Positions 1 through 64,000 of a DNA stretch of 64,000 nucleotides are shown here, piece by piece (within the stretch, counting starts at the first letter, position 1; each line of letters opens with the position of its first letter). The translations under genes were made by a program, and so were the position numbers. The stretch covers positions 2,547,001-2,611,000 of the forward strand of contig NZ_JACXXJ020000005.1 in NCBI RefSeq assembly GCF_014926405.1, given 5' to 3'. This stretch comes from Agrobacterium vitis (GTDB taxonomy: Bacteria; Pseudomonadota; Alphaproteobacteria; Rhizobiales; Rhizobiaceae). The notes beneath the pieces are model-generated. The model worked only from the letters and a program-made list of their open reading frames with translations, did no database searches and was not told the origin of the DNA.

Positions 1-114
1 GGGGAGAAGGTCCCGGCAGGAGGATGAGGGGGCGAAGCCATAAACAAACGGCGATCGTAAATGTTGGCGGCTCTTGCTCTCAGATATGCCGCTTATCATT
101 TTATATCAAACGCT

Positions 115-145
115 TAAAAAAACGCCCGGTCTCTCAACCGGGCGT
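115..145 (-). terminator. Intrinsic terminator of the chemotaxis receptor gene
   Basis: A perfect 9-bp stem (ACGCCCGGT at 122-130 with ACCGGGCGT at 137-145) encloses a 6-base loop. Read on the minus strand it is followed by seven T residues (115-121). It sits just downstream of the receptor stop codon at 168. Confidence 0.9.
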
Positions 146-167
146 CCGTCACCTTATACCATATCCA

Positions 168-2696
168 TCAAGCAGCCCGGTCCCACCGACCAGCCTGAAC
201 ACCGCTTTCCAGCTTGAACTGTTGCAGCAGCCCCACCAGCTGATCCGCCTCGTCGGCCAGTTGGCGGCTGGCGGCGGAGGTTTCTTCGACCATGGCGGCG
301 TTTTGCTGGGTCAGGCTGTCCATCTGGCCGACGGCGCCATTCACTTCGCCAAGGGCTGCGGATTGGTCGCGGCTGGCGGCGGCTATGCCTTCGACATGGG
401 TGCTGATCGTGGCGATCTGCTGGCTGATGACGGTGAGAGCAGCACCGGTTTCCTGCACCAGTCTTGCTCCGGCATTGACCTCTTCGGTGGAGGTGTTGAT
501 CAGCGTCTTGATATCTTTTGCGGCGCGGCCAGAGCGTTGGGCGAGTTCGCGCACTTCCTGGGCGACGACGGCAAAGCCCTTGCCCGCCTCACCCGCACGG
601 GCCGCCTCGACACCGGCATTCAGCGCCAACAGATTGGTCTGGAAGGCGATTTCCTCGATGACGCTGATGATCTGCTCGATCTTCTTTGAGGCATCCTCGA
701 TCCGGCCCATGGCAGAGACGGCATTGCCGACCACGACAGCCGATTTCTCGGCATTCCCTCGGGTTTCGCCAACGATATCATTGACCTCACGCGCCCTGTG
801 GGCGGCCTGGCGGACATTGGAGGTGACTTCGTTGACCGCGGCGGCGGTTTCTTCCAGCGAGGCAGCCTGGGTTTCCGTGCGGCGCGACAGGTCGTCGGTG
901 GAATGGGCCATTTGCTGCACATTGCCCTGAATGGCCGTGACATTGCCCTGGATCAGGCCGATGGTTTCCTTCAGCCGGGTCAGCGAGCGGTTGAAGTCGC
1001 TGCGCAACTGTTCCATGCGCCCGGCAAAGGGATGGTCCAGCGTGGCGGAGACATCGCCATTGGCGAGGCGTTCCAGCCCGGCGGCCAGTTCCGTCACCGC
1101 AAATTGCACGTCCTGGTCAGCCTGCTGCTTTTCAGCATCATTGCGGGCGCGCTCGGCCTCGCTTTCAGCGCGAACCCGCGCACCCTCGGTCTCGGCGCGG
1201 ATCTTTGCTTCGGCATTGTCCTTGAACACGCCAAGCGCGCGGGCCATATCGCCGATCTCATCAGGGCGCGTGCCGCCAGTAATATCGATCTCGAGATCAC
1301 CGGATGCCAGACGCCGCATGGCAGCGGTGATCTGATTGATCGGCCCCTTGAAGGTGGCGATCAGGCCGATACCAGCGACAATGGCGATAACGACGCCAGC
1401 CAGCAGAGCCAGCGCCGACATGGTATCGGCAGAGGCACTCTGTTCATCGGCCACTTGACGCTGGGAGGCGGCAAAATCGCTGAGCTGCGACCAGATGGTG
1501 TCGATATCGCGGGCAGCGGCCAGGAAGGCGGCGGTTTTCTGGCCATCCATGGCCACCAGCCGAGTCGCCTTATCGGCCATGGCGTCGGTCAATGGGGCGA
1601 TCTGCGACAGCTTTGCTTTGATGTCGGCGCTAACATTGGGGTCCTTGGCCATGGCTGCGGCACGGCGTTTCAGGGTGCCGAGCGACGCCTGCAATTTTTG
1701 CAGGCCATCCGCCGATGCTGCCGCCATGAAGCGTGAACTGCGCAGTTCAACCCCATTGCTGATATCCACCAGCTGACGTGTGGCAGTGAGCAAAGCGGTC
1801 GCTTCGGCAATCGGCTGATCAAGGGTACCAAACACTGCCGTCGCCTGCCGGGATTTGAGAGTAGACGCGCCCTGCAAGCGGATGGAAACCGGACGCATCA
1901 GGTTGATCGCCTGTTCAGTCGCACTGACTGTCGTGTCATTGATCACACCGATCTCGATCTGGGCGGCCAACTGCTGAATATTGTCGGTCAGCGATGTGCC
2001 AAGCACGGCCTGTTCCGCTGGCAGCGCGGCGGCAATATCGGCAACGGCCTTTTTCAGCTCCGGCATCCGCGTCTTGACCAGCTCCATCTTCGCCTCCGGG
2101 GCGGTGGCGCTGTTGAAATCGGTGACGAGATCGGCAATCAGGTTGGCGCCGCGCGTCAACCGGTCGGAATCGCGCAGCATGGTCTTGGCCTGGCCTTCAT
2201 CCTTGGCCAGCGCCTCGCGGACATGGGTGGAATAGGTGAGCAGATCGCTCTGCTGGCTGGACAATTGCTGGGTATCGGCCTCCAGGGCTGCACGCAGATC
2301 CGCCGCGCCATGATCCAGATCCCACAGGCGCTTGACCTGGCCGGCAATCGATTCCGTTCCGGCAATCGCCGCATCGACCTGGGCTGCTCCGCCCAGACCG
2401 TCAAGCGAGGTGCGCATGGCCTTCAAACTGGTCAACTGTGCATCCAGCTCCTGATCCAGCGCCGTTTTCGATGCATCCGTGGTCTTTTGCAGGAAAGCCG
2501 TCATCGCCGCATAGACATTCTTGAAACCACTCAGCGTGTTGACCACACTATTGGTGACTTCCATCTGCCCTTGCAGGATACGCGATGCGTAGTAGCCGGT
2601 CAGACCAACGGCCGAAATACTGAGAACAAACGGAACGATGAAGACCAGAACTTTGGTCTGAATCTTGCACCGAGAAAGTAGACGATCAAATAGCAT
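168..2696 (-). CDS. Methyl-accepting chemotaxis protein with large periplasmic sensor
   Basis: A receptor of about 842 residues that would pass ligand signals to the CheA/CheW array at the inner membrane. A first membrane helix lies near residues 17-40, then a long helical periplasmic region (about 40-425), a second membrane helix (about 427-450), a HAMP segment (ASGDLEID), a second HAMP-like segment (ANGDVSATL), and the methylation and signalling helices. The highly conserved hairpin tip [19 protein letters not shown] begins near residue 684. No C-terminal CheR-docking pentapeptide is visible. The ATG at 2696 is preferred over an upstream TTG at 2702 because GGGGG lies 8 bases ahead of it. 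The ligand cannot be told from the sequence. It is a single gene with its own terminator. Confidence 0.93.
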
Positions 2697-2952
2697 AGCC
2701 AAACCCCCGAAAACAAAGGGCGAAATTAATTAATTCGAATAAACGAATATAATTGCCGCCTTTCTTTTCTTGCATGGGGGTCTGAAGAAATTCTGAATAT
2801 TCTATTTCGACTTATAGTTATGCACGATCACTTCGTTCTAAAAAGCAACGGACTCCGTGTAATATTCTATTTTCGGCACAAAAAAATAAACCTTAAGTTG
2901 CTTTTTTGCCCCGAAATCCCTATGCGTTTATTCGAAGCATGTGGTTTGCCCT

Positions 2953-3813
2953 CTATCGCCGACCGGCGAAAGCATCAGAGAAGTCTCTCATCAGGGTCAC
3001 CAAACGCCCGGCGCAATCGCGGATCTCGCTTCTGTGCCGGTCGTCATTATTGGTGACCAGCCATTGCCGATGCCGCAATTCGGTAATCTCATCACCGACC
3101 CGCTGAAGCTGCGGATGGCTATCACCGACAAAACACGGCAGGACCGCAAGGCCCATGCCAGAGACTGCCATATCCTTGAGGGAGCGCGGACGGTTGACGG
3201 TGATCAGGATCTGTTCGGCCTTATGCTGATGCGGCCACTTCAAATAGGCCGAGATTGCCGCCTCCTGCGCAACCGCGATCCAGGGCTGCCCTTCCAGTTC
3301 GTCGGCAAGGCGATGGCGATAGGCCGCGTAGGCAACCTCGCCGAGCGGGACCCTGGCAAGATTGCTCTCCTGTGGCTCGAAAGCCCGGATACCGATATCG
3401 GTTTCGCGATGCGCAAGGGCAGCGCGCTCTTCGGTAATATGCAAATCGAGCCGAAAGCGATCATTGCTCCGGCACAGCTTCGGCAGGTTCTGGGCGATCA
3501 GCCAGGAAATCCATGTTCCCGCTGTCACCCGCACCAGTGCTGGCTGCGACGTCTGCTGGCGCCAGAGATCAATGCCGCGCTCCGCCGCCTCAAAGGATTT
3601 CAGGTGATCGAGCAGGGCACGGCCATCCACCGTCAGCGTATACCCCGTCTGGGCGCGATGAAACAGAATCCGGCCCAGCTTTTGCTCCAGCTCCACCATC
3701 CGCCGGCCAAGGGTGGCAGCACTGAGGCCGGTGGACTGGACAGCCCCGGTCAGCCCGCCGTTTCGCGCCACATCAATGAAGAGCTGGTAGGTATCCCAGG
3801 GCAGATTTTTCAT
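2953..3813 (-). CDS. LysR-family transcriptional regulator
   Basis: A DNA-binding regulator of about 286 residues. The N-terminal winged helix-turn-helix begins LPWDTYQLFIDVARNGGLTG and continues with the usual recognition-helix pattern ending GRRMVELEQKLG. The rest matches a periplasmic-binding-like effector domain. The reading frame is open for 15 codons further upstream (to 3858), but the ATG at 3813 (MKNLPWDTYQ) fits where LysR proteins normally begin. No obvious target operon is divergent from it except the small gene starting at 3898, so its regulon and inducer are unknown. An AT-rich imperfect hairpin around 2875-2920 downstream may act as a terminator. Confidence 0.88.
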   Translation of the reverse strand: MKNLPWDTYQLFIDVARNGGLTGAVQSTGLSAATLGRRMVELEQKLGRILFHRAQTGYTLTVDGRALLDHLKSFEAAERGIDLWRQQTSQPALVRVTAGTWISWLIAQNLPKLCRSNDRFRLDLHITEERAALAHRETDIGIRAFEPQESNLARVPLGEVAYAAYRHRLADELEGQPWIAVAQEAAISAYLKWPHQHKAEQILITVNRPRSLKDMAVSGMGLAVLPCFVGDSHPQLQRVGDEITELRHRQWLVTNNDDRHRSEIRDCAGRLVTLMRDFSDAFAGRR

Positions 3814-3897
3814 GGGTGAATGATATAGCGCAAACTCGGCGATATATCCATCATCCATGAAACGCTAGCCTTCTCCAGAACACTGGAGATGACGGTC

Positions 3898-4179
3898 ATG
3901 GACTTTATCGGATTGCTTGCCTTTCAGGAGACCATACGACGGGAGGCGATCAACCGCCATGCATTGACGCCAGCCCAGCAAGAGGATGCGTTTTACACGT
4001 TTTACAGTGAGCCATCCTGGCCGCGCCTAAGAAGGATCGTTTCCAGAGTTTTCGACATGCGAAAGCGCCGCAGGTGTGCGAAGGAAGACATGGATGCGCA
4101 GGCGGAAGCGACAGTCGCCGCTTTGCCGCAGGCGCCAAGGTCTGATCAGCCGATAACGCCGATCAGCATCAGGCCATAG
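3898..4179 (+). CDS. Small hypothetical protein
   Basis: A 93-residue protein I do not recognise. It begins MDFIGLLAFQETIRREAINR, is rich in aromatic and basic residues in the middle, and has a cluster of arginines (MRKRRRCAKED) near residue 60; no membrane helix is seen. The ATG at 3898 is chosen over the one at 3889 because a GGAG lies 9 bases before it. It is divergent from the LysR gene, and its 3' end overlaps the convergent 48-codon gene by 34 bases. It may be a LysR target, but that rests only on position. Confidence 0.5.
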   Translation: MDFIGLLAFQETIRREAINRHALTPAQQEDAFYTFYSEPSWPRLRRIVSRVFDMRKRRRCAKEDMDAQAEATVAALPQAPRSDQPITPISIRP

Positions 4180-4292
4180 ACCATGAAGCAGGCCATCAGG
4201 CCGAGACCCGCGCTGCGAAGGATAAGCTTGTTCTGATCGTCACGCGCCTTGGTAATAGCGATGGCGCGGGCCTTCCGGATGGGTCTGTTCAT
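4146..4292 (-). CDS. 48-residue single-pass membrane microprotein
   Basis: A 49-codon frame (with stop) encoding a positively charged N-terminus (MNRPIRKARAIAITKARDDQ) followed by one hydrophobic helix of about 20 residues ending LMLIGVIG. The arrangement predicts a single-span inner-membrane protein with the charged end in the cytoplasm. GGAAAG lies about 9 bases before the ATG, a reasonable ribosome-binding site. The clean charge/hydrophobic pattern makes chance unlikely, although the frame is short. Function is unknown. It converges on, and overlaps, the 3' end of the plus-strand hypothetical gene. Confidence 0.6.
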   Translation of the reverse strand: MNRPIRKARAIAITKARDDQNKLILRSAGLGLMACFMVYGLMLIGVIG

Positions 4293-4515
4293 TGGCAGCA
4301 CTTTCCAAAAGTTAAGCGGGGAATCACCCCGACCTTGATCGTAACCCTAACCCGTCCCGAAAAACAGCAAAACAACGAGGCGGAAGATCACGATGACTGA
4401 GGTATATTAACAACTATTGAAAGATGGTGGCGGGAATGCGGCATGAAGCAAGACTTGCCCATGCCGGACACAATTGCGGTAAACAAATCGTATCGTCGCG
4501 CTTGGAAGGAAATGA

Positions 4516-5703
4516 CTATGCAGCAAGGCCTGCCGCATGGCCAGACGCCCAGGCCCACTGGAAATTATAGCCGCCCAGCCATCCCGTGACGTCCACGGCC
4601 TCGCCAATAAAATAGAGACCCGGCACCGCCTTGACCTGCATGGTCTTGGAGTCCAGCGCCTGGGTGTCGACCCCACCCAGGGTTACTTCGGCGGTGCGAT
4701 AGCCTTCCGATCCCGCCGGTTTGATCTGCCAGTTGCGCAAGGCATCAGCAATGCCCGCCAACACCTTGTCGGACAGGTCGGCCAGCGGTTTTTCCAGACC
4801 GTGGCGCTCGGTCCAGTATTGCGCCAGCCGCTTCGGCAGATATTGGCCCAAAACCGTCTGCACCGCCTGACGGCCATTGTCGCGCCGGGCGGTTTTGAGC
4901 AGATCCAGAAAGTCCAGTTCCGGTTGCAGAGAGAGGGTGATTGCGTCGCCCTCGCGCCAATAGGAGGAGATTTGCAGGATGGCCGGGCCGCTTAGGCCGC
5001 GATGGGTAAACAGCAGCGCTTCACGAAATTCGGTCTTGCCATGACGAACCAGGGCATCGACGGCCATGCCGGACAGTGGCGCCAGTTCCTCCAGCAGTCC
5101 CGGTTCCAGCGTCAGCGGCACCAGCGCCGGGCGGGTCTCGACCAGGCCAACGCCGAACTGTTCGGCAAGGCGATAGGCAAAGCCGGTCGCGCCCATTTTC
5201 GGGATGGATTTACCGCCGGTGGCGATGATCAGCGACTGACAGGTCATAGTGCCTTCAGAAGTTTCGACGCGGAAACCGTCCAGCGTCTTCTCGACAGCCC
5301 GGATGTCGGTCTGCATATGCAGCCTTGCACCGGCGGCGCGCATCTCTTCCAGCAGCATGCGGATAATATCCTTGGCGCTGTCATCGCAGAACAATTGCCC
5401 AAGCGTCTTTTCATGCCAGGCGATCCGGTGGCCCTCGACCATGGCGATGAAATCGGCGGGCGTGAACCGGGCCAGCGCCGATTTGGCAAAATGCGGATTG
5501 GCGCTGATATAGTTCTTTGGTCCGGCATGAATATTGGTGAAATTGCAGCGCCCGCCGCCGGAAATGCGGATCTTTTCGCCCGGCGCCTTGGCGTGATCAA
5601 GCACGGCCACAGACCGGCCCCGCTGGCCAGCCCGGATCGCCGCCATCATGCCGGCGGCCCCTGCCCCGATCACCACCACATCCACCCGTTTTTCCAATGT
5701 CAT
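4516..5703 (-). CDS. BaiN/YhiN-family FAD-dependent oxidoreductase
   Basis: A flavoprotein of 395 residues of the HI0933/BaiN type, whose members are soluble FAD/NAD(P)-linked oxidoreductases, mostly of unknown substrate. The N-terminal Rossmann motif VVVIGAGAAGMMAAIRAG (about residues 10-27) binds FAD. GGGRCNFTN and the C-terminal block GLYFIGEAVDVTGWLGGYN are hallmark segments of the family. Length is typical. It is divergent from the puuA-like gene across a gap of about 130 bases. The specific reaction cannot be deduced here; bile-acid reduction is known only for some distant members and should not be assumed. Confidence 0.85.
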   Translation of the reverse strand: MTLEKRVDVVVIGAGAAGMMAAIRAGQRGRSVAVLDHAKAPGEKIRISGGGRCNFTNIHAGPKNYISANPHFAKSALARFTPADFIAMVEGHRIAWHEKTLGQLFCDDSAKDIIRMLLEEMRAAGARLHMQTDIRAVEKTLDGFRVETSEGTMTCQSLIIATGGKSIPKMGATGFAYRLAEQFGVGLVETRPALVPLTLEPGLLEELAPLSGMAVDALVRHGKTEFREALLFTHRGLSGPAILQISSYWREGDAITLSLQPELDFLDLLKTARRDNGRQAVQTVLGQYLPKRLAQYWTERHGLEKPLADLSDKVLAGIADALRNWQIKPAGSEGYRTAEVTLGGVDTQALDSKTMQVKAVPGLYFIGEAVDVTGWLGGYNFQWAWASGHAAGLAA

Positions 5704-5832
5704 GTCCTCGTCATCATCGCCATGTCTGTTGTGTTTTCGATCGGCAAAGCGATGTCAATTGCATATTCACCCTCGCCAATTCCAGCGAGGCGGATATGAT
5801 GGCATTCATTATCAACACAGATCCGGTGAGAC

Positions 5833-7269
5833 ATGCCTGCAAAAAAGACAATGCTCAGACCCAAGGGCGCAGCGTCCAAAAAAGCAGGCATCCCCCCAGA
5901 TATCAGCCCGACGCGCGGGGTCAAGACCTGGAAAGAAGCGGCCTCCTGGCTGCGCTCCCGCGGTATCGAGGATATCGAATGCATCACGCCGGATCTGGCC
6001 GGTGTGCCGCGCGGCAAGATGATGCCGAGCTCGAAATTCACCAGCAATACCTCGCTCGCCCTGCCGTCAGCGCTGTATCGCCACACGATTTCAGGCGAAT
6101 ATCCCGATGAAACCGGCAATTTCCGCTATGATAGCCGCGATAGCGACATCAAGCTATTGCCGGATCTCTCAACGCTGTCGGTCGTGCCCTGGGAGACCGA
6201 TCCGACCGCGCAGGTGATCTGCGATATCGTCGGCACCGAAGGCGAGGATGTCAGCTATACGCCGCGCAACGTGCTTAAAAACGTCCTCAGCCTCTACGAG
6301 AAAAAGGGCTGGAAGGCGGTCGTCGCCCCGGAAATCGAATTCTATCTGGTCGCCAAGAACGAGGACCCGGATTACCCGCTGCATCCGCCGAAAGGCCGGT
6401 CGGGCCGGTCGATCATCGGCGGCCAGGGCTATTCCATCGCCGGGATCAACGAATTCGACGAGTTGATCGACGATATCTATCACTTCTCGGCCAAGCAGGG
6501 CCTGGAAATCGACACGCTGATTCATGAGGAAGGCCCGGCGCAGCTGGAAATCAACCTGCGGCACGGCGATCCGATTGAGCTGGCCGACCAGGTCTTCCTG
6601 TTCAAGCGCACCATTCGTGAAGCGGCGCTGAAACACGGGATCTTCGCGACCTTCATGGCAAAACCGATGCAGGGCCAGCCAGGCTCGGCCATGCATATCC
6701 ACCAGTCGGTGGTCGATATCGAAACTGGCCGCAATATCTTTTCCAAGGCCGATGGTTCGCCATCATCAGAATTCTTCCACTTCATCGGCGGCATGCAGAA
6801 ATATGTGCCGAATTCGCTCGTCATGATGGCGCCCTATGTCAATTCCTATCGCCGCCTGACACCCGACATGGCCTGCCCGGTCAACAACGCCTGGGGTTAT
6901 GACAATCGCACCACGGCCTTCCGGGTGCCGATTTCCGATGCGGCGGCGCGACGGGTGGAAAACCGGCTGCCAAGCTCGGACTCCAATCCTTATCTGGCGC
7001 TGGCCGCCTCGCTCGGCTGCGGCTATCTCGGCATCTGCAAGGCGATCGAGCCGACCGCGCCGACGGCAGATACCGCCAATGAAGGCTCGATTGAGCTGCC
7101 ACGCGGCCTGCTGGAAGCCGTCGCCCTCTTGGAAAGCGAGCCGGATTTCGAAACCGTGTTCGGCCGCGCCTTCATCGATATCTATGCGGGCGTCAAGCGC
7201 GGCGAATTCGAGACCTTCATGCAGGTGATCAGCCCCTGGGAGCGTGAATTCCTGCTGCTGAACGTCTGA
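5833..7269 (+). CDS. puuA: Glutamine synthetase family, probable gamma-glutamylputrescine synthetase
   Basis: A 478-residue glutamine-synthetase-fold ligase, close to the length of PuuA (about 472), which ATP-dependently joins glutamate to putrescine in the first step of polyamine breakdown. The catalytic core is visible: the metal and substrate segments around VAPEIEFYL, EEGPAQLEINL, GSAMHIHQS and the late ENRLPSSDSNPYLALAAS block. An N-terminal extension of about 25 residues precedes the beta-grasp domain. The next gene is a matching flavin oxidase, which supports the polyamine assignment. Rhizobia carry several such ligases acting on different amines, so the amine is an inference. Confidence 0.82.
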   Translation: MPAKKTMLRPKGAASKKAGIPPDISPTRGVKTWKEAASWLRSRGIEDIECITPDLAGVPRGKMMPSSKFTSNTSLALPSALYRHTISGEYPDETGNFRYDSRDSDIKLLPDLSTLSVVPWETDPTAQVICDIVGTEGEDVSYTPRNVLKNVLSLYEKKGWKAVVAPEIEFYLVAKNEDPDYPLHPPKGRSGRSIIGGQGYSIAGINEFDELIDDIYHFSAKQGLEIDTLIHEEGPAQLEINLRHGDPIELADQVFLFKRTIREAALKHGIFATFMAKPMQGQPGSAMHIHQSVVDIETGRNIFSKADGSPSSEFFHFIGGMQKYVPNSLVMMAPYVNSYRRLTPDMACPVNNAWGYDNRTTAFRVPISDAAARRVENRLPSSDSNPYLALAASLGCGYLGICKAIEPTAPTADTANEGSIELPRGLLEAVALLESEPDFETVFGRAFIDIYAGVKRGEFETFMQVISPWEREFLLLNV

Positions 7270-7339
7270 TCCATACAGCTGTCATGGCGCCCGCTTGTCC
7301 CAGGCGGGTCGCCTTGCAGCACTCAAAAAGGAGCTTCGC

Positions 7340-8623
7340 ATGTGGCAAAGCCCGATTGCACCCGGCCTTTCCTGGTATCAAGCCACCGTGGGCGAACGCC
7401 CTGAATACGAACCGCTGGATGGCTCGACCACGACAGATGTCGCCATTGTCGGCGGCGGCTATACCGGCTTGCAGGCGGCTTATACGCTGGCACGCGCCGG
7501 GGTCAGCGTGGTGCTGATTGAAGGCGGGCGGTTCGGTGATGGCGGGTCGGGGCGCAATGGCGGCCAGTTCGGCACCGGCCAGCGGGCCTGGCCGGAGGAG
7601 CTTGAAGCCGAATTTGGTTTTGAGCGCGCCAAGGCGCTGTTCGATATGGCGGAGCACGCCAAGGCCTATATTCTCGACTTTGCTCGCGAACACCAGATCG
7701 ACATGGAATTCATGCCCGGCCAGCTGAATGTCGAGCACAAGCGCGGCAAGGACAAGGAGTATCGCAAAAGCGTCGAGATTGCCGCGACCCGGTTCGATTA
7801 TCCGCATATGCATTTTATGGACCGTGAGGAAACGGCGGCGCGGCTGGGCTCTTCCGCCTATTACTGCGGTATCCGCGATATCGGCACCGGCCATATTCAC
7901 CCGCTGAAATTGCTGGTGGGGCTGGCGAACGTGGCAAAGAACGCCGGAGCGCGCCTGCACGAAATGACCAAGGCCACATCGATTGCCCAAAGCGGCGCCA
8001 AAACGATGATCGAAACGCCGAAGGGTACGATTACCGCTCGCCATGTGCTGATCGCCACCAATGCTTATATCGGCAATCTGGAACCGGTCACGGCGTCCCA
8101 TGTCATGCCGATCCGCTCCTTCATCGGCGCAACCGTGCCGCTCAAGGATTTCCCGGACATCCTGCCGGGATCGGAAGCGGTCGCCGACAGCCGGTTCGTG
8201 GTGCGCTATTTCCGCAAGACCCGCGACGGACAATTGCTGTTTGGCGGACGCGAAGCCTATACCGCCGACAGCCCGCGCGACATTTCCGACCATATCCGCC
8301 GCCAGATCACCGAGATCTATCCGGCCCTTGATGGCATCGAAATGACCCATGCCTGGGGCGGCTCGGTCGGCATCACCATGAACCGCCAGCCCTTTGCCCG
8401 CGAGGTCATGCCCGGGGTGATGTCCGTCGCTGGTTATTCCGGCCATGGCGTGATGTTGTCAAACTATTGCGGTACGCTGTTTGCAAAATCGGTTCTGGGA
8501 GAAACCAGCGAGTTGGACCTGTTGAAGGAGTTGAAGGTTCCCGCGTTTCCGGGCGGCTCCCGGCTGCGCTCGCCGCTTCTGTTCCTGGCGCTCAGCTGGT
8601 ATGCCCTACGCGACCGTTTTTGA
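7340..8623 (+). CDS. puuB: FAD-dependent amine oxidase, probable gamma-glutamylputrescine oxidase
   Basis: A 427-residue protein of the D-amino-acid-oxidase (DAO) fold. The FAD-binding motif DVAIVGGGYTGLQAAYTLA is followed by the SGRNGGQFGTGQR segment typical of PuuB-like oxidases. It would oxidise the gamma-glutamylated amine made by the upstream ligase, giving an aldehyde, ammonia and hydrogen peroxide. The frame is open to 7295, but the ATG at 7340 (MWQSPIAPGLSW) has AAGGAG six bases upstream and gives the usual family length of about 426. It forms an operon with the ligase and the DUF2007 gene. No PuuC or PuuD gene is present in the window. Confidence 0.82.
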   Translation: MWQSPIAPGLSWYQATVGERPEYEPLDGSTTTDVAIVGGGYTGLQAAYTLARAGVSVVLIEGGRFGDGGSGRNGGQFGTGQRAWPEELEAEFGFERAKALFDMAEHAKAYILDFAREHQIDMEFMPGQLNVEHKRGKDKEYRKSVEIAATRFDYPHMHFMDREETAARLGSSAYYCGIRDIGTGHIHPLKLLVGLANVAKNAGARLHEMTKATSIAQSGAKTMIETPKGTITARHVLIATNAYIGNLEPVTASHVMPIRSFIGATVPLKDFPDILPGSEAVADSRFVVRYFRKTRDGQLLFGGREAYTADSPRDISDHIRRQITEIYPALDGIEMTHAWGGSVGITMNRQPFAREVMPGVMSVAGYSGHGVMLSNYCGTLFAKSVLGETSELDLLKELKVPAFPGGSRLRSPLLFLALSWYALRDRF

Positions 8624-8640
8624 GGCCAAGGAAGAGAAGT

Positions 8641-9057
8641 ATGAAAGAGGGTCTCGATCGCCCTGTCTGCGTTGCGACAGTCTATAGCGAAGACGAATTT
8701 CTGGTGACGCGCTCTTACCTGGAGGCCTATGGCATTATCGTCGGCGAGCGCGGCAATCCAGGCAACTATCGGGGTGTTCACTTGTCCAGGGGGTTGGGTG
8801 GATTGGCTATTCTCGTGCCACAATCACAAGCAGAAATGGCGTTCGATTTGCTGGCCGAAACGGAAGGGGCACCTGACGACCCAGAACCGGAGCCCGCACC
8901 GCCACCTGATGAAAGCCCGGTGACCCGCACCAGTATCCTGGCACGGGCTCTGGGATCGGTCTCGAAGCTGTTTTTCGGCCAAAGCGAAGGCAAAGCGCAT
9001 GATCACGACCAACACAGCGATCCAAAAAGGATCCTTCACGATCCTCGGCAATCCTAA
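8641..9057 (+). CDS. DUF2007-like small protein
   Basis: A protein of 138 residues. The N-terminal 70 residues (VYSEDEFLVTRSYLEAYGI and, later, GLAILVPQSQAEMAFDLLA) resemble the DUF2007 putative signal-transducing fold. The middle is a proline/glutamate-rich linker (PEPEPAPPPDE) and the tail is polar and histidine-rich, without membrane helices. The ATG at 8641 has AAGGAAGAG a few bases upstream and starts 17 bases after the oxidase stop, so it is probably the last gene of the puu-like operon. Its function is not known. Confidence 0.65.
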   Translation: MKEGLDRPVCVATVYSEDEFLVTRSYLEAYGIIVGERGNPGNYRGVHLSRGLGGLAILVPQSQAEMAFDLLAETEGAPDDPEPEPAPPPDESPVTRTSILARALGSVSKLFFGQSEGKAHDHDQHSDPKRILHDPRQS

Positions 9058-9084
9058 GCGCCAGACCCGCTATCAGGAAATTAA

Positions 9085-9106
9085 CCACACAGGGTGTGGC
9101 TTTTTT
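9085..9106 (+). terminator. Intrinsic terminator after the puu-like operon
   Basis: A 6-bp perfect stem CCACAC/GTGTGG with a 3-base loop is followed by C and six T residues on the plus strand. It separates the puu-like operon from zwf. Confidence 0.8.
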
Positions 9107-9170
9107 AAATCGATTGAATTATAACCTGAGCCATCAGCCTAGCCGATGGCCATGAATGAGAGATGCCCTT

Positions 9171-10640
9171 ATGAGCAGCCAGATTATTCCTGTCGAACCC
9201 TTTGACTACGTCGTCTTTGGCGGCACCGGGGATCTTGCCGAGCGCAAGCTTCTGCCGGCCCTTTATCACCGCCAGTTGGCGGGCCAGCTCACCGAGCCGA
9301 CCCGGATCATCGGGGCGTCCCGCTCACCGATGACGGATGCGGAATACCGCGAATTCGCTCATAAGGCCCTGAAGGAATTTCTGAAGCCGGATGAATTGGA
9401 AGAGAGCCAGGTCAAGCGCTTTCTCGACCGGCTGCATTATGTCTCGGTCGATGCCAAGGATGACAAGGGCTGGGATACGCTGAAAAAACTGCTGGATAGC
9501 GGCAAGGATATCGTGCGCGCCTTCTATCTGGCCGTTTCCCCATCGATTTTCGGCGATATCGCCGACAAGATCCGCGATCACAAGCTGATCACCAAATCCA
9601 CCCGCATCGTGGTGGAAAAGCCGATTGGCCGCGATCTCGCCTCGGCGCAGGCGCTGAACGACACAATCGGCAAGGTTTTCAAGGAAGAGCAGATCTTCCG
9701 CATCGACCATTATCTCGGCAAGGAAACCGTGCAGAACCTGATGGCGCTGCGCTTTGCCAATGCGCTCTATGAGCCACTGTGGAATTCCGCCCATATCGAC
9801 CATGTGCAGATCACCGTGGCCGAATCCGTCGGGCTTGAAGGTCGCGTCACCTATTACGACAAGGCAGGTGCGTTGCGCGACATGGTGCAGAACCATATCC
9901 TGCAATTGCTGTGCTTGGTGGCCATGGAAGCCCCGTCCTCGATGAACTCAGAGGCGCTGCGCGACGAAAAGCTGAAAGTGCTGCGAGCGCTGAAGCCAAT
10001 CGACGCCTCCAATGTCGAAAAAATGACCGTTCGCGGCCAGTACAAGGCCGGGGCTTCGGCAGGCGGTGCGGTCAAGGGTTACACGGAAGAGCTGGGCGAC
10101 ACATCCGACACGGAAACCTTCGTCGCCATCAAGGCCGAGATCAACAATTGGCGCTGGGCGGGCGTGCCGTTCTATCTGCGCACCGGCAAACGGCTGGCAG
10201 GCCGGGTTTCGGAAATCGTCATCCAGTTCAAGCCGATCCCCCATTCGATCTTTGGCGATGTGGGTCGCATCGAGGCCAACCAGCTGGTCATCCGCCTGCA
10301 ACCGGACGAAGGCGTCAAGCAATGGTTGATGATCAAGGACCCAGGCCCGGGCGGCATGCGCCTGCGCCATGTGCCGCTGGATATGAGCTTTGCCGAATCC
10401 TTCGGCGTGCGCAATCCGGACGCCTATGAACGGCTGCTGATGGACGTGATCCGCTCCAACCAGACGCTGTTCATGCGCCGCGACGAAGTGGAAGCGGCCT
10501 GGAACTGGGTCGATCCGATCCTGAAGAGCTGGGAAGAAATCGGCCAACGGGCGCAGGGCTATACGTCCGGCACCTGGGGACCAAGCCAGGCGATCGCGCT
10601 GATCGAGCGTGACGGTCGCACCTGGCACGAGAATGACTGA
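9171..10640 (+). CDS. zwf: Glucose-6-phosphate 1-dehydrogenase
   Basis: A 489-residue cytosolic enzyme that oxidises glucose 6-phosphate to 6-phosphogluconolactone with NADP (or NAD). The N-terminal dinucleotide motif FGGTGDLAERKLLPALY is the family's GxxGDLxxRKL signature. The substrate-binding and catalytic block RIDHYLGKETVQNLMALRF is intact. The ATG at 9171 (MSSQIIPVEP) matches the usual rhizobial N-terminus, in preference to the in-frame ATG at 9156. With pgl and edd downstream it feeds the Entner-Doudoroff pathway, the main route of hexose use in this family. Confidence 0.96.
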   Translation: MSSQIIPVEPFDYVVFGGTGDLAERKLLPALYHRQLAGQLTEPTRIIGASRSPMTDAEYREFAHKALKEFLKPDELEESQVKRFLDRLHYVSVDAKDDKGWDTLKKLLDSGKDIVRAFYLAVSPSIFGDIADKIRDHKLITKSTRIVVEKPIGRDLASAQALNDTIGKVFKEEQIFRIDHYLGKETVQNLMALRFANALYEPLWNSAHIDHVQITVAESVGLEGRVTYYDKAGALRDMVQNHILQLLCLVAMEAPSSMNSEALRDEKLKVLRALKPIDASNVEKMTVRGQYKAGASAGGAVKGYTEELGDTSDTETFVAIKAEINNWRWAGVPFYLRTGKRLAGRVSEIVIQFKPIPHSIFGDVGRIEANQLVIRLQPDEGVKQWLMIKDPGPGGMRLRHVPLDMSFAESFGVRNPDAYERLLMDVIRSNQTLFMRRDEVEAAWNWVDPILKSWEEIGQRAQGYTSGTWGPSQAIALIERDGRTWHEND

Positions 10641-10653
10641 GGGCATTGGCATC

Positions 10654-11352
10654 ATGGCGCATACACTGCATAGCTTTGACACTGGCGCGGCGCTGGCAAC
10701 AGCGCTGGCCGACCGGGTGGCCGCAGCGCTGACGGAGGCGATTACCGCCTCCGGTGCAGCGTCGCTGGCCGTCTCCGGCGGCTCCACGCCCAAGGCCTTC
10801 TTCGAGGCATTATCGCAAAAGGCCTTGGACTGGGATAAGGTCTCGGTGACGCTGGTCGATGAGCGTTTCGTGCCTGAGGACAATCCCCGTTCCAACCATT
10901 TGCTGGTCGCCACGCATTTGTTGAAGAACCAGGCCGCCGAGGCCGAATTCGTGCCGCTCTATGCGCCGGAAGAGACCATCGAGGCTGCTGCCGCAGTGGC
11001 GAGCGATGCGGTGTCCGACCTTGGCACGCCGCTCGATGTGGTTATCCTCGGCATGGGAACCGATGGCCACACCGCCTCGTTCTTTCCCGGTGGCGACAAT
11101 CTTGAAGACGCGCTTGACCTGACCCTCCCGCCCCGAGTGATCACCATGCAAGCGCCGGGTGCTGGCGAGCCGCGCCTGACCCTGTCTTTCTCCAGCCTCG
11201 CCGATGCCGGTCTGCTGATTGTCCATATCGAGGGCGCGGAAAAGCAGGCGGTGCTGGACAAGGCGCTGGCAGGGACGGACGAGACGGAAATGCCTGTTCG
11301 CGCCGTACTCGCCCGGGCTGAAACACCTGTCGATATTTACTGGGCGCCCTGA
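10654..11352 (+). CDS. pgl: 6-phosphogluconolactonase
   Basis: A 232-residue hydrolase of the DevB/NagB-like fold that opens 6-phosphogluconolactone to 6-phosphogluconate, the step after Zwf. The phosphate-binding segment LAVSGGSTPKAFFEAL, the VDERFVP motif and GMGTDGHTASFFPG are all present. Several in-frame starts exist; the ATG at 10654 (MAHTLHSFD) is preferred because it gives normal family length, but 10633 is possible. It lies 13 bases after zwf, consistent with one transcript. Confidence 0.92.
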   Translation: MAHTLHSFDTGAALATALADRVAAALTEAITASGAASLAVSGGSTPKAFFEALSQKALDWDKVSVTLVDERFVPEDNPRSNHLLVATHLLKNQAAEAEFVPLYAPEETIEAAAAVASDAVSDLGTPLDVVILGMGTDGHTASFFPGGDNLEDALDLTLPPRVITMQAPGAGEPRLTLSFSSLADAGLLIVHIEGAEKQAVLDKALAGTDETEMPVRAVLARAETPVDIYWAP

Positions 11353-11496
11353 TCTCGATCAGAACGCCCTGATAGCTAGGCTGGTATCAAAAGCGATGCG
11401 GCCTTGATGAACGAGGCCCAATAGCGCGGGCGACCCGCAGCGCTTTAACAAGCGCCAAGGTCGCCGCCCCTGCCCTTTTCAGGAAGGATGCTTTCC

Positions 11497-13314
11497 ATGA
11501 GTGCCGATCACCGTATCGAAGCCATCACCAAGCGCATTGTCGAGCGCTCCAAGCCAACCCGCGAGGCCTATCTGGATCGCGTTCGCCGGGCCGCTGGCAA
11601 GGGCGTGAACCGTGGCTCTTTGGCCTGCGGCAATCTCGCCCATGGCTTTGCGGTCTGTTCCCCCGGGGACAAGGCCGCACTTGCTGGCGACACCGTCCCC
11701 AATCTCGGCATCATCACCGCCTATAACGATATGCTCTCGGCGCACCAGCCGTTTGAAACCTATCCGGCGCTGATCCGCCAGGCAGCCAGCGAAGTGGGCG
11801 GCGTCGCACAGGTGGCAGGCGGCGTGCCTGCCATGTGCGATGGCGTAACCCAGGGCCAGCCCGGCATGGAACTGTCGCTGTTTTCCCGCGATGTGATCGC
11901 CATGGCGGCTGGCATCGGCCTGTCGCATAACATGTTCGACGCGGCGGTGTTTCTCGGCGTCTGCGACAAGATCGTCCCCGGCCTGATGATTGCTGCGTTG
12001 ACATTCGGTCATCTCCCTTCCGTGTTTATTCCGGCCGGGCCGATGACCACGGGCCTGCCGAATGACGAAAAGACCCGGATTCGCCAGCTCTATGCCGAGG
12101 GCAAGGTGGGCCGGGCCGAACTGCTGGAAGCCGAGTCCAAATCCTATCACGGACCCGGCACCTGTACCTTCTACGGCACCGCCAATTCCAACCAGATGCT
12201 GATGGAAATCATGGGCTTTCACATGCCCGGTGCCTCCTTCATCAATCCCGGCACGCCGCTGCGCGATGCGTTGACCCGTGAAGCCACCAAGCGGGCGCTG
12301 GCGATTACCGCGCTTGGCAATGACTATACGCCGTCAGGCGAGATGATCGACGAGCGCTCCATCGTCAATGGCGTGGTCGGCCTGCATGCCACGGGCGGCT
12401 CCACCAATCACACCATGCACCTGATCGCCATGGCCCGTGCGGCGGGCATTCTGCTCAGCTGGCAGGATATTTCCGACCTCTCCGACATCATTCCGCTTCT
12501 CGCCCGCGTCTATCCGAACGGATCTGCGGATGTGAACCATTTTCACGCCGCCGGTGGCATGGGCTTTCTGATCAAGCAATTGCTGCGCGCCGGATTCGTC
12601 CATGATGATGTGCGCACCGTCTATGGCCAGGGGCTTGCCGCCTATACGATCGAGCCGCATCTGAACGCCGACGGCACCGTAGACCGCCAGCCCTCGCCCG
12701 AAGAGAGCGCCGATCCGAAAGTGTTGTCGCGGATCGAAGCACCGTTCCAGGCGAATGGCGGCTTGAAAATGCTGACCGGCAATATGGGCAAGGCCGTCAT
12801 CAAGATTTCCGCCGTCAAGCCGGAACGCCACATCGTCGAGGCCCCTGCCATGGTGTTCCACAGCCAGCAGGACATGCAGGATGCCTTCAAGGCCGGCAAG
12901 ATGAACCGCGACTTCATTGCCGTGGTGCGCTTTCAAGGCCCAAAAGCCAATGGCATGCCGGAACTGCACAAATTGACCCCGTCACTTGGCGTGCTTCAGG
13001 ACCGTGGCCTCAAGGTGGCGCTGGTGACGGACGGACGCATGTCCGGTGCCTCTGGCAAGGTGCCTGCTGCCATCCACGTCACACCGGAAGCCGTCGACGG
13101 CGGACCAATTGCCAAGATCCGCGATGGCGACATGATCCGTCTCGATGCCGTGGCTGGAACGCTGGAAGTGCTTGTCAATGCCGCGGAATTTGCCAGCCGC
13201 AGCCCTGAAGTCATCGACTTGGCGGATAACGACTTCGGCATGGGACGTGAACTGTTTGCCCCGCTGCGCCGCATTGCAGGCCCGGCAGACCAGGGCGCCA
13301 GCGTGCTGTTCTAG
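11497..13314 (+). CDS. edd: Phosphogluconate dehydratase
   Basis: A 605-residue iron-sulfur dehydratase of the IlvD/Edd family that converts 6-phosphogluconate to 2-keto-3-deoxy-6-phosphogluconate, the committing step of the Entner-Doudoroff pathway. Cysteines suited to the [4Fe-4S] cluster appear in AMCDGVTQG and [11 protein letters not shown], and the C-terminal [17 protein letters not shown] block is characteristic. The ATG at 11497 ([10 protein letters not shown]) is chosen over 11488 because AGGAAGG lies 9 bases before it. The aldolase gene (eda) is not in this window. The 144-base gap after pgl has a small GC-rich hairpin but no clear terminator. Confidence 0.95.
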
Positions 13315-14348
13315 AATTTATCTTAAGTCCGTCCAATAATCACCGCTGGCCGTCTGCAAATGGCAATTTCTGCGCTTGAATGATGCAATCGCATTTCCAA
13401 ACGGAAAACCGCTTCGCACTTTTCCTGGAATGCTTGTACTCACGTACGTTAAGTACGCTCCGTTCCGGTTCTCGAAATCACCATTTTCGCCAGGCCAGCA
13501 GCAATTCTTGAACAAACTGTTGAAACCTAGTTTTCCGAAAACAAGAGATGTTAGAGTCTGTCTGGTTCAACCTGAACCTGACAGATTCGACAGCACCGTG
13601 CACTTTATGCGCAGCAGCCATCATCGCGAATAGCATTCAGAAGCAATGACCCTGTGGGCGAACATCACGGGAGCATGATCGGCGAACTCATAGCATCATG
13701 TTCTATAAGCCGAACGACTTCACAACCCTAGGTGATTTTCACAGGCAACCAATTCAACCAATAATGATATATGCCATGCTGCTCTTGGCAAAGAGCCATG
13801 GCAATTGCGATGCAGTCGCGTCGATTAGAATGCGAGAGCGTTACTGCCACCTACATTATACGAAAGCTCGAAGATGTGCTGCATCCTCTCGTTGAAAACA
13901 CTGGCTATCTCAGATTCAAAATACACTAGATTTTTTTGCAAATGAAATACAACGCCCGGCTTTTAATAATTTTTGCATTACGAAAATCATTTTAATTTCA
14001 TCTTCAATTTTCAATCGAAAATTGAATATAAAAATTGCAATTTTTCATTAAGCTTCATATTTTGCTTTCCTTTTTTTATTATTCATAAATTTTTAGTTTT
14101 TTTATTAGATTATTAGAAAGAAATACAAATATTCGCCATTCGAACGGCCAGAATTGATTTCATCCCATATTCCAAGCCGGAACGGCAATGACAGTATTTC
14201 TATTTATCGGCCGGTTTTACTTGCCGATAAATCTCGATGCCTGATTGCTTCACAATTATTTAATTCATTTTTCTCTACATTAGTTTTTATTAATTTACAG
14301 CCCAAAATGATGGGAAATGATCTTGAAACGAAACGAGGACACTGAGCC
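13315..14348. other. 1-kb intergenic region, AT-rich in its right half
   Basis: No convincing gene is seen. The left part carries a palindromic repeat (13381-13456). The right part, from about 13910, is strongly AT-rich compared with its surroundings. It holds a perfect 10-bp hairpin (TTCAATTTTC at 14003-14012 with 14017-14026), a 14-bp perfect palindrome (AAAATTGCAATTTT, 14031-14044) and another perfect 10-bp inverted repeat (ATTTATCGGC at 14202-14211 with 14223-14232). The promoter of the following receptor gene is probably here. Confidence 0.6.
13381..13456. repeat. Palindromic intergenic repeat of rhizobial type
   Basis: Nested inverted repeats: GCATTTCC (13391-13398) with GGAATGC (13427-13433), and inside them GGAAAA (13403-13408) with TTTTCC (13420-13425) around CCGCTTCGCA. 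They are followed by a palindrome centred on CGTACG with GTACT/AGTAC arms (13436-13456). The inner sequence resembles the widely dispersed intergenic palindromes of Rhizobiaceae, as far as I can recall. Only one copy is recognised in this window. Confidence 0.55.
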
Positions 14349-16570
14349 ATGCTCGACAATATGAAACTTAACCACAAGATTTATGGTGGTTTTGGCATCA
14401 TCATTGCCATACTCATTACAATTGCAGGGATGTCGGTGTACTCGAACACCGGCAATCAATCCGATTTCTCGGATTATCGCAGCATTGCCCGGCTGACCAA
14501 CGAAGCGGGCCGCGTGCAGGCGAATATGCTGGAGGCCCGGCTGGCCTACCTGAAGTATCAAGACAATCATTCTGCCGATAATCTTGCCAGTTTTGAAAAG
14601 CGAATAGCAACGACCAAGGAGAGTGCTGCCAATCTTTCGTCCATGGCCCGCACCGATGCCGAAAAATCCGCGTCCGCAGGGTTCACGACAGCCGTTGCAG
14701 ACTATGAAAATGGCTTCAAGGCCGTCGTTGCGGCACAGACGGAACGCGACAAACTCGTCAGTGAAAGCCTCGACCGGCTTGGACCCGGAATTCAAAAATC
14801 CACCTCACAATTGCTCGCCGATTTCGACAGCAGTGGCAATAATGTCGCAGCGTACAAAGCCACCCTGTTCCAAATCTCGACCTTCGTGATGCGCTTGTCG
14901 GCCACCAAATATCTGCTGAACAACGAGAGTAAGGATTTCGAAGCCGCGATGGCAGCGGCACAGGATGCGCTGGCCCGCAGCACAGAGGTTAGCGCCGCCA
15001 TCGTCATTCCCGAGCGCGCTCAACGGTTCAACGCCACTCTGGATGATCTCAACGCCTATATCAGAGATCTCACCAAGACGCAGGCGATCATCGCCAAGCG
15101 CGATTCCATCGTCAACAATGTCATGAATGCCGTTGGCCCCAAACTGGGCAAGGAAGCCGAGGATTTGAAGCTGGTCTGAAAAAAGAGCAGGACACGCTCG
15201 GCCCTCGCATCGATGAGACAATGCGCGATGCGATCACCACCGCCATTATTGTCGCCGCACTCGCCCTTGTCGTCGCCACCGTGCTGGCTTTCATAATCGC
15301 CCGCAGCATCAGCCGCCCGATCTTTGCGATCACCTCGGCCATGGGCAAGCTGGCCGACAACCAGCTGGAAACGGATATTCCAGGCCTCGCATACGATAAC
15401 GAGGTCGGGCTGATGGCCAAGGCCGTCAATGTCTTCAAGCAGAATGCCCTGAAAATTCGCCAGTTGGCGGCCCAGGAAGCCGCTTTGCAACAGAAGAACG
15501 CCGATCTGCAATCCGATATTGCCACAGTCGTTTCGGCAGCAGTGGCCGGTGACTTCACCAGCCGCATCACCAAGCATTACGACAACCCGGATCTGGACGC
15601 CTTTGCCCATAACGTCAACACGCTGGTCGACTCCGTGGACAAGGGCATAGCGGAAACCAGGCGCGTTGTGTCCGCCCTTTCCAATGGCGACCTGACGGAA
15701 GCCATGAGCGGCAAGTATCAAGGTGTGTTTGCCGAGCTGCAAACCAATGTCAATGACACCATGACCAAGCTGCGGCTGCTGATGGAACAGGTGCGCCAAT
15801 CCGCAGATGTCATCAATGGCGGTGCCGATGAAATCCGCCAGGCCTCCAACGATCTGTCTCGCCGGACAGAGACCCAGGCGGCCTCGCTCGAAGAAACCTC
15901 GTCAGCCCTGGAAGAAATCACCGTGGCGGTCAAAACCTCGACCGAAAGGGCGCAGGAATCCAGCAAAATGGTTTCCGAAGCCCGTCAATTTGCCGAGCAA
16001 TCCGCCAATGTCGTCCAGGACGCGACAGCCGCCATGAGCCGCATCGAGCAAGCCTCCAACGAAATCACCCAGATCATCAATGTGATTGACGAGATTGCTT
16101 TCCAGACCAACCTTCTGGCCCTCAATGCCGGGGTCGAGGCGGCTCGTGCTGGCGAGGCCGGCAAGGGATTTGCGGTCGTGGCCCAGGAAGTGCGCGAACT
16201 GGCCCAACGCTCGGCAACCGCTGCAAAGGATATCAAGGCCCTGATCACCAAGTCCTCAAATGAAGTGGAGACGGGCGTGAGACTTGTAACCGGCACCGGG
16301 GAAGCCCTGAAGGAAATCCAGCAAAAAGTCATCGGCATTTCCAGTCAGGTCACATCCATTGCGACAGCGGCCAACGAGCAATCGACCGGTCTCAGCGAGG
16401 TCAACACCGCCGTCAACCAGATGGACCAGATGACCCAGCAAAATGCCGCCATGGTCGAGGAGGCTGCTGCCAGCACATCGAAACTGGCCGAGGAAACCGT
16501 CAACCTGCTCAATCTGATCTCGCAGTTCAAGGTCCACAAGGCCGACCACGGCATGCGTCGCGCCGCCTGA
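14349..16570 (+). pseudogene. Methyl-accepting chemotaxis protein gene broken by a frameshift
   Basis: Two adjoining frames make one receptor. The first (14349-15179, 276 residues) has a membrane helix at about residues 9-30 and a helical periplasmic sensor, and ends at a TGA (15177-15179). The second, open from at least 15170 to 16570, has a first ATG at 15221. It supplies the second membrane helix ([20 protein letters not shown]), a HAMP domain, a second HAMP-like segment and the signalling tip [19 protein letters not shown]. One missing base just before 15177 would restore a single protein of about 740 residues reading [15 protein letters not shown]. Without correction, the fragments lack either the signalling domain or the sensor. 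A sequencing error is possible. Confidence 0.82.
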
Positions 16571-16596
16571 TCAGGAGATAAGTTTCAAAGGATATG

Positions 16597-16638
16597 CCGG
16601 GGGGACAAGCGCTCCCCGGTTATTCCGATGAAATAACC
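16597..16638 (+). terminator. Overlapping hairpins after the broken receptor gene
   Basis: A CCGGGG/CCCCGG stem (16597-16602 with 16614-16619) overlaps a GGTTATT/AATAACC stem (16618-16624 with 16632-16638). A run of eight T residues follows about 20 bases later. They are mutually exclusive RNA hairpins downstream of the receptor; termination is likely but not certain. Confidence 0.5.
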
Positions 16639-16704
16639 GCCCTTCACACCTCCGGTTTTTTTTAATTTACCTTTGTGCCAGCTCCTATAAAACGAACCCC
16701 AGAC

Positions 16705-16746
16705 GTTACAGGGTCGTGCATTTTATCAACCACACGATGCTGTAAC
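16705..16746. promoter_or_regulatory. Inverted repeat upstream of the 2-hydroxycarboxylate transporter
   Basis: Arms GTTACAGGGTCGTG (16705-16718) and CACGATGCTGTAAC (16733-16746) match at 12 of 14 positions around a 14-base spacer. The element lies 77-118 bases before the transporter start, a typical position for an activator or repressor site. The bound protein is unknown. Confidence 0.5.
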
Positions 16747-16822
16747 ACATTAAATTTTCTGCATAATTTTCTCCTTAAATCGATTTCGACTGAAGGAATT
16801 ATGCAGTAGACAGGAGTTCATA

Positions 16823-18220
16823 GTGTCATCAATTTCAGATAGCGATCATCATTCAGGGTCTTCACAGACCGGTCAAAAAAACGAAAGATTGCAAGATAAC
16901 ACGCCTCTTCAACCAGGCTCGGCCAATGGCTGGCGTGAACAATGGTGGCGGATCGTCGACATGAAGATCGGCGTCGTTCCCGTTCCAATCTATATTCTGC
17001 TCTTCGTGCTGATTGCCGCTTTCGCCGCCACCGGCAAAGTCCCCTCAGACCTGACCATGTCGATTGCCATTCTGTCCTTTGGTGGCTTCTTCTTCATGCA
17101 GCTGGGTCGCTGGCTACCATGGCTTGGCATGATGGGGGGAGCGGCGATCCTGTGTTTCGTCGTACCGTCCGCCATGGTGTTTTATGGCCTCATCCCGCCG
17201 CCGGTTGCCGAGGCGATCGACAGTTTCGTCAAGAGCTCCAATTTCCTCTATATGTATATTGCCGCCATTATTGTCGGCAGCATCCTCAGCATGGATCGTA
17301 GCGTGCTGATTGCCGGGTTTTTCAAGATTTTCGTGCCTTTGGCAATCAGCTCGATAACCGCCATGCTGGTTGGCACCCTGGTTGGTGTCGTCATGGGGAT
17401 GACCTTTGAGCATAGCCTGTTTTTCGTCGTGCTACCCATCATGGCCGGAGGCCTGGGCGAAGGCGCAATCCCGCTGTCCATGGGCTATTCCGGCGTTCTG
17501 TCTCAGCCGCAGAACGAGATTTTCGCGCAGATTATTCCCGTCGTCATGCTGGGCAGCTTCACAGCCGTGGTGATTTGCGGCCTGCTGAATGTGCTCGGCA
17601 AACGCTACCCTCACCTCACCGGTGAAGGCCGGTTGCAGGCGGGCCTGCTGAATATCGACATCAACGGCAAAAAGCCGGGTGAACAGCCGGTGGACCGCGC
17701 GATGATTGCCACGGCAGGCGTCACCATCGTCACCTTCTATCTGGTGGGTGTTCTCGCCCAGCGGCTTCTGGATTTTCCAGCCCCGATCACCATGCTGTTT
17801 CTGGTGGTGATTGCCAAGCTGGGTCAATTGGTCTCGCCAAGCCTTGAAGACGGCGGACGGGAAGTTTACGCGTTTTTCTCGCGCATCGTGACCTGGCCCC
17901 TGCTGTTTGCCATGGGGATTTCCTACACGCCGTGGCAATCCTTTATCAGCGCCTTTACCCTGCAAACGGTGGTCACGGTGGTCAGCACCGTGCTGACATT
18001 GATCGGCACCGGATTTCTGTCCGCCCGCCTCGTCAAGATGTTTCCCATCGATGTCGCCGTTGTGGTCGGCTGTCACAGCGGCCAGGGCGGCACCGGCGAT
18101 ATCGCCATTCTGACCGCCGCCAACCGGATGAGCCTGATGCCATTTTCGCAGATCGCCACCCGCATCGGCGGTGCCATCACGGTCACCTGCGCCATCCTGG
18201 CATTCCAGCATCTGGTTTAA
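16823..18220 (+). CDS. 2-hydroxycarboxylate transporter family protein (citrate/malate type)
   Basis: A 465-residue inner-membrane symporter of the 2HCT family (CitS/MalP/CimH relatives), which move citrate, malate or lactate with sodium or protons, or exchange them. About 45 polar residues come first, then eleven or so hydrophobic helices. Both signature GGxG re-entrant-loop motifs are present: AGGLGEGAIPLS and GQGGTGDIAILTAANRM. The GTG at 16823 follows CAGGAG by about 7 bases. It is monocistronic, preceded by an inverted repeat and followed by a strong hairpin. Which hydroxy-acid it carries cannot be told from the sequence. Confidence 0.9.
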   Translation: MSSISDSDHHSGSSQTGQKNERLQDNTPLQPGSANGWREQWWRIVDMKIGVVPVPIYILLFVLIAAFAATGKVPSDLTMSIAILSFGGFFFMQLGRWLPWLGMMGGAAILCFVVPSAMVFYGLIPPPVAEAIDSFVKSSNFLYMYIAAIIVGSILSMDRSVLIAGFFKIFVPLAISSITAMLVGTLVGVVMGMTFEHSLFFVVLPIMAGGLGEGAIPLSMGYSGVLSQPQNEIFAQIIPVVMLGSFTAVVICGLLNVLGKRYPHLTGEGRLQAGLLNIDINGKKPGEQPVDRAMIATAGVTIVTFYLVGVLAQRLLDFPAPITMLFLVVIAKLGQLVSPSLEDGGREVYAFFSRIVTWPLLFAMGISYTPWQSFISAFTLQTVVTVVSTVLTLIGTGFLSARLVKMFPIDVAVVVGCHSGQGGTGDIAILTAANRMSLMPFSQIATRIGGAITVTCAILAFQHLV

Positions 18221-18229
18221 ACACGAAAA

Positions 18230-18253
18230 CGCCGCGCTGTTGCCAGCGCGGCG
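18230..18253. terminator. Bidirectional terminator between convergent genes
   Basis: A perfect 10-bp stem, CGCCGCGCTG (18230-18239) with CAGCGCGGCG (18244-18253), has a 4-base loop. On the minus strand it is followed by TTTTC, favouring the minus-strand gene; on the plus strand it ends the transporter transcript. Confidence 0.75.
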
Positions 18254-18277
18254 TGGTCATATCGAGATTTCTTCGTG

Positions 18278-19663
18278 TTACAGCTTTGCCATGTATTTCG
18301 GCAGTTCAGCCACTGTCGGCACAACGATCAGCGTCTTGATGTCGCCGCGCTTGTAGGCGGCCAGGAAGCGCGGATATTCCTGGAACACCACGCAGCCACT
18401 GGAATCGCCGCGCACCCGTAGCAGGAATGTGTGGGTGAGGAAGCCATCGCGGCCATACATATTGTTGCCGCCAACCGGCGTCATGCGCAAGGCCTCGACA
18501 CCATGGAACAAGCTTTCGCGCAGGGTCAGCCGATAGATATTCGGCGGAGTCGCACCACGGTTCTTGATGTGGACGGAGCGTGGATTATCGCGATTTTCGC
18601 CGCGGCCTGAATGCGCCACCAGCTTTTCACCATTGGGCATATAGACCGTGGCGCTGGAAATATCATAGACGGCGACACCGCTGCCGCGACCGGGCAATGA
18701 GGCGCGCTTGCGGAAGATCGACGGGCTTTCATCGTCGTCCATCACCTCCTGTGAGCGAGCATAGGCCATCACTGTCTTCGGCGCGGTTTTTTCCGGTGCA
18801 GATTTCAGCGGAATGGTCTTCGGTTGCGGCCGGGCAGAGGTGTCTGTGTCGGCTTCTGTCTCAGGCTTAGGTGCAACCAGGACTTCACGGAAAGGATCGC
18901 TCTTGGGCCGGTTGATCGGCGCTGGCACCACACCCGGCAGCATGGCCACCTGCATTGGCTTGGCGGCGGCTGGCGGTTCAGCCGAAGCAATCGTCACGGG
19001 GCCAGCTTGTGGCGGAGCGACGGGATCGCGACCGCGGTCTGCGACCAGGGCGGTAGCGACCGGCTGCAATTGTGCAGACAACGGCTGGTTTATCTGTCCA
19101 AGTGGCGGCGCCGTCTTCAGGATCGCCTCAGCAATCTGCTGCGGCGGCATCGCGGTTGGTTGAACTGGCTGCGGCTTTGCCGCCACGGCCTCGGCGACCT
19201 GGCTGCCGGTATCGTTGCTCCAGCGCTGTGCCAATGCCCGCTCGGCAATGGAGACGGCCAGCGCCTGTTCGAGGATAGCGCGTCCTGCGAGGTCAAGTGG
19301 CCTGGAAACCGGAGTGGAAAGGGCCGCGATCTCGTGGCGGACCTGCGCCATCTTTTCCTTCACCACCTGGGCAGATCGGACTTCGTCCCGCCTTACAGCC
19401 GCGACAGGCGGCTTTGGCAAGACCAGGCTGTTGCGGAATTCCGCGGCCATATCCCTCGAAAAGGGAGAGGAGACAGAGGCTTGTGAAAATCCGACACCGT
19501 GCAGCGTGCTGAATGTCACGGCAATCCAAAGACCGGCGGCAAGGCTACCGCCGACGAGCGCCGCGCCGGACATCAGCCTGGGAACCAGGACGGATTTTGC
19601 GCGCCCGGGCCTACCAGTAACGGTTCTGCCAGTGCTGGGAAAGAAATCGACCGCGAACGCCAT
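18278..19663 (-). CDS. Membrane-anchored Tlde1/DUF2778-domain protein
   Basis: A protein of about 461 residues. One hydrophobic segment (about residues 32-55) is followed by a long proline/alanine-rich, low-complexity region (about 60-290). A C-terminal domain of about 150 residues matches the DUF2778 (Tlde1) fold, related to L,D-transpeptidases that act on peptidoglycan stem peptides. The conserved cysteine sits in RGDSSGCVVFQEY, and histidines occur in LFHGVEALR and LTHTFLL. The layout suggests anchoring in the inner membrane with the enzyme domain in the periplasm. A GTG at 19669 is an alternative start. No immunity-protein or type VI gene is adjacent, so a housekeeping cell-wall role is as likely as a toxin role. 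Confidence 0.75.
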   Translation of the reverse strand: MAFAVDFFPSTGRTVTGRPGRAKSVLVPRLMSGAALVGGSLAAGLWIAVTFSTLHGVGFSQASVSSPFSRDMAAEFRNSLVLPKPPVAAVRRDEVRSAQVVKEKMAQVRHEIAALSTPVSRPLDLAGRAILEQALAVSIAERALAQRWSNDTGSQVAEAVAAKPQPVQPTAMPPQQIAEAILKTAPPLGQINQPLSAQLQPVATALVADRGRDPVAPPQAGPVTIASAEPPAAAKPMQVAMLPGVVPAPINRPKSDPFREVLVAPKPETEADTDTSARPQPKTIPLKSAPEKTAPKTVMAYARSQEVMDDDESPSIFRKRASLPGRGSGVAVYDISSATVYMPNGEKLVAHSGRGENRDNPRSVHIKNRGATPPNIYRLTLRESLFHGVEALRMTPVGGNNMYGRDGFLTHTFLLRVRGDSSGCVVFQEYPRFLAAYKRGDIKTLIVVPTVAELPKYMAKL

Positions 19664-20167
19664 ACTCACAACTCGTACCCAAACAGCCGGTCAGCGGCTG
19701 GCGGCTCAACGCCGCAACTTTTTACCAAGGCTGGAGGATATCCAAGCATCCCCGCCTTCAAGAGAGTGCAACTGTCCCAAATGCATGCCGCGCCTGAGAC
19801 CATTGCCCTGAAGATCCGGTCCAGAAGACCCAGTCCATCGGCAACAAGCGCCGACTGTCTTTAAAGGATGAAGAAACTTGGTAACCAAAGGGTTTACAAA
19901 ACCCGGTTTTTATCATCGCAATGTCTCATATTCACGCGAATAGAGGAAACGCCACGGATTTACGGCATTTTTAACGCTGCGCGCAGGCGCAAGCCTTTAA
20001 GACGGAACTGCCCGAAACTACCGGATAAGGCGTAGGACCAAAACGTCAGGACGCCCAGCGCATCGACATGGACCTGCGCCTGATCTTCAATATTATCAAA
20101 TACTTGAAAGACAAGAAAAGAAAGGGATACACCATCCAGCGGCCCAAAGCAGCTCCCCGGCGAACAG
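19664..20167. other. Intergenic region without recognised gene
   Basis: About 500 bases upstream of the Tlde1-type gene. Short frames exist on both strands, but none has protein-like composition. It probably holds the promoter of the minus-strand gene; I see no RNA gene. Confidence 0.5.
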
Positions 20168-20193
20168 CAAAACGGGGAGCTTGATGCTCCCCG
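20168..20193 (-). terminator. Intrinsic terminator of the PilZ-like gene
   Basis: A perfect 8-bp stem (CGGGGAGC at 20173-20180 with GCTCCCCG at 20186-20193) has a 5-base loop and is followed on the minus strand by TTTTGC. It lies about 80 bases after the PilZ-like stop codon. Confidence 0.8.
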
Positions 20194-20271
20194 CCAATGC
20201 GTCTGGTATTTAATGTTTGGTACGCTACCGTACAAAGCGCTGGCTGGCCGAAATTGCTACGCCTGCTGTCA

Positions 20272-20679
20272 TTACCAGGTGCGGACATCCAGAACGCGGT
20301 CACGATGGGCCGGATGGGTGCTGAACACGAAGATCCGATCCAGTTCCTTCTGGGTCAACAACCGCAAGAAACGAATCTCGGCAGTATTGTTGGGGAAGGT
20401 CTTCATCAACAACCCGCCCACCTTGTTGATGCGGGCATCGGGAATGTCCAGATAGAATTGCTTGGGAAGATTGAACTGCGTCAGCAGCGAAATGACGGCG
20501 CCACTCTGAGAAATACGGATAATGTCACATCGGCGCGACGCCATATGGCTCATGCCTTTTTCGGTATATTCCAGGCGCCCGGAATTCATGGTGTCTTCCA
20601 TGCGAAACCGGCCTTCCCGGTCATACATGAAGGACTCTTCCCTGCGCAGGTAATTTGATTGACCAGCTGCCGTATTCAT
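20272..20679 (-). CDS. PilZ-like domain protein
   Basis: A protein of about 135 residues resembling a single PilZ domain, the fold that binds cyclic-di-GMP and often links it to motility or envelope functions. The core is SRRCDIIRISQSGAVISLL followed by beta-strand-rich sequence (FYLDIP). Paired arginines precede the strand, but the usual (D/N)xSxxG motif reads RISQSG here, with Arg in place of Asp/Asn, so ligand binding is uncertain. The ATG at 20679 is preferred; a GTG at 20712 would add 11 residues. It is a single gene with its own terminator. Confidence 0.65.
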   Translation of the reverse strand: MNTAAGQSNYLRREESFMYDREGRFRMEDTMNSGRLEYTEKGMSHMASRRCDIIRISQSGAVISLLTQFNLPKQFYLDIPDARINKVGGLLMKTFPNNTAEIRFLRLLTQKELDRIFVFSTHPAHRDRVLDVRTW

Positions 20680-20817
20680 AACGCCTACCCCATTCACGCC
20701 CTCACTGGACACAGGCTAGGGGAACGAACTTAACAGAAAATGGATAAACCGGCCTGCCCGCCCCCTTGGCGAGCCTGCCTTTTTTACCATAGTTAATGCA
20801 TGGGAAATCAAACCCGA

Positions 20818-21906
20818 TCAACGCTTGTAGCTTTGCCCCTGCGCATCAAAAAGATGTAGCTTTTCACCCTCTGCGGCAAAGCGCAGCCGTTCGCCCCTGG
20901 CAACCTTGGCAATGCCCGGCAGTTTCACCACCACCGGCTGCCCCTCGACCGGGCCGTCGACATAGAGCATTGTCACCTCGCCCAAGGCCTCGACCAGGGA
21001 GACGGTGCCTTCAAACAGCGCCGGACCTTCGGCGGCAATGGTCAAATCCTCCGGCCTTACCCCGAAACTGGCCGCCTTGCCTGCATCTTCTGTAGGCACA
21101 GCAATCGGCACCGACAGGGTTGAGCGATCCTTGAGCGCGATGCGCGTTTCAGACCCGGCCTCGACGATAGTGGCCGGCAGGATGTTCATGGCGGGCGAAC
21201 CGATGAACTGGGCAACGAACAGATTGGCGGGGCGCTCGTAAAGCTCCAGCGGCGCGCCGACCTGTTCGATCCGGCCCGCCGACAACACGACAATCCGGTC
21301 GGCCAGCGTCATCGCCTCGACCTGATCATGGGTGACATAGATCATCGTGGTATCGGACATCTGTTCGTGCAGACGGGCGATTTCAATCCGGGTGGCGACG
21401 CGAAGGGCTGCATCGAGATTGGAGAGCGGTTCGTCGAACAGAAAGACTTTCGGATCGCGGCAGATCGCCCGGCCAATGGCCACACGCTGGCGCTGGCCGC
21501 CCGACAGTGCCTTGGGCAGTCGGTCGAGATAGGGCTCCAATTGCAGGATAGCGGCGGCGGCGCGCACCCGCCGTTCGATTTCCTGTTTGTTTTCACCGGC
21601 GATCCGCATGCCGAAAGCCATGTTGTCATAGACGGTCATATGCGGGTAGAGCGCATAGGACTGGAAGACCATGGCAATGCCGCGCTTGGAGGGCGGCACG
21701 TCATTGACGATCTGGTCGTCAATGCGCATCTCGCCGCTGGTAATATCTTCCAGTCCGGCAATCATCCGCAAAAGCGTGGATTTGCCGCAGCCGGACGGAC
21801 CGACAAACACCACGAACTCGCCCTTGGCGATGTCTAGGTCGATGCCGTGCAGCACCTTGACCTGTCCATAGGCCTTGCGAATGTCTTTCAGGACCAAGCT
21901 TGCCAT
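20818..21906 (-). CDS. aglK: Alpha-glucoside ABC transporter ATP-binding protein
   Basis: A 362-residue ATPase of the MalK/UgpC group that powers sugar import from the cytoplasmic face of the membrane. Walker A (GPSGCGKSTLL), the ABC signature (LSGGQRQRVAIGR), Walker B (VFLFDEP) and the switch histidine (YVTHDQ) are intact. The C-terminal 120 residues form the TOBE-type regulatory domain. The ATG at 21906 (MASLVLKDIRK) follows GGGGAGGACA directly; the longer frame to 22077 is not supported. It is the last gene of the aglE-F-G-A-K series, matching the gene order known from Sinorhizobium and Agrobacterium. Confidence 0.93.
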   Translation of the reverse strand: MASLVLKDIRKAYGQVKVLHGIDLDIAKGEFVVFVGPSGCGKSTLLRMIAGLEDITSGEMRIDDQIVNDVPPSKRGIAMVFQSYALYPHMTVYDNMAFGMRIAGENKQEIERRVRAAAAILQLEPYLDRLPKALSGGQRQRVAIGRAICRDPKVFLFDEPLSNLDAALRVATRIEIARLHEQMSDTTMIYVTHDQVEAMTLADRIVVLSAGRIEQVGAPLELYERPANLFVAQFIGSPAMNILPATIVEAGSETRIALKDRSTLSVPIAVPTEDAGKAASFGVRPEDLTIAAEGPALFEGTVSLVEALGEVTMLYVDGPVEGQPVVVKLPGIAKVARGERLRFAAEGEKLHLFDAQGQSYKR

Positions 21907-21983
21907 TGTCCTCCCCCTCCTCGTTTTTGGATCTGTCCGGCTCGCCATGAGCCGGACAGGTGACCGTTTGTTAGTTTTACCGT

Positions 21984-23636
21984 TTAACCGCGACCGAACC
22001 AGGCGCCCCAGGCCGGAAGGCTGATCTTGCCACCTGCGACACTCCCGGCAAAACCATGGCCCTCCAGAGCCTGCCAATTTCCATCCGGCAAAGACAGTTC
22101 AGCCGGTTCGGCGGACATGTTGAAGCCACACAATACCGTCTCTCCATCAAGGCTGCGGGAATAGACGAGGTCAGTCTCCGTCACCGTATGGAAGGCGATC
22201 TCGCCCTTGATCAGCGCTGGCTGCGTTCTGCGGAAATGCAGGAAACGCCGATAGTGTTCCAGCACGCTGTCATCATGCCCCTCCTGGACATGAACAGCGT
22301 TGAGGCTGTGCTCGACCGGGATCGGCAACCAGGTCTTGTCGGCGGCGCTGAAACCGGACTGCTTGGCCAGCGTATCCCAGACCATCGGCGTGCGGCAACC
22401 GTCGCGCCCCTTGAATTCCGGCCAGAACTGGATGCCGTAAGGGTCCTGCAGATCCTCGAAGGAGATATCGGCTTCGGTCAACCCCAATTCCTCGCCCTGA
22501 TAGATGCAGACCGAACCACGCTGGGTCATCAGCAGTGCGGCCATCTGCTTGGCGAAAGCAGCACGGTCGGCAACGTTGGCGCCCCAGCGGCTGACATGGC
22601 GCACAACATCATGGTTGGAAAACGCCCAGCAAGCCCAGCCCTCAGGGGCGGCATCCTGGAAGGCCTTCTGGGTATTGGCCACCAGCGCCGGCGTCACAGG
22701 GTCAGGCGCGAGGAATTCGAAGGCATAGCACATCTGCATCTTGTCGCCGCCGGACGTATACTGCCCGGCGATTTCCAGCCCGTATTGGCTGTCCCCGACT
22801 TCGCCAACGGCGGCAATCGCTGGAAACTCATCCAGCACGGAGCGAAAGCGCTTGAGGAATTCCAGGTTCTCCGCCTGGTTCTTGTCGTAGATATGCTCTT
22901 GGAAATTATAGGGATTGACCGCCGGTGCCGTCGCCGCATTGCGCCGTTCAGGGTCGAGCGCCGGATTGTCGCGCAGACCCAAGTCATGAAAGTAAAAATT
23001 GATGGTGTCCAGGCGGAACCCGTCAACGCCACGCTTCAACCAGAACCGCACGGCATCCAGCACCGCCTCCTGCACATGCGGATTATGCATGTTGAGATCG
23101 GGCTGCGAGGTCAGGAAGTTGTGCAGGTAATATTGCATCCGGCTCGGGTCCCATTGCCAGGCGGACCCACCGAAAATCGACAGCCAATTGTTCGGCGGTG
23201 TGCCATCGGGCTTCGGATCGGACCAGACATACCAGTCGGACCTGGCATTGATGCGGCTGGAACGGCTTTCGACAAACCATGCATGCTGGTCGGAGGTGTG
23301 GGAGATCACCAGGTCGATCATCACCTTGATGCCGAGGCGATGGGCTTCGGCAATCAGTGCGTCGAAATCGTTGAGCGTGCCGAACATTGGATCGACATCG
23401 ACGTAATTGGACACGTCATAACCAAAGTCCTTCATCGGCGAGGTGAAGAACGGTGAGATCCAAATCGCATCGGCACCGAGGCCTGCCACATGCGGCAGGC
23501 GGGCGGTGATGCCTTTCAGGTCGCCAATACCATCGCCGTTGGAATCCTGGAAAGAGCGGGGATAAATCTGATAGATGACCGCGCCGCGCCACCAGTCCTT
23601 GTCCGGCATTGCGACACTATCGGAAGCAGCAGTCAT
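21984..23636 (-). CDS. aglA: Alpha-glucosidase, GH13 family
   Basis: A 550-residue glycoside hydrolase of family 13 (oligo-1,6-glucosidase/alpha-glucosidase group) that would cleave imported sucrose, maltose, trehalose-like or other alpha-glucosides in the cytoplasm; no signal peptide is seen. The catalytic triad is recognisable: the nucleophile Asp in GFRLDTINFY, the acid/base Glu in VGEVGDS and the third Asp in FSNHDVVRH. The (beta/alpha)8 start VIYQIYPRSFQDSNGDGIGD is typical. The ATG at 23636 is preceded by AGAGGA. It sits between the permease and ATPase genes, so uptake and hydrolysis are coordinated. Confidence 0.94.
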   Translation of the reverse strand: MTAASDSVAMPDKDWWRGAVIYQIYPRSFQDSNGDGIGDLKGITARLPHVAGLGADAIWISPFFTSPMKDFGYDVSNYVDVDPMFGTLNDFDALIAEAHRLGIKVMIDLVISHTSDQHAWFVESRSSRINARSDWYVWSDPKPDGTPPNNWLSIFGGSAWQWDPSRMQYYLHNFLTSQPDLNMHNPHVQEAVLDAVRFWLKRGVDGFRLDTINFYFHDLGLRDNPALDPERRNAATAPAVNPYNFQEHIYDKNQAENLEFLKRFRSVLDEFPAIAAVGEVGDSQYGLEIAGQYTSGGDKMQMCYAFEFLAPDPVTPALVANTQKAFQDAAPEGWACWAFSNHDVVRHVSRWGANVADRAAFAKQMAALLMTQRGSVCIYQGEELGLTEADISFEDLQDPYGIQFWPEFKGRDGCRTPMVWDTLAKQSGFSAADKTWLPIPVEHSLNAVHVQEGHDDSVLEHYRRFLHFRRTQPALIKGEIAFHTVTETDLVYSRSLDGETVLCGFNMSAEPAELSLPDGNWQALEGHGFAGSVAGGKISLPAWGAWFGRG

Positions 23637-23712
23637 GAGTATCTGTCCTCTTGGAAATTTAGGCCTGTTGGGGATTTAGGGAGGAAGGAAAAACAAGCCG
23701 TCGAAAACGCGA

Positions 23713-24858
23713 TCAGCCACCCTTGACGGACCCGGCCAGCAGACCGCGCACCAGATAGCGTTGCAGCACGAAAAACACCAAAAGCGGCACGATAATGGTG
23801 ATGAAGGCGGAGGCCGTGAGAATTTCCCAATTAGCGCCGCGCGAGCCGAGCAGGTTGACGAGGCGGCCGGTCAGCACCAGTTCATCATTGCCGGTCCCCA
23901 GAAACACCATGGCGACCAGCAGGTCGTTCCAGGTCCACAGAAACTGGAAGATCGCGAAGGACGCCAGCGCCGGATAGGACAGCGGCAGCACGATCTTGAT
24001 GAAGATCTCGAAATCGCTGGCACCGTCGACCCGCGCCGATTCCATGATTTCGCGCGGCAGACCAGCGATGTAGTTGCGCAGCAGATAGATGGCGAGTGGC
24101 AAACCAAACCCCATATGTGCCAGCCAGATGCCAAGATAGGTCTTGGACGGCACCCCGAAGAACGCCCCGACGTCATTATAGATCCGCAAAAGCGGGATCA
24201 GCGACATTTGCAGCGGCACGACCAGCAGGCCGACAATACCGGCAAGCAGCAGTGAGCGCCCCGGAAACGGCATCCAGGCCAGCGCATAGGCGGCAAAGGC
24301 GGCCACAAGAATGGGAATAATAGTGGCGGGAACGGCAACCGTCAGCGAATTGATGAAGGATTTGCCAATGCCCTCGGCATTCAACACCGTTCGGTAATTA
24401 TCGAGACTGAAACGTGGCGGCTGCTGAGAGGTGAAGAAAATCCGCTGGCCGCGTGATCCCTCGAAGGACGCATTCGAGCTCAGCTTGAAGGTGCCATCTG
24501 CGGCCACCGTCAACGTTTGGCCGTCCTTGAGCTGGGCTGTCGCACCGGCTTCGAATTCCTCCGGCTTCAGGCTGGATGTTCCGAATGCACTGACCGTGCC
24601 GGACCCGCCCTCCAGCACATTGCCGGATATTACGTAAGCTGCGCCCTCCTGGCGCTGCGCTTCGCCACCGGGGGCGCGAAAAATGCCTTTCTGGCTGGAA
24701 CTGGTCAGCGCCGTCCACCAGCCGGAGGCGACGATCTGGTTCTTGTCGCGCAGGGACGTCACCAGCAGGCCGATGGTTGGGATGGTCCAGACCAGCACCA
24801 GCAGCAAGACAGTCGTATGAACCGCAATATTCAGCGGAGAGAGAACCCGTGTGCGCAT
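23713..24858 (-). CDS. aglG: Alpha-glucoside ABC transporter permease
   Basis: A 381-residue inner-membrane permease of the MalG type. After the first membrane helix (about residues 14-36) there is a soluble insert of roughly 110 residues, rich in small and polar residues, before the remaining five helices. This is why the protein is about 100 residues longer than ordinary MalG relatives. The EAA loop that docks with the ATPase is visible as ESARVDGASDFEIFIKIVLPL. The ATG at 24858 has GGGAGG 8 bases upstream; it begins one base after the aglF stop codon. Confidence 0.92.
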   Translation of the reverse strand: MRTRVLSPLNIAVHTTVLLLVLVWTIPTIGLLVTSLRDKNQIVASGWWTALTSSSQKGIFRAPGGEAQRQEGAAYVISGNVLEGGSGTVSAFGTSSLKPEEFEAGATAQLKDGQTLTVAADGTFKLSSNASFEGSRGQRIFFTSQQPPRFSLDNYRTVLNAEGIGKSFINSLTVAVPATIIPILVAAFAAYALAWMPFPGRSLLLAGIVGLLVVPLQMSLIPLLRIYNDVGAFFGVPSKTYLGIWLAHMGFGLPLAIYLLRNYIAGLPREIMESARVDGASDFEIFIKIVLPLSYPALASFAIFQFLWTWNDLLVAMVFLGTGNDELVLTGRLVNLLGSRGANWEILTASAFITIIVPLLVFFVLQRYLVRGLLAGSVKGG

Positions 24859-24859
24859 C

Positions 24860-25870
24860 TCAATGGCCTCCCATTTCCCGGCGTGCATTGCGGATATTCC
24901 AGATCATGATCGGCACCACCATCAGCATGATGACAACGGCAATCGCAGCACCCCGGCCGAAATCCCCGCCACCTCGGAACATCCAGTCAAACATCAGGTT
25001 GGCAAGAACCTGGGTCTGCCATTGGCCATTGGTCATCGCCAGCACGATATCGAAAACCTTCAACACCAGGATGGTGATCGTCGTCCAGACCACGGCAATC
25101 GTACCCCAGATCTGCGGCACCTTGATCTTCATGAAAATCTGCCAGGGATTGGCGCCATCGATCACCGCAGCCTCGATGGTTTCCTCAGGAATACCGCGCA
25201 AGGCCGCCGACAGCAGCACCATGGCAAAACCGGTCTGAATCCAGATCAGGATGACCATCAGGAAGAAATTGTTCCAGAACGGCAGGGAAATCCAAACCTG
25301 CGGTGTGCCGCCGAACCAGACGACAATGGCGTTGAGAAGGCCGATCTGCTCGGCATTGGCGTCGCGGTAATCATAGACGAATTTCCAGATGACCGAGGCG
25401 CCGACAAAGGAAATCGCCATCGGCATGAAGATCAGCGACTTGGCGATGTTGCCCCACCAGCTCCGGTCCGTCAGCGCCGCGATGACAAGGCCGAACAGGG
25501 TGGCGCCGGTCGGCACCACGATCAGCCAGAGGATATTGTTGAAGATCGATTCCCGGAATTCACGGTCGAAAATCATCCAGCGGTAATTGTCGAGACCGAC
25601 AAACTGGGTCCCGGAACGGTCATAGACCGAATAGGCAATCGACGAAAACAGCGGATAGACCAGATAGATGCCGAGCGACAGCAGCGCGGGGCCGAGAAAC
25701 AGCCAGGGCCGGATCTGGCCAGCAATCCGCAGATTGCGGGAGGCGCGGGAAAGATCCGGGATATTGGCGGGAAACAGCCGGTCGAGAATAAGGTTCGACC
25801 CGAAGAAATAGGCAAGCGCCGCACCCACGCCGATAACGATGGTGATCAATGCGTATAAAAGCTGTTCCAC
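24860..25870 (-). CDS. aglF: Alpha-glucoside ABC transporter permease
   Basis: A 336-residue permease of the MalF type, forming the channel heterodimer with AglG. An N-terminal helix (about 3-25) precedes a polar stretch and six further membrane helices; the EAA loop reads ETIEAAVIDGANPWQIFMKI. Translation appears to start at GTG (25870), with GGAGG about 8 bases upstream. The gene follows aglE after 86 bases. Together with AglE, AglG and AglK it makes a complete importer. Confidence 0.92.
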   Translation of the reverse strand: MEQLLYALITIVIGVGAALAYFFGSNLILDRLFPANIPDLSRASRNLRIAGQIRPWLFLGPALLSLGIYLVYPLFSSIAYSVYDRSGTQFVGLDNYRWMIFDREFRESIFNNILWLIVVPTGATLFGLVIAALTDRSWWGNIAKSLIFMPMAISFVGASVIWKFVYDYRDANAEQIGLLNAIVVWFGGTPQVWISLPFWNNFFLMVILIWIQTGFAMVLLSAALRGIPEETIEAAVIDGANPWQIFMKIKVPQIWGTIAVVWTTITILVLKVFDIVLAMTNGQWQTQVLANLMFDWMFRGGGDFGRGAAIAVVIMLMVVPIMIWNIRNARREMGGH

Positions 25871-25956
25871 GGACCCGGCCTCCCAACCCGTCTGATCGAT
25901 ATGGACGCCAGGTACCGCAGCAGTTTCAGGCTGCGATACCCCGCGCTATTGCGCTG

Positions 25957-27315
25957 TTATTTCAGGCCGTCCCAGGATTTCTGGATGCCCTTGGCAACTT
26001 CGTCGGCGGATTTGCCGCCGGCATAATCGACCATGGCGGTCCAGAAGGCACCTGCACCGATCTTGCCCGGCATCAGGTCGGAACCATCAAACCGGAACGT
26101 CGTGGCGTCGAGCAGGATCTTGCCCTGTTTCTTCAAGGGGTCGTTGGCATAGGTTTCCTGGTTGGCCGCCTTAAAGGCGGTCAGGAAGCCGGATTGCGCC
26201 ATCCAGACCTCATGGGCGATCGGGGTTTTGATGAAGTCGATAAAGGCACGCGCACCGGGCGAATCCTTAGTGATCATCGCCAGGGTGCCAGCACCCTCTA
26301 CCGGATTGCCGAGTTCCGGCTTGCTGGCATAATTCGGGGTCGGGAAGAAATCGACATCCTGGCCAACGACCGTACCTTGCGGGAAGAAGGACGGAATGAA
26401 GGATGCCTGATGATGCAGGTAGCATTTCGGCGGAGAGGTAAACAGGCCCTTCGGACTATCGCGGAAATCGGTGGAGGCCACGCCCGCCGCGCCGCCATCG
26501 ACGAATTTCGGATTGCGCGAGAACCAGCCATAATCCTCGATGGCCTTGACCACTTGCGGATCGTCGAACTTGATTTCGTTCTTCACCCACTTATCGTAGA
26601 CATCAGCCGGATAGAGCCGCAGCATCATGTCTTCGACCCAGTCGGTCGCGGGCCAGCCGGTCGCACCGCCGGACCCAAGCCCGATGCACCAGGGGGTGCC
26701 GCCATCGGCCGCGATCTTTTCGGTCAGCGCCTTCAACTCTTCCATCGACTTGGGCACATCATAACCCGCATCCTCGAAATTCTCAGGCACATACCAGATC
26801 AGCGATTTGATATCGATCTTGTAGGGGAAGCCATAGATCTGCGGCTTGCCGTCCTTGCCCTTGAAGGTGGAAAGATCAACCCAGGACTGACCGGCGGAGA
26901 AATTATCCTTCAGCCACGGCCCATTCTCTTCACCCAACGGCGTCAAAGCACCCTTGGAGGCGAGATCGGCGACCAGACCGGGCTGGGCGAGAATGGCGAC
27001 ATTGGGCGGGCTGCCCGCCTGGGTATCGATGACGATCTGCTGCTCGTAGTTTTCCGAGGAGGAATATTTCACGTCGGCGCCAGTGGCCTGACGGAAATAG
27101 TCGAGCACGCTTTCAAACAGCGCCTGATCTTCGCCACGCCAGGGGCCGAAAATCGTAATGGTCTGGCCCTTTAACTGGTGAGACTTGGAGAATTCCTCAT
27201 AGCTCTTCCAGTTGAACCTTGCATCTTCTCCCGGCTTGAACTTCAGCTCGGCGCTGTTTGCGCCGCCTGCAACCAGGCATAAAGCGGCAATCCCCATAAG
27301 CAGATGTTTTTTCAC
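25957..27315 (-). CDS. aglE: Alpha-glucoside ABC transporter substrate-binding protein
   Basis: A periplasmic binding protein of 452 residues with a clear Sec signal peptide (VKKHLLMGIAALCLVAGG, cleavage after about residue 22, near NSA-EL). The mature protein has the extracellular solute-binding family 1 pattern (TITIFGPWRGEDQALFESV near the N-terminus). The start is a GTG at 27315 with GGGAGGA about 6 bases upstream; the longer frame to 27465 runs through the operator region and is not used. It is the first gene of the agl operon, transcribed divergently from aglR. Confidence 0.92.
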   Translation of the reverse strand: MKKHLLMGIAALCLVAGGANSAELKFKPGEDARFNWKSYEEFSKSHQLKGQTITIFGPWRGEDQALFESVLDYFRQATGADVKYSSSENYEQQIVIDTQAGSPPNVAILAQPGLVADLASKGALTPLGEENGPWLKDNFSAGQSWVDLSTFKGKDGKPQIYGFPYKIDIKSLIWYVPENFEDAGYDVPKSMEELKALTEKIAADGGTPWCIGLGSGGATGWPATDWVEDMMLRLYPADVYDKWVKNEIKFDDPQVVKAIEDYGWFSRNPKFVDGGAAGVASTDFRDSPKGLFTSPPKCYLHHQASFIPSFFPQGTVVGQDVDFFPTPNYASKPELGNPVEGAGTLAMITKDSPGARAFIDFIKTPIAHEVWMAQSGFLTAFKAANQETYANDPLKKQGKILLDATTFRFDGSDLMPGKIGAGAFWTAMVDYAGGKSADEVAKGIQKSWDGLK

Positions 27316-27406
27316 GAAAGTCCTCCCTTTATTCAATATCCCAACGTCTGTTTCCATGGCCTGTTTCCCGAGCTGGGACGATCCTGCCATCGCCATCATC
27401 CAGCTT

Positions 27407-27420
27407 CCAAAGCGCTTTGG
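27407..27420. promoter_or_regulatory. LacI-type operator O1 in the aglE-aglR control region
   Basis: CCAAAGCGCTTTGG is a perfect 14-bp palindrome with the central GCGC typical of LacI/GalR operators. It lies about 90 bases before the aglE start, just downstream of a possible -35 element (TTGACT, minus strand, 27455-27450). AglR is the likely ligand-responsive repressor. Confidence 0.72.
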
Positions 27421-27575
27421 TGGGCAAACATCTCTATTGCACGTGGCAGAGTCAAGCCTTTTCAAAAAGACGAAACCATTCTGTCTCCTTAAAAATGGAG
27501 CAGCGACCGGTTTGGGAAAGGGATTGGGTTTAAAAATAGATTTTCGATTTGCAGCCCGCGCCTCTGCTGATAATT

Positions 27576-27589
27576 TGCAAGCGCTTTGG
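27576..27589. promoter_or_regulatory. LacI-type operator O2 near aglR
   Basis: TGCAAGCGCTTTGG shares the right half and the central GCGC of O1 and differs at three positions in the left half. It lies 37 bases before the aglR start, so it probably mediates autoregulation. Its centre is 169 bases from that of O1. Confidence 0.6.
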
Positions 27590-27625
27590 GCGCGGGAGAC
27601 CCGAGCGAAGGGAGAAATAAGCCTC

Positions 27626-28654
27626 GTGAATTTGAAGCAATTGTCGCAGCTGCTCGGTCTGTCGCAGACGACGATCAGCCGGGCGTTGAACGGCTATCCG
27701 GAGGTCAACGAAGAGACCCGCCAGCGCGTTGCCAAGGCAGCTGCCGAGACCGGCTATCGGCCAAACCGCGCAGCCCTGCGGCTGGCAACCGGCAAGGCCG
27801 GCTCGCTCGGACTGGTCATGCCGATTTCCCCGGAACGTAGCTCCGACATCCACTTCGCGGAATTCCAGAGCGGGCTTGCCGAGACCTGTCTTCAGCATGA
27901 ATTTCACTTCGTCATCATTCCGGCCCATCCACAGGCGGAAGAGCAGGCCATTCGCGGTCTAGTCGGCAGCGGCGCCGTGGATGCCTTTTACCTCGCCTAT
28001 CTGCGGGCCAATGATCCGCGCATTGCCATGGCGAAATCGCTTTCGGTACCCTTCATCATCCACGGCCGCTCGCAGGGCATACCGGAAGACTATCCCTATC
28101 TCGATATCGACAATGAAGGCGCCTTCCGGCAGGCGACTGATCTGATGATCGGGCTTGGCCACCGCCGATTTGCGCTTTTGAACGGTCCGGCAGACCTCGA
28201 TTTCGCCCTGCGCCGATTGCAAGGTGCGCAAAAGGCGCTTGCAGCCGCAGGCCTTGGCCTGCCGCCGGAGGCAATCAGCCACACGTTGATGACTGATGAG
28301 TGGGGCTACCGGAAAATGAGCGCCCTCCTTCAAGGGCCGGATCGTCCAACGGCAGTGCTTTGCGCCAGTACGGTGCTGGCGCTTGGGGCTGTGCGGGCCA
28401 TCAACGATGCCGGGCTGACGGTGGGCCACGATATTTCGCTGATCGCCCATGACGACGATCTGCCGCTGCTAAAGCCGGAACATTTCCGCGTGCCGCTGAC
28501 CACGACGCGCTCGTCGCTCCGAGACGCGGGCCGGCGCGTGGCGCAGCGGCTGATCGCCGACATCGCCCAGCCCCCGGTGGGGCCTCCCCTCCAGGAAATC
28601 TGGCAGGCTGAACTGGTCATCCGGGCCTCGACCGGCCCGGCGCCTGGAAAATGA
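27626..28654 (+). CDS. aglR: LacI-family repressor of the alpha-glucoside operon
   Basis: A 342-residue regulator. The N-terminal helix-turn-helix (LKQLSQLLGLSQTTISRALN, then GYPEVNEETRQRVAKAA and the hinge-helix region) is classical for LacI. The remainder is a sugar-binding periplasmic-type domain. The GTG at 27626 is chosen because it places the HTH at the very N-terminus, with GGGAGA about 10 bases upstream; the frame is open much further upstream but that part is non-coding control DNA. It is divergent from aglE and ends one base short of the convergent folD gene. Confidence 0.9.
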   Translation: MNLKQLSQLLGLSQTTISRALNGYPEVNEETRQRVAKAAAETGYRPNRAALRLATGKAGSLGLVMPISPERSSDIHFAEFQSGLAETCLQHEFHFVIIPAHPQAEEQAIRGLVGSGAVDAFYLAYLRANDPRIAMAKSLSVPFIIHGRSQGIPEDYPYLDIDNEGAFRQATDLMIGLGHRRFALLNGPADLDFALRRLQGAQKALAAAGLGLPPEAISHTLMTDEWGYRKMSALLQGPDRPTAVLCASTVLALGAVRAINDAGLTVGHDISLIAHDDDLPLLKPEHFRVPLTTTRSSLRDAGRRVAQRLIADIAQPPVGPPLQEIWQAELVIRASTGPAPGK

Positions 28655-28655
28655 C

Positions 28656-29555
28656 TCAGAATTTCGGCGGCTGCTTGCCTGCGCCACGATAGGCCGCGAT
28701 CGCCGTATTGGCCATCAGCATGGCGATGGTCATTGGTCCAACCCCGCCCGGAACGGGGGTGATGGCACCCGCCCTTTGTGCACAGTCTGTAAAGGCGACA
28801 TCGCCGACCAGCTTGGTTTTGCCCTCGCCTTTTTCAGGGGCTGCGACGCGGTTGATGCCGACGTCGATCACCGTCGCCCCCTCTTTCACCCACTCGGCCT
28901 TGACCATTTCAGCCCGACCGACCGCTGCCACCAGAATATCCGCCTGGCGGGCCAGGGACGCCAAATCGCGGCTGCGGGAATGGGCCATGGTCACGGTGGC
29001 ATTGGCGTTGAGCAACAATTGGCCCATCGGCTTGCCAAACAGGTTGGAACGGCCAATCACCAGCGCGTTCAGGCCGGAAAGATCAACTCCATGGATCTGG
29101 CGCACCAGCAGCATGGCACCTGCCGGTGTGCAGGAAATCAGCCCGGTCTCGAGATCGCCGGTCGCCAGCTTGCCGGCATTGACCACATGCAGACCATCCA
29201 CGTCCTTTTCCGGCAGGATGGACTGGATGACCGCCTCGCTGTCGAAATGCTTGGGCAGCGGCAATTGGACGAGGATGCCATGAATGGCGGGATCGGCATT
29301 GAGGCTCGCCACCAGATCCAGCAATTGCTGCTGGCTGGTCTCTTCCGGTAAGGTATGCTGAACCGAATTAAAACCGCATTGTTTGGCCATGCGGCCCTTG
29401 GAACCGACATAGGCGTGACTGGCCGGATCATCGCCGACGATGATCACGGCAAGACCGACCTTCTGGCCGCTGTCTCTTTCAAATGTCTCGGAACTGATCT
29501 TGACGGCCTCAATTACCGATGCCGCAACCTGTTTTCCGTCAATCACCGTTGCCAC
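28656..29555 (-). CDS. folD: Bifunctional methylenetetrahydrofolate dehydrogenase/cyclohydrolase
   Basis: A 299-residue cytosolic enzyme that interconverts 5,10-methylene-, methenyl- and 10-formyl-tetrahydrofolate using NADP. Family motifs are present: [13 protein letters not shown] with the catalytic lysine, [26 protein letters not shown] and the dinucleotide site [15 protein letters not shown]. The GTG at 29555 (reading [13 protein letters not shown]) gives the normal family start and has AGAGGAAA upstream; the longer frame to 29591 is less likely. It is not obviously co-transcribed with a neighbour. Confidence 0.94.
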
Positions 29556-29708
29556 GCTGGATTTCCTCTCGCTGAAAGGCTTACGAGCCATCTCAAATCT
29601 GGCTCATGGGACAACGGTAGCTACCACTGCCATCAGCGCTTTCAAACGCAAAAACACGGGCTGGCGTTAAAAAATCATCGTGATCCGTGAAGGCGGGTTG
29701 AAGTGCAG

Positions 29709-30638
29709 TTATTGTTGCGCGGCCGCCTTGTCGCGGCGGGCCGAGAGCTTGAAGCGTAGCACATGCAAGAGGAAGACCGGAATGCCGATCAGATAGCGGC
29801 GCCACAACCGGCTCGGCTCCCGTGTCAAACGGTAGAGCCACTCACAGCGGATCTTGCGCATCCATTGCGGTGCGCGTGGCATGGTGCCGGAGACAAAATC
29901 GAACAGAGCGCCGACGCCGAACACCACACGCGCATGCTGCGGCTTGATATGCTGGGCAATCCATTTTTCCTGCAAGGGGGTGCCCATGCCGACCAGCAGC
30001 ACGTCGATCTTGGCGTCCTCAAGCCGTTCGAGAATGATCGGCAGCTCCTCGCTATCAAAAAAGCCGTCGGCCACCGGTACGAATTCGTGCCATGGCGCAT
30101 GTTTGCGGAAGCGGGCGACAGCACCTGCCAGCACACCGGGCTTTGCGCCGATCAAGCCGATGCGGCGCGGCTCTTCCATATAGGTAAAGAGCGCTGGCAC
30201 GAAATCCGTGCCGTTCAGATTGGCCGCAAAGGGCTCGCCATCGATGATGCTCGCCGCCAGATCCATGCCGATCCCATCCGGCAGGACGATATGTCCTTTA
30301 AGGACATCGCGATAGGCGGAGTCCTTGAGCATGATATTGATATTATTGGCATTGAGGAAGGAGACCTGCGCATGCGCACCAGGCGTTGCCGCATATTGGG
30401 CGATCAGGCTGAGGCCCGAAACCCAGGAGAGATCAAAGATCGGCATGCCGAACAGGATCTTTTTTGGGGCAATCTGCTCTGCTGTTGAAATCAGGTTCAT
30501 CGGGTGGAACTCATCATCATGATGGAGGCGACCCCAGTCTCCAGCCAGATCCTGGCGAACCCTATGAATAAGGCGCGCCGTGCTGATCTGCTCATCAGCA
30601 TCTGCGACGGGGGCTTTGCGCTTGGTAACGGTGTTCAT
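29709..30638 (-). CDS. WecG/TagA/CpsF-family glycosyltransferase
   Basis: A 309-residue glycosyltransferase of family GT26, which adds a sugar (for example N-acetylmannosamine-type residues) to a lipid-linked intermediate in surface polysaccharide synthesis. Diagnostic blocks are FLNANNINIML, VLPDGIGMDLA, LLVGMGTPLQEKWI and the basic C-terminal REPSRLWRRYLIG segment thought to contact the membrane. The ATG at 30638 (MNTVTKRK) has no strong ribosome-binding site, and 30500 (MNLISTAEQ) is an alternative that fits the conserved domain. No other polysaccharide genes are nearby, so the product is unknown. Confidence 0.85.
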   Translation of the reverse strand: MNTVTKRKAPVADADEQISTARLIHRVRQDLAGDWGRLHHDDEFHPMNLISTAEQIAPKKILFGMPIFDLSWVSGLSLIAQYAATPGAHAQVSFLNANNINIMLKDSAYRDVLKGHIVLPDGIGMDLAASIIDGEPFAANLNGTDFVPALFTYMEEPRRIGLIGAKPGVLAGAVARFRKHAPWHEFVPVADGFFDSEELPIILERLEDAKIDVLLVGMGTPLQEKWIAQHIKPQHARVVFGVGALFDFVSGTMPRAPQWMRKIRCEWLYRLTREPSRLWRRYLIGIPVFLLHVLRFKLSARRDKAAAQQ

Positions 30639-30814
30639 AAATATGACGAGCCAGATTGAAACCAAGCCCAGACTAGCAGGCAGGCATAAAATCCGACTTA
30701 AGTAGCCCGCTAGAAATACAGGCTTTTCGTTTATACTTCGTTTACCGTGATCGTTCCAGCCATGCCTCTCATAAGAAGGCGCAAAGATGTGAACCGCATC
30801 CTCGCCCTTCAAAG

Positions 30815-30861
30815 GATTTCGAATATTTCAAATGCATCAAACGCTTGAAATATTCGAAATC
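30815..30861. repeat. Perfect 17-bp inverted repeat downstream of the flagellar operon
   Basis: GATTTCGAATATTTCAA (30815-30831) is repeated exactly in inverse orientation at 30845-30861, with a 13-base spacer. It lies 36 bases beyond the stop of the last flagellar accessory gene. No T-run follows on either strand, so it may be a protein-binding site or a processing/termination structure. Confidence 0.65.
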
Positions 30862-30896
30862 GGAGTACCAACCGCCATCTTCAATGGCCGTTCGCA

Positions 30897-31427
30897 TCAA
30901 TGCGCAGGCGCCGCACCGTCCGGGGCCTTCTCTCCTTCAACGATCTTGACCGCTGGCAGCAGCTTCGGCTTGCCGCCGCCACCTTCGCGGATATCGTCCT
31001 TGCCGAGGAAGTCCAACTGCTCGATCAGCACGTCATTGATGACATCGCTGCCGAGGCGTTTGTTGATGCCGGTCTTGATGGCCTGCTTGAAACCGTCGAC
31101 ATCGAGCTTGGTCGATTTCGACAGATCAACCATCGAGTTGCCGACCAGCAGGGTAAACAATTGGTCCGTCATCAGCGCCGTCATCGGCATTTGCATGGCG
31201 CCAGCTTTTTCCTTGTCGACCATGAAGGAGAACCGGCCAATGAAATAGCCTTTCACCTTGCCGTTCTCGAGAAATGGCACAGTGATGGCTTCCCCGCGCA
31301 CCACTTCAGTCGGCGGCGCCTTGGCCTCTTCGACCGGCGGTGGCGCGGTGGCCACCTGGATCGAAAAGTAGACGGCGACGAGAGCGACGATGCAGGCCCA
31401 TACGCCGGCAATGACAATCTTGACCAT
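30897..31427 (-). CDS. Membrane-anchored FliL-like flagellar accessory protein
   Basis: A 176-residue protein with an N-terminal membrane helix (IVIAGVWACIVALVAVYF, residues 4-21), a short proline-rich spacer and a periplasmic domain. The region from about 95 to 145 (FKQAIKTGINKRLGSDVINDVLIEQLDF) has the amphipathic pattern seen in the end of FliL, which supports the stator near the basal body. The similarity is distant and is an inference. Its start overlaps the preceding stop codon by one base (TAATG), so it is translationally coupled to the FlgN-like gene. It is the last gene of the flgE-to-fliR transcript series. Confidence 0.6.
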   Translation of the reverse strand: MVKIVIAGVWACIVALVAVYFSIQVATAPPPVEEAKAPPTEVVRGEAITVPFLENGKVKGYFIGRFSFMVDKEKAGAMQMPMTALMTDQLFTLLVGNSMVDLSKSTKLDVDGFKQAIKTGINKRLGSDVINDVLIEQLDFLGKDDIREGGGGKPKLLPAVKIVEGEKAPDGAAPAH

Positions 31428-31792
31428 TAATTTTCTCTGTAGAGAAACTGTTCCTGGGAATAGGTACCATCATTATCGGCATCCTGAACGGCGCTGCGCA
31501 GAATATCGGCCACCGCACGCACAGCATCCAGATGCGCCTCGACCCGTCTTGCGTTCAAGGCCAGCTTTTTCTTCAGCCCATGCATCTGCTCGACATAATT
31601 GATGGCAATTTCCTTGGGATCGGTATCGCGAAACAACATTGTCAGTTCGTAAAGGCAGCGACTTTTGTGGGCGTTCGAGACCTTGAAATCAAACTGCGGA
31701 TCATTGCCGATTCGATGATTTTCGTTGTCGACAATCATTTCGAGACGACCGAGAACGGTCTTGATCCGGTAGTCGTTGGACACATGTTCCAT
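31427..31792 (-). CDS. FlgN-like flagellar export chaperone (putative)
   Basis: A helical, charged protein of 121 residues. The length, the predicted coiled-coil pattern (RLEMIVDNENHRIGND near the start, EQMHGLKKKLALNARRVEA in the middle) and the ending ILRSAVQDADNDGTYSQEQF resemble alphaproteobacterial FlgN-type chaperones, which escort the hook-filament junction proteins FlgK and FlgL; both are encoded in the same gene series. The ATG at 31792 (MEHVSNDYRIK) has AAGGAACAG about 8 bases upstream. The assignment is from pattern and context only. Confidence 0.55.
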   Translation of the reverse strand: MEHVSNDYRIKTVLGRLEMIVDNENHRIGNDPQFDFKVSNAHKSRCLYELTMLFRDTDPKEIAINYVEQMHGLKKKLALNARRVEAHLDAVRAVADILRSAVQDADNDGTYSQEQFLYREN

Positions 31793-31966
31793 GAAAAATC
31801 TGTTCCTTGAATTCCGACCGCCAAGCGCCCGCGCTGTGGCGCTAGGGCTGATGTCACTTTTTAATCTGCGCATATTTTTATGTTGAGCCCAGTCGGTAGG
31901 CAGGCACCCCAAGGGATGTGGGATAATCGTGCACTGCTACAAACTGTGTGCCTCACGGCGATAAGA

Positions 31967-32566
31967 TCAGACTGTGGCTGCGCCAGAGAAGGGCGCCTTT
32001 ACCGTGTCAGTTGCCTCTTCGGGACCCGAAAGGCCGAGTGACTTGCGCTCGATCTCGTCAAGCCGCATCTGCGCCATGTTCTGCTGAGCGGGGTCTGTCG
32101 TGGCGTTCTGGGCGCCCTTGTTGCGCAGTTTTGCCATTTCATCGGCATACATCTGCTTGGCAATGCCAACACCACCACGCTCGGAAATGGTATTGCCGAT
32201 CTGCTCGGCCATCATGCTTTTCCAGATTTCACCAGCATTGCCCTTGCCAAAAACAGCTTCACTATCCTTGGGCAGCATGTTGGAAATGAAATTCTGCAAC
32301 ACGATACCTTCATATTGCCGGTAAGGCTTGGGAATATCGCTCGCCTTGATCGTATTGGTGGCGCGATTGGCCAGCCCCGCCTTGGTGGAAGCGCCGTCGT
32401 TCAAAGTGTTCATCGCCACTTCGAAACCGGCGCTTTTTTCGTTCAGGCTGGCAGCCTGGACACTGGCGCGTGCCGATTGCAGCCTTTGCTGGGCCTCTGC
32501 CATGGCAGACGGTTCGGCCGCCCGCACAACATCCATAACAAGATCGCTTGGAGGAGAAATAGCCAC
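31967..32566 (-). CDS. Rod-binding protein, FlgJ-like
   Basis: A protein of about 199 residues carrying the FlgJ N-terminal rod-binding domain. The core YRQYEGIVLQNFISNMLPKD, followed by WKSMMAEQIGNTISERGGVGIAKQM, matches the helical segment that caps rod assembly. The muramidase domain of enterobacterial FlgJ is absent, as in other alphaproteobacteria; the lytic transglycosylase gene at 42676-43263 could supply that activity. The GTG at 32566 (VAISPPSDLV) has AGGGA about 9 bases upstream; the frame extends to a GTG at 32599. It likely acts in the periplasm. Confidence 0.78.
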   Translation of the reverse strand: MAISPPSDLVMDVVRAAEPSAMAEAQQRLQSARASVQAASLNEKSAGFEVAMNTLNDGASTKAGLANRATNTIKASDIPKPYRQYEGIVLQNFISNMLPKDSEAVFGKGNAGEIWKSMMAEQIGNTISERGGVGIAKQMYADEMAKLRNKGAQNATTDPAQQNMAQMRLDEIERKSLGLSGPEEATDTVKAPFSGAATV

Positions 32567-32598
32567 GGTGTTCGTTCCCTGAAAATCAACTGGAACCA

Positions 32599-33012
32599 CT
32601 ATCTCTCGTGAAGCTTGCTGGAGGCTGGTGTGGCAAATGTCAGGTCGATCAGATCCTGAAGCGTTTCGTCTTCGGCCTCGCGATCCTCGTGTCCGCGCGC
32701 CTCGAGCATCTTTTCTTGCAGCCGTTCCGCCTTGGTGCGCTGGCGCAAAACCTTGTTTTCCTGCACCCGCTGCACATCGGCCATGCGCCGGTCATCGCCG
32801 GAAAGCCGATCGAAGCGGTCTGCATAGGATTGGGCAAACAGCCTATGCACCGGGTCCATCGACCCCAGTGCCTCGATCACCCGTTCGAGGCCAGCGGCAA
32901 TTTCCTGGCGCTGGCGCGCGGTCTCGACGAGATCGTATTCGGCGATCTTTTCCAAATGCCGCTGCACGGCCACCAGCCGCTTCAATTTCTTGGATTTCTT
33001 ATCGGGTCCCAT
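32599..33012 (-). CDS. FliJ-like coiled-coil protein
   Basis: A protein of 137 residues, almost wholly helical and highly charged, with long coiled-coil heptads (LVETARQRQEIAAGLERV; later QENKVLRQRTKAERLQEKM). Size, composition and position after fliR suggest a FliJ-type export component linking the FliI ATPase to the FlhA gate. Sequence similarity alone cannot prove it, because FliJ proteins diverge strongly. No other fliJ candidate is visible in the window. There are 63 bases to fliR upstream. Confidence 0.5.
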   Translation of the reverse strand: MGPDKKSKKLKRLVAVQRHLEKIAEYDLVETARQRQEIAAGLERVIEALGSMDPVHRLFAQSYADRFDRLSGDDRRMADVQRVQENKVLRQRTKAERLQEKMLEARGHEDREAEDETLQDLIDLTFATPASSKLHER

Positions 33013-33075
33013 GACACGGCCTCATCGAGAGCATCGCACTCATCCCTGGCTCTGTCATGTCAGTTGCCCCTCATG

Positions 33076-33828
33076 TCAATGCCCCAGGAAGATCGGTATG
33101 AAAGCATCGGCGAACTGGCGCATCATCACCCCGATCGACCAATAAACCAGCAGCATTCCCCCGGTGATAAGATAGGGGGTGGAGATGTAGTAGACCGGGA
33201 TCTGCGGTGCCAGCTTGTTGACCAGGCCGACGCCGAGATTGAACATCAGGCCATAGATGATGAAGGGGCTGGAAAGCCGCAGCATCAGCATATAGGTCCG
33301 CGAGGCGGTATCCGTCAGCGTTATCAGCATCTTCTGGGTATCGGGCACGCCGCCCATCGGCATGACGGTATAGCTGTCTATCAGCGCCCGGAAGACGACA
33401 TGGTGAAAATCCATCATGAACAGCATCATCAGCCCGCAAAAGCTGATCATGTTGGTCATCTGGTTTTCGGCACCGTCTTCCAGAACATCCGCCGTGGCCG
33501 TGCTGTTGAAACCGATCATCATCGTCAAGATAGCACCGGCAAATTGCAGGCCAAGCGTGAAAAATCGGGTAATCAGCCCAAAGACGGCGCCGATCAGCGT
33601 TTCCGTAAAGATCAACGCGACAAAAATCGAACCGCCGCTGCTCACCTTGGGATACACGGTGTCCCACACAAGCGGCGTGCAGGCCATGGAAACCGCGACC
33701 GCGAGCAACAGGCGGATCTGGGTGGGAATGCGCGAGGACGCAAAACCCGGCATGGTCATGAAACAGGAACCGATACGGCAAAACACCAGAAACAGCGCCA
33801 GTACCGATCCTTGCGGATCAGTGATCAT
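33076..33828 (-). CDS. fliR: Flagellar export apparatus protein FliR
   Basis: A 250-residue inner-membrane protein of the FliR/SctT family, part of the FliPQR export gate. About six hydrophobic helices are evident, starting [21 protein letters not shown], the conserved first helix. Its ATG overlaps the flhA stop by 4 bases (ATGA), indicating coupled translation. Length is typical (about 250-260). Confidence 0.94.
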
Positions 33829-35915
33829 GAAATCGATCCCAGGATCTTGATTTCGATGCCTTTGGCCAATTCGACATGTGACAGCACCGGCAGGGTTGCA
33901 AACAAGCGTTCAATAATCATGCGCACATAAGACCGCGTTTCCGGCGACGTGACAAGCACGAAAGGCAGGCCGCGGTCCATGAATTCACGGATAACCCGGC
34001 TTGCCTGCTCGCTGAACTCTTCCAGCGAACGCGGGTCGATATCGAATTCGACAACCTCACCCTTGTTGTCGCGCTTCAGGGCCTGATGGAAGACCAGATC
34101 CCATTTGCTGCCCAATCGCAGAACCCGCAGCACGCCATTGTCGGTCAGATCGCCGCACAATTGCTGAGCCATGCGCACACGCACATGTTCAACGATCTGC
34201 TCGGTCTTGCGCACATGCGGCGCCAGTTCGGCCACGGCCTCGAGGATCAGATGCAGGTTACGGATCGACACCCGTTCGGCCAACAACAGTTTCAACACGG
34301 CTTGCAAGCCTGAATAGGACATATGCGAGGAGCAGATTTCGTCTGCCAGCTTCTTATATTCAGGATCGAGCCGATCGATCAGGATTTTCACGTCCTTATA
34401 GGACAAGAGCTGAGGCAGATTGTTGCGGATAACCTCGCTCAAATGGGTTAGCACGACAGAGACATTGTCGATCGGATGAAAGCCTTCGCGCTTCAAGTCT
34501 TCGGTAAAGGCTTCCATGATCGAGACGGCTGGCATGCCAAAGGCGGGTTCGCGAATTTCGTCACCGGGAATGCGCGGCTTGCGGCCATTGCCGGTGACAA
34601 CGAGCACTTCGCCAACCCGCAACAGGTTCGAGGCGATGGTCGTGCCATGGACCCGAATATGATAAGACTTGTCCGGGATGGCGATATCGTCCGTCACCTT
34701 GATTTCAGGCACGACAAAACCGTATTGGCTAGCGAATTTCTTGCGCATCTTGCCGACGCGGAAAGCCAGTTCCTGATGCGAGCCAAGCAGGCGGGTCGAA
34801 ACCAGCTTGCCGAGCGCCAGCTCGATCTCGGAGGTTTTCAGCACGCTCTTGACCGAATCCTTTTCGGCTTCCTTGTTCTGAATAACCTTCTTTTCCTCGA
34901 CCTGGCGCTTGGCAAGGTTCACGGCTTCCACCTGGCGGGGAATGTACCAGCTGCCGAACGCCATGATACCGCCGAGGGTCACGAAGGGCAGCAAGGGCAG
35001 GCCCGGAATGATCGCCAGAAGGAACATCAGGCCAGAAGCGACCGACAACGCACGCGGATAGCCGCTCAGCTGGTTGATGACCGCTTCGTCCGTGGACCCG
35101 GCATTGCCGCCACGGGTGACGAGCAGGCCGGCGGCAAGCGAAACGATCAGAGCGGGGATCTGCGAGACCAGACCATCGCCCACCGAGAGCTTGACGAACA
35201 CATCGGCTGCTTCGCTGATGGGCATGCCATGGCGGAAGTAACCGATGATAATGCCACCGACGATATTGATGGCGGTGATGATCAGACCAGCGACCGCGTC
35301 GCCGCGCACGAATTTCGAGGCACCGTCCATCGCGCCGAAGAAGGAGCTTTCCTGCTCCAGTTCCTTGCGCCGGCGTTGAGCTTCGCTTTCCTCGATAATC
35401 CCCGCCGAGAGATCGGCATCGATCGCCATCTGCTTGCCGGGAATGGCATCCAACGTGAAGCGGGCGCCCACTTCCGCGATACGGGTGGCACCCTTGGTGA
35501 TGACGATGAAGTTGACGGTGACCAGAATCGCAAACACGATCAGACCGATCACGAAATCGCCGGACATGACCAGGTTGGCAAAGCCAGCAATGACACTGCC
35601 AGCCGCATCATGACCCTGATGACCATGCGACAGGATAACCCGCGTTGTCGCGATATTCAGCGACAGGCGCACCATGGTCGAAATCAGCAGAATGGTCGGG
35701 AAAGATGAGAAATCCAGCGGCCGTTGTATCCAGAGCGACACCATCAGGATCAAAACGGAAAGGGCAATGGAAAACGCCAGCCCCATATCGATCAGGAAGG
35801 GTGGGATCGGTAGAAAGAGAATGCAGAGAATAGCGACAATGCCCATGGCAAAGCCGATTTCTCGGCCGCGATTATTGGCAATTGTCGGAAGTGAGGTCGT
35901 CGGTGCTTGCGCCAT
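33825..35915 (-). CDS. flhA: Flagellar export gate protein FlhA
   Basis: A protein of about 696 residues. The N-terminal half has roughly eight membrane helices (beginning [21 protein letters not shown]) with the conserved cytoplasmic FHIPEP-type loop ([19 protein letters not shown]). The C-terminal half is the nonamer-forming cytoplasmic domain that docks substrate-chaperone complexes. Two ATGs are possible, 35927 (MEQDMAQAP) and 35915 (MAQAPTT); neither has an ideally spaced ribosome-binding site, and the shorter matches the usual N-terminus better. It is followed by overlapping fliR. Confidence 0.95.
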
Positions 35916-36038
35916 GTCCTGTTCCATCTCTTCATGAGAAGGCTGGCGGAACGAGAATCCGCCATTATGGCGACAGGATTAGCGGACAAAGCTTGCGCGA
36001 GGATGCCCTTATCTCAGGACGAACGGCTGCACAGTGAT

Positions 36039-36305
36039 TTAAAAGCCGGATTGGACCCGGGAAAACACCAGATTGGCAAAAATCGAAATTTGAGACCCGA
36101 CAAAGGGAGCGGAAATACCGATCGTCACCATGATCGCAACGATTTTTGGGACGAATGTCAGGGTCATTTCCTGGATCTGGGTCAATGCCTGGATCAAGGC
36201 GACCACGACGCCGACGATCATCGCGGCCAGAACGGCTGGCCCCGAGGCAATCAGCACGGTCCATACAGCGGCGCGCATGATATCGAGGGCATCTGCTTCA
36301 TTCAT
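36039..36305 (-). CDS. fliQ: Flagellar export apparatus protein FliQ
   Basis: A protein of 88 residues with two membrane helices (VWTVLIASGPAVLAAMIVGV and IVAIMVTIGISAPFVGSQIS) joined by the conserved LIQALTQIQEMTLTFVPK loop, diagnostic for FliQ/SctS. It forms part of the export gate with FliP and FliR. The ATG at 36305 is preceded by GGAGGA with 6 bases between; the longer frame to 36359 runs into the upstream hairpin. Confidence 0.95.
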   Translation of the reverse strand: MNEADALDIMRAAVWTVLIASGPAVLAAMIVGVVVALIQALTQIQEMTLTFVPKIVAIMVTIGISAPFVGSQISIFANLVFSRVQSGF

Positions 36306-36358
36306 CGGCATTCCTCCAGCGGCATCATGCCACCTGACACGACTCAATTGATAAAGCA

Positions 36359-36392
36359 AAATTCCTCAAATCCCAATCGATTTGAGGAATTT
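36359..36392 (-). terminator. Perfect hairpin between flgD and fliQ
   Basis: AAATTCCTCAAATC (36359-36372) and GATTTGAGGAATTT (36379-36392) form a perfect 14-bp stem with a 6-base loop. On the minus strand TTTTGCTTTATC follows, a moderately T-rich tail. It may end or attenuate transcription from flgD into fliQ-flhA-fliR. Confidence 0.6.
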
Positions 36393-36456
36393 CACAGTCG
36401 TTAAAGCCTTTTGCATTTTCCATCTCGACCGGTTACGGCGGAATGGAAATGACCGA

Positions 36457-36912
36457 TCAGGAGCCGCTCGAGAAGTTGACGCCGGTCTGCAACTCTACTG
36501 TGCCACCGCTGCTGGTGGTGAGTGTCACGGCGTCGTCGGCGACCTTGACGTTGGAGACAACACCGGTCGTTTCGCCGTCCGAGCTTGTCACCGTCTTGCC
36601 GACGATATCACCAGCCCGTGTCAAGGCTTCCGCCTGCAACATGCTGCGCAGCAAGGTATTGGTCTTAATGGATTGCTCGACCTGCGAATAGGTTGCAAGC
36701 TGAGACACTTGCTCCGTGGCAGACATCGGATCCGTCGGGTCCTGATTCTGCAACTGCGCGATCAGAAGCTGAAGGAAGCTGTTATAGTCCATGGATGCGT
36801 CTGCCGCATCCGAGTTGGCCGATGCGTTGGCGAACGGATTGGTATAAGTCGCCGAACTCGAAGAGGACGAGGAACTTGTTGATGTCGCTGAAGTCGTTGC
36901 GTCTACCGCCAT
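36457..36912 (-). CDS. flgD: Flagellar hook cap protein FlgD
   Basis: A protein of 151 residues, the scaffold that caps the growing hook. After a serine-rich N-terminus (about residues 7-22) the conserved segment [19 protein letters not shown] and the following [10 protein letters not shown] are diagnostic for FlgD. It is short, lacking most of the C-terminal Ig-like domains of enterobacterial FlgD, as usual in rhizobia. Its start overlaps the flbT 3' end by 10 bases. Confidence 0.93.
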
Positions 36913-37352
36913 GGCGCAATCTCCTTGCGGATCTGTTCGATCGTTGCCGGTGCCATTTCCTGGTTGTTCAGTATCCGATCTTCAAGCGGATAAAGACCGC
37001 GAATGGCCTTCAATGCATCGAAGGCGCGCCCTGATACGACCTGAGCGTCGATCCGCTTCAATTCAGCCAGGATCTCGTCATCCTGGAAGCAGGACAGCAA
37101 CATCACGATCGACTTGCGGAACATGGTCAGCGTCTGTTCCTTGCCTTCCGGATTGATGAGGATCATCTGGGCGATGAAATAGAGCTGGCGTAGCGGGGTA
37201 TTGGCGTCTTCCGGCTGGAGCACGTGGTTTTCCAGCAGAAATGTCACATCGTTCAAAAATTCCAGGGCAACCTTCCGATCGACGCGCAAAACGGCACCAT
37301 TGATAAAGATTCGTTCCCCGGATTTCAGCGAGATTCGCAAGGTGCTCTTCAT
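36903..37352 (-). CDS. flbT: Flagellin mRNA regulator FlbT
   Basis: A protein of 149 residues of the FlbT family. In Caulobacter, FlbT binds the 5' untranslated region of flagellin mRNA and limits its translation and stability until hook assembly is complete. The conserved start [20 protein letters not shown] and the segment [14 protein letters not shown] are present. It overlaps flaF upstream by 4 bases and flgD downstream by 10 bases. The five flagellin leaders in this window are natural candidate targets. Confidence 0.93.
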
Positions 37353-37696
37353 TTAAGTCCATCCCTGATGATGGTGGTTACATCGATTATGCCTTGGTAA
37401 TTGTCGGATTCCCGCTTTCTGATGCGGTCACATTCCTTCAATATCCAAAGGGCAATTGAAATGAGATTGGCTCGAAGTTCCGTGCCAAGCTGGTTGTCCG
37501 GCTGCTTGAGATCCTCAATGAAGCGGATCCAGACGCGGCGCGTATAGTAAAGAGCCTCAATGCCTTCACGACCGTATTTTCCGGCAGTCCTGGCCTGGCT
37601 CAGCAAGTCTATCGATCTGTCGAGAACCTGGCGCTCACGCTCCTTAGCGTCGGCAACCCCATCCTCCATAATCTCATTGTAGGAAAACTGGTACAT
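37349..37696 (-). CDS. flaF: Flagellar biosynthesis regulator FlaF
   Basis: A protein of 115 residues of the FlaF family, known as a positive regulator or secretion helper of flagellin that works opposite FlbT. The family pattern is a Y-rich N-terminus, then EREVLDRSI-type helices (here [14 protein letters not shown]), [19 protein letters not shown] and [13 protein letters not shown]. Its stop overlaps the flbT start (ATGA), so the two antagonists are made from one transcript. It follows flgL after 34 bases. Confidence 0.92.
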
Positions 37697-37730
37697 CTAG
37701 ATTTCCTCTACTCCACCCCACCCTTGATCA

Positions 37731-38798
37731 TCAAAGGTAATCCACAAGGCTGAGCTTCTGCAAGCGTGCGGTCAAGGTGTATGACGTCTCGACCAAAGAT
37801 TGCAGGTTGTTCAAACGGGTCGATGCTTCATAGGCATCCACACCGGTCAAATTGCTTAATTGGTTTTCAATAATGTCCTTCTGGGACGTTAAGGAATCGT
37901 TTGCATTGGTGACACGTTCTTGGGATAGGCCCAATTGTGTGCGTTCGTCATTGATACCGGAAACGGCAAGACCGGAATATTCGATCGCCTTGTTGATCAT
38001 AGCATTGCGGGTTTCGGTCGAGTAATTGCCATTCAGCATTTCGCTGCCGATCACCGAAACAAGGCCCATATAGCGGAAGCCATCGGAGTTGGCGGTGGAT
38101 GAGCTCTGAATAACTTCGTTTTTGCTGATCCGGCTCGACATTGTCTCATCGGTGGCTGCCGACCAATTGTCCGTCCAGTCCGCCCCATCAAAGGATGGCT
38201 CAAGGACGTTCTCCATGAAATCGTCCATCTGGTCAGCGCTGATGCCACTGACGCCATCATCGTCAGGCGACATGCCGAAATATCCGGAAAACAGATTGTC
38301 GAAATTCTGCTTGGCGTCCGTTTCATTATCGTCGTCATCGATATAGTAGTAATCGGTGATCGGCTTCACATCGGTATTGATGCCAGAAAACAGATATTCA
38401 CCGTTCACAGAGGTATTTGCGGCGTCAATGAAGCTGTCCATTGCGCTTTTCATGGTCTTTTGCGCGGAGTCCAGCGTCGTACTGTCAGTGCTGGTACCAA
38501 GACCAACCAGCGTCGATTGCATTGTTGTTGCTGCCGATGCAATCGTATCCAACGCCGTCTGAGATGCATCAAGACGGGTCGAGACGATGGAATTGGTGTC
38601 CATCAGGGACTGCAAGCGCAGAGAGTCCCGATTGAGATCCACGGCTGAAGAGGTCTTGGCGCCAAGTTCTGTTCCGACATCTGCGTATTTGCCGGTCGTC
38701 ACTTCTGTCTGAGCATCCGACATCTGCTTTTGCGCATCACTGATCGTGAGACGCATGGCGTTCTGGATGGTAAGACTGGATATGCTCGATGTCTTCAT
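37731..38798 (-). CDS. flgL: Flagellar hook-filament junction protein FlgL
   Basis: A 355-residue flagellin-like junction protein. The N-terminal coiled-coil segment (MKTSSISSLTIQNAMRLTIS, then QMSDAQTEVTTGKYAD) and the C-terminal helix (NNLQSLVETSYTLTARLQKL) pack as in flagellin. It bridges FlgK and the filament. It starts 3 bases after the flgK stop codon, so the two are translated together. The middle is aspartate-rich. Confidence 0.92.
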   Translation of the reverse strand: MKTSSISSLTIQNAMRLTISDAQKQMSDAQTEVTTGKYADVGTELGAKTSSAVDLNRDSLRLQSLMDTNSIVSTRLDASQTALDTIASAATTMQSTLVGLGTSTDSTTLDSAQKTMKSAMDSFIDAANTSVNGEYLFSGINTDVKPITDYYYIDDDDNETDAKQNFDNLFSGYFGMSPDDDGVSGISADQMDDFMENVLEPSFDGADWTDNWSAATDETMSSRISKNEVIQSSSTANSDGFRYMGLVSVIGSEMLNGNYSTETRNAMINKAIEYSGLAVSGINDERTQLGLSQERVTNANDSLTSQKDIIENQLSNLTGVDAYEASTRLNNLQSLVETSYTLTARLQKLSLVDYL

Positions 38799-38801
38799 GG
38801 C

Positions 38802-40256
38802 TTATGCGATCTCCAAGAGGGATTTCAGCATCTCATCGACAGCGTTCATCAGCTTGGTCGAAGCCTTGTAGGATTGCTCGATATCAAGCATCTTCGACAA
38901 TTCTTCATCGAGATTGACGCCGGTCTTGTTCTGATAGGCTTCCGTGGCCCGCTGCGACAAGGCGGATTTGGTTTCATTGGCTGAATCAGCCGTCGAACGA
39001 TAGCTTTCGAGCCAGCCGACGGAGTTCGAGGCATAGTCGAGGACATTGGAGGTGTCACCGAGACCTGCCGATGAATCGAAGTCCCTTTCATCTTCGAAAC
39101 CTGTGACAAGGTCGTCGAGCAATTCCGAATAACTGACACCTTCCGTTGTATTCCAGGTGTAATTCGAGCCATTGGCGCCGCCATCGCGCAAAAGCGTCGG
39201 ATCACCATCTTCCGCGGTCACGTAAGCGCTGTTGACCTTGAATGATTCCGAAATACCGGAAACAAGCGTTCCATCTTCCGGCGTCGTTCCCTCTTCCCAT
39301 GTGAAGAGGCCCGGCATGTCATTGTCTTTAGTCGATTCTTCCGTTTCCGAAAACATCTTGATCAGCGACCGTGAGGTCTCGTCCAACTGCTGCTGCATCT
39401 GCGGGGCAATCGAATCGCGGATCTGTAGATTGGCGGCAATCGATCCTTCCGCCGTGGTGTTTCCACCCGTACCAGCCTTGACGGGAACGCCATCGATATA
39501 GACCGAGTTGCCCTCGGTCGAAGCACCGTAAGCGCCGGTCGAGTCGAATGTCACCGTTCTCGGCTGCTTGTCGAACAACACGGTGCCATCATTGGTGTAG
39601 AGCGCCATGTCGTTGTTATCGCGCTTGACCGACGATACACCGACAATCTTCGAGATATCCGAGACGAGTTTGTCGCGCTGGTCGAGGGCGTCGTTGGGAT
39701 CGTTCCCTGTCGCCGTCGCCTTGACCACAGACTGATTGACGGTCTCAAACTGCGACAGAAGATCGTTGAGCTTGTTGACATCGTCCTTGATGGCGTCGTC
39801 GGCCTGGGCCCGGACGTTACTGATGCCCTCGGCCGTATTGTTAATCGAGGTGGCGACATCCTGGGCTGCGCTGACCGCCGTTTCCGCCAGGGACAATTCG
39901 CTGGGCTGCGCGGCATAGGATTGCATCGCATCCCGCAGCTTGTTGATATAGGTCGACGGTGACGATTCGTAGTCGTTACCGCCGAGAAGTGCCTTCAACT
40001 GGTCCAGACCGGTATTGAGCGTATCCTGCCCTTCCGCCTGGGACTGCCCTGAAAGCATTTGCTTTTGCAAGACAGCATCTTCGGAACGGGTCGTAACGAC
40101 CTGCGCTCCTCCGGTGCTGGTCGAAATAGTGGCAGCGTCACGCTTGACGTAACCTTCCGTCTGGGAGTTGGCAATATTCTTCGACAGAGCCTGCGACTGG
40201 ACGCCGGTATTGCCGAGAGAAGTTGTCGCCGTATTCATCGTTGACGAAAGAGACAT
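38802..40256 (-). CDS. flgK: Flagellar hook-associated protein FlgK
   Basis: A 484-residue hook-filament junction protein. The N-terminal region (MNTATTSLGNTGVQSQALSK, then NIANSQTEGYVKRDA) is the standard rod/hook family motif. The LTDALDQRDKL-type segment (DPNDALDQRDKLVSDISKIV) is characteristic of FlgK. The C-terminal helix SYKASTKLMNAVDEML completes the coiled coil. It follows flgE by 24 bases and is exported by the flagellar type III system. Confidence 0.93.
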   Translation of the reverse strand: MSLSSTMNTATTSLGNTGVQSQALSKNIANSQTEGYVKRDAATISTSTGGAQVVTTRSEDAVLQKQMLSGQSQAEGQDTLNTGLDQLKALLGGNDYESSPSTYINKLRDAMQSYAAQPSELSLAETAVSAAQDVATSINNTAEGISNVRAQADDAIKDDVNKLNDLLSQFETVNQSVVKATATGNDPNDALDQRDKLVSDISKIVGVSSVKRDNNDMALYTNDGTVLFDKQPRTVTFDSTGAYGASTEGNSVYIDGVPVKAGTGGNTTAEGSIAANLQIRDSIAPQMQQQLDETSRSLIKMFSETEESTKDNDMPGLFTWEEGTTPEDGTLVSGISESFKVNSAYVTAEDGDPTLLRDGGANGSNYTWNTTEGVSYSELLDDLVTGFEDERDFDSSAGLGDTSNVLDYASNSVGWLESYRSTADSANETKSALSQRATEAYQNKTGVNLDEELSKMLDIEQSYKASTKLMNAVDEMLKSLLEIA

Positions 40257-40280
40257 GACACTGCCTTTAAAAGAATAGGA

Positions 40281-41537
40281 TTACCGCTTCAGACTGATCA
40301 GCGTATCCAGCATATCCGCCGCAGTCTGGAACACCTTGGAATTGGCGCTATAGCTGCGTTGGGACTGGATCATGTTGGTCAGTTCCGTCGCGAGATCGAC
40401 ATTGGAACTTTCAAGCGTCTTGGAATTAATGCTGCCGAAGCTGCCTGTATTGGCAAAACCAACCACGACCGTGCCTGCATCCGCCGTGACCTGATAGGCC
40501 GTGCCGTTGACCGATTTCATATTGTCGGGGCTGGCAACCGTGGCCAACGCCACCTTGTAGAGATTGGCGGTCGAGCCATCCTGATAGGTCGCAACGATAT
40601 TGCCGTTGCTGTTAACCGTGACGGAGGATGCCGCGCTGGCGCCATTGCCATCCACGTCGCCTTCCGAGGAATTGGCTGAGTTCAACTGGGTCATGGTCGA
40701 CATATCCACCTCAATCGTCTGAGGCGAACTGGTCGTGCTGTCGGTAAAGGTAAATGTCCCGCCACTGGAGACCGCGCCATCGGAATCGAAGGTCAGGGTC
40801 GTGCTGCCGAGAACACCATTGGTATAAGGGAAATTGGTCTCGTCAGTTGCCTCGCTGGTGCGGAAGATATCCGCTTGCCATTCGTTATCGGCGGTCTTGG
40901 TATAGTAGATGTCATACTGATTGGCGTTACCAAGGCTGTCATAGGCAACCATGGAGCTCTTGAAGCTCCATGTGGCGCTGGCGCTGTTGCTGGAGGGCAC
41001 ATCGCTGGTCACGATATCAGAACCGGACTTCAGGTTACCTTCGATCAATGCATTGGTCGTAGCATTGGCCGAAATGCTGCTGTCCTGAATCTTGACGGGT
41101 TCGAGACCTTCAAAACCGTTGATAACAGAGGCCGGCTCGCCATTTTCGTAGGAATAGCCCAGCAGGGTGTAGCCGGCCGAATTAACCATATACCCATTCT
41201 CGTCGGCCTGGAAATCGCCAGCTCGCGTCAGGAAAACGCTGCCCGCTTCGTCCTGAACGACGAAATAGCCATCGCCCTTGATCGCCAGATCGGTTTCCGA
41301 CGTGCTCGACTGATAAGAGCCTTCCTCGGAAATGCTGTTGACCGTGGTCGTTTGCACGCCGCCGGAATTATAGGTTCCACTGCCCGAGGAACCGACAACT
41401 AGGCTGGAAAATGCGGTTGATACCCGCTTGTAGCCTGTCGTATCCGAGTTTGCGACATTGTCGCCGACCGTGCTCAGCTTGCTGGCTTGGGCCTGCAAAC
41501 CGGATACGGCTGTATTCATGCTGCCTGAAAGGCTCAT
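40281..41537 (-). CDS. flgE: Flagellar hook protein FlgE
   Basis: A 418-residue hook subunit. The N-terminus has MNTAVSGLQAQASKLSTVGD and NVANSDTTGYKRVSTAFSSL, and the C-terminal helix NMIQSQRSYSANSKVFQTAA is the conserved FlgE ending; the middle D1-D2 region is rich in serine, threonine and asparagine. It is the first gene of a long hook/export gene series running down to 30897. It is separated from rem by about 130 bases containing an 11-bp hairpin. Confidence 0.94.
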   Translation of the reverse strand: MSLSGSMNTAVSGLQAQASKLSTVGDNVANSDTTGYKRVSTAFSSLVVGSSGSGTYNSGGVQTTTVNSISEEGSYQSSTSETDLAIKGDGYFVVQDEAGSVFLTRAGDFQADENGYMVNSAGYTLLGYSYENGEPASVINGFEGLEPVKIQDSSISANATTNALIEGNLKSGSDIVTSDVPSSNSASATWSFKSSMVAYDSLGNANQYDIYYTKTADNEWQADIFRTSEATDETNFPYTNGVLGSTTLTFDSDGAVSSGGTFTFTDSTTSSPQTIEVDMSTMTQLNSANSSEGDVDGNGASAASSVTVNSNGNIVATYQDGSTANLYKVALATVASPDNMKSVNGTAYQVTADAGTVVVGFANTGSFGSINSKTLESSNVDLATELTNMIQSQRSYSANSKVFQTAADMLDTLISLKR

Positions 41538-41641
41538 ACCACGTCCCCATTCGATCGTCGTGTGAGAAGATTATGAAGTGGGCCTTGCGTGAAGCTGTTT
41601 GAAAAAACGCTTAAGAGCACATTCGGCTGCAAGGCCCTGAG

Positions 41642-41666
41642 AATCTGGCGGCGTGGCCGCCAGATT
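41642..41666 (-). terminator. Hairpin directly after rem
   Basis: AATCTGGCGGC (41642-41652) and GCCGCCAGATT (41656-41666) form a perfect 11-bp stem with a 3-base loop, beginning one base after the rem stop codon. The minus-strand tail is not T-rich, so it may be an attenuator or mRNA stabiliser rather than a strong terminator. Confidence 0.55.
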
Positions 41667-41667
41667 G

Positions 41668-42339
41668 TTATTTCCAATCAATACAATATCCAAGAAACCG
41701 CTTGGAATCGACCGGGTCGACACCAAGCTTCTTGCGCAGTTTCTTGCGCAGCTTGCTGATATGGCTTTCGACCACATTCTCTTCGACTTCCTCGTCGAAG
41801 ATGCCGTAGATCGCATTGAAGATCTGAGACTTGGACACCCGCCGGCCGCGATTGGCGACTAGATATTCCAGAATGCGGCGCTCGCGGCGCGGCAAGGGGA
41901 AAATCTCTCCGCCGATCTCGGGATCGCGGCCATCCGAATAAACGCGGATCGCGCCGATTTCGGTATAGTTGGCCACAGCCTTCAGGCGCCGCCGAATGGC
42001 CGCAGCTCTCGCCAGGATTTCCCGAGGGTGGACCGGCTTGCGCACCACGTCATCCACGCCACTGTCAAACAGGGCAAGTGTTGCTTCCAACGATGGCTGG
42101 TCACTGACCGCAATCACCGGAGCCGTCGTACGATCCCGGATGGCCCGTGGCAGATCGCCTGTGCGATCTCCCTGACCAAGCAGAAACGCTTCCACGGCTG
42201 CAACATCGCTATCGGCTGCCGAGGCAACCCATTCACCAAATTCGATCGGGTCAAACCCGGTCGAAGGTATTCCTTCACGTCCAAATAAAGACGTGTATCC
42301 ATTCTTAACGAGCTCGCGCTCATCAACCACTACGATCAT
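41668..42339 (-). CDS. rem: Rem, OmpR-type transcriptional activator of motility genes
   Basis: A 223-residue response-regulator-like protein. The C-terminal winged helix ([20 protein letters not shown], then [15 protein letters not shown]) is of the OmpR type. The N-terminal domain keeps the fold and the late lysine (VRKPVHP), but the usual phospho-acceptor Asp appears replaced by Glu near residue 50 (AAVEAFLLG), so activation may not need phosphorylation. In Sinorhizobium meliloti Rem activates flagellar, motility and chemotaxis genes in exponential growth. Its place after motB-motC-fliK-transglycosylase matches that species. Confidence 0.88.
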
Positions 42340-42675
42340 TCGTCCGCCTCCGAATCAGTGTGGTGTTTCAACACGACAATGGGTACGAATCGGGGGCTAA
42401 AACGACAACTGTAGAAAGTTAATGATAGTTATTAATAGTTGATTAAGATTTTAGGGGTGATTTGACCTACATCTTGTGTCACTGCCGTTAACCACATACT
42501 ATTTTTCTGTGAAAAAGGTTAACAAAACGCTTGCAAAGCCGTGAGCACATGAAAAAATTATTCGATGCTAATGTGGGCAAGATCGGGGCAGGCAATCAAC
42601 CAGAGATTGTTTTTGCTGACAGAACGGCATTGTGATCTCTGACAGAGAAGCCATCGTTTCCGGCGTGCCAGGTTG
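42340..42675. promoter_or_regulatory. Upstream region of rem
   Basis: A gap of 336 bases between rem and the transglycosylase gene. It contains several TTAAC/TTAAT motifs (for example GTTAAC near 42487 and 42523) and direct copies of ATAGTT around 42425-42440, a plausible control region for rem. It also holds an imperfect 20-base copy of the transglycosylase 3' end at 42606-42625. Confidence 0.45.
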
Positions 42676-43263
42676 TTATTGCTGACAAAATTGCCGCGCA
42701 TTCGCGGTCCAGTTGCCGTATCCGGTTGCAACGAGATTGGCGATGACCCTGCAAACATAGCGTTTTTGCGCTGGATCGTTGTTAGGACCTGCATGATAGC
42801 GCGCCACTGCCATTGTCCAGGTTTCGTGTCTTCCATGCAACGCGACCAGGAATTTTGCGGCGTATTCGACGTTCCGTTTCGGGTCGAACATCTCTTCGAG
42901 CGAGTGGAAATTCTCGTGATGGAAATAGTGGTTGATCTGCATGCAACCAATATCGATCAATTTCGCGCCCTGTTGCTTGGCGAGCGCGAAGGTTTGCATG
43001 GCATCTGTCATGGAATCGGGGAACAGCGCCTTGCCCTCCACATTGAGAGCGTAAGGCTGAAGTGACCCTTTGCGTCCGGTTTCCGTCAGGCCGACCGAAT
43101 AGAGGATCCCTTCAGGGATCCCGTATTTGGCCGCAGCGTTGCTGATTTCGCGCTCGCATAATCCCGCTGAAGCCGAAGCGTAGCCCTCGTTACAGGTAAA
43201 GCTGACCGCTACCGCCAGAAGCATTGCCGCCGGTGCCCACCGTCGCAGAACGTGCCGCATCAT
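42676..43263 (-). CDS. Lytic transglycosylase-like protein of the mot operon
   Basis: A 195-residue exported protein with a signal peptide (residues 1-29, hydrophobic core AAMLLAVAVSFTC) and an SLT-type domain. The likely catalytic Glu is in SVGLTETGRKG, and QINHYFHHENF, YAAKFL and ARYHAG follow the family pattern. It probably cuts peptidoglycan so that the rod or stator can pass the wall. The ATG at 43263 has GGAGGT 7 bases upstream; an ATG follows directly at 43260. The start lies inside the 3' end of fliK (74-base overlap), showing coupling to the mot operon. Confidence 0.82.
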   Translation of the reverse strand: MMRHVLRRWAPAAMLLAVAVSFTCNEGYASASAGLCEREISNAAAKYGIPEGILYSVGLTETGRKGSLQPYALNVEGKALFPDSMTDAMQTFALAKQQGAKLIDIGCMQINHYFHHENFHSLEEMFDPKRNVEYAAKFLVALHGRHETWTMAVARYHAGPNNDPAQKRYVCRVIANLVATGYGNWTANARQFCQQ

Positions 43264-45049
43264 CGACTGGACCTCCGGATGTCTGTCCATAAACATCAAA
43301 AATCGGCTGCGCTTGTGAGCGATTGCCGCCCTGGCTGGAACTGCCACCGCCCTGCTGCATGCTCTGCTGATTGCTGCTCTGGCTCTGGGAATTGGTCTGG
43401 TTGGCGTCATTGCTGGGCTTTTCAGTGCTGGCTATGCTGATCTGGACGTTGTCCACGGAGAAGCCGTGGCTTTTCAGCGCCGCCACAAGACCGTTCTGGT
43501 CTTCGTTCAGCTTTCGATAAGCCGCGCTGTTTTCAACAACCAAACTGACCGTCAATTCGCCATTCGTCAGCTTCAATGTCGCCGTGACACTTCCAAGATT
43601 TTCCGGCGTCATCTTCAGTTTGAGCGTGTTCATCGTTCGATCGGTGCTGATCTGTTCGCTGGCGCTGAGCTTATCGGAAGCATGACTGTGCATCGCCTGC
43701 GCCCAGGAACTGTCACCCGCCATGGATGCGGCAATATTGGCGCCATTGCTGGTGTTGACCGGGGCAATAATGCGTCGGCTGTCAAGCACGCTGACATTCT
43801 GCAACGGATCGATACCTGTCGTTGCTGGCTGGCTTGCGGTATCATCGGCAGGCGACGCCGCCGAGGCATCGCTGCTGGTGACCATATGCAGGGCATCCGC
43901 AACACTGCTATCTTTGACCGTTTCCTTGCTCGCCGGTGAAACGGCATCCTGCTGCCCCGACTGGACGGACTTGGCCTGCTTGGCAAAATCAACCGCTGCG
44001 GTACCCTGGCCGATCTTACCCGTCTTGTCATCCTGCGACGCAACCTGGCCGGCGACGGCAGTCAATGCCCTATCGCCGTTACTGGTGGCCGACCCGGCGG
44101 CTGTCTGGCTGCCTGCTTGACGGGCAGCGTGCTGCAATTGTCCGGCGCTCAAATCGCCCAATAATGTCAAGGCATCCTGGGCGCCCGTCGCTGCCTTTGG
44201 CTCTGCAGCAGTATCTTTGGTATCCTCTGCGGCAGGCTTTGCCGTCTTGGAACTGTCCTTGGTCTGGGTTTTCGTAACCCCCGGCATGTCTGACTGAGCC
44301 GCCGCCGTAGCGGCGTCCTCATCGGTCGCTGTCGACTTGAGGGCTGCCAGGGCCGCGAGCAAAGGTGCACTGTTTTCCTGTCGGCCCTTGATGGCGATCT
44401 TGCCGGTATCATCTCCAGCGCCTTCAGTCTCGGCAGCGAGCGCTTCCTCCGCATTTGCGCCAGCAGTAGCAGCCTCAGTCGTGGCATCATCCTGCTGGGT
44501 CAGGGCCGCAACAAGCTTTGCGAGCATCCCGCTTTCATCCGTCTTCCCCCCGGAGGAAGATGCGGTCTCTGTTTGACCTTGTGTCTGGCCCTCAGCTTGG
44601 GTTTGGGCTTGAGTCTTGGTCTGACTCGCCAAAGCCTTGGCAATCAAAGCAGCCGCCCTGGAATCGCCAGCAGCTATCGGCGCATTGCCGACGGTTTGCG
44701 ACGGTGCCTTGCCGTCATCGCTGGCGCCAGTGGCTTCATCGTCAGCCACATTACCAAGCTGCGACTGCTCCGCCTGAGCCGAACGCTCCTGATATGCTGT
44801 AGCAGATGTCGCTGTGGTCGTGGTTGATTTGGCCGATGACGACGAAGACGCATTCGAACGGGTCTGTGTCTGGTCCTGATCGACAGGAGCATCGTCATCG
44901 TCGGCCTTTTGCTCCTGCGCTTGGCTACGGTCAGCCGTATCGGCCAGAGCGTCCAGAAACCCCTTGCCCGCGCCCTTGCCTTGATCGGAACGGCTGCTGC
45001 TATAGGCTGGCGAAGCGGCAGAACCTGCTGTGATAGTGGCATCGATCAT
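43190..45049 (-). CDS. fliK: Flagellar hook-length control protein FliK (MotD)
   Basis: A 619-residue protein, mostly low-complexity and rich in Ala, Asp, Gln, Ser and Thr, as expected for the flexible molecular ruler. The C-terminal Flg_hook domain (about residues 470-540) includes LKLKMTPENLGSVTATLKL and VVENSAAYRKL, which switches export specificity through FlhB. In Sinorhizobium the gene in this position was first called motD. Its start overlaps the motC stop by 4 bases, and its end overlaps the transglycosylase gene. Confidence 0.9.
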   Translation of the reverse strand: MIDATITAGSAASPAYSSSRSDQGKGAGKGFLDALADTADRSQAQEQKADDDDAPVDQDQTQTRSNASSSSSAKSTTTTATSATAYQERSAQAEQSQLGNVADDEATGASDDGKAPSQTVGNAPIAAGDSRAAALIAKALASQTKTQAQTQAEGQTQGQTETASSSGGKTDESGMLAKLVAALTQQDDATTEAATAGANAEEALAAETEGAGDDTGKIAIKGRQENSAPLLAALAALKSTATDEDAATAAAQSDMPGVTKTQTKDSSKTAKPAAEDTKDTAAEPKAATGAQDALTLLGDLSAGQLQHAARQAGSQTAAGSATSNGDRALTAVAGQVASQDDKTGKIGQGTAAVDFAKQAKSVQSGQQDAVSPASKETVKDSSVADALHMVTSSDASAASPADDTASQPATTGIDPLQNVSVLDSRRIIAPVNTSNGANIAASMAGDSSWAQAMHSHASDKLSASEQISTDRTMNTLKLKMTPENLGSVTATLKLTNGELTVSLVVENSAAYRKLNEDQNGLVAALKSHGFSVDNVQISIASTEKPSNDANQTNSQSQSSNQQSMQQGGGSSSQGGNRSQAQPIFDVYGQTSGGPVDDAARSATVGTGGNASGGSGQLYL

Positions 45050-46497
45050 TTCGTTACGCCCTCCCCCTTCAACATTTTATCTATTTCTTCAAGTTTAGAT
45101 CGGCCACCGCTCATGAATGTCTGGAATTCCGGATCTGGCTTCTGCTTTGCATCTGCCGAGGCCGGAGTAACCGGCGCCGTGCCAATGCCAGCATCGGGCA
45201 TTGCAGTCGCCTTGGCTGGAACGCCGGGGTCCTGCTGATCGGACACATTGGCCACACTCTCTGGGGCAGTATTGTCTCCAGACGGCGGTGGTGTGCTTGG
45301 CGAAGCCGATGGGCTTTGCGGCGCGGTAGGTAGGGTAATAATCTCCTGCGCGACGGCCCGGGCAGCTTCCAGCAAGGCGTTGTCGGAAGCCGACAGTTGT
45401 TCTTTTGGCAATTGTGAGATCGTGTTGAGCGCGTTTTTGACGTCGGTGGTCGAAATCAACGCCGCGCCGCCATAAAGCAGCGCCTGAGGGTCGTTTTTAT
45501 CTGGCAGGCCCGCCAGGCTCTGCGCCTGGCTGGAGGCAAGACTGGCCAAAGCCTGATTGCCGTTGATCGTCGCACGGCGCGCAATGCGCAGATAGACTTC
45601 GCGCTGACGATCCGGATCCATGGTCGCCAATGTCGCCAGAATATCGTTCTTATCCAGCTCCGAGAAATGATCGACAACCAATTGCACCAGCAGATCGGCA
45701 AATTGGCTGGCATAGGGCGAATAGAGAAAGCGGCGGGCATAGCGATTGGCATAGGCCATGGCCCGACCATTCTGGCCGGTATCCATGGCGATCTGGAAGG
45801 ACCGCCGCAGGGCCGCTTCCTCGACGATGGTGCCGGGCGCAACAAGGCGGGCGATATCGAAGAATTTAAGGGCTCCTGCCGGGTCTTTCACCAGGGTGAC
45901 ATTCCCAGCCACCAACGCGATATAAGGCCCGACCCGACCGTTCTGATAGAGCGGTACCATCTCGCCAAGCGAACTTGCCACCAGCACGCCTTTACCACTC
46001 AAGTATTTTCTCAACATATCGCTAACGCGGTTATCGAAATGACCATCAACGTCGCGGGCAACGAGATAGTCCAGCGTCGCCGGATTACCCCCGCTCATCG
46101 TGTAAATCAGCGCCGCATCGACATTGCGAGGGTCTTCGAAATCCGAAGACGCAGCCGTCCGCAGCCGCTTATCGATCCGGGTCAGAAGAAAACGTTGCAT
46201 ATCGGCTGCTGAATGGTCCCCGCGAACAACCGAGTCCTGCACAAATTGCAGAGAGCGCAACATCAGATAAGGCGGTAGGTTATCACTGTCGCCGCCTGCG
46301 GCAGCGCTGCCAACAGGCCCCGTTGCGCCAGCAGCAGGAACCGGAGCCGACCCGTTGCTTGCAGGGGGAGTTGGTCCTGCCGCATATGCCTGACCCGCAC
46401 AGGCAACAGGGCCGCCGACAGCCAGGGTCAGCAGCACGCCATAGAAGGCGAAGCTGGAAAATCCAGATCTGGCACCCAGGGATCTGCGCGCGGTCAT
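45046..46497 (-). CDS. motC: Periplasmic motor protein MotC
   Basis: A 483-residue exported protein with an N-terminal hydrophobic segment (FSSFAFYGVLLTLAVGGPVA) ending in AYA. The mature part is helical and ends in a proline/serine-rich linker and short tail. In S. meliloti MotC is a periplasmic protein that binds MotB and is needed for motor rotation, and MotE is its folding factor; motE is present at 57658-58227. The ATG at 46497 is chosen because it gives a normal signal peptide; a start at 46524 would overlap motB. The fliK start overlaps its stop. Confidence 0.88.
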   Translation of the reverse strand: MTARRSLGARSGFSSFAFYGVLLTLAVGGPVACAGQAYAAGPTPPASNGSAPVPAAGATGPVGSAAAGGDSDNLPPYLMLRSLQFVQDSVVRGDHSAADMQRFLLTRIDKRLRTAASSDFEDPRNVDAALIYTMSGGNPATLDYLVARDVDGHFDNRVSDMLRKYLSGKGVLVASSLGEMVPLYQNGRVGPYIALVAGNVTLVKDPAGALKFFDIARLVAPGTIVEEAALRRSFQIAMDTGQNGRAMAYANRYARRFLYSPYASQFADLLVQLVVDHFSELDKNDILATLATMDPDRQREVYLRIARRATINGNQALASLASSQAQSLAGLPDKNDPQALLYGGAALISTTDVKNALNTISQLPKEQLSASDNALLEAARAVAQEIITLPTAPQSPSASPSTPPPSGDNTAPESVANVSDQQDPGVPAKATAMPDAGIGTAPVTPASADAKQKPDPEFQTFMSGGRSKLEEIDKMLKGEGVTK

Positions 46498-46501
46498 CAC
46501 C

Positions 46502-47833
46502 TTACTTCTGGTCTCCCTGAACAAGGATCTCGATCCGTCGGTTTGCAGCGGCCAGCGGGTCCTCCGGCTTCAACAGCCGGCGATCGGCAAAGCCGGACAC
46601 CTGGGTAATACGGTTTTGTGCGAGCCCGCCGCGCACCAGCATGTAATAGGCCGAATGGGCGCGTGACATCGACAGGCCCCAGTTGTCATTATCAGGGCCT
46701 TTATATTGACGTGCGTCGGTGTGGCCCCTGATGACCACGGCACCCTGGCGGTCCGCCAGCAACTTGCCGATCTTTTCCATCGCCAAAACCATTTCCTTGC
46801 GAGGCACGGCGGAGCCGACATCGAACATCGGAGCCTGGGATTGGTCGGTCAGTGTTATCAGCAATCCACCTTCAGCCGGCTGCACAATCAACCCCTCGGC
46901 CAATTTACCCGCGACACCGCCAATTTCAGAGGCGATCTGCTGCTTAAGCTGGTCCGCCTGCTGTGTCTGATCGCTATCAGCCGATGCATTCTGCTCTTCA
47001 CGGGCAACCTGCTTGGGATCAGGTCGCGCCTTGGGAACGGCGATGGCTACCTGCTGACCGTCGATTTCGACCTGCGGCTTTGCCTCAGGCTGAGACTTCG
47101 ACGGGGGAGTGCCCTGCGCTACATCCGTTGCGGCTGCGGCCGCCGCCGCAGAAGCCTGCTGATCGACCGGTTTTTGCGCGAATGGATCAGGCTTTGCCGT
47201 CTCGGCCACAGTTTGCTGCTCGCCAGGCTTGGCTTTACCCGGCGTACCCTGCGCCGTCTGCATCTGCTGGCTCCAGAAATCCGGATCGAACGGGTCGCGG
47301 TAAGCCTCGCCGCCCGACGCGCCAGTGGACGGGCCGGATTCACTGGCTCCGCCTTCACCCTTGGCGCTGACATTGGCTTGCTGACCAACTTCCTGGGCAA
47401 TTTCGGCCAGGACGGAATAGGGATTTTCGAACAGGTCCGCTTCCGAATAGACTGGCTTATCACCCGAGGTCGAGGTCATGTCCTCGCCGGTTGCCGCCGC
47501 CTTGCCGAGCGTTTCTTCCTCGGCCTTGATTTTCGAGCGTTCTTTGCTTTCCTCGCCTTCGGCCTGATCGACCGGCTTTTTCACGCCCTTCTCGGTTGGC
47601 TTTTCATCGGCTAGCTTGATCGGATTGAAATAGCTGGCAACCGAAGCGGTCGTCTTCTCATTGGCGGCATTGACCAGCCACATGACCAGGAAGAAGGCCA
47701 TCATCGCTGTCATGAAGTCGGCATAGGCAATCTTCCAGGCGCCGCCATGGGCGCCATCGTGATCGCCGCCGCCATGCCGCTTGATAACGATGATCTCGTT
47801 CTTGCCGTGGTGGTGATTTTCAGCGTCGCTCAT
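46502..47833 (-). CDS. motB: Flagellar stator protein MotB
   Basis: A 443-residue stator subunit anchoring MotA to peptidoglycan. The single membrane helix ([20 protein letters not shown], about residues 34-53) contains the proton-accepting Asp in YADFMTAM. A long Lys/Glu/Gln-rich linker (about 75-290) is larger than in enterobacteria. The OmpA-like C-terminal domain has [19 protein letters not shown] and ANRRIEILV. Its start overlaps the FliH-like gene by 4 bases. MotA is not in this window. Confidence 0.94.
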
Positions 47834-48480
47834 GCCAGAACTTTCTTCAGACTGGCCGTCCAGGCGGAAATCCGGGTGACCAATGCTGCTCCACCGACGT
47901 CGACCGTCAGGTCGAGATCATCGGCCTCGACATGTTTAAGCAACAGGTCTTGACCTTCCATGAGGTCGGCAAGTTGCTTGAACAGCGCGGCAGGTCCGGT
48001 AACGGTGATCTGCCCTGCCGCTCCCTCCAGGACAGCGGCCTTCAACAGGCCGGAAATATCCTCCAGGGCCTTGTCGACAAGCAGATCCGATAGCAGGGGC
48101 GCCAATGTCTCGACCGTCTGGCTACCAACAATGCGCGACAGGTCCGAGGCGATCTGCTGAAGCCCGTCTGCAATCACACGCGCCAGCTCCGCCTGATGCT
48201 TTTCCGTCAGTTCCTGAAGCGCTTCGGCATGAGCCTTTTCGAGAGTGCTGAGCTCTTCGGCGTGACGTTCATCCGCCGCCTTGCCCCCCGCGTCCTGGCC
48301 TTCCGCATAAGCTTCCTGCCGCTCTTTTTCCACATCCACCGGATCTGGCTGAGGAAGCTCAAGCATCGGCATATCCGGAAACATCAACGCGTCATCGTTG
48401 AAACTCACAGGCTCCGCCACCATCGGCGCTGGCCGAGGTGCAGAGAAATCCTTCAGATAATGAGCGAGCGGCATCGTCAT
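47830..48480 (-). CDS. FliH-like protein upstream of motB
   Basis: A protein of 216 residues. A glutamate/glutamine/alanine-rich coiled coil (about residues 50-105, for example [15 protein letters not shown]) precedes a globular C-terminal part with VADGLQQI- and [21 protein letters not shown] helices. This resembles FliH, the regulator of the FliI export ATPase: coiled coil followed by the GxxxG-like repeats and a C-terminal domain. Confidence is limited because FliH is poorly conserved. ATG 48480 has GGGAGA about 8 bases upstream. It is the first gene of the mot operon. Confidence 0.6.
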
Positions 48481-48849
48481 GTCATTTTCTCCCGGACCTT
48501 ACGGCCCTTATCGTCGAGACCGCGCCTATGGCGTTATCGACGCACAATACCTTCGGCCGGGTAAGGCCCAAAGCTTAAATCATCAACCTGATGCCCGGGA
48601 TCATTTTCAGGACCCTTTCAGGACATGCAGGATGTCACAGGCGGCCCGATCTCCCGCATGACGGCGAACACAAACACCTGTTTCATGATGTCGAAGCTAG
48701 GCGGCCAAACTTGCGCGAGGATTTTCTCAAGGCGGTCAGGCATGCCGATTGGCACTCACCCTACATAATTTAACGGGATTGGGCAGGTTTAGGACGAAAA
48801 TGCCCCGGCGGATTTTGCAGTCATATCGGCTGCATCCCCTGAAAATATG
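48481..48849. promoter_or_regulatory. Control region of the FliH-like/mot operon
   Basis: About 370 bases without a convincing gene on either strand; the short frames lack protein-like composition. One TTTAAC motif occurs near 48768. It likely contains the promoter of the mot operon on the minus strand. Confidence 0.45.
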
Positions 48850-48881
48850 TTGGACCGCGCCAGGGCAGTTGCGCGGTCCAA
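48850..48881 (-). terminator. Terminator of flagellin gene 1
   Basis: TTGGACCGCGC (48850-48860) and GCGCGGTCCAA (48871-48881) form a perfect 11-bp stem with a 10-base loop; CATATTTTC follows on the minus strand. It lies 75 bases after the flagellin stop. Confidence 0.75.
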
Positions 48882-48955
48882 CGATTCCACCAGATGCCGA
48901 TGACCGGCGGCACGGCAGAAAGGGAAAATTGTAACTCCGGCCCGTTGTCGAAAAA

Positions 48956-49918
48956 CTACTTGAAGAGCGTCAGGATGTTTTCGGCATTGGTATTGGCAAT
49001 CGACAGCGCCTGGATGCCAAGTTGCTGCTGCGTTTGCAGCGCCTTGATCTTGGTTGACTCCTCGTTCATATCCGCATCCACCAGACGTCCGACGCCCTTG
49101 TCGATCGTATCGCTGAGGTTTTTAACGAACGTATCCTGGGAATCGATACGGCTGCTGATCGCACCCAAGGTCGAAGCAGAATCGGTCAGATCCTGAAGCA
49201 TTTTATCGACGGCTGAAATCATGCCATCGAGATCGTCATTGGACATGTCGGTGGTCAGGGTGATTTCTGTGCCGGTGGCAGGCGTCGTCGACTCCGCATC
49301 CAGCAGGTAATAGGTGCCTGTCGTGGTGGTCGTACCGTAAGCCCAGGTTGCAACCGTGGTGCGTGTCAGGATGCCGTTTTCAGCATTCTGGGTATCGATC
49401 AGCGTCGATTCCGACGTGTTGAACTTCAAAGTGGTGACCGACACTGTACCGTCGCTGGCGCGGTTAAAGGAGGCAACCATTTCCTTGGTGGTGGGAGGAT
49501 TGGTCGATTCGTTGTACAACCAGTTTTCGCCGGAGAATGAAGCGGATTCGGCAATGGAGGCGAGCTGGTTCTTCAGCTCGTTGATTTCCTGGTTGATCTT
49601 GTCCTTGTCCACGCCCGGTTCACGCGCCGCAACCAATTTGGACTTGATCGAACTGAGCACGTCAATACTGGAGTCCAGACCTGTATAAGCGGTATCTGCT
49701 TTTGAAGCAGCAAGCCCCAGAGCATCCTGAACCGTGGAAAGCGCCTTGTTATCGGAGCGCATCGTGGTCGCAATCGACCAATAGGCGGCATTGTCTTTGG
49801 CGCTGTCGACTTTATAGCCGGACGAGATTCTGTTCTGCGTCGTCTCCATGTTCTGGTCGATGCCACGGAGAGTCTGCAGAGCCGCCATAGCGGAGGTATT
49901 GGTCATAATGCTGGTCAT
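48956..49918 (-). CDS. Flagellin (copy 1, most divergent)
   Basis: A 320-residue filament subunit. The N-terminal coiled coil (MTSIMTNTSAMAALQTLRGI, then RISSGYKVDSAKDNAAYWSI) and the C-terminal helix ending IKALQTQQQLGIQALSIAN are standard for rhizobial flagellins. Its central region (about residues 140-230) differs clearly from the other four copies, which share theirs almost exactly. The ATG at 49918 lies 4 bases after GGGGCA in the conserved leader; an upstream in-frame ATG at 49930 would fall within that leader. It is the last of five tandem genes. Confidence 0.95.
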   Translation of the reverse strand: MTSIMTNTSAMAALQTLRGIDQNMETTQNRISSGYKVDSAKDNAAYWSIATTMRSDNKALSTVQDALGLAASKADTAYTGLDSSIDVLSSIKSKLVAAREPGVDKDKINQEINELKNQLASIAESASFSGENWLYNESTNPPTTKEMVASFNRASDGTVSVTTLKFNTSESTLIDTQNAENGILTRTTVATWAYGTTTTTGTYYLLDAESTTPATGTEITLTTDMSNDDLDGMISAVDKMLQDLTDSASTLGAISSRIDSQDTFVKNLSDTIDKGVGRLVDADMNEESTKIKALQTQQQLGIQALSIANTNAENILTLFK

Positions 49919-49922
49919 AGAG

Positions 49923-49990
49923 TGCCCCATGAAGGTGAAGGGACATGCCGGATTTATGGAAGACACCGGCAACGCTGGTCTGCTTCATGC
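49923..49990 (-). promoter_or_regulatory. Flagellin leader RNA structure (copy 1)
   Basis: Read on the minus strand: GCATGAAGC (49990-49982), a TGCCGG/CCGGCA hairpin (49946-49951 with 49966-49971), TGTCCC (49945-49940), and GGGGCA (49928-49923) 4 bases before the ATG. TGTCCC can pair with GGGGCA over 6 bases including one G-U, hiding the ribosome-binding site. Confidence 0.6.
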
Positions 49991-50030
49991 ACGTCGGCTA
50001 CGCTCTTGCCCTGGTAGCCAACCCAACGTT

Positions 50031-50073
50031 GTTAACAGATTATTAACCCTGAATTAGTTAACAAATGGTTAAC
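50031..50073. promoter_or_regulatory. Phased TTAAC repeats upstream of flagellin 1
   Basis: Four TTAAC motifs begin at 50032, 50043, 50058 and 50069, with spacings of 11, 15 and 11 bases. They form two similar units (GTTAACAnnnnnTTAAC). This is the pattern expected for tandem half-sites of an OmpR-type regulator. Confidence 0.5.
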
Positions 50074-50143
50074 GGGGTTATCAAAGTTTTAATAGGTCTA
50101 AACGAATTCCTAATTTTTTCAAGACCAAAGAAAAGCAGGCATG

Positions 50144-50169
50144 AAAAAAGCCGCAGCGGGTGCTGCGGC
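50144..50169 (-). terminator. Terminator downstream of flagellin gene 2
   Basis: GCCGCAGC (50150-50157) and GCTGCGGC (50162-50169) form a perfect 8-bp stem with a 4-base loop and are followed on the minus strand by six T residues (50149-50144). It lies about 155 bases after the stop codon of flagellin 2, leaving an unusually long 3' region. Confidence 0.9.
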
Positions 50170-50255
50170 TTTGATAAACATCGTGGATCCAACACATCGG
50201 GCAAGGACCATTCCTGGCCTCCCAACGGTAGTCGTCTCTGGCTTTGTGAACCCTA

Positions 50256-50282
50256 CAAGCCATTGTTGTGGCTTGTTTTTTT
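50256..50282 (+). terminator. Plus-strand terminator-like hairpin after flagellin 2
   Basis: CAAGCCA (50256-50262) and TGGCTTG (50269-50275) form a perfect 7-bp stem followed by seven T residues on the plus strand. No plus-strand gene is known here. It could terminate an antisense RNA or simply be a stem in the flagellin 3' region. Confidence 0.55.
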
Positions 50283-50323
50283 CATTTTCAGGAGAAAGGC
50301 GTAAACGCCTTCGAACCCTCGTC

Positions 50324-51286
50324 TTATTTGAACAACGACAGAATGCTTTCGGAATTGGAATTGGCAATCGACAGAGACTGGATACCCAGTTGCTGCTGCG
50401 TCTGCAACGCCTTCAGCTTGGTCGATTCCTCGTTCATGTCCGCATCCACCAGACGGCCCACACCTGTGTCGATCGTGTCGCTCAGGTCCTTGATGAAGCT
50501 GTCCTGCAACTTCAGGCGTGATGTGGTCGCACCGATGGTGGAGGCAGCATCGGTCATGTTGGACAGCATCTTATCGACGGCTGAGACCATGCCGTCAATC
50601 TCGTCGTCGCTGGTCGTCGAGGTCAGCGTCACTTCGCTCGCACTACTGGTATTACCCCCGACAGAGGAAATCAGGTAATAGGATGCCGTCGTCGTCGTTG
50701 TACCATAGGCATAGGTTGCGACGGTTCCCTTTGTCAGAAGACCGCCGTCACCCGCCTCGTCATTGATCAGGATCGAGTTGGTCGTATCGAAGGAGATCGT
50801 CTTGATCGAGACATTGCCATCATTCCCACGAACGAAGGAGCCAACCATTTCCTGGGTCGTGCCTTCGGCTTCGCTGTTGTCATACAGCCAGTTCTCACCG
50901 TTAAACGACGCGGACTTGGCAACAGAACTCAGCTGGTTCTTCAGCTCAACCAGCTCCTTGTTGATCTTTTCCTTGTCCACGCCCGGTTCGCGGGCAGCAA
51001 CCAGCTTGGCCTTGATGTCGGTAACCACATCGATCGCCGATTTCATGCCGGTATAGGCCGTATCCGTCTTGGCGGAACCAAGGCCGATGGCATCCTCAAC
51101 GGCACCGAGCGCCTTGTTGTCCGAGCGCATCGTCGTGGCAATCGACCAATAGGCAGCATTATCGGATGCATTCTCAACCTTGTAGCCGGACGAAATCCTG
51201 TTCTGTGTCGAATTCATATCGTCGGAAATCGACCGCAGGGTCGAAAGTGCTGAAATTGCAGCGGTATTTGTCATCAAGCTCGTCAT
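50324..51286 (-). CDS. Flagellin (copy 2)
   Basis: A 320-residue filament subunit exported by the flagellar type III system without a cleaved signal. It begins MTSLMTNTAAISALSTLRSI and has RISSGYKVENASDNAAYWSI, the conserved flagellin N-domain. The C-terminal domain ends KLKALQTQQQLGIQSLSIAN. Its central region from about residue 140 to 240 is nearly identical to copies 3 to 5. It has its own leader and terminator, so each flagellin gene appears to be a separate transcript. Confidence 0.95.
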   Translation of the reverse strand: MTSLMTNTAAISALSTLRSISDDMNSTQNRISSGYKVENASDNAAYWSIATTMRSDNKALGAVEDAIGLGSAKTDTAYTGMKSAIDVVTDIKAKLVAAREPGVDKEKINKELVELKNQLSSVAKSASFNGENWLYDNSEAEGTTQEMVGSFVRGNDGNVSIKTISFDTTNSILINDEAGDGGLLTKGTVATYAYGTTTTTASYYLISSVGGNTSSASEVTLTSTTSDDEIDGMVSAVDKMLSNMTDAASTIGATTSRLKLQDSFIKDLSDTIDTGVGRLVDADMNEESTKLKALQTQQQLGIQSLSIANSNSESILSLFK

Positions 51287-51291
51287 AAAAG

Positions 51292-51362
51292 TGCCCCTTG
51301 AGGTGATTGTTTTGGAAAGGGACAGACCGGATTTAGACCGGTAACATTGGTCGGCTTCATGC
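51292..51362 (-). promoter_or_regulatory. Flagellin leader RNA structure (copy 2)
   Basis: On the minus strand: GCATGAAGC (51362-51354), an ACCGG/CCGGT hairpin (51326-51330 with 51338-51342), TGTCCCTT (51324-51317) and AAGGGGCA (51299-51292), 5 bases before the ATG. The last two can form an 8-bp helix with one G-U. Confidence 0.62.
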
Positions 51363-51641
51363 CCGCCGGATCTCTATCTGCTCGTCCGGCCCAGTGCTTT
51401 CGTGAACACAGAAAACACCAGCATGGTTAACGAAACATAAATTTGAAAAAATATTAACCATACAACGAGGATGCATGCAGGCTTGCGCCTTCCATTCCCA
51501 TCATAGGGAAATTTAATTTTTCTTATTTATCAACCACTTGAAATACCGTTTGGATTATTCCCACGACGAACGAAACTTCGCCATTCCCTGAACCAGCACA
51601 ATCGATAAGACGTCCGCCAAGGCGCTTTTTGCTAACAAGAT
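51363..51641. other. Spacer upstream of flagellin 2
   Basis: Non-coding and AT-rich. TTAAC occurs at 51428-51432 and 51455-51459 (27 bases apart), and probably marks the promoter region of flagellin 2. Confidence 0.45.
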
Positions 51642-51670
51642 AAAAAAATAGCCGGGCTTTCGCCCGGCTA
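51642..51670 (-). terminator. Terminator of flagellin gene 3
   Basis: TAGCCGGGC (51649-51657) and GCCCGGCTA (51662-51670) form a perfect 9-bp stem with a 4-base loop; seven T residues follow on the minus strand. It lies 30 bases after the stop codon. Confidence 0.93.
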
Positions 51671-51700
51671 TGCATTTGGTGATTCTCGATGCCCTTAGGC

Positions 51701-52663
51701 TTAACGGAACAGCGACAGCACGTTTTCGGAGCTGGAGTTGGCGATCGACAGAGACTGGATACCCAGCTGCTGCTGTGTCTGCAACGCCTTCAGCTTGGTC
51801 GATTCCTCGTTCATGTCCGCATCTACCAGACGGCCCACACCCGTGTCGATCGTGTCGCTCAGGTCCTTGATGAAGCTATCCTGCAACTTCAGACGTGATG
51901 TGGTCGCACCGATGGTGGCAGCCGCATCCGTCATGCTGGTCAGCATCTTGTCAACCGAGGCAACCATGCCATCGATCTCATCATCGCTGGTCGTCGAGGT
52001 CAGCGTCACTTCGCTCGCACTACTGGTATTACCCCCGACAGAGGAAATCAGGTAATAGGATGCCGTCGTCGTCGTTGTACCATAGGCATAGGTTGCGATG
52101 GTTCCCTTTGTCAGAAGACCGCCGTCACCCGCCTCGTCATTGATCAGGATCGAGTTGGTCGTATCGAAGGAGATCGTCTTGATCGAGACATTGCCATCAT
52201 TCCCACGAACGAAGGAGCCAACCATTTCCTGGGTCGTGCCTTCGGCTTCGCTGTTGTCATACAGCCAGTTCTCGCCGTTAAACGACGCGGACTTGGCAAC
52301 AGAGCCCAGCTGGTTCTTCAGCTCGGTCAGTTCCTTGTTGATCTTGTCCTTGTCCACGCCCGGTTCGCGGGCGGCAACCAGCTTGGCCTTGATATCGGAG
52401 ACGACACTGATTGCCGATTCCATGCCGGTATAGGCCGTGTCTGTCTTGGCTGCACCAAGGCCGATGGCGTCTTCAACGGCACCGAGCGCCTTGTTGTCCG
52501 AGCGCATCGTCGTGGCAATCGACCAATAGGCCGCATTGTCCGACGCGCTCTCGACCTTGTAACCGGACGAAATCCGGCTCTGGGTGGTCTCCATATCGGA
52601 GCTGATCGACCGCAGCGTGGAAAGTGCTGAAATCGCAGCAGTGTTCGTCATAATACTCGTCAT
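51701..52663 (-). CDS. Flagellin (copy 3)
   Basis: A 320-residue flagellin, nearly identical to copy 4 over the whole length and to copies 2 and 5 in the middle. The N-domain reads MTSIMTNTAAISALSTLRSI and RISSGYKVESASDNAAYWSI; the C-domain contains LKLQDSFIKDLSDTIDTGVG. A few substitutions separate it from copy 4 (for example DKDKINKELTELKNQLGSV versus DKEKINKELAELKNQLSSV). It carries its own leader and a strong terminator. Confidence 0.95.
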   Translation of the reverse strand: MTSIMTNTAAISALSTLRSISSDMETTQSRISSGYKVESASDNAAYWSIATTMRSDNKALGAVEDAIGLGAAKTDTAYTGMESAISVVSDIKAKLVAAREPGVDKDKINKELTELKNQLGSVAKSASFNGENWLYDNSEAEGTTQEMVGSFVRGNDGNVSIKTISFDTTNSILINDEAGDGGLLTKGTIATYAYGTTTTTASYYLISSVGGNTSSASEVTLTSTTSDDEIDGMVASVDKMLTSMTDAAATIGATTSRLKLQDSFIKDLSDTIDTGVGRLVDADMNEESTKLKALQTQQQLGIQSLSIANSSSENVLSLFR

Positions 52664-52669
52664 AGGCGT

Positions 52670-52742
52670 TGCCCCTTATGGAACTGGAAACGGAAGGGAC
52701 ATCCCGGGCTCCTTCCCGGCGAACGACGGCTCCGCTTCATGC
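52670..52742 (-). promoter_or_regulatory. Flagellin leader RNA structure (copy 3)
   Basis: On the minus strand: GCATGAAGC (52742-52734), a CCGGG/CCCGG hairpin (52704-52708 with 52715-52719), TGTCCCTT (52701-52694) and AAGGGGCA (52677-52670), 6 bases before the ATG. The two last segments can form an 8-bp helix that covers the ribosome-binding site. Confidence 0.62.
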
Positions 52743-52990
52743 CATTAATCTTTTTAAACAAGAGATTAATCCGTCGTTTTGATGTTTTTATTTAAACCCA
52801 GTTAGGTTAATTCTTGCTAAATCAGGAGAGAAAATTATTCAAAAAATTTTATGAAATGGTGATTCGTTGATCGATAACGAGCAACTTGAGTTTTATTCAA
52901 AAGGATAACCAAGACCGAAGTCGTCATGTGCTCATATGATCGGAAACGGGTGCAGTCCAGAATTGTAGAACAGCACATTCCAGATACGAA

Positions 52991-53022
52991 AAACAAAATA
53001 GCCGGGCTCATCACCCGGCTAT
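52991..53022 (-). terminator. Terminator of flagellin gene 4
   Basis: ATAGCCGGG (52998-53006) and CCCGGCTAT (53014-53022) form a perfect 9-bp stem with a 7-base loop; TTTGTTT follows on the minus strand, 30 bases after the stop codon. It resembles the terminator of copy 3. Confidence 0.88.
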
Positions 53023-53051
53023 AGATGTTTCGATGCTGCGGAACTTGAATG

Positions 53052-54014
53052 CTAGCGGAACAGCGACATAACGTTTTCGGAGCTGGAGTTGGCGATCGAC
53101 AGAGACTGGATACCCAGCTGCTGCTGCGTCTGCAACGCCTTCAGCTTGGTCGATTCCTCGTTCATGTCCGCATCCACCAGACGGCCCACACCTGTGTCGA
53201 TCGTGTCGCTCAGGTCCTTGATGAAGCTATCCTGCAACTTCAGACGTGATGTGGTTGCACCGATGGTGGAGGCAGCATCCGTCATGCTGGTCAGCATCTT
53301 GTCAACCGAGGCAACCATGCCATCGATCTCATCATCGCTGGTCGTCGAGGTCAGCGTCACTTCGCTCGCACTACTGGTATTACCCCCGACAGAGGAAATC
53401 AGGTAATAGGATGCCGTCGTCGTCGTTGTACCATAGGCATAGGTTGCGACGGTTCCCTTTGTCAGAAGACCGCCGTCACCCGCCTCGTCATTGATCAGGA
53501 TCGAGTTGGTCGTATCGAAGGTGATCGTCTTGATCGAGACATTGCCATCATTCCCACGAACGAAGGAGCCAACCATTTCCTGGGTCGTGCCTTCGGCTTC
53601 GCTGTTGTCATACAGCCAGTTCTGACCGTTGAACGACGCGGACTTGGCAACAGAACTCAGCTGGTTCTTCAGCTCGGCCAGTTCCTTGTTGATCTTTTCC
53701 TTGTCCACGCCCGGTTCGCGAGCAGCAACCAGCTTGGCCTTGATATCGGAGACGACACTGATTGCCGATTCCATGCCGGTATAGGCCGTGTCTGTCTTGG
53801 CTGCACCAAGGCCGATGGCGTCCTCAACAGCACCGAGCGCTTTGTTGTCCGAGCGCATCGTCGTGGCAATCGACCAATAGGCCGCATTGTCCGACGCGCT
53901 CTCGACCTTGTAACCGGACGAAATCCGGCTCTGGGTGGTCTCCATATCGGAGCTGATCGACCGCAGCGTGGAAAGTGCTGAAATCGCAGCAGTGTTCGTC
54001 ATGATACTCGTCAT
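53052..54014 (-). CDS. Flagellin (copy 4)
   Basis: A 320-residue flagellin with MTSIMTNTAAISALSTLRSI at the start and the shared C-terminal LKALQTQQQLGIQSLSIANS. It differs from copy 3 at only a handful of residues. In the middle it shares a Thr in NVSIKTITFDTTN with copy 5, where copies 2 and 3 have Ser. This places a conversion-tract boundary between gene pairs. It has its own leader and terminator. Confidence 0.95.
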   Translation of the reverse strand: MTSIMTNTAAISALSTLRSISSDMETTQSRISSGYKVESASDNAAYWSIATTMRSDNKALGAVEDAIGLGAAKTDTAYTGMESAISVVSDIKAKLVAAREPGVDKEKINKELAELKNQLSSVAKSASFNGQNWLYDNSEAEGTTQEMVGSFVRGNDGNVSIKTITFDTTNSILINDEAGDGGLLTKGTVATYAYGTTTTTASYYLISSVGGNTSSASEVTLTSTTSDDEIDGMVASVDKMLTSMTDAASTIGATTSRLKLQDSFIKDLSDTIDTGVGRLVDADMNEESTKLKALQTQQQLGIQSLSIANSSSENVMSLFR

Positions 54015-54020
54015 AGGCCT

Positions 54021-54090
54021 TGCCCCTTGAATGACACATAGGAAGGGACATTCCGGGCTATTCCCCGGTGAAATTCGGCTCGCTTCATGC
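54021..54090 (-). promoter_or_regulatory. Flagellin leader RNA structure (copy 4)
   Basis: On the minus strand: GCATGAAGC (54090-54082), a CCGGG/CCCGG hairpin (54053-54057 with 54064-54068), TGTCCCTT (54050-54043) and AAGGGGCA (54028-54021), 6 bases before the ATG. An 8-bp helix between the last two is possible. TTAAC motifs lie directly upstream at 54093, 54104 and 54112. Confidence 0.62.
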
Positions 54091-54240
54091 GATTAACATT
54101 CAATTAACAGGTTAACCTGCCGATTTCGATAGCCCGTTTTAACTCAGACACAGTTAAAAATATCCTAACAGAGAATTACGTGATTAATTTATATAAAAAT
54201 ATCCATATTTTACTTGGTTAATACATTATTAAATTAATGA

Positions 54241-54274
54241 AAAATTAAAAAAGGCCGGACTGAATGCCCGGCCT
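54241..54274 (-). terminator. Terminator of flagellin gene 5
   Basis: GGCCGG (54254-54259) and CCGGCC (54269-54274) form a 6-bp stem with a 9-base loop, followed on the minus strand by TTTTTTAATTTTT. It lies 27 bases after the stop codon. Confidence 0.88.
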
Positions 54275-54301
54275 CTTCGTTTCGTATGCCTATGTCGGTT
54301 A

Positions 54302-55264
54302 TTAACGGAACAACGACAAAACATTCTCTGTGCTGGAATTAGCGATTGACAGCGCCTGGATGCCCAGCTGCTGCTGCGTTTGCAGCGCCTTCAGCTTGGT
54401 CGATTCCTCGTTCATGTCCGCATCCACGAGCTTGCCGATGCCGACATCGATCGTATCGCTGAGGTCTTTCGCAAAGCTGGACTGAGATTCGATCCGGCTC
54501 TTGGTCGCACCGATGGTGGCAGCAGCATCCGTCATGCTGGACAACATCTTGTCAACCGAGGCAACCATGCCATCGATCTCATCGTCACTGGTCGTCGAGG
54601 TCAGCGTCACTTCGCTCGCACTACCGGTATTACCGGCGACAGAGGAAATCAGGTAATAGGATGCCGTCGTCGTCGTTGTACCATAGGCATAGGTTGCGAC
54701 GGTTCCCTTTGTCAGAAGACCGCCGTCACCCGCCTCGTCATTGATCAGGATCGAGTTGGTCGTATCGAAGGTGATCGTCTTGATCGAGACATTGCCATCA
54801 TTCCCACGAACGAAGGAGCCAACCATTTCCTGGGTCGTGCCTTCGGCTTCGCTGTTGTCATACAGCCAGTTCTCGCCGTTAAACGACGCGGACTTGGCAA
54901 CAGAACTCAGCTGGTTCTTCAGCTCGGTCAGTTCCTTGTTGATCTTGTCCTTGTCCACGCCTGGTTCACGGGCGGCAACCAGCTTGGCCTTGATGTCAGA
55001 GACGACACCGATAGCGGCTTCCATGCCGGTATAGGCTGTATCCGTCTTGGCAGCGCCGACGCCGAGTGCGTCCTGCACGGCAGACATCGCCTTGTTATCG
55101 GAGCGCATGGTCGTGGCAATCGACCAGTAAGCCGCATTATCGGATGCGTCCTTGACCTTGTAGCCTGAAGAAATGGCGCTCTGCGTGGTTTCCATCTGCG
55201 AGCTGATAGTGCGCAGCGTGGAAAGTGCCGAAATGGCCGAATTGTTGGTCATGATGCTTGTCAT
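54302..55264 (-). CDS. Flagellin (copy 5, next to fliP)
   Basis: A 320-residue flagellin with the usual N-domain (MTSIMTNNSAISALSTLRTI, AISSGYKVKDASDNAAYWSI) and C-domain. Its ends differ from copies 2-4 (for example KSRIESQSSFAKDLSDTIDV), yet its central third is almost identical to copy 4. The ATG at 55264 is chosen because it follows the conserved leader; an in-frame ATG at 55294 lies upstream inside the leader. It is the first of the five tandem flagellin genes in transcription order. Confidence 0.95.
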   Translation of the reverse strand: MTSIMTNNSAISALSTLRTISSQMETTQSAISSGYKVKDASDNAAYWSIATTMRSDNKAMSAVQDALGVGAAKTDTAYTGMEAAIGVVSDIKAKLVAAREPGVDKDKINKELTELKNQLSSVAKSASFNGENWLYDNSEAEGTTQEMVGSFVRGNDGNVSIKTITFDTTNSILINDEAGDGGLLTKGTVATYAYGTTTTTASYYLISSVAGNTGSASEVTLTSTTSDDEIDGMVASVDKMLSSMTDAAATIGATKSRIESQSSFAKDLSDTIDVGIGKLVDADMNEESTKLKALQTQQQLGIQALSIANSSTENVLSLFR

Positions 55265-55270
55265 CAGATC

Positions 55271-55324
55271 TGTCCCTGTGGTTACACAATACAAAAGAGG
55301 GACATGCCGGACTATATACCGGCA
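55271..55324 (-). promoter_or_regulatory. Flagellin leader RNA structure (copy 5, compensatory variant)
   Basis: On the minus strand: a TGCCGG/CCGGCA hairpin (55305-55310 with 55319-55324), TGTCCCT (55304-55298) and AGGGACA (55277-55271), 6 bases before the ATG. Here the ribosome-binding segment has A where the other copies have G, turning the G-U pair into a Watson-Crick pair and keeping the 7-bp helix perfect. Confidence 0.62.
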
Positions 55325-55346
55325 GAAGCGATCGACATCATGTCAA

Positions 55347-55366
55347 TTAACTAGAGTTTGTTTAAC
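55347..55366. promoter_or_regulatory. TTAAC pair upstream of flagellin 5
   Basis: TTAAC at 55347-55351 and at 55362-55366, 15 bases apart, matching one of the spacings seen upstream of flagellin 1. It is a candidate regulator site just upstream of the leader. Confidence 0.4.
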
Positions 55367-55528
55367 TCGCCTCTAATCAGCACATAACCACGCACGGCTT
55401 TAAGGTTAGCTCAACAGGAGTGGTAAAAGAACCATTAACAACGCCAAAAACGCCCAGGATGGGGCGCAAGGCGCGAACACGCTGTTCTATGGTTTATAAA
55501 CCCTCTATTTCTAGGGGATGGTCTGGCT

Positions 55529-56266
55529 TCAGGAAAATGAGCGCACCAAACTACCGACCAGAAGGTTCCAGCCATCAATGAGCACGAAGAACAGGATCTT
55601 GAACGGCAGGGAAATCGACGTCGGCGGCAACATCATCATGCCCATGGCCATGGTGATGGTCGAGACGATCATGTCGATGACCAGAAAAGGCAGGATGATC
55701 AGGAAGCCGATTTCAAAGCCGCGCCGGATCTCTGACAGCATGAAAGCTGGGATCAATACCCGGTAATCGACCTTGCCTTCAACGACCGTCGTCTGCCCGC
55801 GCTCATTGGCCAGATCGATGAACAGCCGGAGGTCTTTCTCGCGGGTATTGTTGGACATGAAGCCCCGGAAAGGCTCCGCAATCCTGGGAACAGCCTCGGC
55901 CTCGGTAATCTGGTTGTCCAGAAGCGGGCGCACACCGTCACGCCAGGCCTGATCCATGACCGGCGTCATGACATAAAAGGTCATGAACAGGGCAAGACTG
56001 GTCAGGATCATGTTGGACGGCGTGCTGGATAGACCCATGCCGGAGCGCAGAATGGAAAACGCGATCACGAAGCGCGGAAAGCTCGTCACCATGATCAGGA
56101 TGCCGGGAGCAACCGAAAGAACTGTCAGTAGACCGAAGGTGCGGATAATCCAGGCCGCGACGGATCCGTCGACCGGCGCTGTCAGGAAGTTTGACGGAAG
56201 CTGCTGCGCCTGGGCAAGTTCCGGGGCCGCTATCATCGCGGCGATCAAGATAAGGGTTCGAATCAT
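55529..56266 (-). CDS. fliP: Flagellar export apparatus protein FliP
   Basis: A 245-residue inner-membrane protein of the export gate. It has a signal peptide (residues 1-20, ending AQA) and four membrane helices. The conserved block LSVAPGILIMVTSFPRFVIA and the C-terminal LPFKILFFVLIDGWNLLVGS are diagnostic. Its ATG overlaps the fliL stop by 4 bases. It is the last gene of the flgB-to-fliP series. Confidence 0.95.
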   Translation of the reverse strand: MIRTLILIAAMIAAPELAQAQQLPSNFLTAPVDGSVAAWIIRTFGLLTVLSVAPGILIMVTSFPRFVIAFSILRSGMGLSSTPSNMILTSLALFMTFYVMTPVMDQAWRDGVRPLLDNQITEAEAVPRIAEPFRGFMSNNTREKDLRLFIDLANERGQTTVVEGKVDYRVLIPAFMLSEIRRGFEIGFLIILPFLVIDMIVSTITMAMGMMMLPPTSISLPFKILFFVLIDGWNLLVGSLVRSFS

Positions 56267-56781
56267 TCGATGACAAACGTCCTAAACAAAAGCTTCGATA
56301 CCCGTCCTTCAGACCGCACGTCAACTCGCTCGCGCAGATCGTCCTTCAAATAATCGAAACCGCGTGGGCCTTCGATCTGTTGCAGGGATACCGTGCGCAT
56401 ATAGGCCATCAAATCCTGATGGATATCCTCGGCCAGTTTTGCATCGACCGGACCGTTGAAGACCAGAGCCACTTCCAGCCGGACCCAGCTTTCAGAGGGA
56501 TAGGCAAGGTTGGTGGTGACGGGATCAAGCTGGACGATACCATTGGCCTCTGCTGGCAATTTCGGCAAGCCGGTCTCTTCTTTTTCGCCTTCTTTTTTTT
56601 TGCCCCCGGCCTCTTCAGCCGCCTTTTGTTCTTCCTTCGCCACCTTGACCTTGGGCGCAATCATGGTTCCGACCAGCCAGCCGGCACCCGCGCCGACAAC
56701 GGTCAGTCCCGCAAGTGCAGCAATGAGCAGAATGGGGGAAGCCTTTTTCGAAGGGCCTTCCAGCGCCGGTGCATCTGCCAT
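56263..56781 (-). CDS. fliL: Flagellar basal-body protein FliL
   Basis: A 172-residue single-span inner-membrane protein associated with the stator. The helix (PILLIAALAGLTVVGAGAGW, about residues 15-34) is followed by a lysine/glutamate-rich linker and the periplasmic FliL domain, ending RVSKLLFRTFVIE. The ATG at 56781 (MADAPALEG) has GGAG 6 bases upstream; longer starts at 56793 and 56847 are less likely. Its stop overlaps fliP. Confidence 0.9.
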   Translation of the reverse strand: MADAPALEGPSKKASPILLIAALAGLTVVGAGAGWLVGTMIAPKVKVAKEEQKAAEEAGGKKKEGEKEETGLPKLPAEANGIVQLDPVTTNLAYPSESWVRLEVALVFNGPVDAKLAEDIHQDLMAYMRTVSLQQIEGPRGFDYLKDDLRERVDVRSEGRVSKLLFRTFVIE

Positions 56782-56892
56782 GGTGGTCTCCATCCTGCAG
56801 CATCGCCCTTCGATCGCCTTGGATCTGAAGGGGCATGCAAAAAACAAATCGGCATATTTCGCCGGCCAATCGTAATCAGCCGGAACGCATCA

Positions 56893-56923
56893 TACCAACG
56901 GCCACAGAAACAGGCCGTTGGTA
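56893..56923 (-). repeat. Perfect 11-bp inverted repeat between flgH and fliL
   Basis: TACCAACGGCC (56893-56903) and GGCCGTTGGTA (56913-56923) with a 9-base loop lie just after the flgH stop codon. The tail has no T-run. It may stabilise the upstream mRNA or partly terminate transcription within the operon. Confidence 0.6.
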
Positions 56924-56947
56924 CAGGGCAATATCTTTGTCACGTCG

Positions 56948-57661
56948 TCAGAACGGCGAGAACATGTCGACGACCTGCTGGCCAACCGGCGGCTGCTGCA
57001 CCTCCGTCAAACGTCCCTTGCCGCCGTAAGAAATGCGGGCCTCTGCGATCTTCTCATAGGAAATGGTGTTCTTGGCATCGACATCCTGCGGGCGCACGAT
57101 ACCCGCGACATTCAGAATGCGGACTTCATGGTTGACGCGCACTTCCTGCGAACCGCTGATCAGCAGATTGCCGTTTTCAAGAATGCTGGTCACCACAGCC
57201 GCCACCATCAAGGTCAGCGTTTCAGACCGATCGACCGATCCCTTGCCATCGGAACTCGAATTCGAATCGGTGCTCATGTCGCCGGACGAATCTGGCGGTG
57301 TGATGCCGAACAGGTTGATCACCGTCGACCATGTCAGCGATGTCGAGTTCTTACGGCTGCGTGATGTGTCGTTCTTGAACTTCGCCTTGTCGGCAATCGA
57401 GATATTGACCGTCAGCAGATCCCCGACATTGATGGCGCGCGAATCCTTGAAAAGCGCCGCCTGGCTGTCGTTCCAGAGGGAGTAGCCGTTGCTGACAGCC
57501 TTGGTCTGCTTCGGATAGCTGGCAAGCTGCGGAGCCTGATTGTAACGCAAGCCGCTGCCCACCGGGCTCATGGCCGGAGCATTGCCGACTTCTTCCAATG
57601 TCTTGTTCCCACAGCCGGTGAGGATAACGGCCATGAGAACCACAGCGCTACGCTTTATCAT
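56948..57661 (-). CDS. flgH: Flagellar L-ring lipoprotein FlgH
   Basis: A 237-residue outer-membrane lipoprotein forming the L ring. The signal peptide ends in a lipobox (VILTGCGNK; acylated Cys at residue 17). The conserved segments SLWNDSQAALFKDSRAINVG and the late RVNHEVRILNVAGIVRPQDV are typical. Its ATG overlaps the motE stop by 4 bases. Confidence 0.94.
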   Translation of the reverse strand: MIKRSAVVLMAVILTGCGNKTLEEVGNAPAMSPVGSGLRYNQAPQLASYPKQTKAVSNGYSLWNDSQAALFKDSRAINVGDLLTVNISIADKAKFKNDTSRSRKNSTSLTWSTVINLFGITPPDSSGDMSTDSNSSSDGKGSVDRSETLTLMVAAVVTSILENGNLLISGSQEVRVNHEVRILNVAGIVRPQDVDAKNTISYEKIAEARISYGGKGRLTEVQQPPVGQQVVDMFSPF

Positions 57662-58227
57662 GTGGGTTCCTTCGAGGTATTGGGATCAGCGGCATTGGAC
57701 ATGATGCCGGCGACGAGCGCGGCTTTTTCGGGGTCCATCTCGCTGAGAATCAAACTGGATTGCTTGGCCGGAAGCTTCATGATGATCGCTGCGGCCAAGA
57801 GAGGATTGACCTTCTCCAGCTGCGGGGCAGCGGCATCGGGCTTCATATTCTTGTAGACATCGGTCAAGCCGGCTTCCGCCTTTTGCAGAAAGTCGTTTCG
57901 ACGCGCCAGCCAATCCTGATATTCGCTCTTTCGTGCTTCAAGCACGGCAATGCGGTCATTGACATCCGATTGCAGTTTTTCCAGATCCTGCTTTTGCAGC
58001 AGATAGCGCTGGTCGCGGGCCGGATCGGCAATGTTGGTGCAAAAACGCTGGATGTCATCGGCGCTGGTCGTGCCGGTGGAGCCGCTATTGGCGGCACGCG
58101 CCGGGGCCGCCTGCTGGGCGCTGCCTGGCAGGGCCGAAACAGCAAGAACAGCGCAGGCCAGGGCCAGAGCGCCAAGACCAGAATATCTTGAAGCGGCATA
58201 GTTTGCGAGGGAGGCTGTTGATCTCAT
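57658..58227 (-). CDS. motE: MotE, periplasmic chaperone for MotC
   Basis: A 189-residue exported protein: a hydrophobic signal region (ALALACAVLAVSALPGSAQQ), a coiled coil (LQKQDLEKLQSDVNDRIAVL), and a C-terminal MgtE-like helical bundle (NPLLAAAIIMKLPAKQSSLI). In S. meliloti MotE stabilises MotC in the periplasm; a cysteine (RFCTNIAD) is present. The position between flgI and flgH is the same as in that species. Starts and stops overlap with both neighbours by 4 bases. Confidence 0.87.
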   Translation of the reverse strand: MRSTASLANYAASRYSGLGALALACAVLAVSALPGSAQQAAPARAANSGSTGTTSADDIQRFCTNIADPARDQRYLLQKQDLEKLQSDVNDRIAVLEARKSEYQDWLARRNDFLQKAEAGLTDVYKNMKPDAAAPQLEKVNPLLAAAIIMKLPAKQSSLILSEMDPEKAALVAGIMSNAADPNTSKEPT

Positions 58228-59339
58228 TGCAGGACAAGCTCCGCTTGAAGTGCCCCTGCCGACTTGATGCCTTGCAGGATGGCGATGATACCGTCCGGCT
58301 TCACGCCGATATTATTCAGGCCAGCCACCAGTGTGCGCAGGTCGGGTCCATCGACGATGGCAACCTTGTCACCGGTTTTCTGCGCGGAAATATCCGTCTG
58401 CGGCTGCGTCGCCGTCGTGCCGCTGGAAAAGGGCTGCGGTTGAATAACCTGCGGGGTCTCGTTGACCTGCACCGTTAGCGTGCCGTAGCTGACAGCAACC
58501 TTGGAGACACGCACGTCAGCGCCGATGACGATGGTTCCTGTGCGCTCGTTGATCACCACCTTGGCCGGTGTGTCGGTCTCCACGACAAGGTTTTCGATAT
58601 CGGCCATCAATTGGGCCAGATCCGCCGTGCGCGGTTTCTGGATCACCACTTCCTGGCTGTCGCGTGCCTCGGCAATCGGAGCGCCGTAGGTGGCGGTGGC
58701 ATAATTGTTGATACGCCGAGCCATGCCGAGTGATGTCGAAAAATCCGGATTGCGCAATTGCAGCACGAGATTGACCGAATCCTTGAATTTGGACGGAAGT
58801 TCGCGCTCGATGATCGCGCCATTCGGGACGCGGCCGGAGGTGGTGACGCCTTCGGTCACCGTGGCCGCCTGACCCTGGGCAGTAAAGCCGGAAACAACCA
58901 CCGACCCTTGGGCAACGGCGTAGATCTGGCCATCGGCGCCTGAAAGCGAGGTCATGATCAGCGTACCGCCGCGCAGCGATGTAGCATCTCCCAGCGAACT
59001 GACCGTGGCGTCGATACGACTGCCAGGACTGCCGAAGGGCGGAAGGGTGGCGGTCACCATGACGGCAGCGACATTCTTGGCCGAGGACTGACCGCCTTGG
59101 GTGGAAATCCCCAGATTCTGGAGCATGGCGCGCATGGACTGGTCGGTGAAAGGTGAGGAACGAAGACTGTCGCCGGTGCTTTGCAGACCGACGACGAGAC
59201 CGTAACCGATCAATTGGTTATCACGGCCGGCCTGGAGGGAGGCAACGTCCTTGATGCGCGAGCCCTGCGCCAAGGCAGGACCGGCAGCCGCCAGAAGGAA
59301 GCCGGTGAAAATCGAGAAAAGCAGAACCCGGATACTCAT
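58224..59339 (-). CDS. flgI: Flagellar P-ring protein FlgI
   Basis: A 371-residue periplasmic P-ring subunit with a signal peptide (residues 1-24, cleaved near ALA-QG). Conserved FlgI blocks include RIKDVASLQAGRDNQLIGYG and VNERTGTIVIGADVRVSKVA, and the C-terminal DLRTLVAGLNNIGVKPDGII. Length is typical. It overlaps flgA and motE by 4 bases each. Confidence 0.95.
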   Translation of the reverse strand: MSIRVLLFSIFTGFLLAAAGPALAQGSRIKDVASLQAGRDNQLIGYGLVVGLQSTGDSLRSSPFTDQSMRAMLQNLGISTQGGQSSAKNVAAVMVTATLPPFGSPGSRIDATVSSLGDATSLRGGTLIMTSLSGADGQIYAVAQGSVVVSGFTAQGQAATVTEGVTTSGRVPNGAIIERELPSKFKDSVNLVLQLRNPDFSTSLGMARRINNYATATYGAPIAEARDSQEVVIQKPRTADLAQLMADIENLVVETDTPAKVVINERTGTIVIGADVRVSKVAVSYGTLTVQVNETPQVIQPQPFSSGTTATQPQTDISAQKTGDKVAIVDGPDLRTLVAGLNNIGVKPDGIIAILQGIKSAGALQAELVLQ

Positions 59340-59815
59340 TTTGCCATCACCTGCACAGTGCCATCGCCCATGACCGTTCCGCTGACGATCTGGCCGGAAT
59401 CGAGATTACGGACGCGGATGACGTCGCCGATATTGGCATCGTCCATCGGGCTGCCCGACGCAGAAATGGTGAGGTTGCCGATATTGAAGATCAGCCGCAG
59501 CTGCGACCCGCGGATCACCGCATAGGGGCGTTTCAGCGTCGCCAACGGAATAGTGCGACCGGGCAGCAGTGTCTTGGTCGAGAGCATGCCGACCACATCC
59601 GCCATGTCAGAGGCAAAGCCGCCGGCAAGATTGGGATTGGTCACCTGAACCCGATCCAGTTTGTTGGACGAAATCGCTTCGCCTGGATAGATGGTGTCCG
59701 TCGGAACGATCGCATAACGATCCCGCGCCGCTGACGGGGCGGCGGCGAAAGCCACCAAGACCATGACGGCCACCCCGGTCAACCTGAACATTCTCTTCAT
59801 ATGGCGAAACATCAT
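59336..59815 (-). CDS. flgA: P-ring assembly chaperone FlgA
   Basis: A 159-residue periplasmic chaperone for P-ring assembly. A signal peptide (about residues 1-29, ending SAA) is followed by the SAF-type domain with PTDTIYPGEAIS, LLPGRTIPLATLKRP and the ending DSGQIVSGTVMGDGTVQV, all typical of FlgA. It is short, as in other rhizobia. Tandem ATGs at 59815 and 59812 make the exact start uncertain by one residue. Confidence 0.93.
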   Translation of the reverse strand: MMFRHMKRMFRLTGVAVMVLVAFAAAPSAARDRYAIVPTDTIYPGEAISSNKLDRVQVTNPNLAGGFASDMADVVGMLSTKTLLPGRTIPLATLKRPYAVIRGSQLRLIFNIGNLTISASGSPMDDANIGDVIRVRNLDSGQIVSGTVMGDGTVQVMAK

Positions 59816-59832
59816 GTTTGCCCCTTTGATGT

Positions 59833-60624
59833 TTACTTTAGGTTTTTACTGACGATCTGTGCCATTTCGTCGGCGGTGGTGATGACCTTGGAATTCATCT
59901 CGTAGGCGCGCTGGGCCGAAATCAGGCTGGTAATTTCCGTGACCGAGTCGACGTTCGAAGACTCCAGATAGCCCTGCTTCAGATAGCCATAGCCCGCGTC
60001 GCCGGGCACGCCGTTGATCGGATTACCGGAGGAAGCCGTTTCCTGGAACAGATTGTCGCCGATAGCCTTCAAACCAGCCGGATTGACGAAAGCCGATGTT
60101 TCCAGCTGACCAAGCGTTGTATAGGTGGAGGAATCGCCTTGCAAAACCGAGACCTCACCGGATTCGCTGATCTTCACTTCGGTCGCATCCGTTGGGATGG
60201 TGATATTTGGAATGATCTTATAGCCTTCGGTCGTCACCAGGTTGCCGTCGGAATCCTTGTTGAGAGCGCCGGCGCGGGTGTAGAACGTGGTAGCACCGTC
60301 AGGGCTCTGCACCTGGAGGTAACCGCGTCCAACGATGGCAACGTCCAGTTCGTTCGAGGTCTCCGACAATTCGCCCTGCTCGTTCATCGTCCGCACAGCT
60401 GCCGTCTGCACACCGAGACCGATATTGGCACCTTCTGGCACCGTCGATTGGTTGGCGCGGTTTGCGACGCCCACAGCCTTTTCGGTTTGATAAAGAAGGT
60501 CCGAAAACTCAGCGCGCGACTTCTTGAAACCGGTCGTATTGATATTGGCGATATTGTTGGAAATGACCTCGAGGTTGGTCTGCTGGGCATTCATGCCGGT
60601 GGAGGCAATTGCGAGAGCTCTCAT
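59833..60624 (-). CDS. flgG: Flagellar distal rod protein FlgG
   Basis: A 263-residue distal rod subunit. The N-terminal [20 protein letters not shown] followed by [19 protein letters not shown] and the C-terminal [19 protein letters not shown] are diagnostic. Length matches FlgG (about 260). It lies 18 bases after fliE and 17 bases before flgA. Confidence 0.95.
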
Positions 60625-60642
60625 GTGCTGCTATCCCTGAGG

Positions 60643-61017
60643 TTAAATCTGCATTTTTGTGATGTCGAGGAAGGCCGAAACCAGCTTGTCGCGCAGCGCA
60701 ATCGCCGTTTGCAGCGATTTCTGCGCAGACATGACGGAATCAACCACTTCGCGGGTGCTGACCTTGCCGAGCATGCCGTCGAGGGAGTTGCTTTCAGCGG
60801 TCTTCAGGTTCTGCATCGCATCGTTCATCACGCCGCCGACGACATCGCTGAAGCTCATGCCTGTTGCGGTACCCGGTGTCGCATTCTGCGCCGTGACGCC
60901 CGTCTGCGTGCTGAAGAGCGAATGTGTACCGCCGAGCGAGGCCGTGCTGGTAGCGTCGGTGCCCTCAGTCATGCCCGATGGAACGAGAGAGCCAATTTTG
61001 CTAATGGAATCAATCAT
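60643..61017 (-). CDS. fliE: Flagellar MS-ring/rod junction protein FliE
   Basis: A protein of 124 residues linking the MS ring to the rod. The C-terminal half ([20 protein letters not shown], later [19 protein letters not shown]) is the conserved FliE domain; the N-terminal 45 residues are low-complexity. Its start overlaps the flgC stop by 4 bases. Confidence 0.93.
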
Positions 61018-61451
61018 TGTGAGCTCTTCAGCAGGTCGAGGGTCGAGGTAATCAGGTCACGTGTCTGCTTGACGGACTGAAGATTGGCTTCATAGGTGCG
61101 GTTGGCTTCGCGCATGTCGGCCATTTCGATCAGCACGTTCACATTGGGCATTTTCACGTAGCCCTTGGCATCGGCAGCCGGATTGCTGGGATCGTATTCT
61201 TCCGTGAAATTCGACTTGTCGAAGCCAAGCTTCTTGACCTTGACGATTTCCGTGCCTGTGGCGCGGTCCATTTCGGACCCGAAGGTGATCGTCTTGCGAC
61301 GGTAGGGATTGGCGCCGGGCGTGTCGCCGGTGCTCTGGGCGTTGGCAATATTTTCCGAAACGATCCTGAGCCGGGTGGACTGTACATCCAGTCCGCTGCC
61401 GGCAATTTTCAGGGCCGAGGTGAGAGGATCTGTCGCGGTGACGGAATCCAT
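61014..61451 (-). CDS. flgC: Flagellar proximal rod protein FlgC
   Basis: A 145-residue proximal rod subunit. The N-terminal segment ([20 protein letters not shown], then [20 protein letters not shown]) and the C-terminal [20 protein letters not shown] are diagnostic for FlgC. It lies 3 bases after flgB and overlaps fliE. Confidence 0.94.
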
Positions 61452-61454
61452 GGT

Positions 61455-61847
61455 TTACCCCTTTACAGTCATCAGCATCATGCGATTAAAACTACTGACG
61501 AGGTTAGTGTTGAGCGAGTGCTGCCGCTGGATCTCGCCCATCTTGGTCATCTCATCGGCCAGCGCGACCGAATTTCCCGAAACCTGAACGCCGATTTCGC
61601 CATTCAAAGGCGCCTCGCGGATATCGACATCCAGATCGGTGTTCAGATCGCTCGAGGCCATATGCTTCGAATTGGTCCGCGCCATACCAAACTGACGCAC
61701 GTCCAGGATGGCATTGAAGGGTGTGATGTCCTTCGCCATGAATTTCGGTGTATTGGCATTGGCTATGTTGCCGGCGATCACTTCCTGGCGCAGGGAAAGC
61801 CACTCGGCCTGCCGTGATGCCACATCAAAAAGCTTTATCGGTTCCAT
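61455..61847 (-). CDS. flgB: Flagellar proximal rod protein FlgB
   Basis: A 130-residue proximal rod subunit, first gene of the basal-body series down to fliP. The conserved WLSLRQEVIAGNIANANTPK block and the ending QRQHSLNTNLVSSFNRMML are typical of FlgB. Upstream lie a GTTAAC motif (61931-61936) and a terminator hairpin, indicating a separate promoter. Confidence 0.93.
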   Translation of the reverse strand: MEPIKLFDVASRQAEWLSLRQEVIAGNIANANTPKFMAKDITPFNAILDVRQFGMARTNSKHMASSDLNTDLDVDIREAPLNGEIGVQVSGNSVALADEMTKMGEIQRQHSLNTNLVSSFNRMMLMTVKG

Positions 61848-62033
61848 AGAGTTTTCTCCAATTTACACCCTGGAGATTAGGCCGGTAATCTTGCGTGGGA
61901 CTGACCGCAAAACCGGCCTTTTCTACAATCGTTAACTTTTCCTAAGATCCAATTTAAGATTTTGAAACAATTGTATATTTATCGAGGATTGATCGCCGGG
62001 CGAGCACAATTTCAGCCCTGGCCGCCAATGCAA

Positions 62034-62055
62034 AAAGCCGCCCATAGGCGGCTTT
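62034..62055 (-). terminator. Terminator after the fliI-linked gene
   Basis: AAAGCCGCC (62034-62042) and GGCGGCTTT (62047-62055) form a perfect 9-bp stem with a 4-base loop; on the minus strand TTTTTG follows. It separates the fliI transcript from flgB. Confidence 0.88.
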
Positions 62056-62136
62056 GAAAAACACACTGGATGTGGGATGAAAGCGACGGTCGGCCAAGGC
62101 TTATGCCGGCTTCCGGCCCGCACGCGCAAGGCCGGG

Positions 62137-62709
62137 CTACTGGTTTTCGTAGATCGCGCCGGTGCTGGTGATGATCACCCATTTTCCATTGCGTTGTTCC
62201 AGTGTCGCCACGCGGCTATTGTCGGGCAGGACAGAGCCGATTTTGACCATGAACATGCCGGAGGCATCCTCGATCATGGCGCGACCGTTGGAGACATGCA
62301 GCAGCCGGAAACCGCCACCGGGAAAGGGCTGTTCGATCTTCACCGGCTCACCATCGGGATCTTTCCGCCCGATATCGGACGCCGTCGCCGTGGTCAGGGG
62401 ATCAAGATTATCAGGAATTTTCTGTTCGCGGTCTTCACGCGACACCAGCGCCATGGGAGACACGCTGAATACATTGCGTGCATCGACCTGCGGCAAATCG
62501 CGGGTCCGGTCCATCGGCTCGACATGAATGCCGAATTTATCGGGATTGAAAAACACATACCACGGAAACATCGCCGCGCTGCACGCCAGCACGACGCCAG
62601 CCGCCGCCAACATCCTATCCACCGATGACGCGCCCGACCGGCGGGGTGCGCGAGGCCGAACCACCTCGTCGGCATCGCTGTCTAATGGATCATGCTCTTG
62701 ATCTTGCAT
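62137..62709 (-). CDS. Single-pass membrane protein of the fliI operon, unnamed
   Basis: A 190-residue protein with a charged cytoplasmic N-terminus, one membrane helix (MLAAAGVVLACSAAMFPWYV, about residues 33-52) and a periplasmic part. The last 60 residues (RLLHVSNGRAMIEDASGMFM and the following VLPDNSRVATLEQRNGKW) form a beta-rich pattern that recalls the small domains of PilP/GspC secretion proteins. It overlaps the fliI end by 20 bases, so it is co-translated. I recognise no named family; a flagellar role is inferred only from location. Confidence 0.62.
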   Translation of the reverse strand: MQDQEHDPLDSDADEVVRPRAPRRSGASSVDRMLAAAGVVLACSAAMFPWYVFFNPDKFGIHVEPMDRTRDLPQVDARNVFSVSPMALVSREDREQKIPDNLDPLTTATASDIGRKDPDGEPVKIEQPFPGGGFRLLHVSNGRAMIEDASGMFMVKIGSVLPDNSRVATLEQRNGKWVIITSTGAIYENQ

Positions 62710-64000
62710 TGCTGTTTCCAGAATTATTGGCCGCCTTCAGGGCATGGGCGAGGTCGGCATAGGCATCGACGACAGCCCTGTCGGAGGGGGTTTGCTTCAG
62801 CACTTCGTAAAGGATCGGAACCTGCTTGATCGCCATATCGAGATCGGGATCGCTGCCGGCGCGGTAACCGCCAATCAACCGCAAGTCGCGCGTTTCCTCG
62901 AAACGGTGGATCAAAGTCTTCAGGCGCGATACGAGCTTTTCCTGGTCCGGCGTCCAGGCCTTGCGCGCCAAACGCGAAATCGAGGCCAGTGGATTGATCG
63001 GCGGATAGCGTCCTTCTTCGGCCAGGCTGCGGTCCAGCACGATGTGGCCATCGAGAATACCGCGGGTACAGTCGGCAATCGGGTCGTTGTGATTGTCACC
63101 ATCGACGAGGATCGAAATGATCGCCGTGATCGTCCCTGTTCCCTCTTCGCCGGGACCGGCACGCTCCAGAAGCTTGGGCAGCTCGGTAAACACCGAGGCG
63201 GGAAATCCACGAGCAATCGGTGGTTCGCCGGCTGCTGTCGCCACTTCGCGAATGGCATGGGCGAAACGGGTAATGCTGTCGGCGATGAACAGGACATTGT
63301 CGCCCTGGTCACGAAAATGCTCGGCAACGGTAATCGCTGTCAAAGGCGCCATCTTGCGCAGCATCGGGCTCTCGTCACTGGTCGCCACAATCGCCACGGT
63401 CTTGGCCATGTTGTCGCCCAGGGTATCTTCGATGAATTCGCGCACTTCGCGGCCACGTTCGCCGACCAGCGCAATCACCACTTTGTCAAAGGCATCGGCC
63501 TTGGCCAGCATGGACAACAGCGTCGATTTACCGACGCCTGAGCCGGCGAAAATCCCGAGCCGCTGTCCAAGGCAAAGCGGCGAGAAAATATCGACCGCCT
63601 TCACTCCCGTGCGAAAACCGGTCTCTACCCGTTTGCGCCCCATGGAGGAGGGTGCGGTATTGGCAATAGAGCGACGCACCAGGCCGGGCATGACCGGACC
63701 CAGCCCGTCGATCGGATCACCCAGTGCATTGAGCGTGCGGCCACACCAGCTATCCTGCGCGGCGACCCGGAAGGCACCCTTGCGGATCACCGTGTCGCCA
63801 ATGGCAATCGGCTCGCCCGGCTCGATAGGGCAAACATAGGCGAGATCAGGCTCGACCCGCACCACTTCGCCCAGGTGAATGCCGGTTGGGCTGCGATGGG
63901 CAACAAAATCGCCCAGGTGCAAATGACGCGACAGACCCGTCACCGTGTAATGGCCAGCGGCAATGGTGCGGACATGCCCGCCATGGGCGACGGAATAGTC
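62690..64000 (-). CDS. fliI: Flagellum-specific ATPase FliI (cut by window end)
   Basis: A partial gene: the frame remains open to the right edge, so the first part (probably about 30 residues, judged from family length) is missing. The visible 436 residues include the upstream AAGHYTVTGLSRHLHLGDFV segment, Walker A (GSGVGKSTLLSML), Walker B with the catalytic Glu region (ALVGERGREVREF) and DSITRFAHAIRE. FliI energises flagellar protein export with FliH and FliJ. The GTG at 63943 is not the real start. Confidence 0.93.
   Translation of the reverse strand, partial: DYSVAHGGHVRTIAAGHYTVTGLSRHLHLGDFVAHRSPTGIHLGEVVRVEPDLAYVCPIEPGEPIAIGDTVIRKGAFRVAAQDSWCGRTLNALGDPIDGLGPVMPGLVRRSIANTAPSSMGRKRVETGFRTGVKAVDIFSPLCLGQRLGIFAGSGVGKSTLLSMLAKADAFDKVVIALVGERGREVREFIEDTLGDNMAKTVAIVATSDESPMLRKMAPLTAITVAEHFRDQGDNVLFIADSITRFAHAIREVATAAGEPPIARGFPASVFTELPKLLERAGPGEEGTGTITAIISILVDGDNHNDPIADCTRGILDGHIVLDRSLAEEGRYPPINPLASISRLARKAWTPDQEKLVSRLKTLIHRFEETRDLRLIGGYRAGSDPDLDMAIKQVPILYEVLKQTPSDRAVVDAYADLAHALKAANNSGNSNARSRA

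Follow-up and report, generated by a model that had tools for sequence, protein, structure and literature searches.

The five flagellin genes on the minus strand of the window (the whole 64,000-nucleotide stretch of Agrobacterium vitis DNA analysed here) raise the question of whether they share an RNA leader that can hide their ribosome-binding sites and, if so, what reads it. The same ordered leader had been claimed in an earlier note for all five, and the sequence bore this out: each gene is preceded by P2, a small hairpin with an AUGAN loop, P3, a CCGG hairpin, and P4, in which UGUCCC is paired with GGGGCA or GGGACA at the ribosome-binding site, with an inverted repeat, P1, directly upstream. 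The GGGGCA/GGGACA element lies 4-6 nt from the ATG in 5/5 copies, as had been claimed, and the pairing said to be restored in copy 5 is indeed present as TGTCCCTC..CAGGGACA, with U-A instead of the U-G of the other copies. The motif GCATGAAGC noted before P3 in copies 1-4 was found there and is itself a small hairpin (P2) around the AUGAN loop, but its restriction to those copies did not hold, as copy 5 carries GACATGATGTC as its P2, with a compensated stem. P1 has 9, 6, 8, 6 and 9 pairs in the genes starting at 55264, 54014, 52663, 51286 and 49918, respectively, and is weak in both 6-pair copies (54014, 51286). A covariance model (R1), built from 70 Rhizobiaceae leaders, matched exactly the five leaders in the window, with 51-67 bits and a next-best score of 11 bits, and TGTCCCT-N8-30-GGGGCA was present four times, compared with a mean of 0.05 and a maximum of 1 in 100 shuffles. 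The features of the five copies are as follows.

55262..55346, minus: copy 5 leader, P2-P3-P4 to the ATG, flagellin start 55264 (R1, 61.4 bits)
55348..55379, minus: copy 5 P1 inverted repeat, 9 pairs including G-U (55371-55379 with 55348-55356)
55334..55344, minus: copy 5 P2 hairpin, GAC-AUGAU-GUC
55305..55324, minus: copy 5 P3 hairpin, UGCCGG..CCGGCA
55297..55304, minus: copy 5 P4 5' arm, UGUCCCUC
55271..55278, minus: copy 5 P4 3' arm and ribosome-binding site, CAGGGACA (predicted pair probability 0.72-0.99)
54302..55264, minus: flagellin gene (copy 5)
54012..54093, minus: copy 1 leader, flagellin start 54014 (R1, 51.1 bits)
54092..54116, minus: copy 1 P1 inverted repeat, 6 pairs, weak
54081..54091, minus: copy 1 P2 hairpin, CGC-AUGAA-GCG
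54053..54068, minus: copy 1 P3 hairpin, CCGGG..CCCGG
54043..54050, minus: copy 1 P4 5' arm, UGUCCCUU
54021..54028, minus: copy 1 P4 3' arm and ribosome-binding site, AAGGGGCA (predicted pair probability 0.79-0.98)
53052..54014, minus: flagellin gene (copy 1)
52661..52745, minus: copy 2 leader, flagellin start 52663 (R1, 58.4 bits)
52744..52770, minus: copy 2 P1 inverted repeat, AUUAAUCU..AGAUUAAU, 8 pairs
52733..52743, minus: copy 2 P2 hairpin, with standard pairs at the two inner positions and G-G at the outer one
52704..52719, minus: copy 2 P3 hairpin, CCGGG..CCCGG
52694..52701, minus: copy 2 P4 5' arm, UGUCCCUU (predicted pair probability only 0.11-0.12)
52670..52677, minus: copy 2 P4 3' arm and ribosome-binding site, AAGGGGCA
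51701..52663, minus: flagellin gene (copy 2; PF00669, PF00700)
51284..51365, minus: copy 3 leader, flagellin start 51286 (R1, 66.5 bits)
51353..51363, minus: copy 3 P2 hairpin, GGC-AUGAA-GCC
51326..51342, minus: copy 3 P3 hairpin, ACCGG..CCGGU
51317..51324, minus: copy 3 P4 5' arm, UGUCCCUU
51292..51299, minus: copy 3 P4 3' arm and ribosome-binding site, AAGGGGCA (predicted pair probability 0.77-1.0)
50324..51286, minus: flagellin gene (copy 3)
49916..49993, minus: copy 4 leader, flagellin start 49918 (R1, 60.8 bits)
49993..50022, minus: copy 4 P1, GUUGGCUAC..GUAGCCGAC, 9 pairs, last base at the edge of the R1 match
49981..49991, minus: copy 4 P2 hairpin, UGC-AUGAA-GCA
49946..49971, minus: copy 4 P3 hairpin, UGCCGG..CCGGCA, read from the sequence and absent from the minimum-energy fold
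49938..49945, minus: copy 4 P4 5' arm, UGUCCCUU (predicted pair probability 0.42-0.57)
49923..49928, minus: copy 4 P4 3' arm and ribosome-binding site, GGGGCA
48956..49918, minus: flagellin gene (copy 4)

A protein search of the genome gave seven flagellin matches, and the two outside the window (C5:2277035-2277991 and C5:667859-668812) lack the leader, with no covariance model match at E≤10; thus, the claim that the leader is common to all five flagellins is valid for the window. Across the order, R1 matched 70 of 297 genomes at E≤0.04, 5' of one flagellin subfamily. Among 240 genomes of the class, 12 were matched at E≤0.05, one being the window's own genome, and none of the other 11 matches precedes a flagellin, as judged from a single reading of the longest frame near each; six of them share one coding sequence. 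A plasmid search using one leader as the query returned no match.

The conservation of the pairing was evaluated in several ways. In the 70 Rhizobiaceae leaders, two-sided changes were found at 8/16 pairs (48 cells vs 16.8 in shuffles, 0/500 as high), and in 99 order-wide matches, in an alignment fitted to the covariance model, at 14/16 pairs (95 cells vs 25.2); in one family, P4 was changed to UGUCUUUC/GAAAGACG. The covariation expected in wide alignments was supported by two-sided changes above shuffles but not by the unrestricted tree-based test, in which no pair fell below a one-set E of 0.05. When that test was limited to the 16 proposed pairs, five reached 0.003-0.019, the P4 member of these being a register neighbour, and no exact P4 pair passed. 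RNAalifold on alignment A1 returned the inner P2 and P3 pairs only; A1 also shows a conserved linker, CCG..GU, and a free fifth base in the P2 loop. Of the 120 leaders fetched by protein match, 103 had the loop AUGA 50-100 nt upstream of the start, and P1 had at least 6 pairs in 156/215 leaders (shuffled mean 52).

Without alignment, the P4 arm found standard partners for six pairs within the final 26 nt in 191 of 223 leaders. In a first count, 38 of 68 non-UGUCCC arms paired 6/6, compared with a mean of 28 and a maximum of 37 in 2000 swaps, a narrow margin that reflects how permissive G-U pairing is. In an energy recount, the 68 arms had a mean of -6.92 kcal/mol with their own 3' region, compared with a best of -6.01 in 500 arm permutations, and the UGUCUU regions of family f18 had -9.3 with their own arm vs -5.2 with UGUCCC arms, whereas two UGUUCC groups gave weaker pairing with their own arms than with UGUCCC arms (-7.9 vs -9.1 and -7.6 vs -9.8). 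In this recount, compensation is supported by f18 and by the pooled set but not by the two UGUUCC groups. Taken together, these comparisons of sequences show that P2, P3 and P4 keep both their sequence and their pairing, with compensating changes, across many families of the order, up to the flagellin start codon; such pairing, which includes the helix at the ribosome-binding site, is expected of a structured cis-regulatory RNA that sequesters this site.

These results bear on the possibility that the repeats serve as DNA binding sites of transcription factors (CtrA, Rem or similar) or belong to promoters, with RNA pairing being incidental, as may be suggested by the DNA palindrome GCATGATGC and by the CtrA sites reported upstream of the S. 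meliloti fla genes. DNA repeats would not favour G-U over A-C, but at selection-free positions G-U exceeded A-C by 22:4 in P2 and 60:24 in three P4 pairs (31:10 without f18), and a fourth, half-free P4 pair gave 67:0. In a first count, P2 had 28:4 and P4 167:66, an asymmetry that was partly built in through the selection of rows for [CT]AUGA.G and UG[UC], and P3 had no excess of G-U (35:63). With the fifth P2 loop base free and P4 extending to the start codon and compensating in f18, we regard DNA sites as quite improbable. A control by translation of a leader peptide starting at the P2-loop AUG is scarcely credible: in copies 54014, 52663 and 51286 the frame runs on until a stop that overlaps the flagellin start, but AUG-to-start distances fall into each of the three frames (65, 76 and 82 of 223 leaders) and an in-frame stop is present in 123/223 leaders, which disfavours such an upstream ORF. 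A transcription terminator in the leader was also rejected, with 0/11 terminator-like sites inside a leader. Three of the 11 follow flagellin stop codons. A sigma-70-like promoter scan (2 sites vs 5.2 expected) was uninformative; dRNA-seq of A. vitis T60/94 and of S. meliloti has been published.

As for occlusion, the claim of a helix over the ribosome-binding site stood in that P4 includes this region and can cover it, as judged from its predicted pairing, but predicted accessibility of the region was ordinary (mean 0.40 in the five flagellins vs 0.42 in 21 other window genes), so that the sites are not less accessible than those of other window genes by prediction and this measure failed as proof of occlusion; moreover, P4 is not the favoured predicted fold in copy 52663. 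P2 and P3 are also found without P4 before chemoreceptor (MCP) genes and some flagellins, P4 being missing in the flagellins of genus g11 (L301-L305) and in globin-type MCP leaders, and P4 therefore looks like a separable module. These P4-less mRNAs suggest that the P2-P3 module may be an address and P4 a brake.

With respect to a possible reader, flbT and flaF were confirmed to lie in the same locus as the flagellins.

36903..37352, minus: flbT of the NCBIfam NF001995 type, a candidate ligand for the leader (PF07378, 145.8 bits)
37349..37696, minus: flaF, overlapping the flbT start (PF07309, 116.9 bits)

FlbT of the NF001995 type (type I) is present in 69 of the 70 leader-bearing genomes, and FlbT in 210/297 genomes of the order; in the 133 of these 210 without type I, no leader was detected at E≤0.04. 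Four genomes with both FlbT types were examined, and in each the leader-bearing flagellins lie near the type I copy and not near the other. Control of the leader by FlbT is plausible, but because FlbT type, flagellin subfamily and leader are co-inherited with the whole flagellar system, this co-occurrence cannot single out FlbT. In the literature, FlbT of Caulobacter is described as a repressor, whereas Brucella and A. fabrum are reported to need FlbT for flagellin or for motility; flbT is among the genes hit in a screen for non-motile A. fabrum, and FlbT is called a flagellin activator in Brucella. Hence, the sign of FlbT action here may differ from that in Caulobacter. The A. fabrum hits are transposon insertions, which could be polar. 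FlbT showed no convincing relation to CsrA in sequence (hhalign probability 2.9 and 1.3). Five strands are predicted in the N-terminal part of FlbT, and the absence of CsrA from the structure-comparison lists is uninformative, as these comparisons barely covered that part.

We consider, with a probability of about 50%, that this is a cis-acting flagellin-mRNA leader in which a P1-P3 platform is read by NF001995-type FlbT, acting positively to open the ribosome-binding site lock P4. The leader would be transcribed whole, P1-P3 would serve as a platform for a protein reader, and P4 (UGUCCC with GGGRCA) could keep the ribosome-binding site closed. The likeliest reader would be the NF001995-type FlbT encoded in the same locus, whose action would be positive in this branch, its binding to P2-linker-P3 letting P4 open or stopping it from closing, and flagellin would be made only upon an FlbT/FlaF signal that subunits can be used. 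A broader proposal, which we regard as less likely, is that P2-linker-P3 is the address of a dedicated RNA-binding NF001995 FlbT subfamily in an order-wide flagellin and chemoreceptor regulon, in which FlbT would join an N-terminal beta domain that binds RNA to a C-terminal helical bundle, similar to the flagellin chaperone FliS, that senses unsecreted flagellin, and free flagellin would directly set P4 open or closed.

Two other explanations compete with a leader read by FlbT. It is rather unlikely, although not far-fetched, that the leader is a protein-independent 5' stabiliser and translation tuner, P1-P3 guarding an abundant mRNA from decay and P4 fixing the initiation rate; the position of P1-P3 far 5' in the leader, the retention of P2-P3 where P4 is lost and the ordinary accessibility of the ribosome-binding site are in line with this, but the conserved unpaired letters (AUGA and the linker CCG..GU) resemble protein contacts, and a plain stabiliser would not need a fixed loop. 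Somewhat less probable still is another trans factor (a small RNA, Hfq or another RNA-binding protein) or temperature as the reader, with FlbT being irrelevant: the 133 of 210 FlbT genomes lacking both type I and the leader would fit, but no Rfam model scored at its cut-off or above in the window and the leader tracks one flagellar system together with its FlbT type.

Among known systems, the fljK 5' UTR of Caulobacter is described as bound by FlbT and is similar in being a flagellin 5' UTR under post-transcriptional control with flbT and flaF as partners, whereas FlbT is described there as a repressor; the two leaders are compared by description only, and no R1 match precedes a flagellin outside the order in the 240 class genomes. 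The flg-Rhizobiales RNA (RF01736) is likewise a cis-regulatory element for flagellar genes, occurs in the same order and contains several hairpins, but it has UUGGGAGA hairpin loops and precedes an FlgF-like gene (named from sequence) in the 10 loci read, whereas the present leader precedes flagellins. Membership in RF01736 was rejected: it had 0 window matches at the gathering score of 55, was missing from the 18 matches obtained at E≤10 for 48700-55600, and the comparison gave none in 21 genomes at E≤0.001. Control by CsrA-FliW-flagellin is similar in that flagellin translation is governed through an mRNA leader, and an analogy to FlbT/FlaF is drawn in PMC4894983. No such leader RNA was described among the matches listed by full-text searches, which cover few subscription papers, and the leader is a candidate new Rfam family.

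Two reviews call the mode of FlbT action on flagellin mRNA unclear, unresolved or unknown, and an RNA element that is well delimited, covaries and has a conserved loop and linker represents a concrete target for binding, probing and mutation. The element separates a likely address module from a ribosome-binding site lock, leads to the prediction that chemoreceptor genes are targets as well, and suggests a reason why one FlbT type accompanies the leader. Given a helix that can cover the ribosome-binding site, the cell probably uses this leader for timing flagellin production.

The five flagellin genes of the window each carry the conserved leader that the earlier note had described, and the two genes that it placed in the same locus, flbT and flaF, do sit in the same flagellar cluster:

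48956-55264, minus strand: five flagellin genes
37349-37696: flaF, sharing the flagellar cluster with these flagellins
36903-37352: flbT, sharing the flagellar cluster with these flagellins

From 5' to 3', the leader comprises P1, an inverted repeat whose sequence varies; P2, an AUGAN loop closed by a three-pair stem; a linker, CCG..GU; P3, the CCGG hairpin; and P4, in which UGUCCC directly 3' of P3 pairs with GGGGCA or GGGACA, 4-6 nt 5' of the ATG, and the loop between the two arms is variable. The copy at 55264 likewise has P2, and an A-U pair there replaces the G-C pair of the other copies. One of the flagellins is 98% identical to a flagellin of A. vitis CG78. Terminator-like hairpins 3' of three of the five genes suggest separate transcripts, and the four-base overlap of flaF and flbT (37349-37352) suggests their translational coupling. 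The middles of four flagellin genes (50324-55264) share long near-identical stretches and their leaders differ, a pattern as if from gene conversion. Two further flagellin-like genes on the same contig (2277035-2277991 and 667859-668812), with 45% identity, have no leader.

No Rfam 15 family reached its gathering score in the window, and full-text literature searches found no paper on this flagellin leader element. The sole serious Rfam candidate, RF01736 (flg-Rhizobiales RNA), was rejected as a different RNA placed before a FlgF-like gene. The RF01736 RNAs that we read (L081-L088, around 1501-1660) stand 5' of that gene with UUGGGAGA hairpin loops, which we take to recall CsrA sites; the 18 matching genomes include none from the window's family, and two (G047 and G155) have both FlbT types.

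A scan of named genomes for flagellin loci gave at least 73 loci, from the best 80 of the matches listed, which together with seven loci of the window's own genome held at least 152 flagellin starts, recognised by an N-terminal pattern, and yielded 133 distinct Rhizobiaceae leaders of usable length. TGTCCC was present in 109 of them and [CT]AUGA.G stood at the expected distance in 131, from which 70 leaders below 80% identity were aligned; the invariance of the loop in this alignment is partly by choice, because the two loop-less leaders were excluded. Using a structure of 16 pairs proposed by hand, two-sided changes were found in 8 pairs, amounting to 48 cells where shuffled alignments averaged 16.8 (0 of 500 shuffles as high), and paired cells fell from 88.8% to 35-46% when partners were slid by 1-3 columns. 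Unguided RNAalifold recovered the inner P2 and P3 pairs only.

A covariance model from these 70 leaders found the five flagellin leaders in the window, with all else at 11 bits or less. Of 297 genomes of the order, 70 had a match at E≤0.04, rising to 77 when the cut-off was relaxed to E≤0.1. To avoid structure-based choice, 120 leaders were gathered by flagellin protein match, among the matches listed; AUGA lay 50-100 nt 5' of the start in 103, a three-pair P2 was present in 91, and P4 had all six pairs in 70 and at least five in 80. By reading the sequences, P4 varies as a unit: it is UGUCCC/GGGACA in many families, UGUUCC/GGAACA in two genomes (G260 and G277), and UGUCUUUC/GAAAGACG or UGUUUC/GAAAC in family f18. 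The P4 loops of many GGGACA leaders, such as 55279-55296 in the window, contain a GUAU-like motif and, after it, GU, a feature which seems, as an impression rather than a count, to be missing from GGGGCA leaders. Leaders from several families (L126-L146) have a ACGACAGGTT-like stretch just 5' of P1, some 20-60 bases upstream of P2, and a promoter-like GCAAG..CTAT stretch lies further 5'; the ACGACAGGTT-like stretch is a possible marker of the transcript start.

The earlier note would have taken a lack of covariation in wider alignments as refuting it; such covariation was found, with limits. An order-wide alignment was built with the model from 95 sources, namely three older loci and the 92 leaders, out of the 120, that remained once near-duplicates and leaders without a visible element were left out; this alignment leans to the model. 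Across its 99 matches, 14 of the 16 pairs had changed on both sides, with 95 such cells against 25.2 when shuffled. In a sequence-only alignment with a tree-based null (177 rows, 81 columns, 3003 pairs), however, none of the six top-scoring pairs reached a one-set E of 0.05; five belonged to P2, P3 or P4, one of these five, (50,72), being a P4 register neighbour. Limited to the 16 proposed pairs, those five lay at 0.003-0.019. No exact P4 pair passed; this sequence-only alignment does not bring the f18 arms into register.

P4 was also counted directly in 223 of 252 distinct leaders, those in which AUGA and UG[UC] were spaced as expected (the other 29 were dropped); related leaders are not independent events in these counts and energies. 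All six pairs formed in 191 and at least five in 212. Among 68 non-UGUCCC arms, 38 paired fully (swapped arms: mean 28, maximum 37 in 2000 swaps), and the mean duplex energy was -6.92 kcal/mol against -6.01 for the best of 500 permutations, so that energies discriminate own from permuted arms better than pair counts. The f18 regions preferred their own arms to UGUCCC arms (UGUCUU, n=12, -9.3 vs -5.2; UGUUUC, n=5, -6.5 vs -4.7), whereas UGUCCC arms were the better partners for UGUUCC, both in Rhizobiaceae (n=14, -9.1 vs -7.9) and elsewhere (n=2, -9.8 vs -7.6), which argues against compensation. The letters used to select leaders had partly predetermined a first count of G-U against A-C; at free positions the ratio was 22:4 in P2 and 60:24 in three P4 pairs (31:10 without f18), with 67:0 at a half-free fourth, and P3 gave no G-U excess (inner 2:2, outer 33:61). 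P1 had at least six pairs in 156 of 215 leaders (mononucleotide shuffles, relatives not thinned: mean 52, maximum 62).

As for the claim that the leader can hide the ribosome-binding site, P4 formation is predicted to be near certain in three window copies; its probability is about one half in the copy at 49918 and 0.12 in that at 52663. The mean predicted accessibility of that region was 0.40 for the five flagellins and 0.42 for 21 other window genes, so that folding is no proof of occlusion.

P4 is also not always present. Weak model matches occur away from the flagellins, at distances of 27-37 kb in several relatives and of about 960 kb in the window's genome. Among 20 such places fetched, ten (L150-L156, L158, L159, L163) have P2, linker and P3 without P4, two of family f2 (L160, L161) have P2, P3 and AAGGGGC 5' of a chemoreceptor (MCP) start, six have flagellins downstream, and at two (L162, L169) no nameable gene was found. 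The three genes tested with Pfam were all chemoreceptors (protoglobin-MCP in L159 and L163, HAMP-MCP in L160). In genus g11, perhaps Ensifer, which belongs to the window's family, the flagellins (L301-L305) keep P2 and P3 without P4. Thus P2-P3 is the more widely shared part.

FlbT (PF07378) occurs in 210 of the 297 genomes. The search with the window FlbT was bimodal, with 77 genomes at E≤5.5e-24 and at least 38% identity and, after a gap, the next group at 1.9e-13 and at most 31%. Two NCBIfam models divided the four tested proteins along the same line: NF001995 (type I; window FlbT, 166.3 bits, cut-off 125) and NF009432 (type II; P0121, 181 bits, cut-off 153). Type I was present in 69 of the 70 leader-bearing genomes; the exception, G125, is 86% complete and gave no FlbT match. 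Eight of the 77 type I genomes had no leader match at E≤0.04. In leaders fetched from all of these but G132, a diverged element is visible by eye in six (five of family f18 and one of f23) and not in G208. The seven matches at E 0.044-0.098, all in genomes without type I, were taken for chance. In 40 hand-picked FlbT genes, 20 of 20 near leader-bearing flagellins were type I and 20 of 20 others type II, with four genomes carrying both. Since the leader goes just as closely with the flagellin subfamily (69/70), the co-occurrence is evidence of a co-inherited system and not of binding.

In published reports, Caulobacter FlbT is described as a repressor that has the flagellin FljJ for a partner, and Brucella FlbT as an activator; flbT was a hit in a motility screen in A. 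fabrum, and a Phaeobacter flbT mutant was still motile. From these reports we lean towards an activating role for type I FlbT. Two points slightly lower our confidence in the best explanation: selection had partly predetermined the G-U against A-C test, and the UGUUCC groups are evidence against compensation. Taken together, we put at about one in two the probability that the flagellin leader is a cis-acting RNA, most likely read by type I FlbT, with a P4 able to close the ribosome-binding site.
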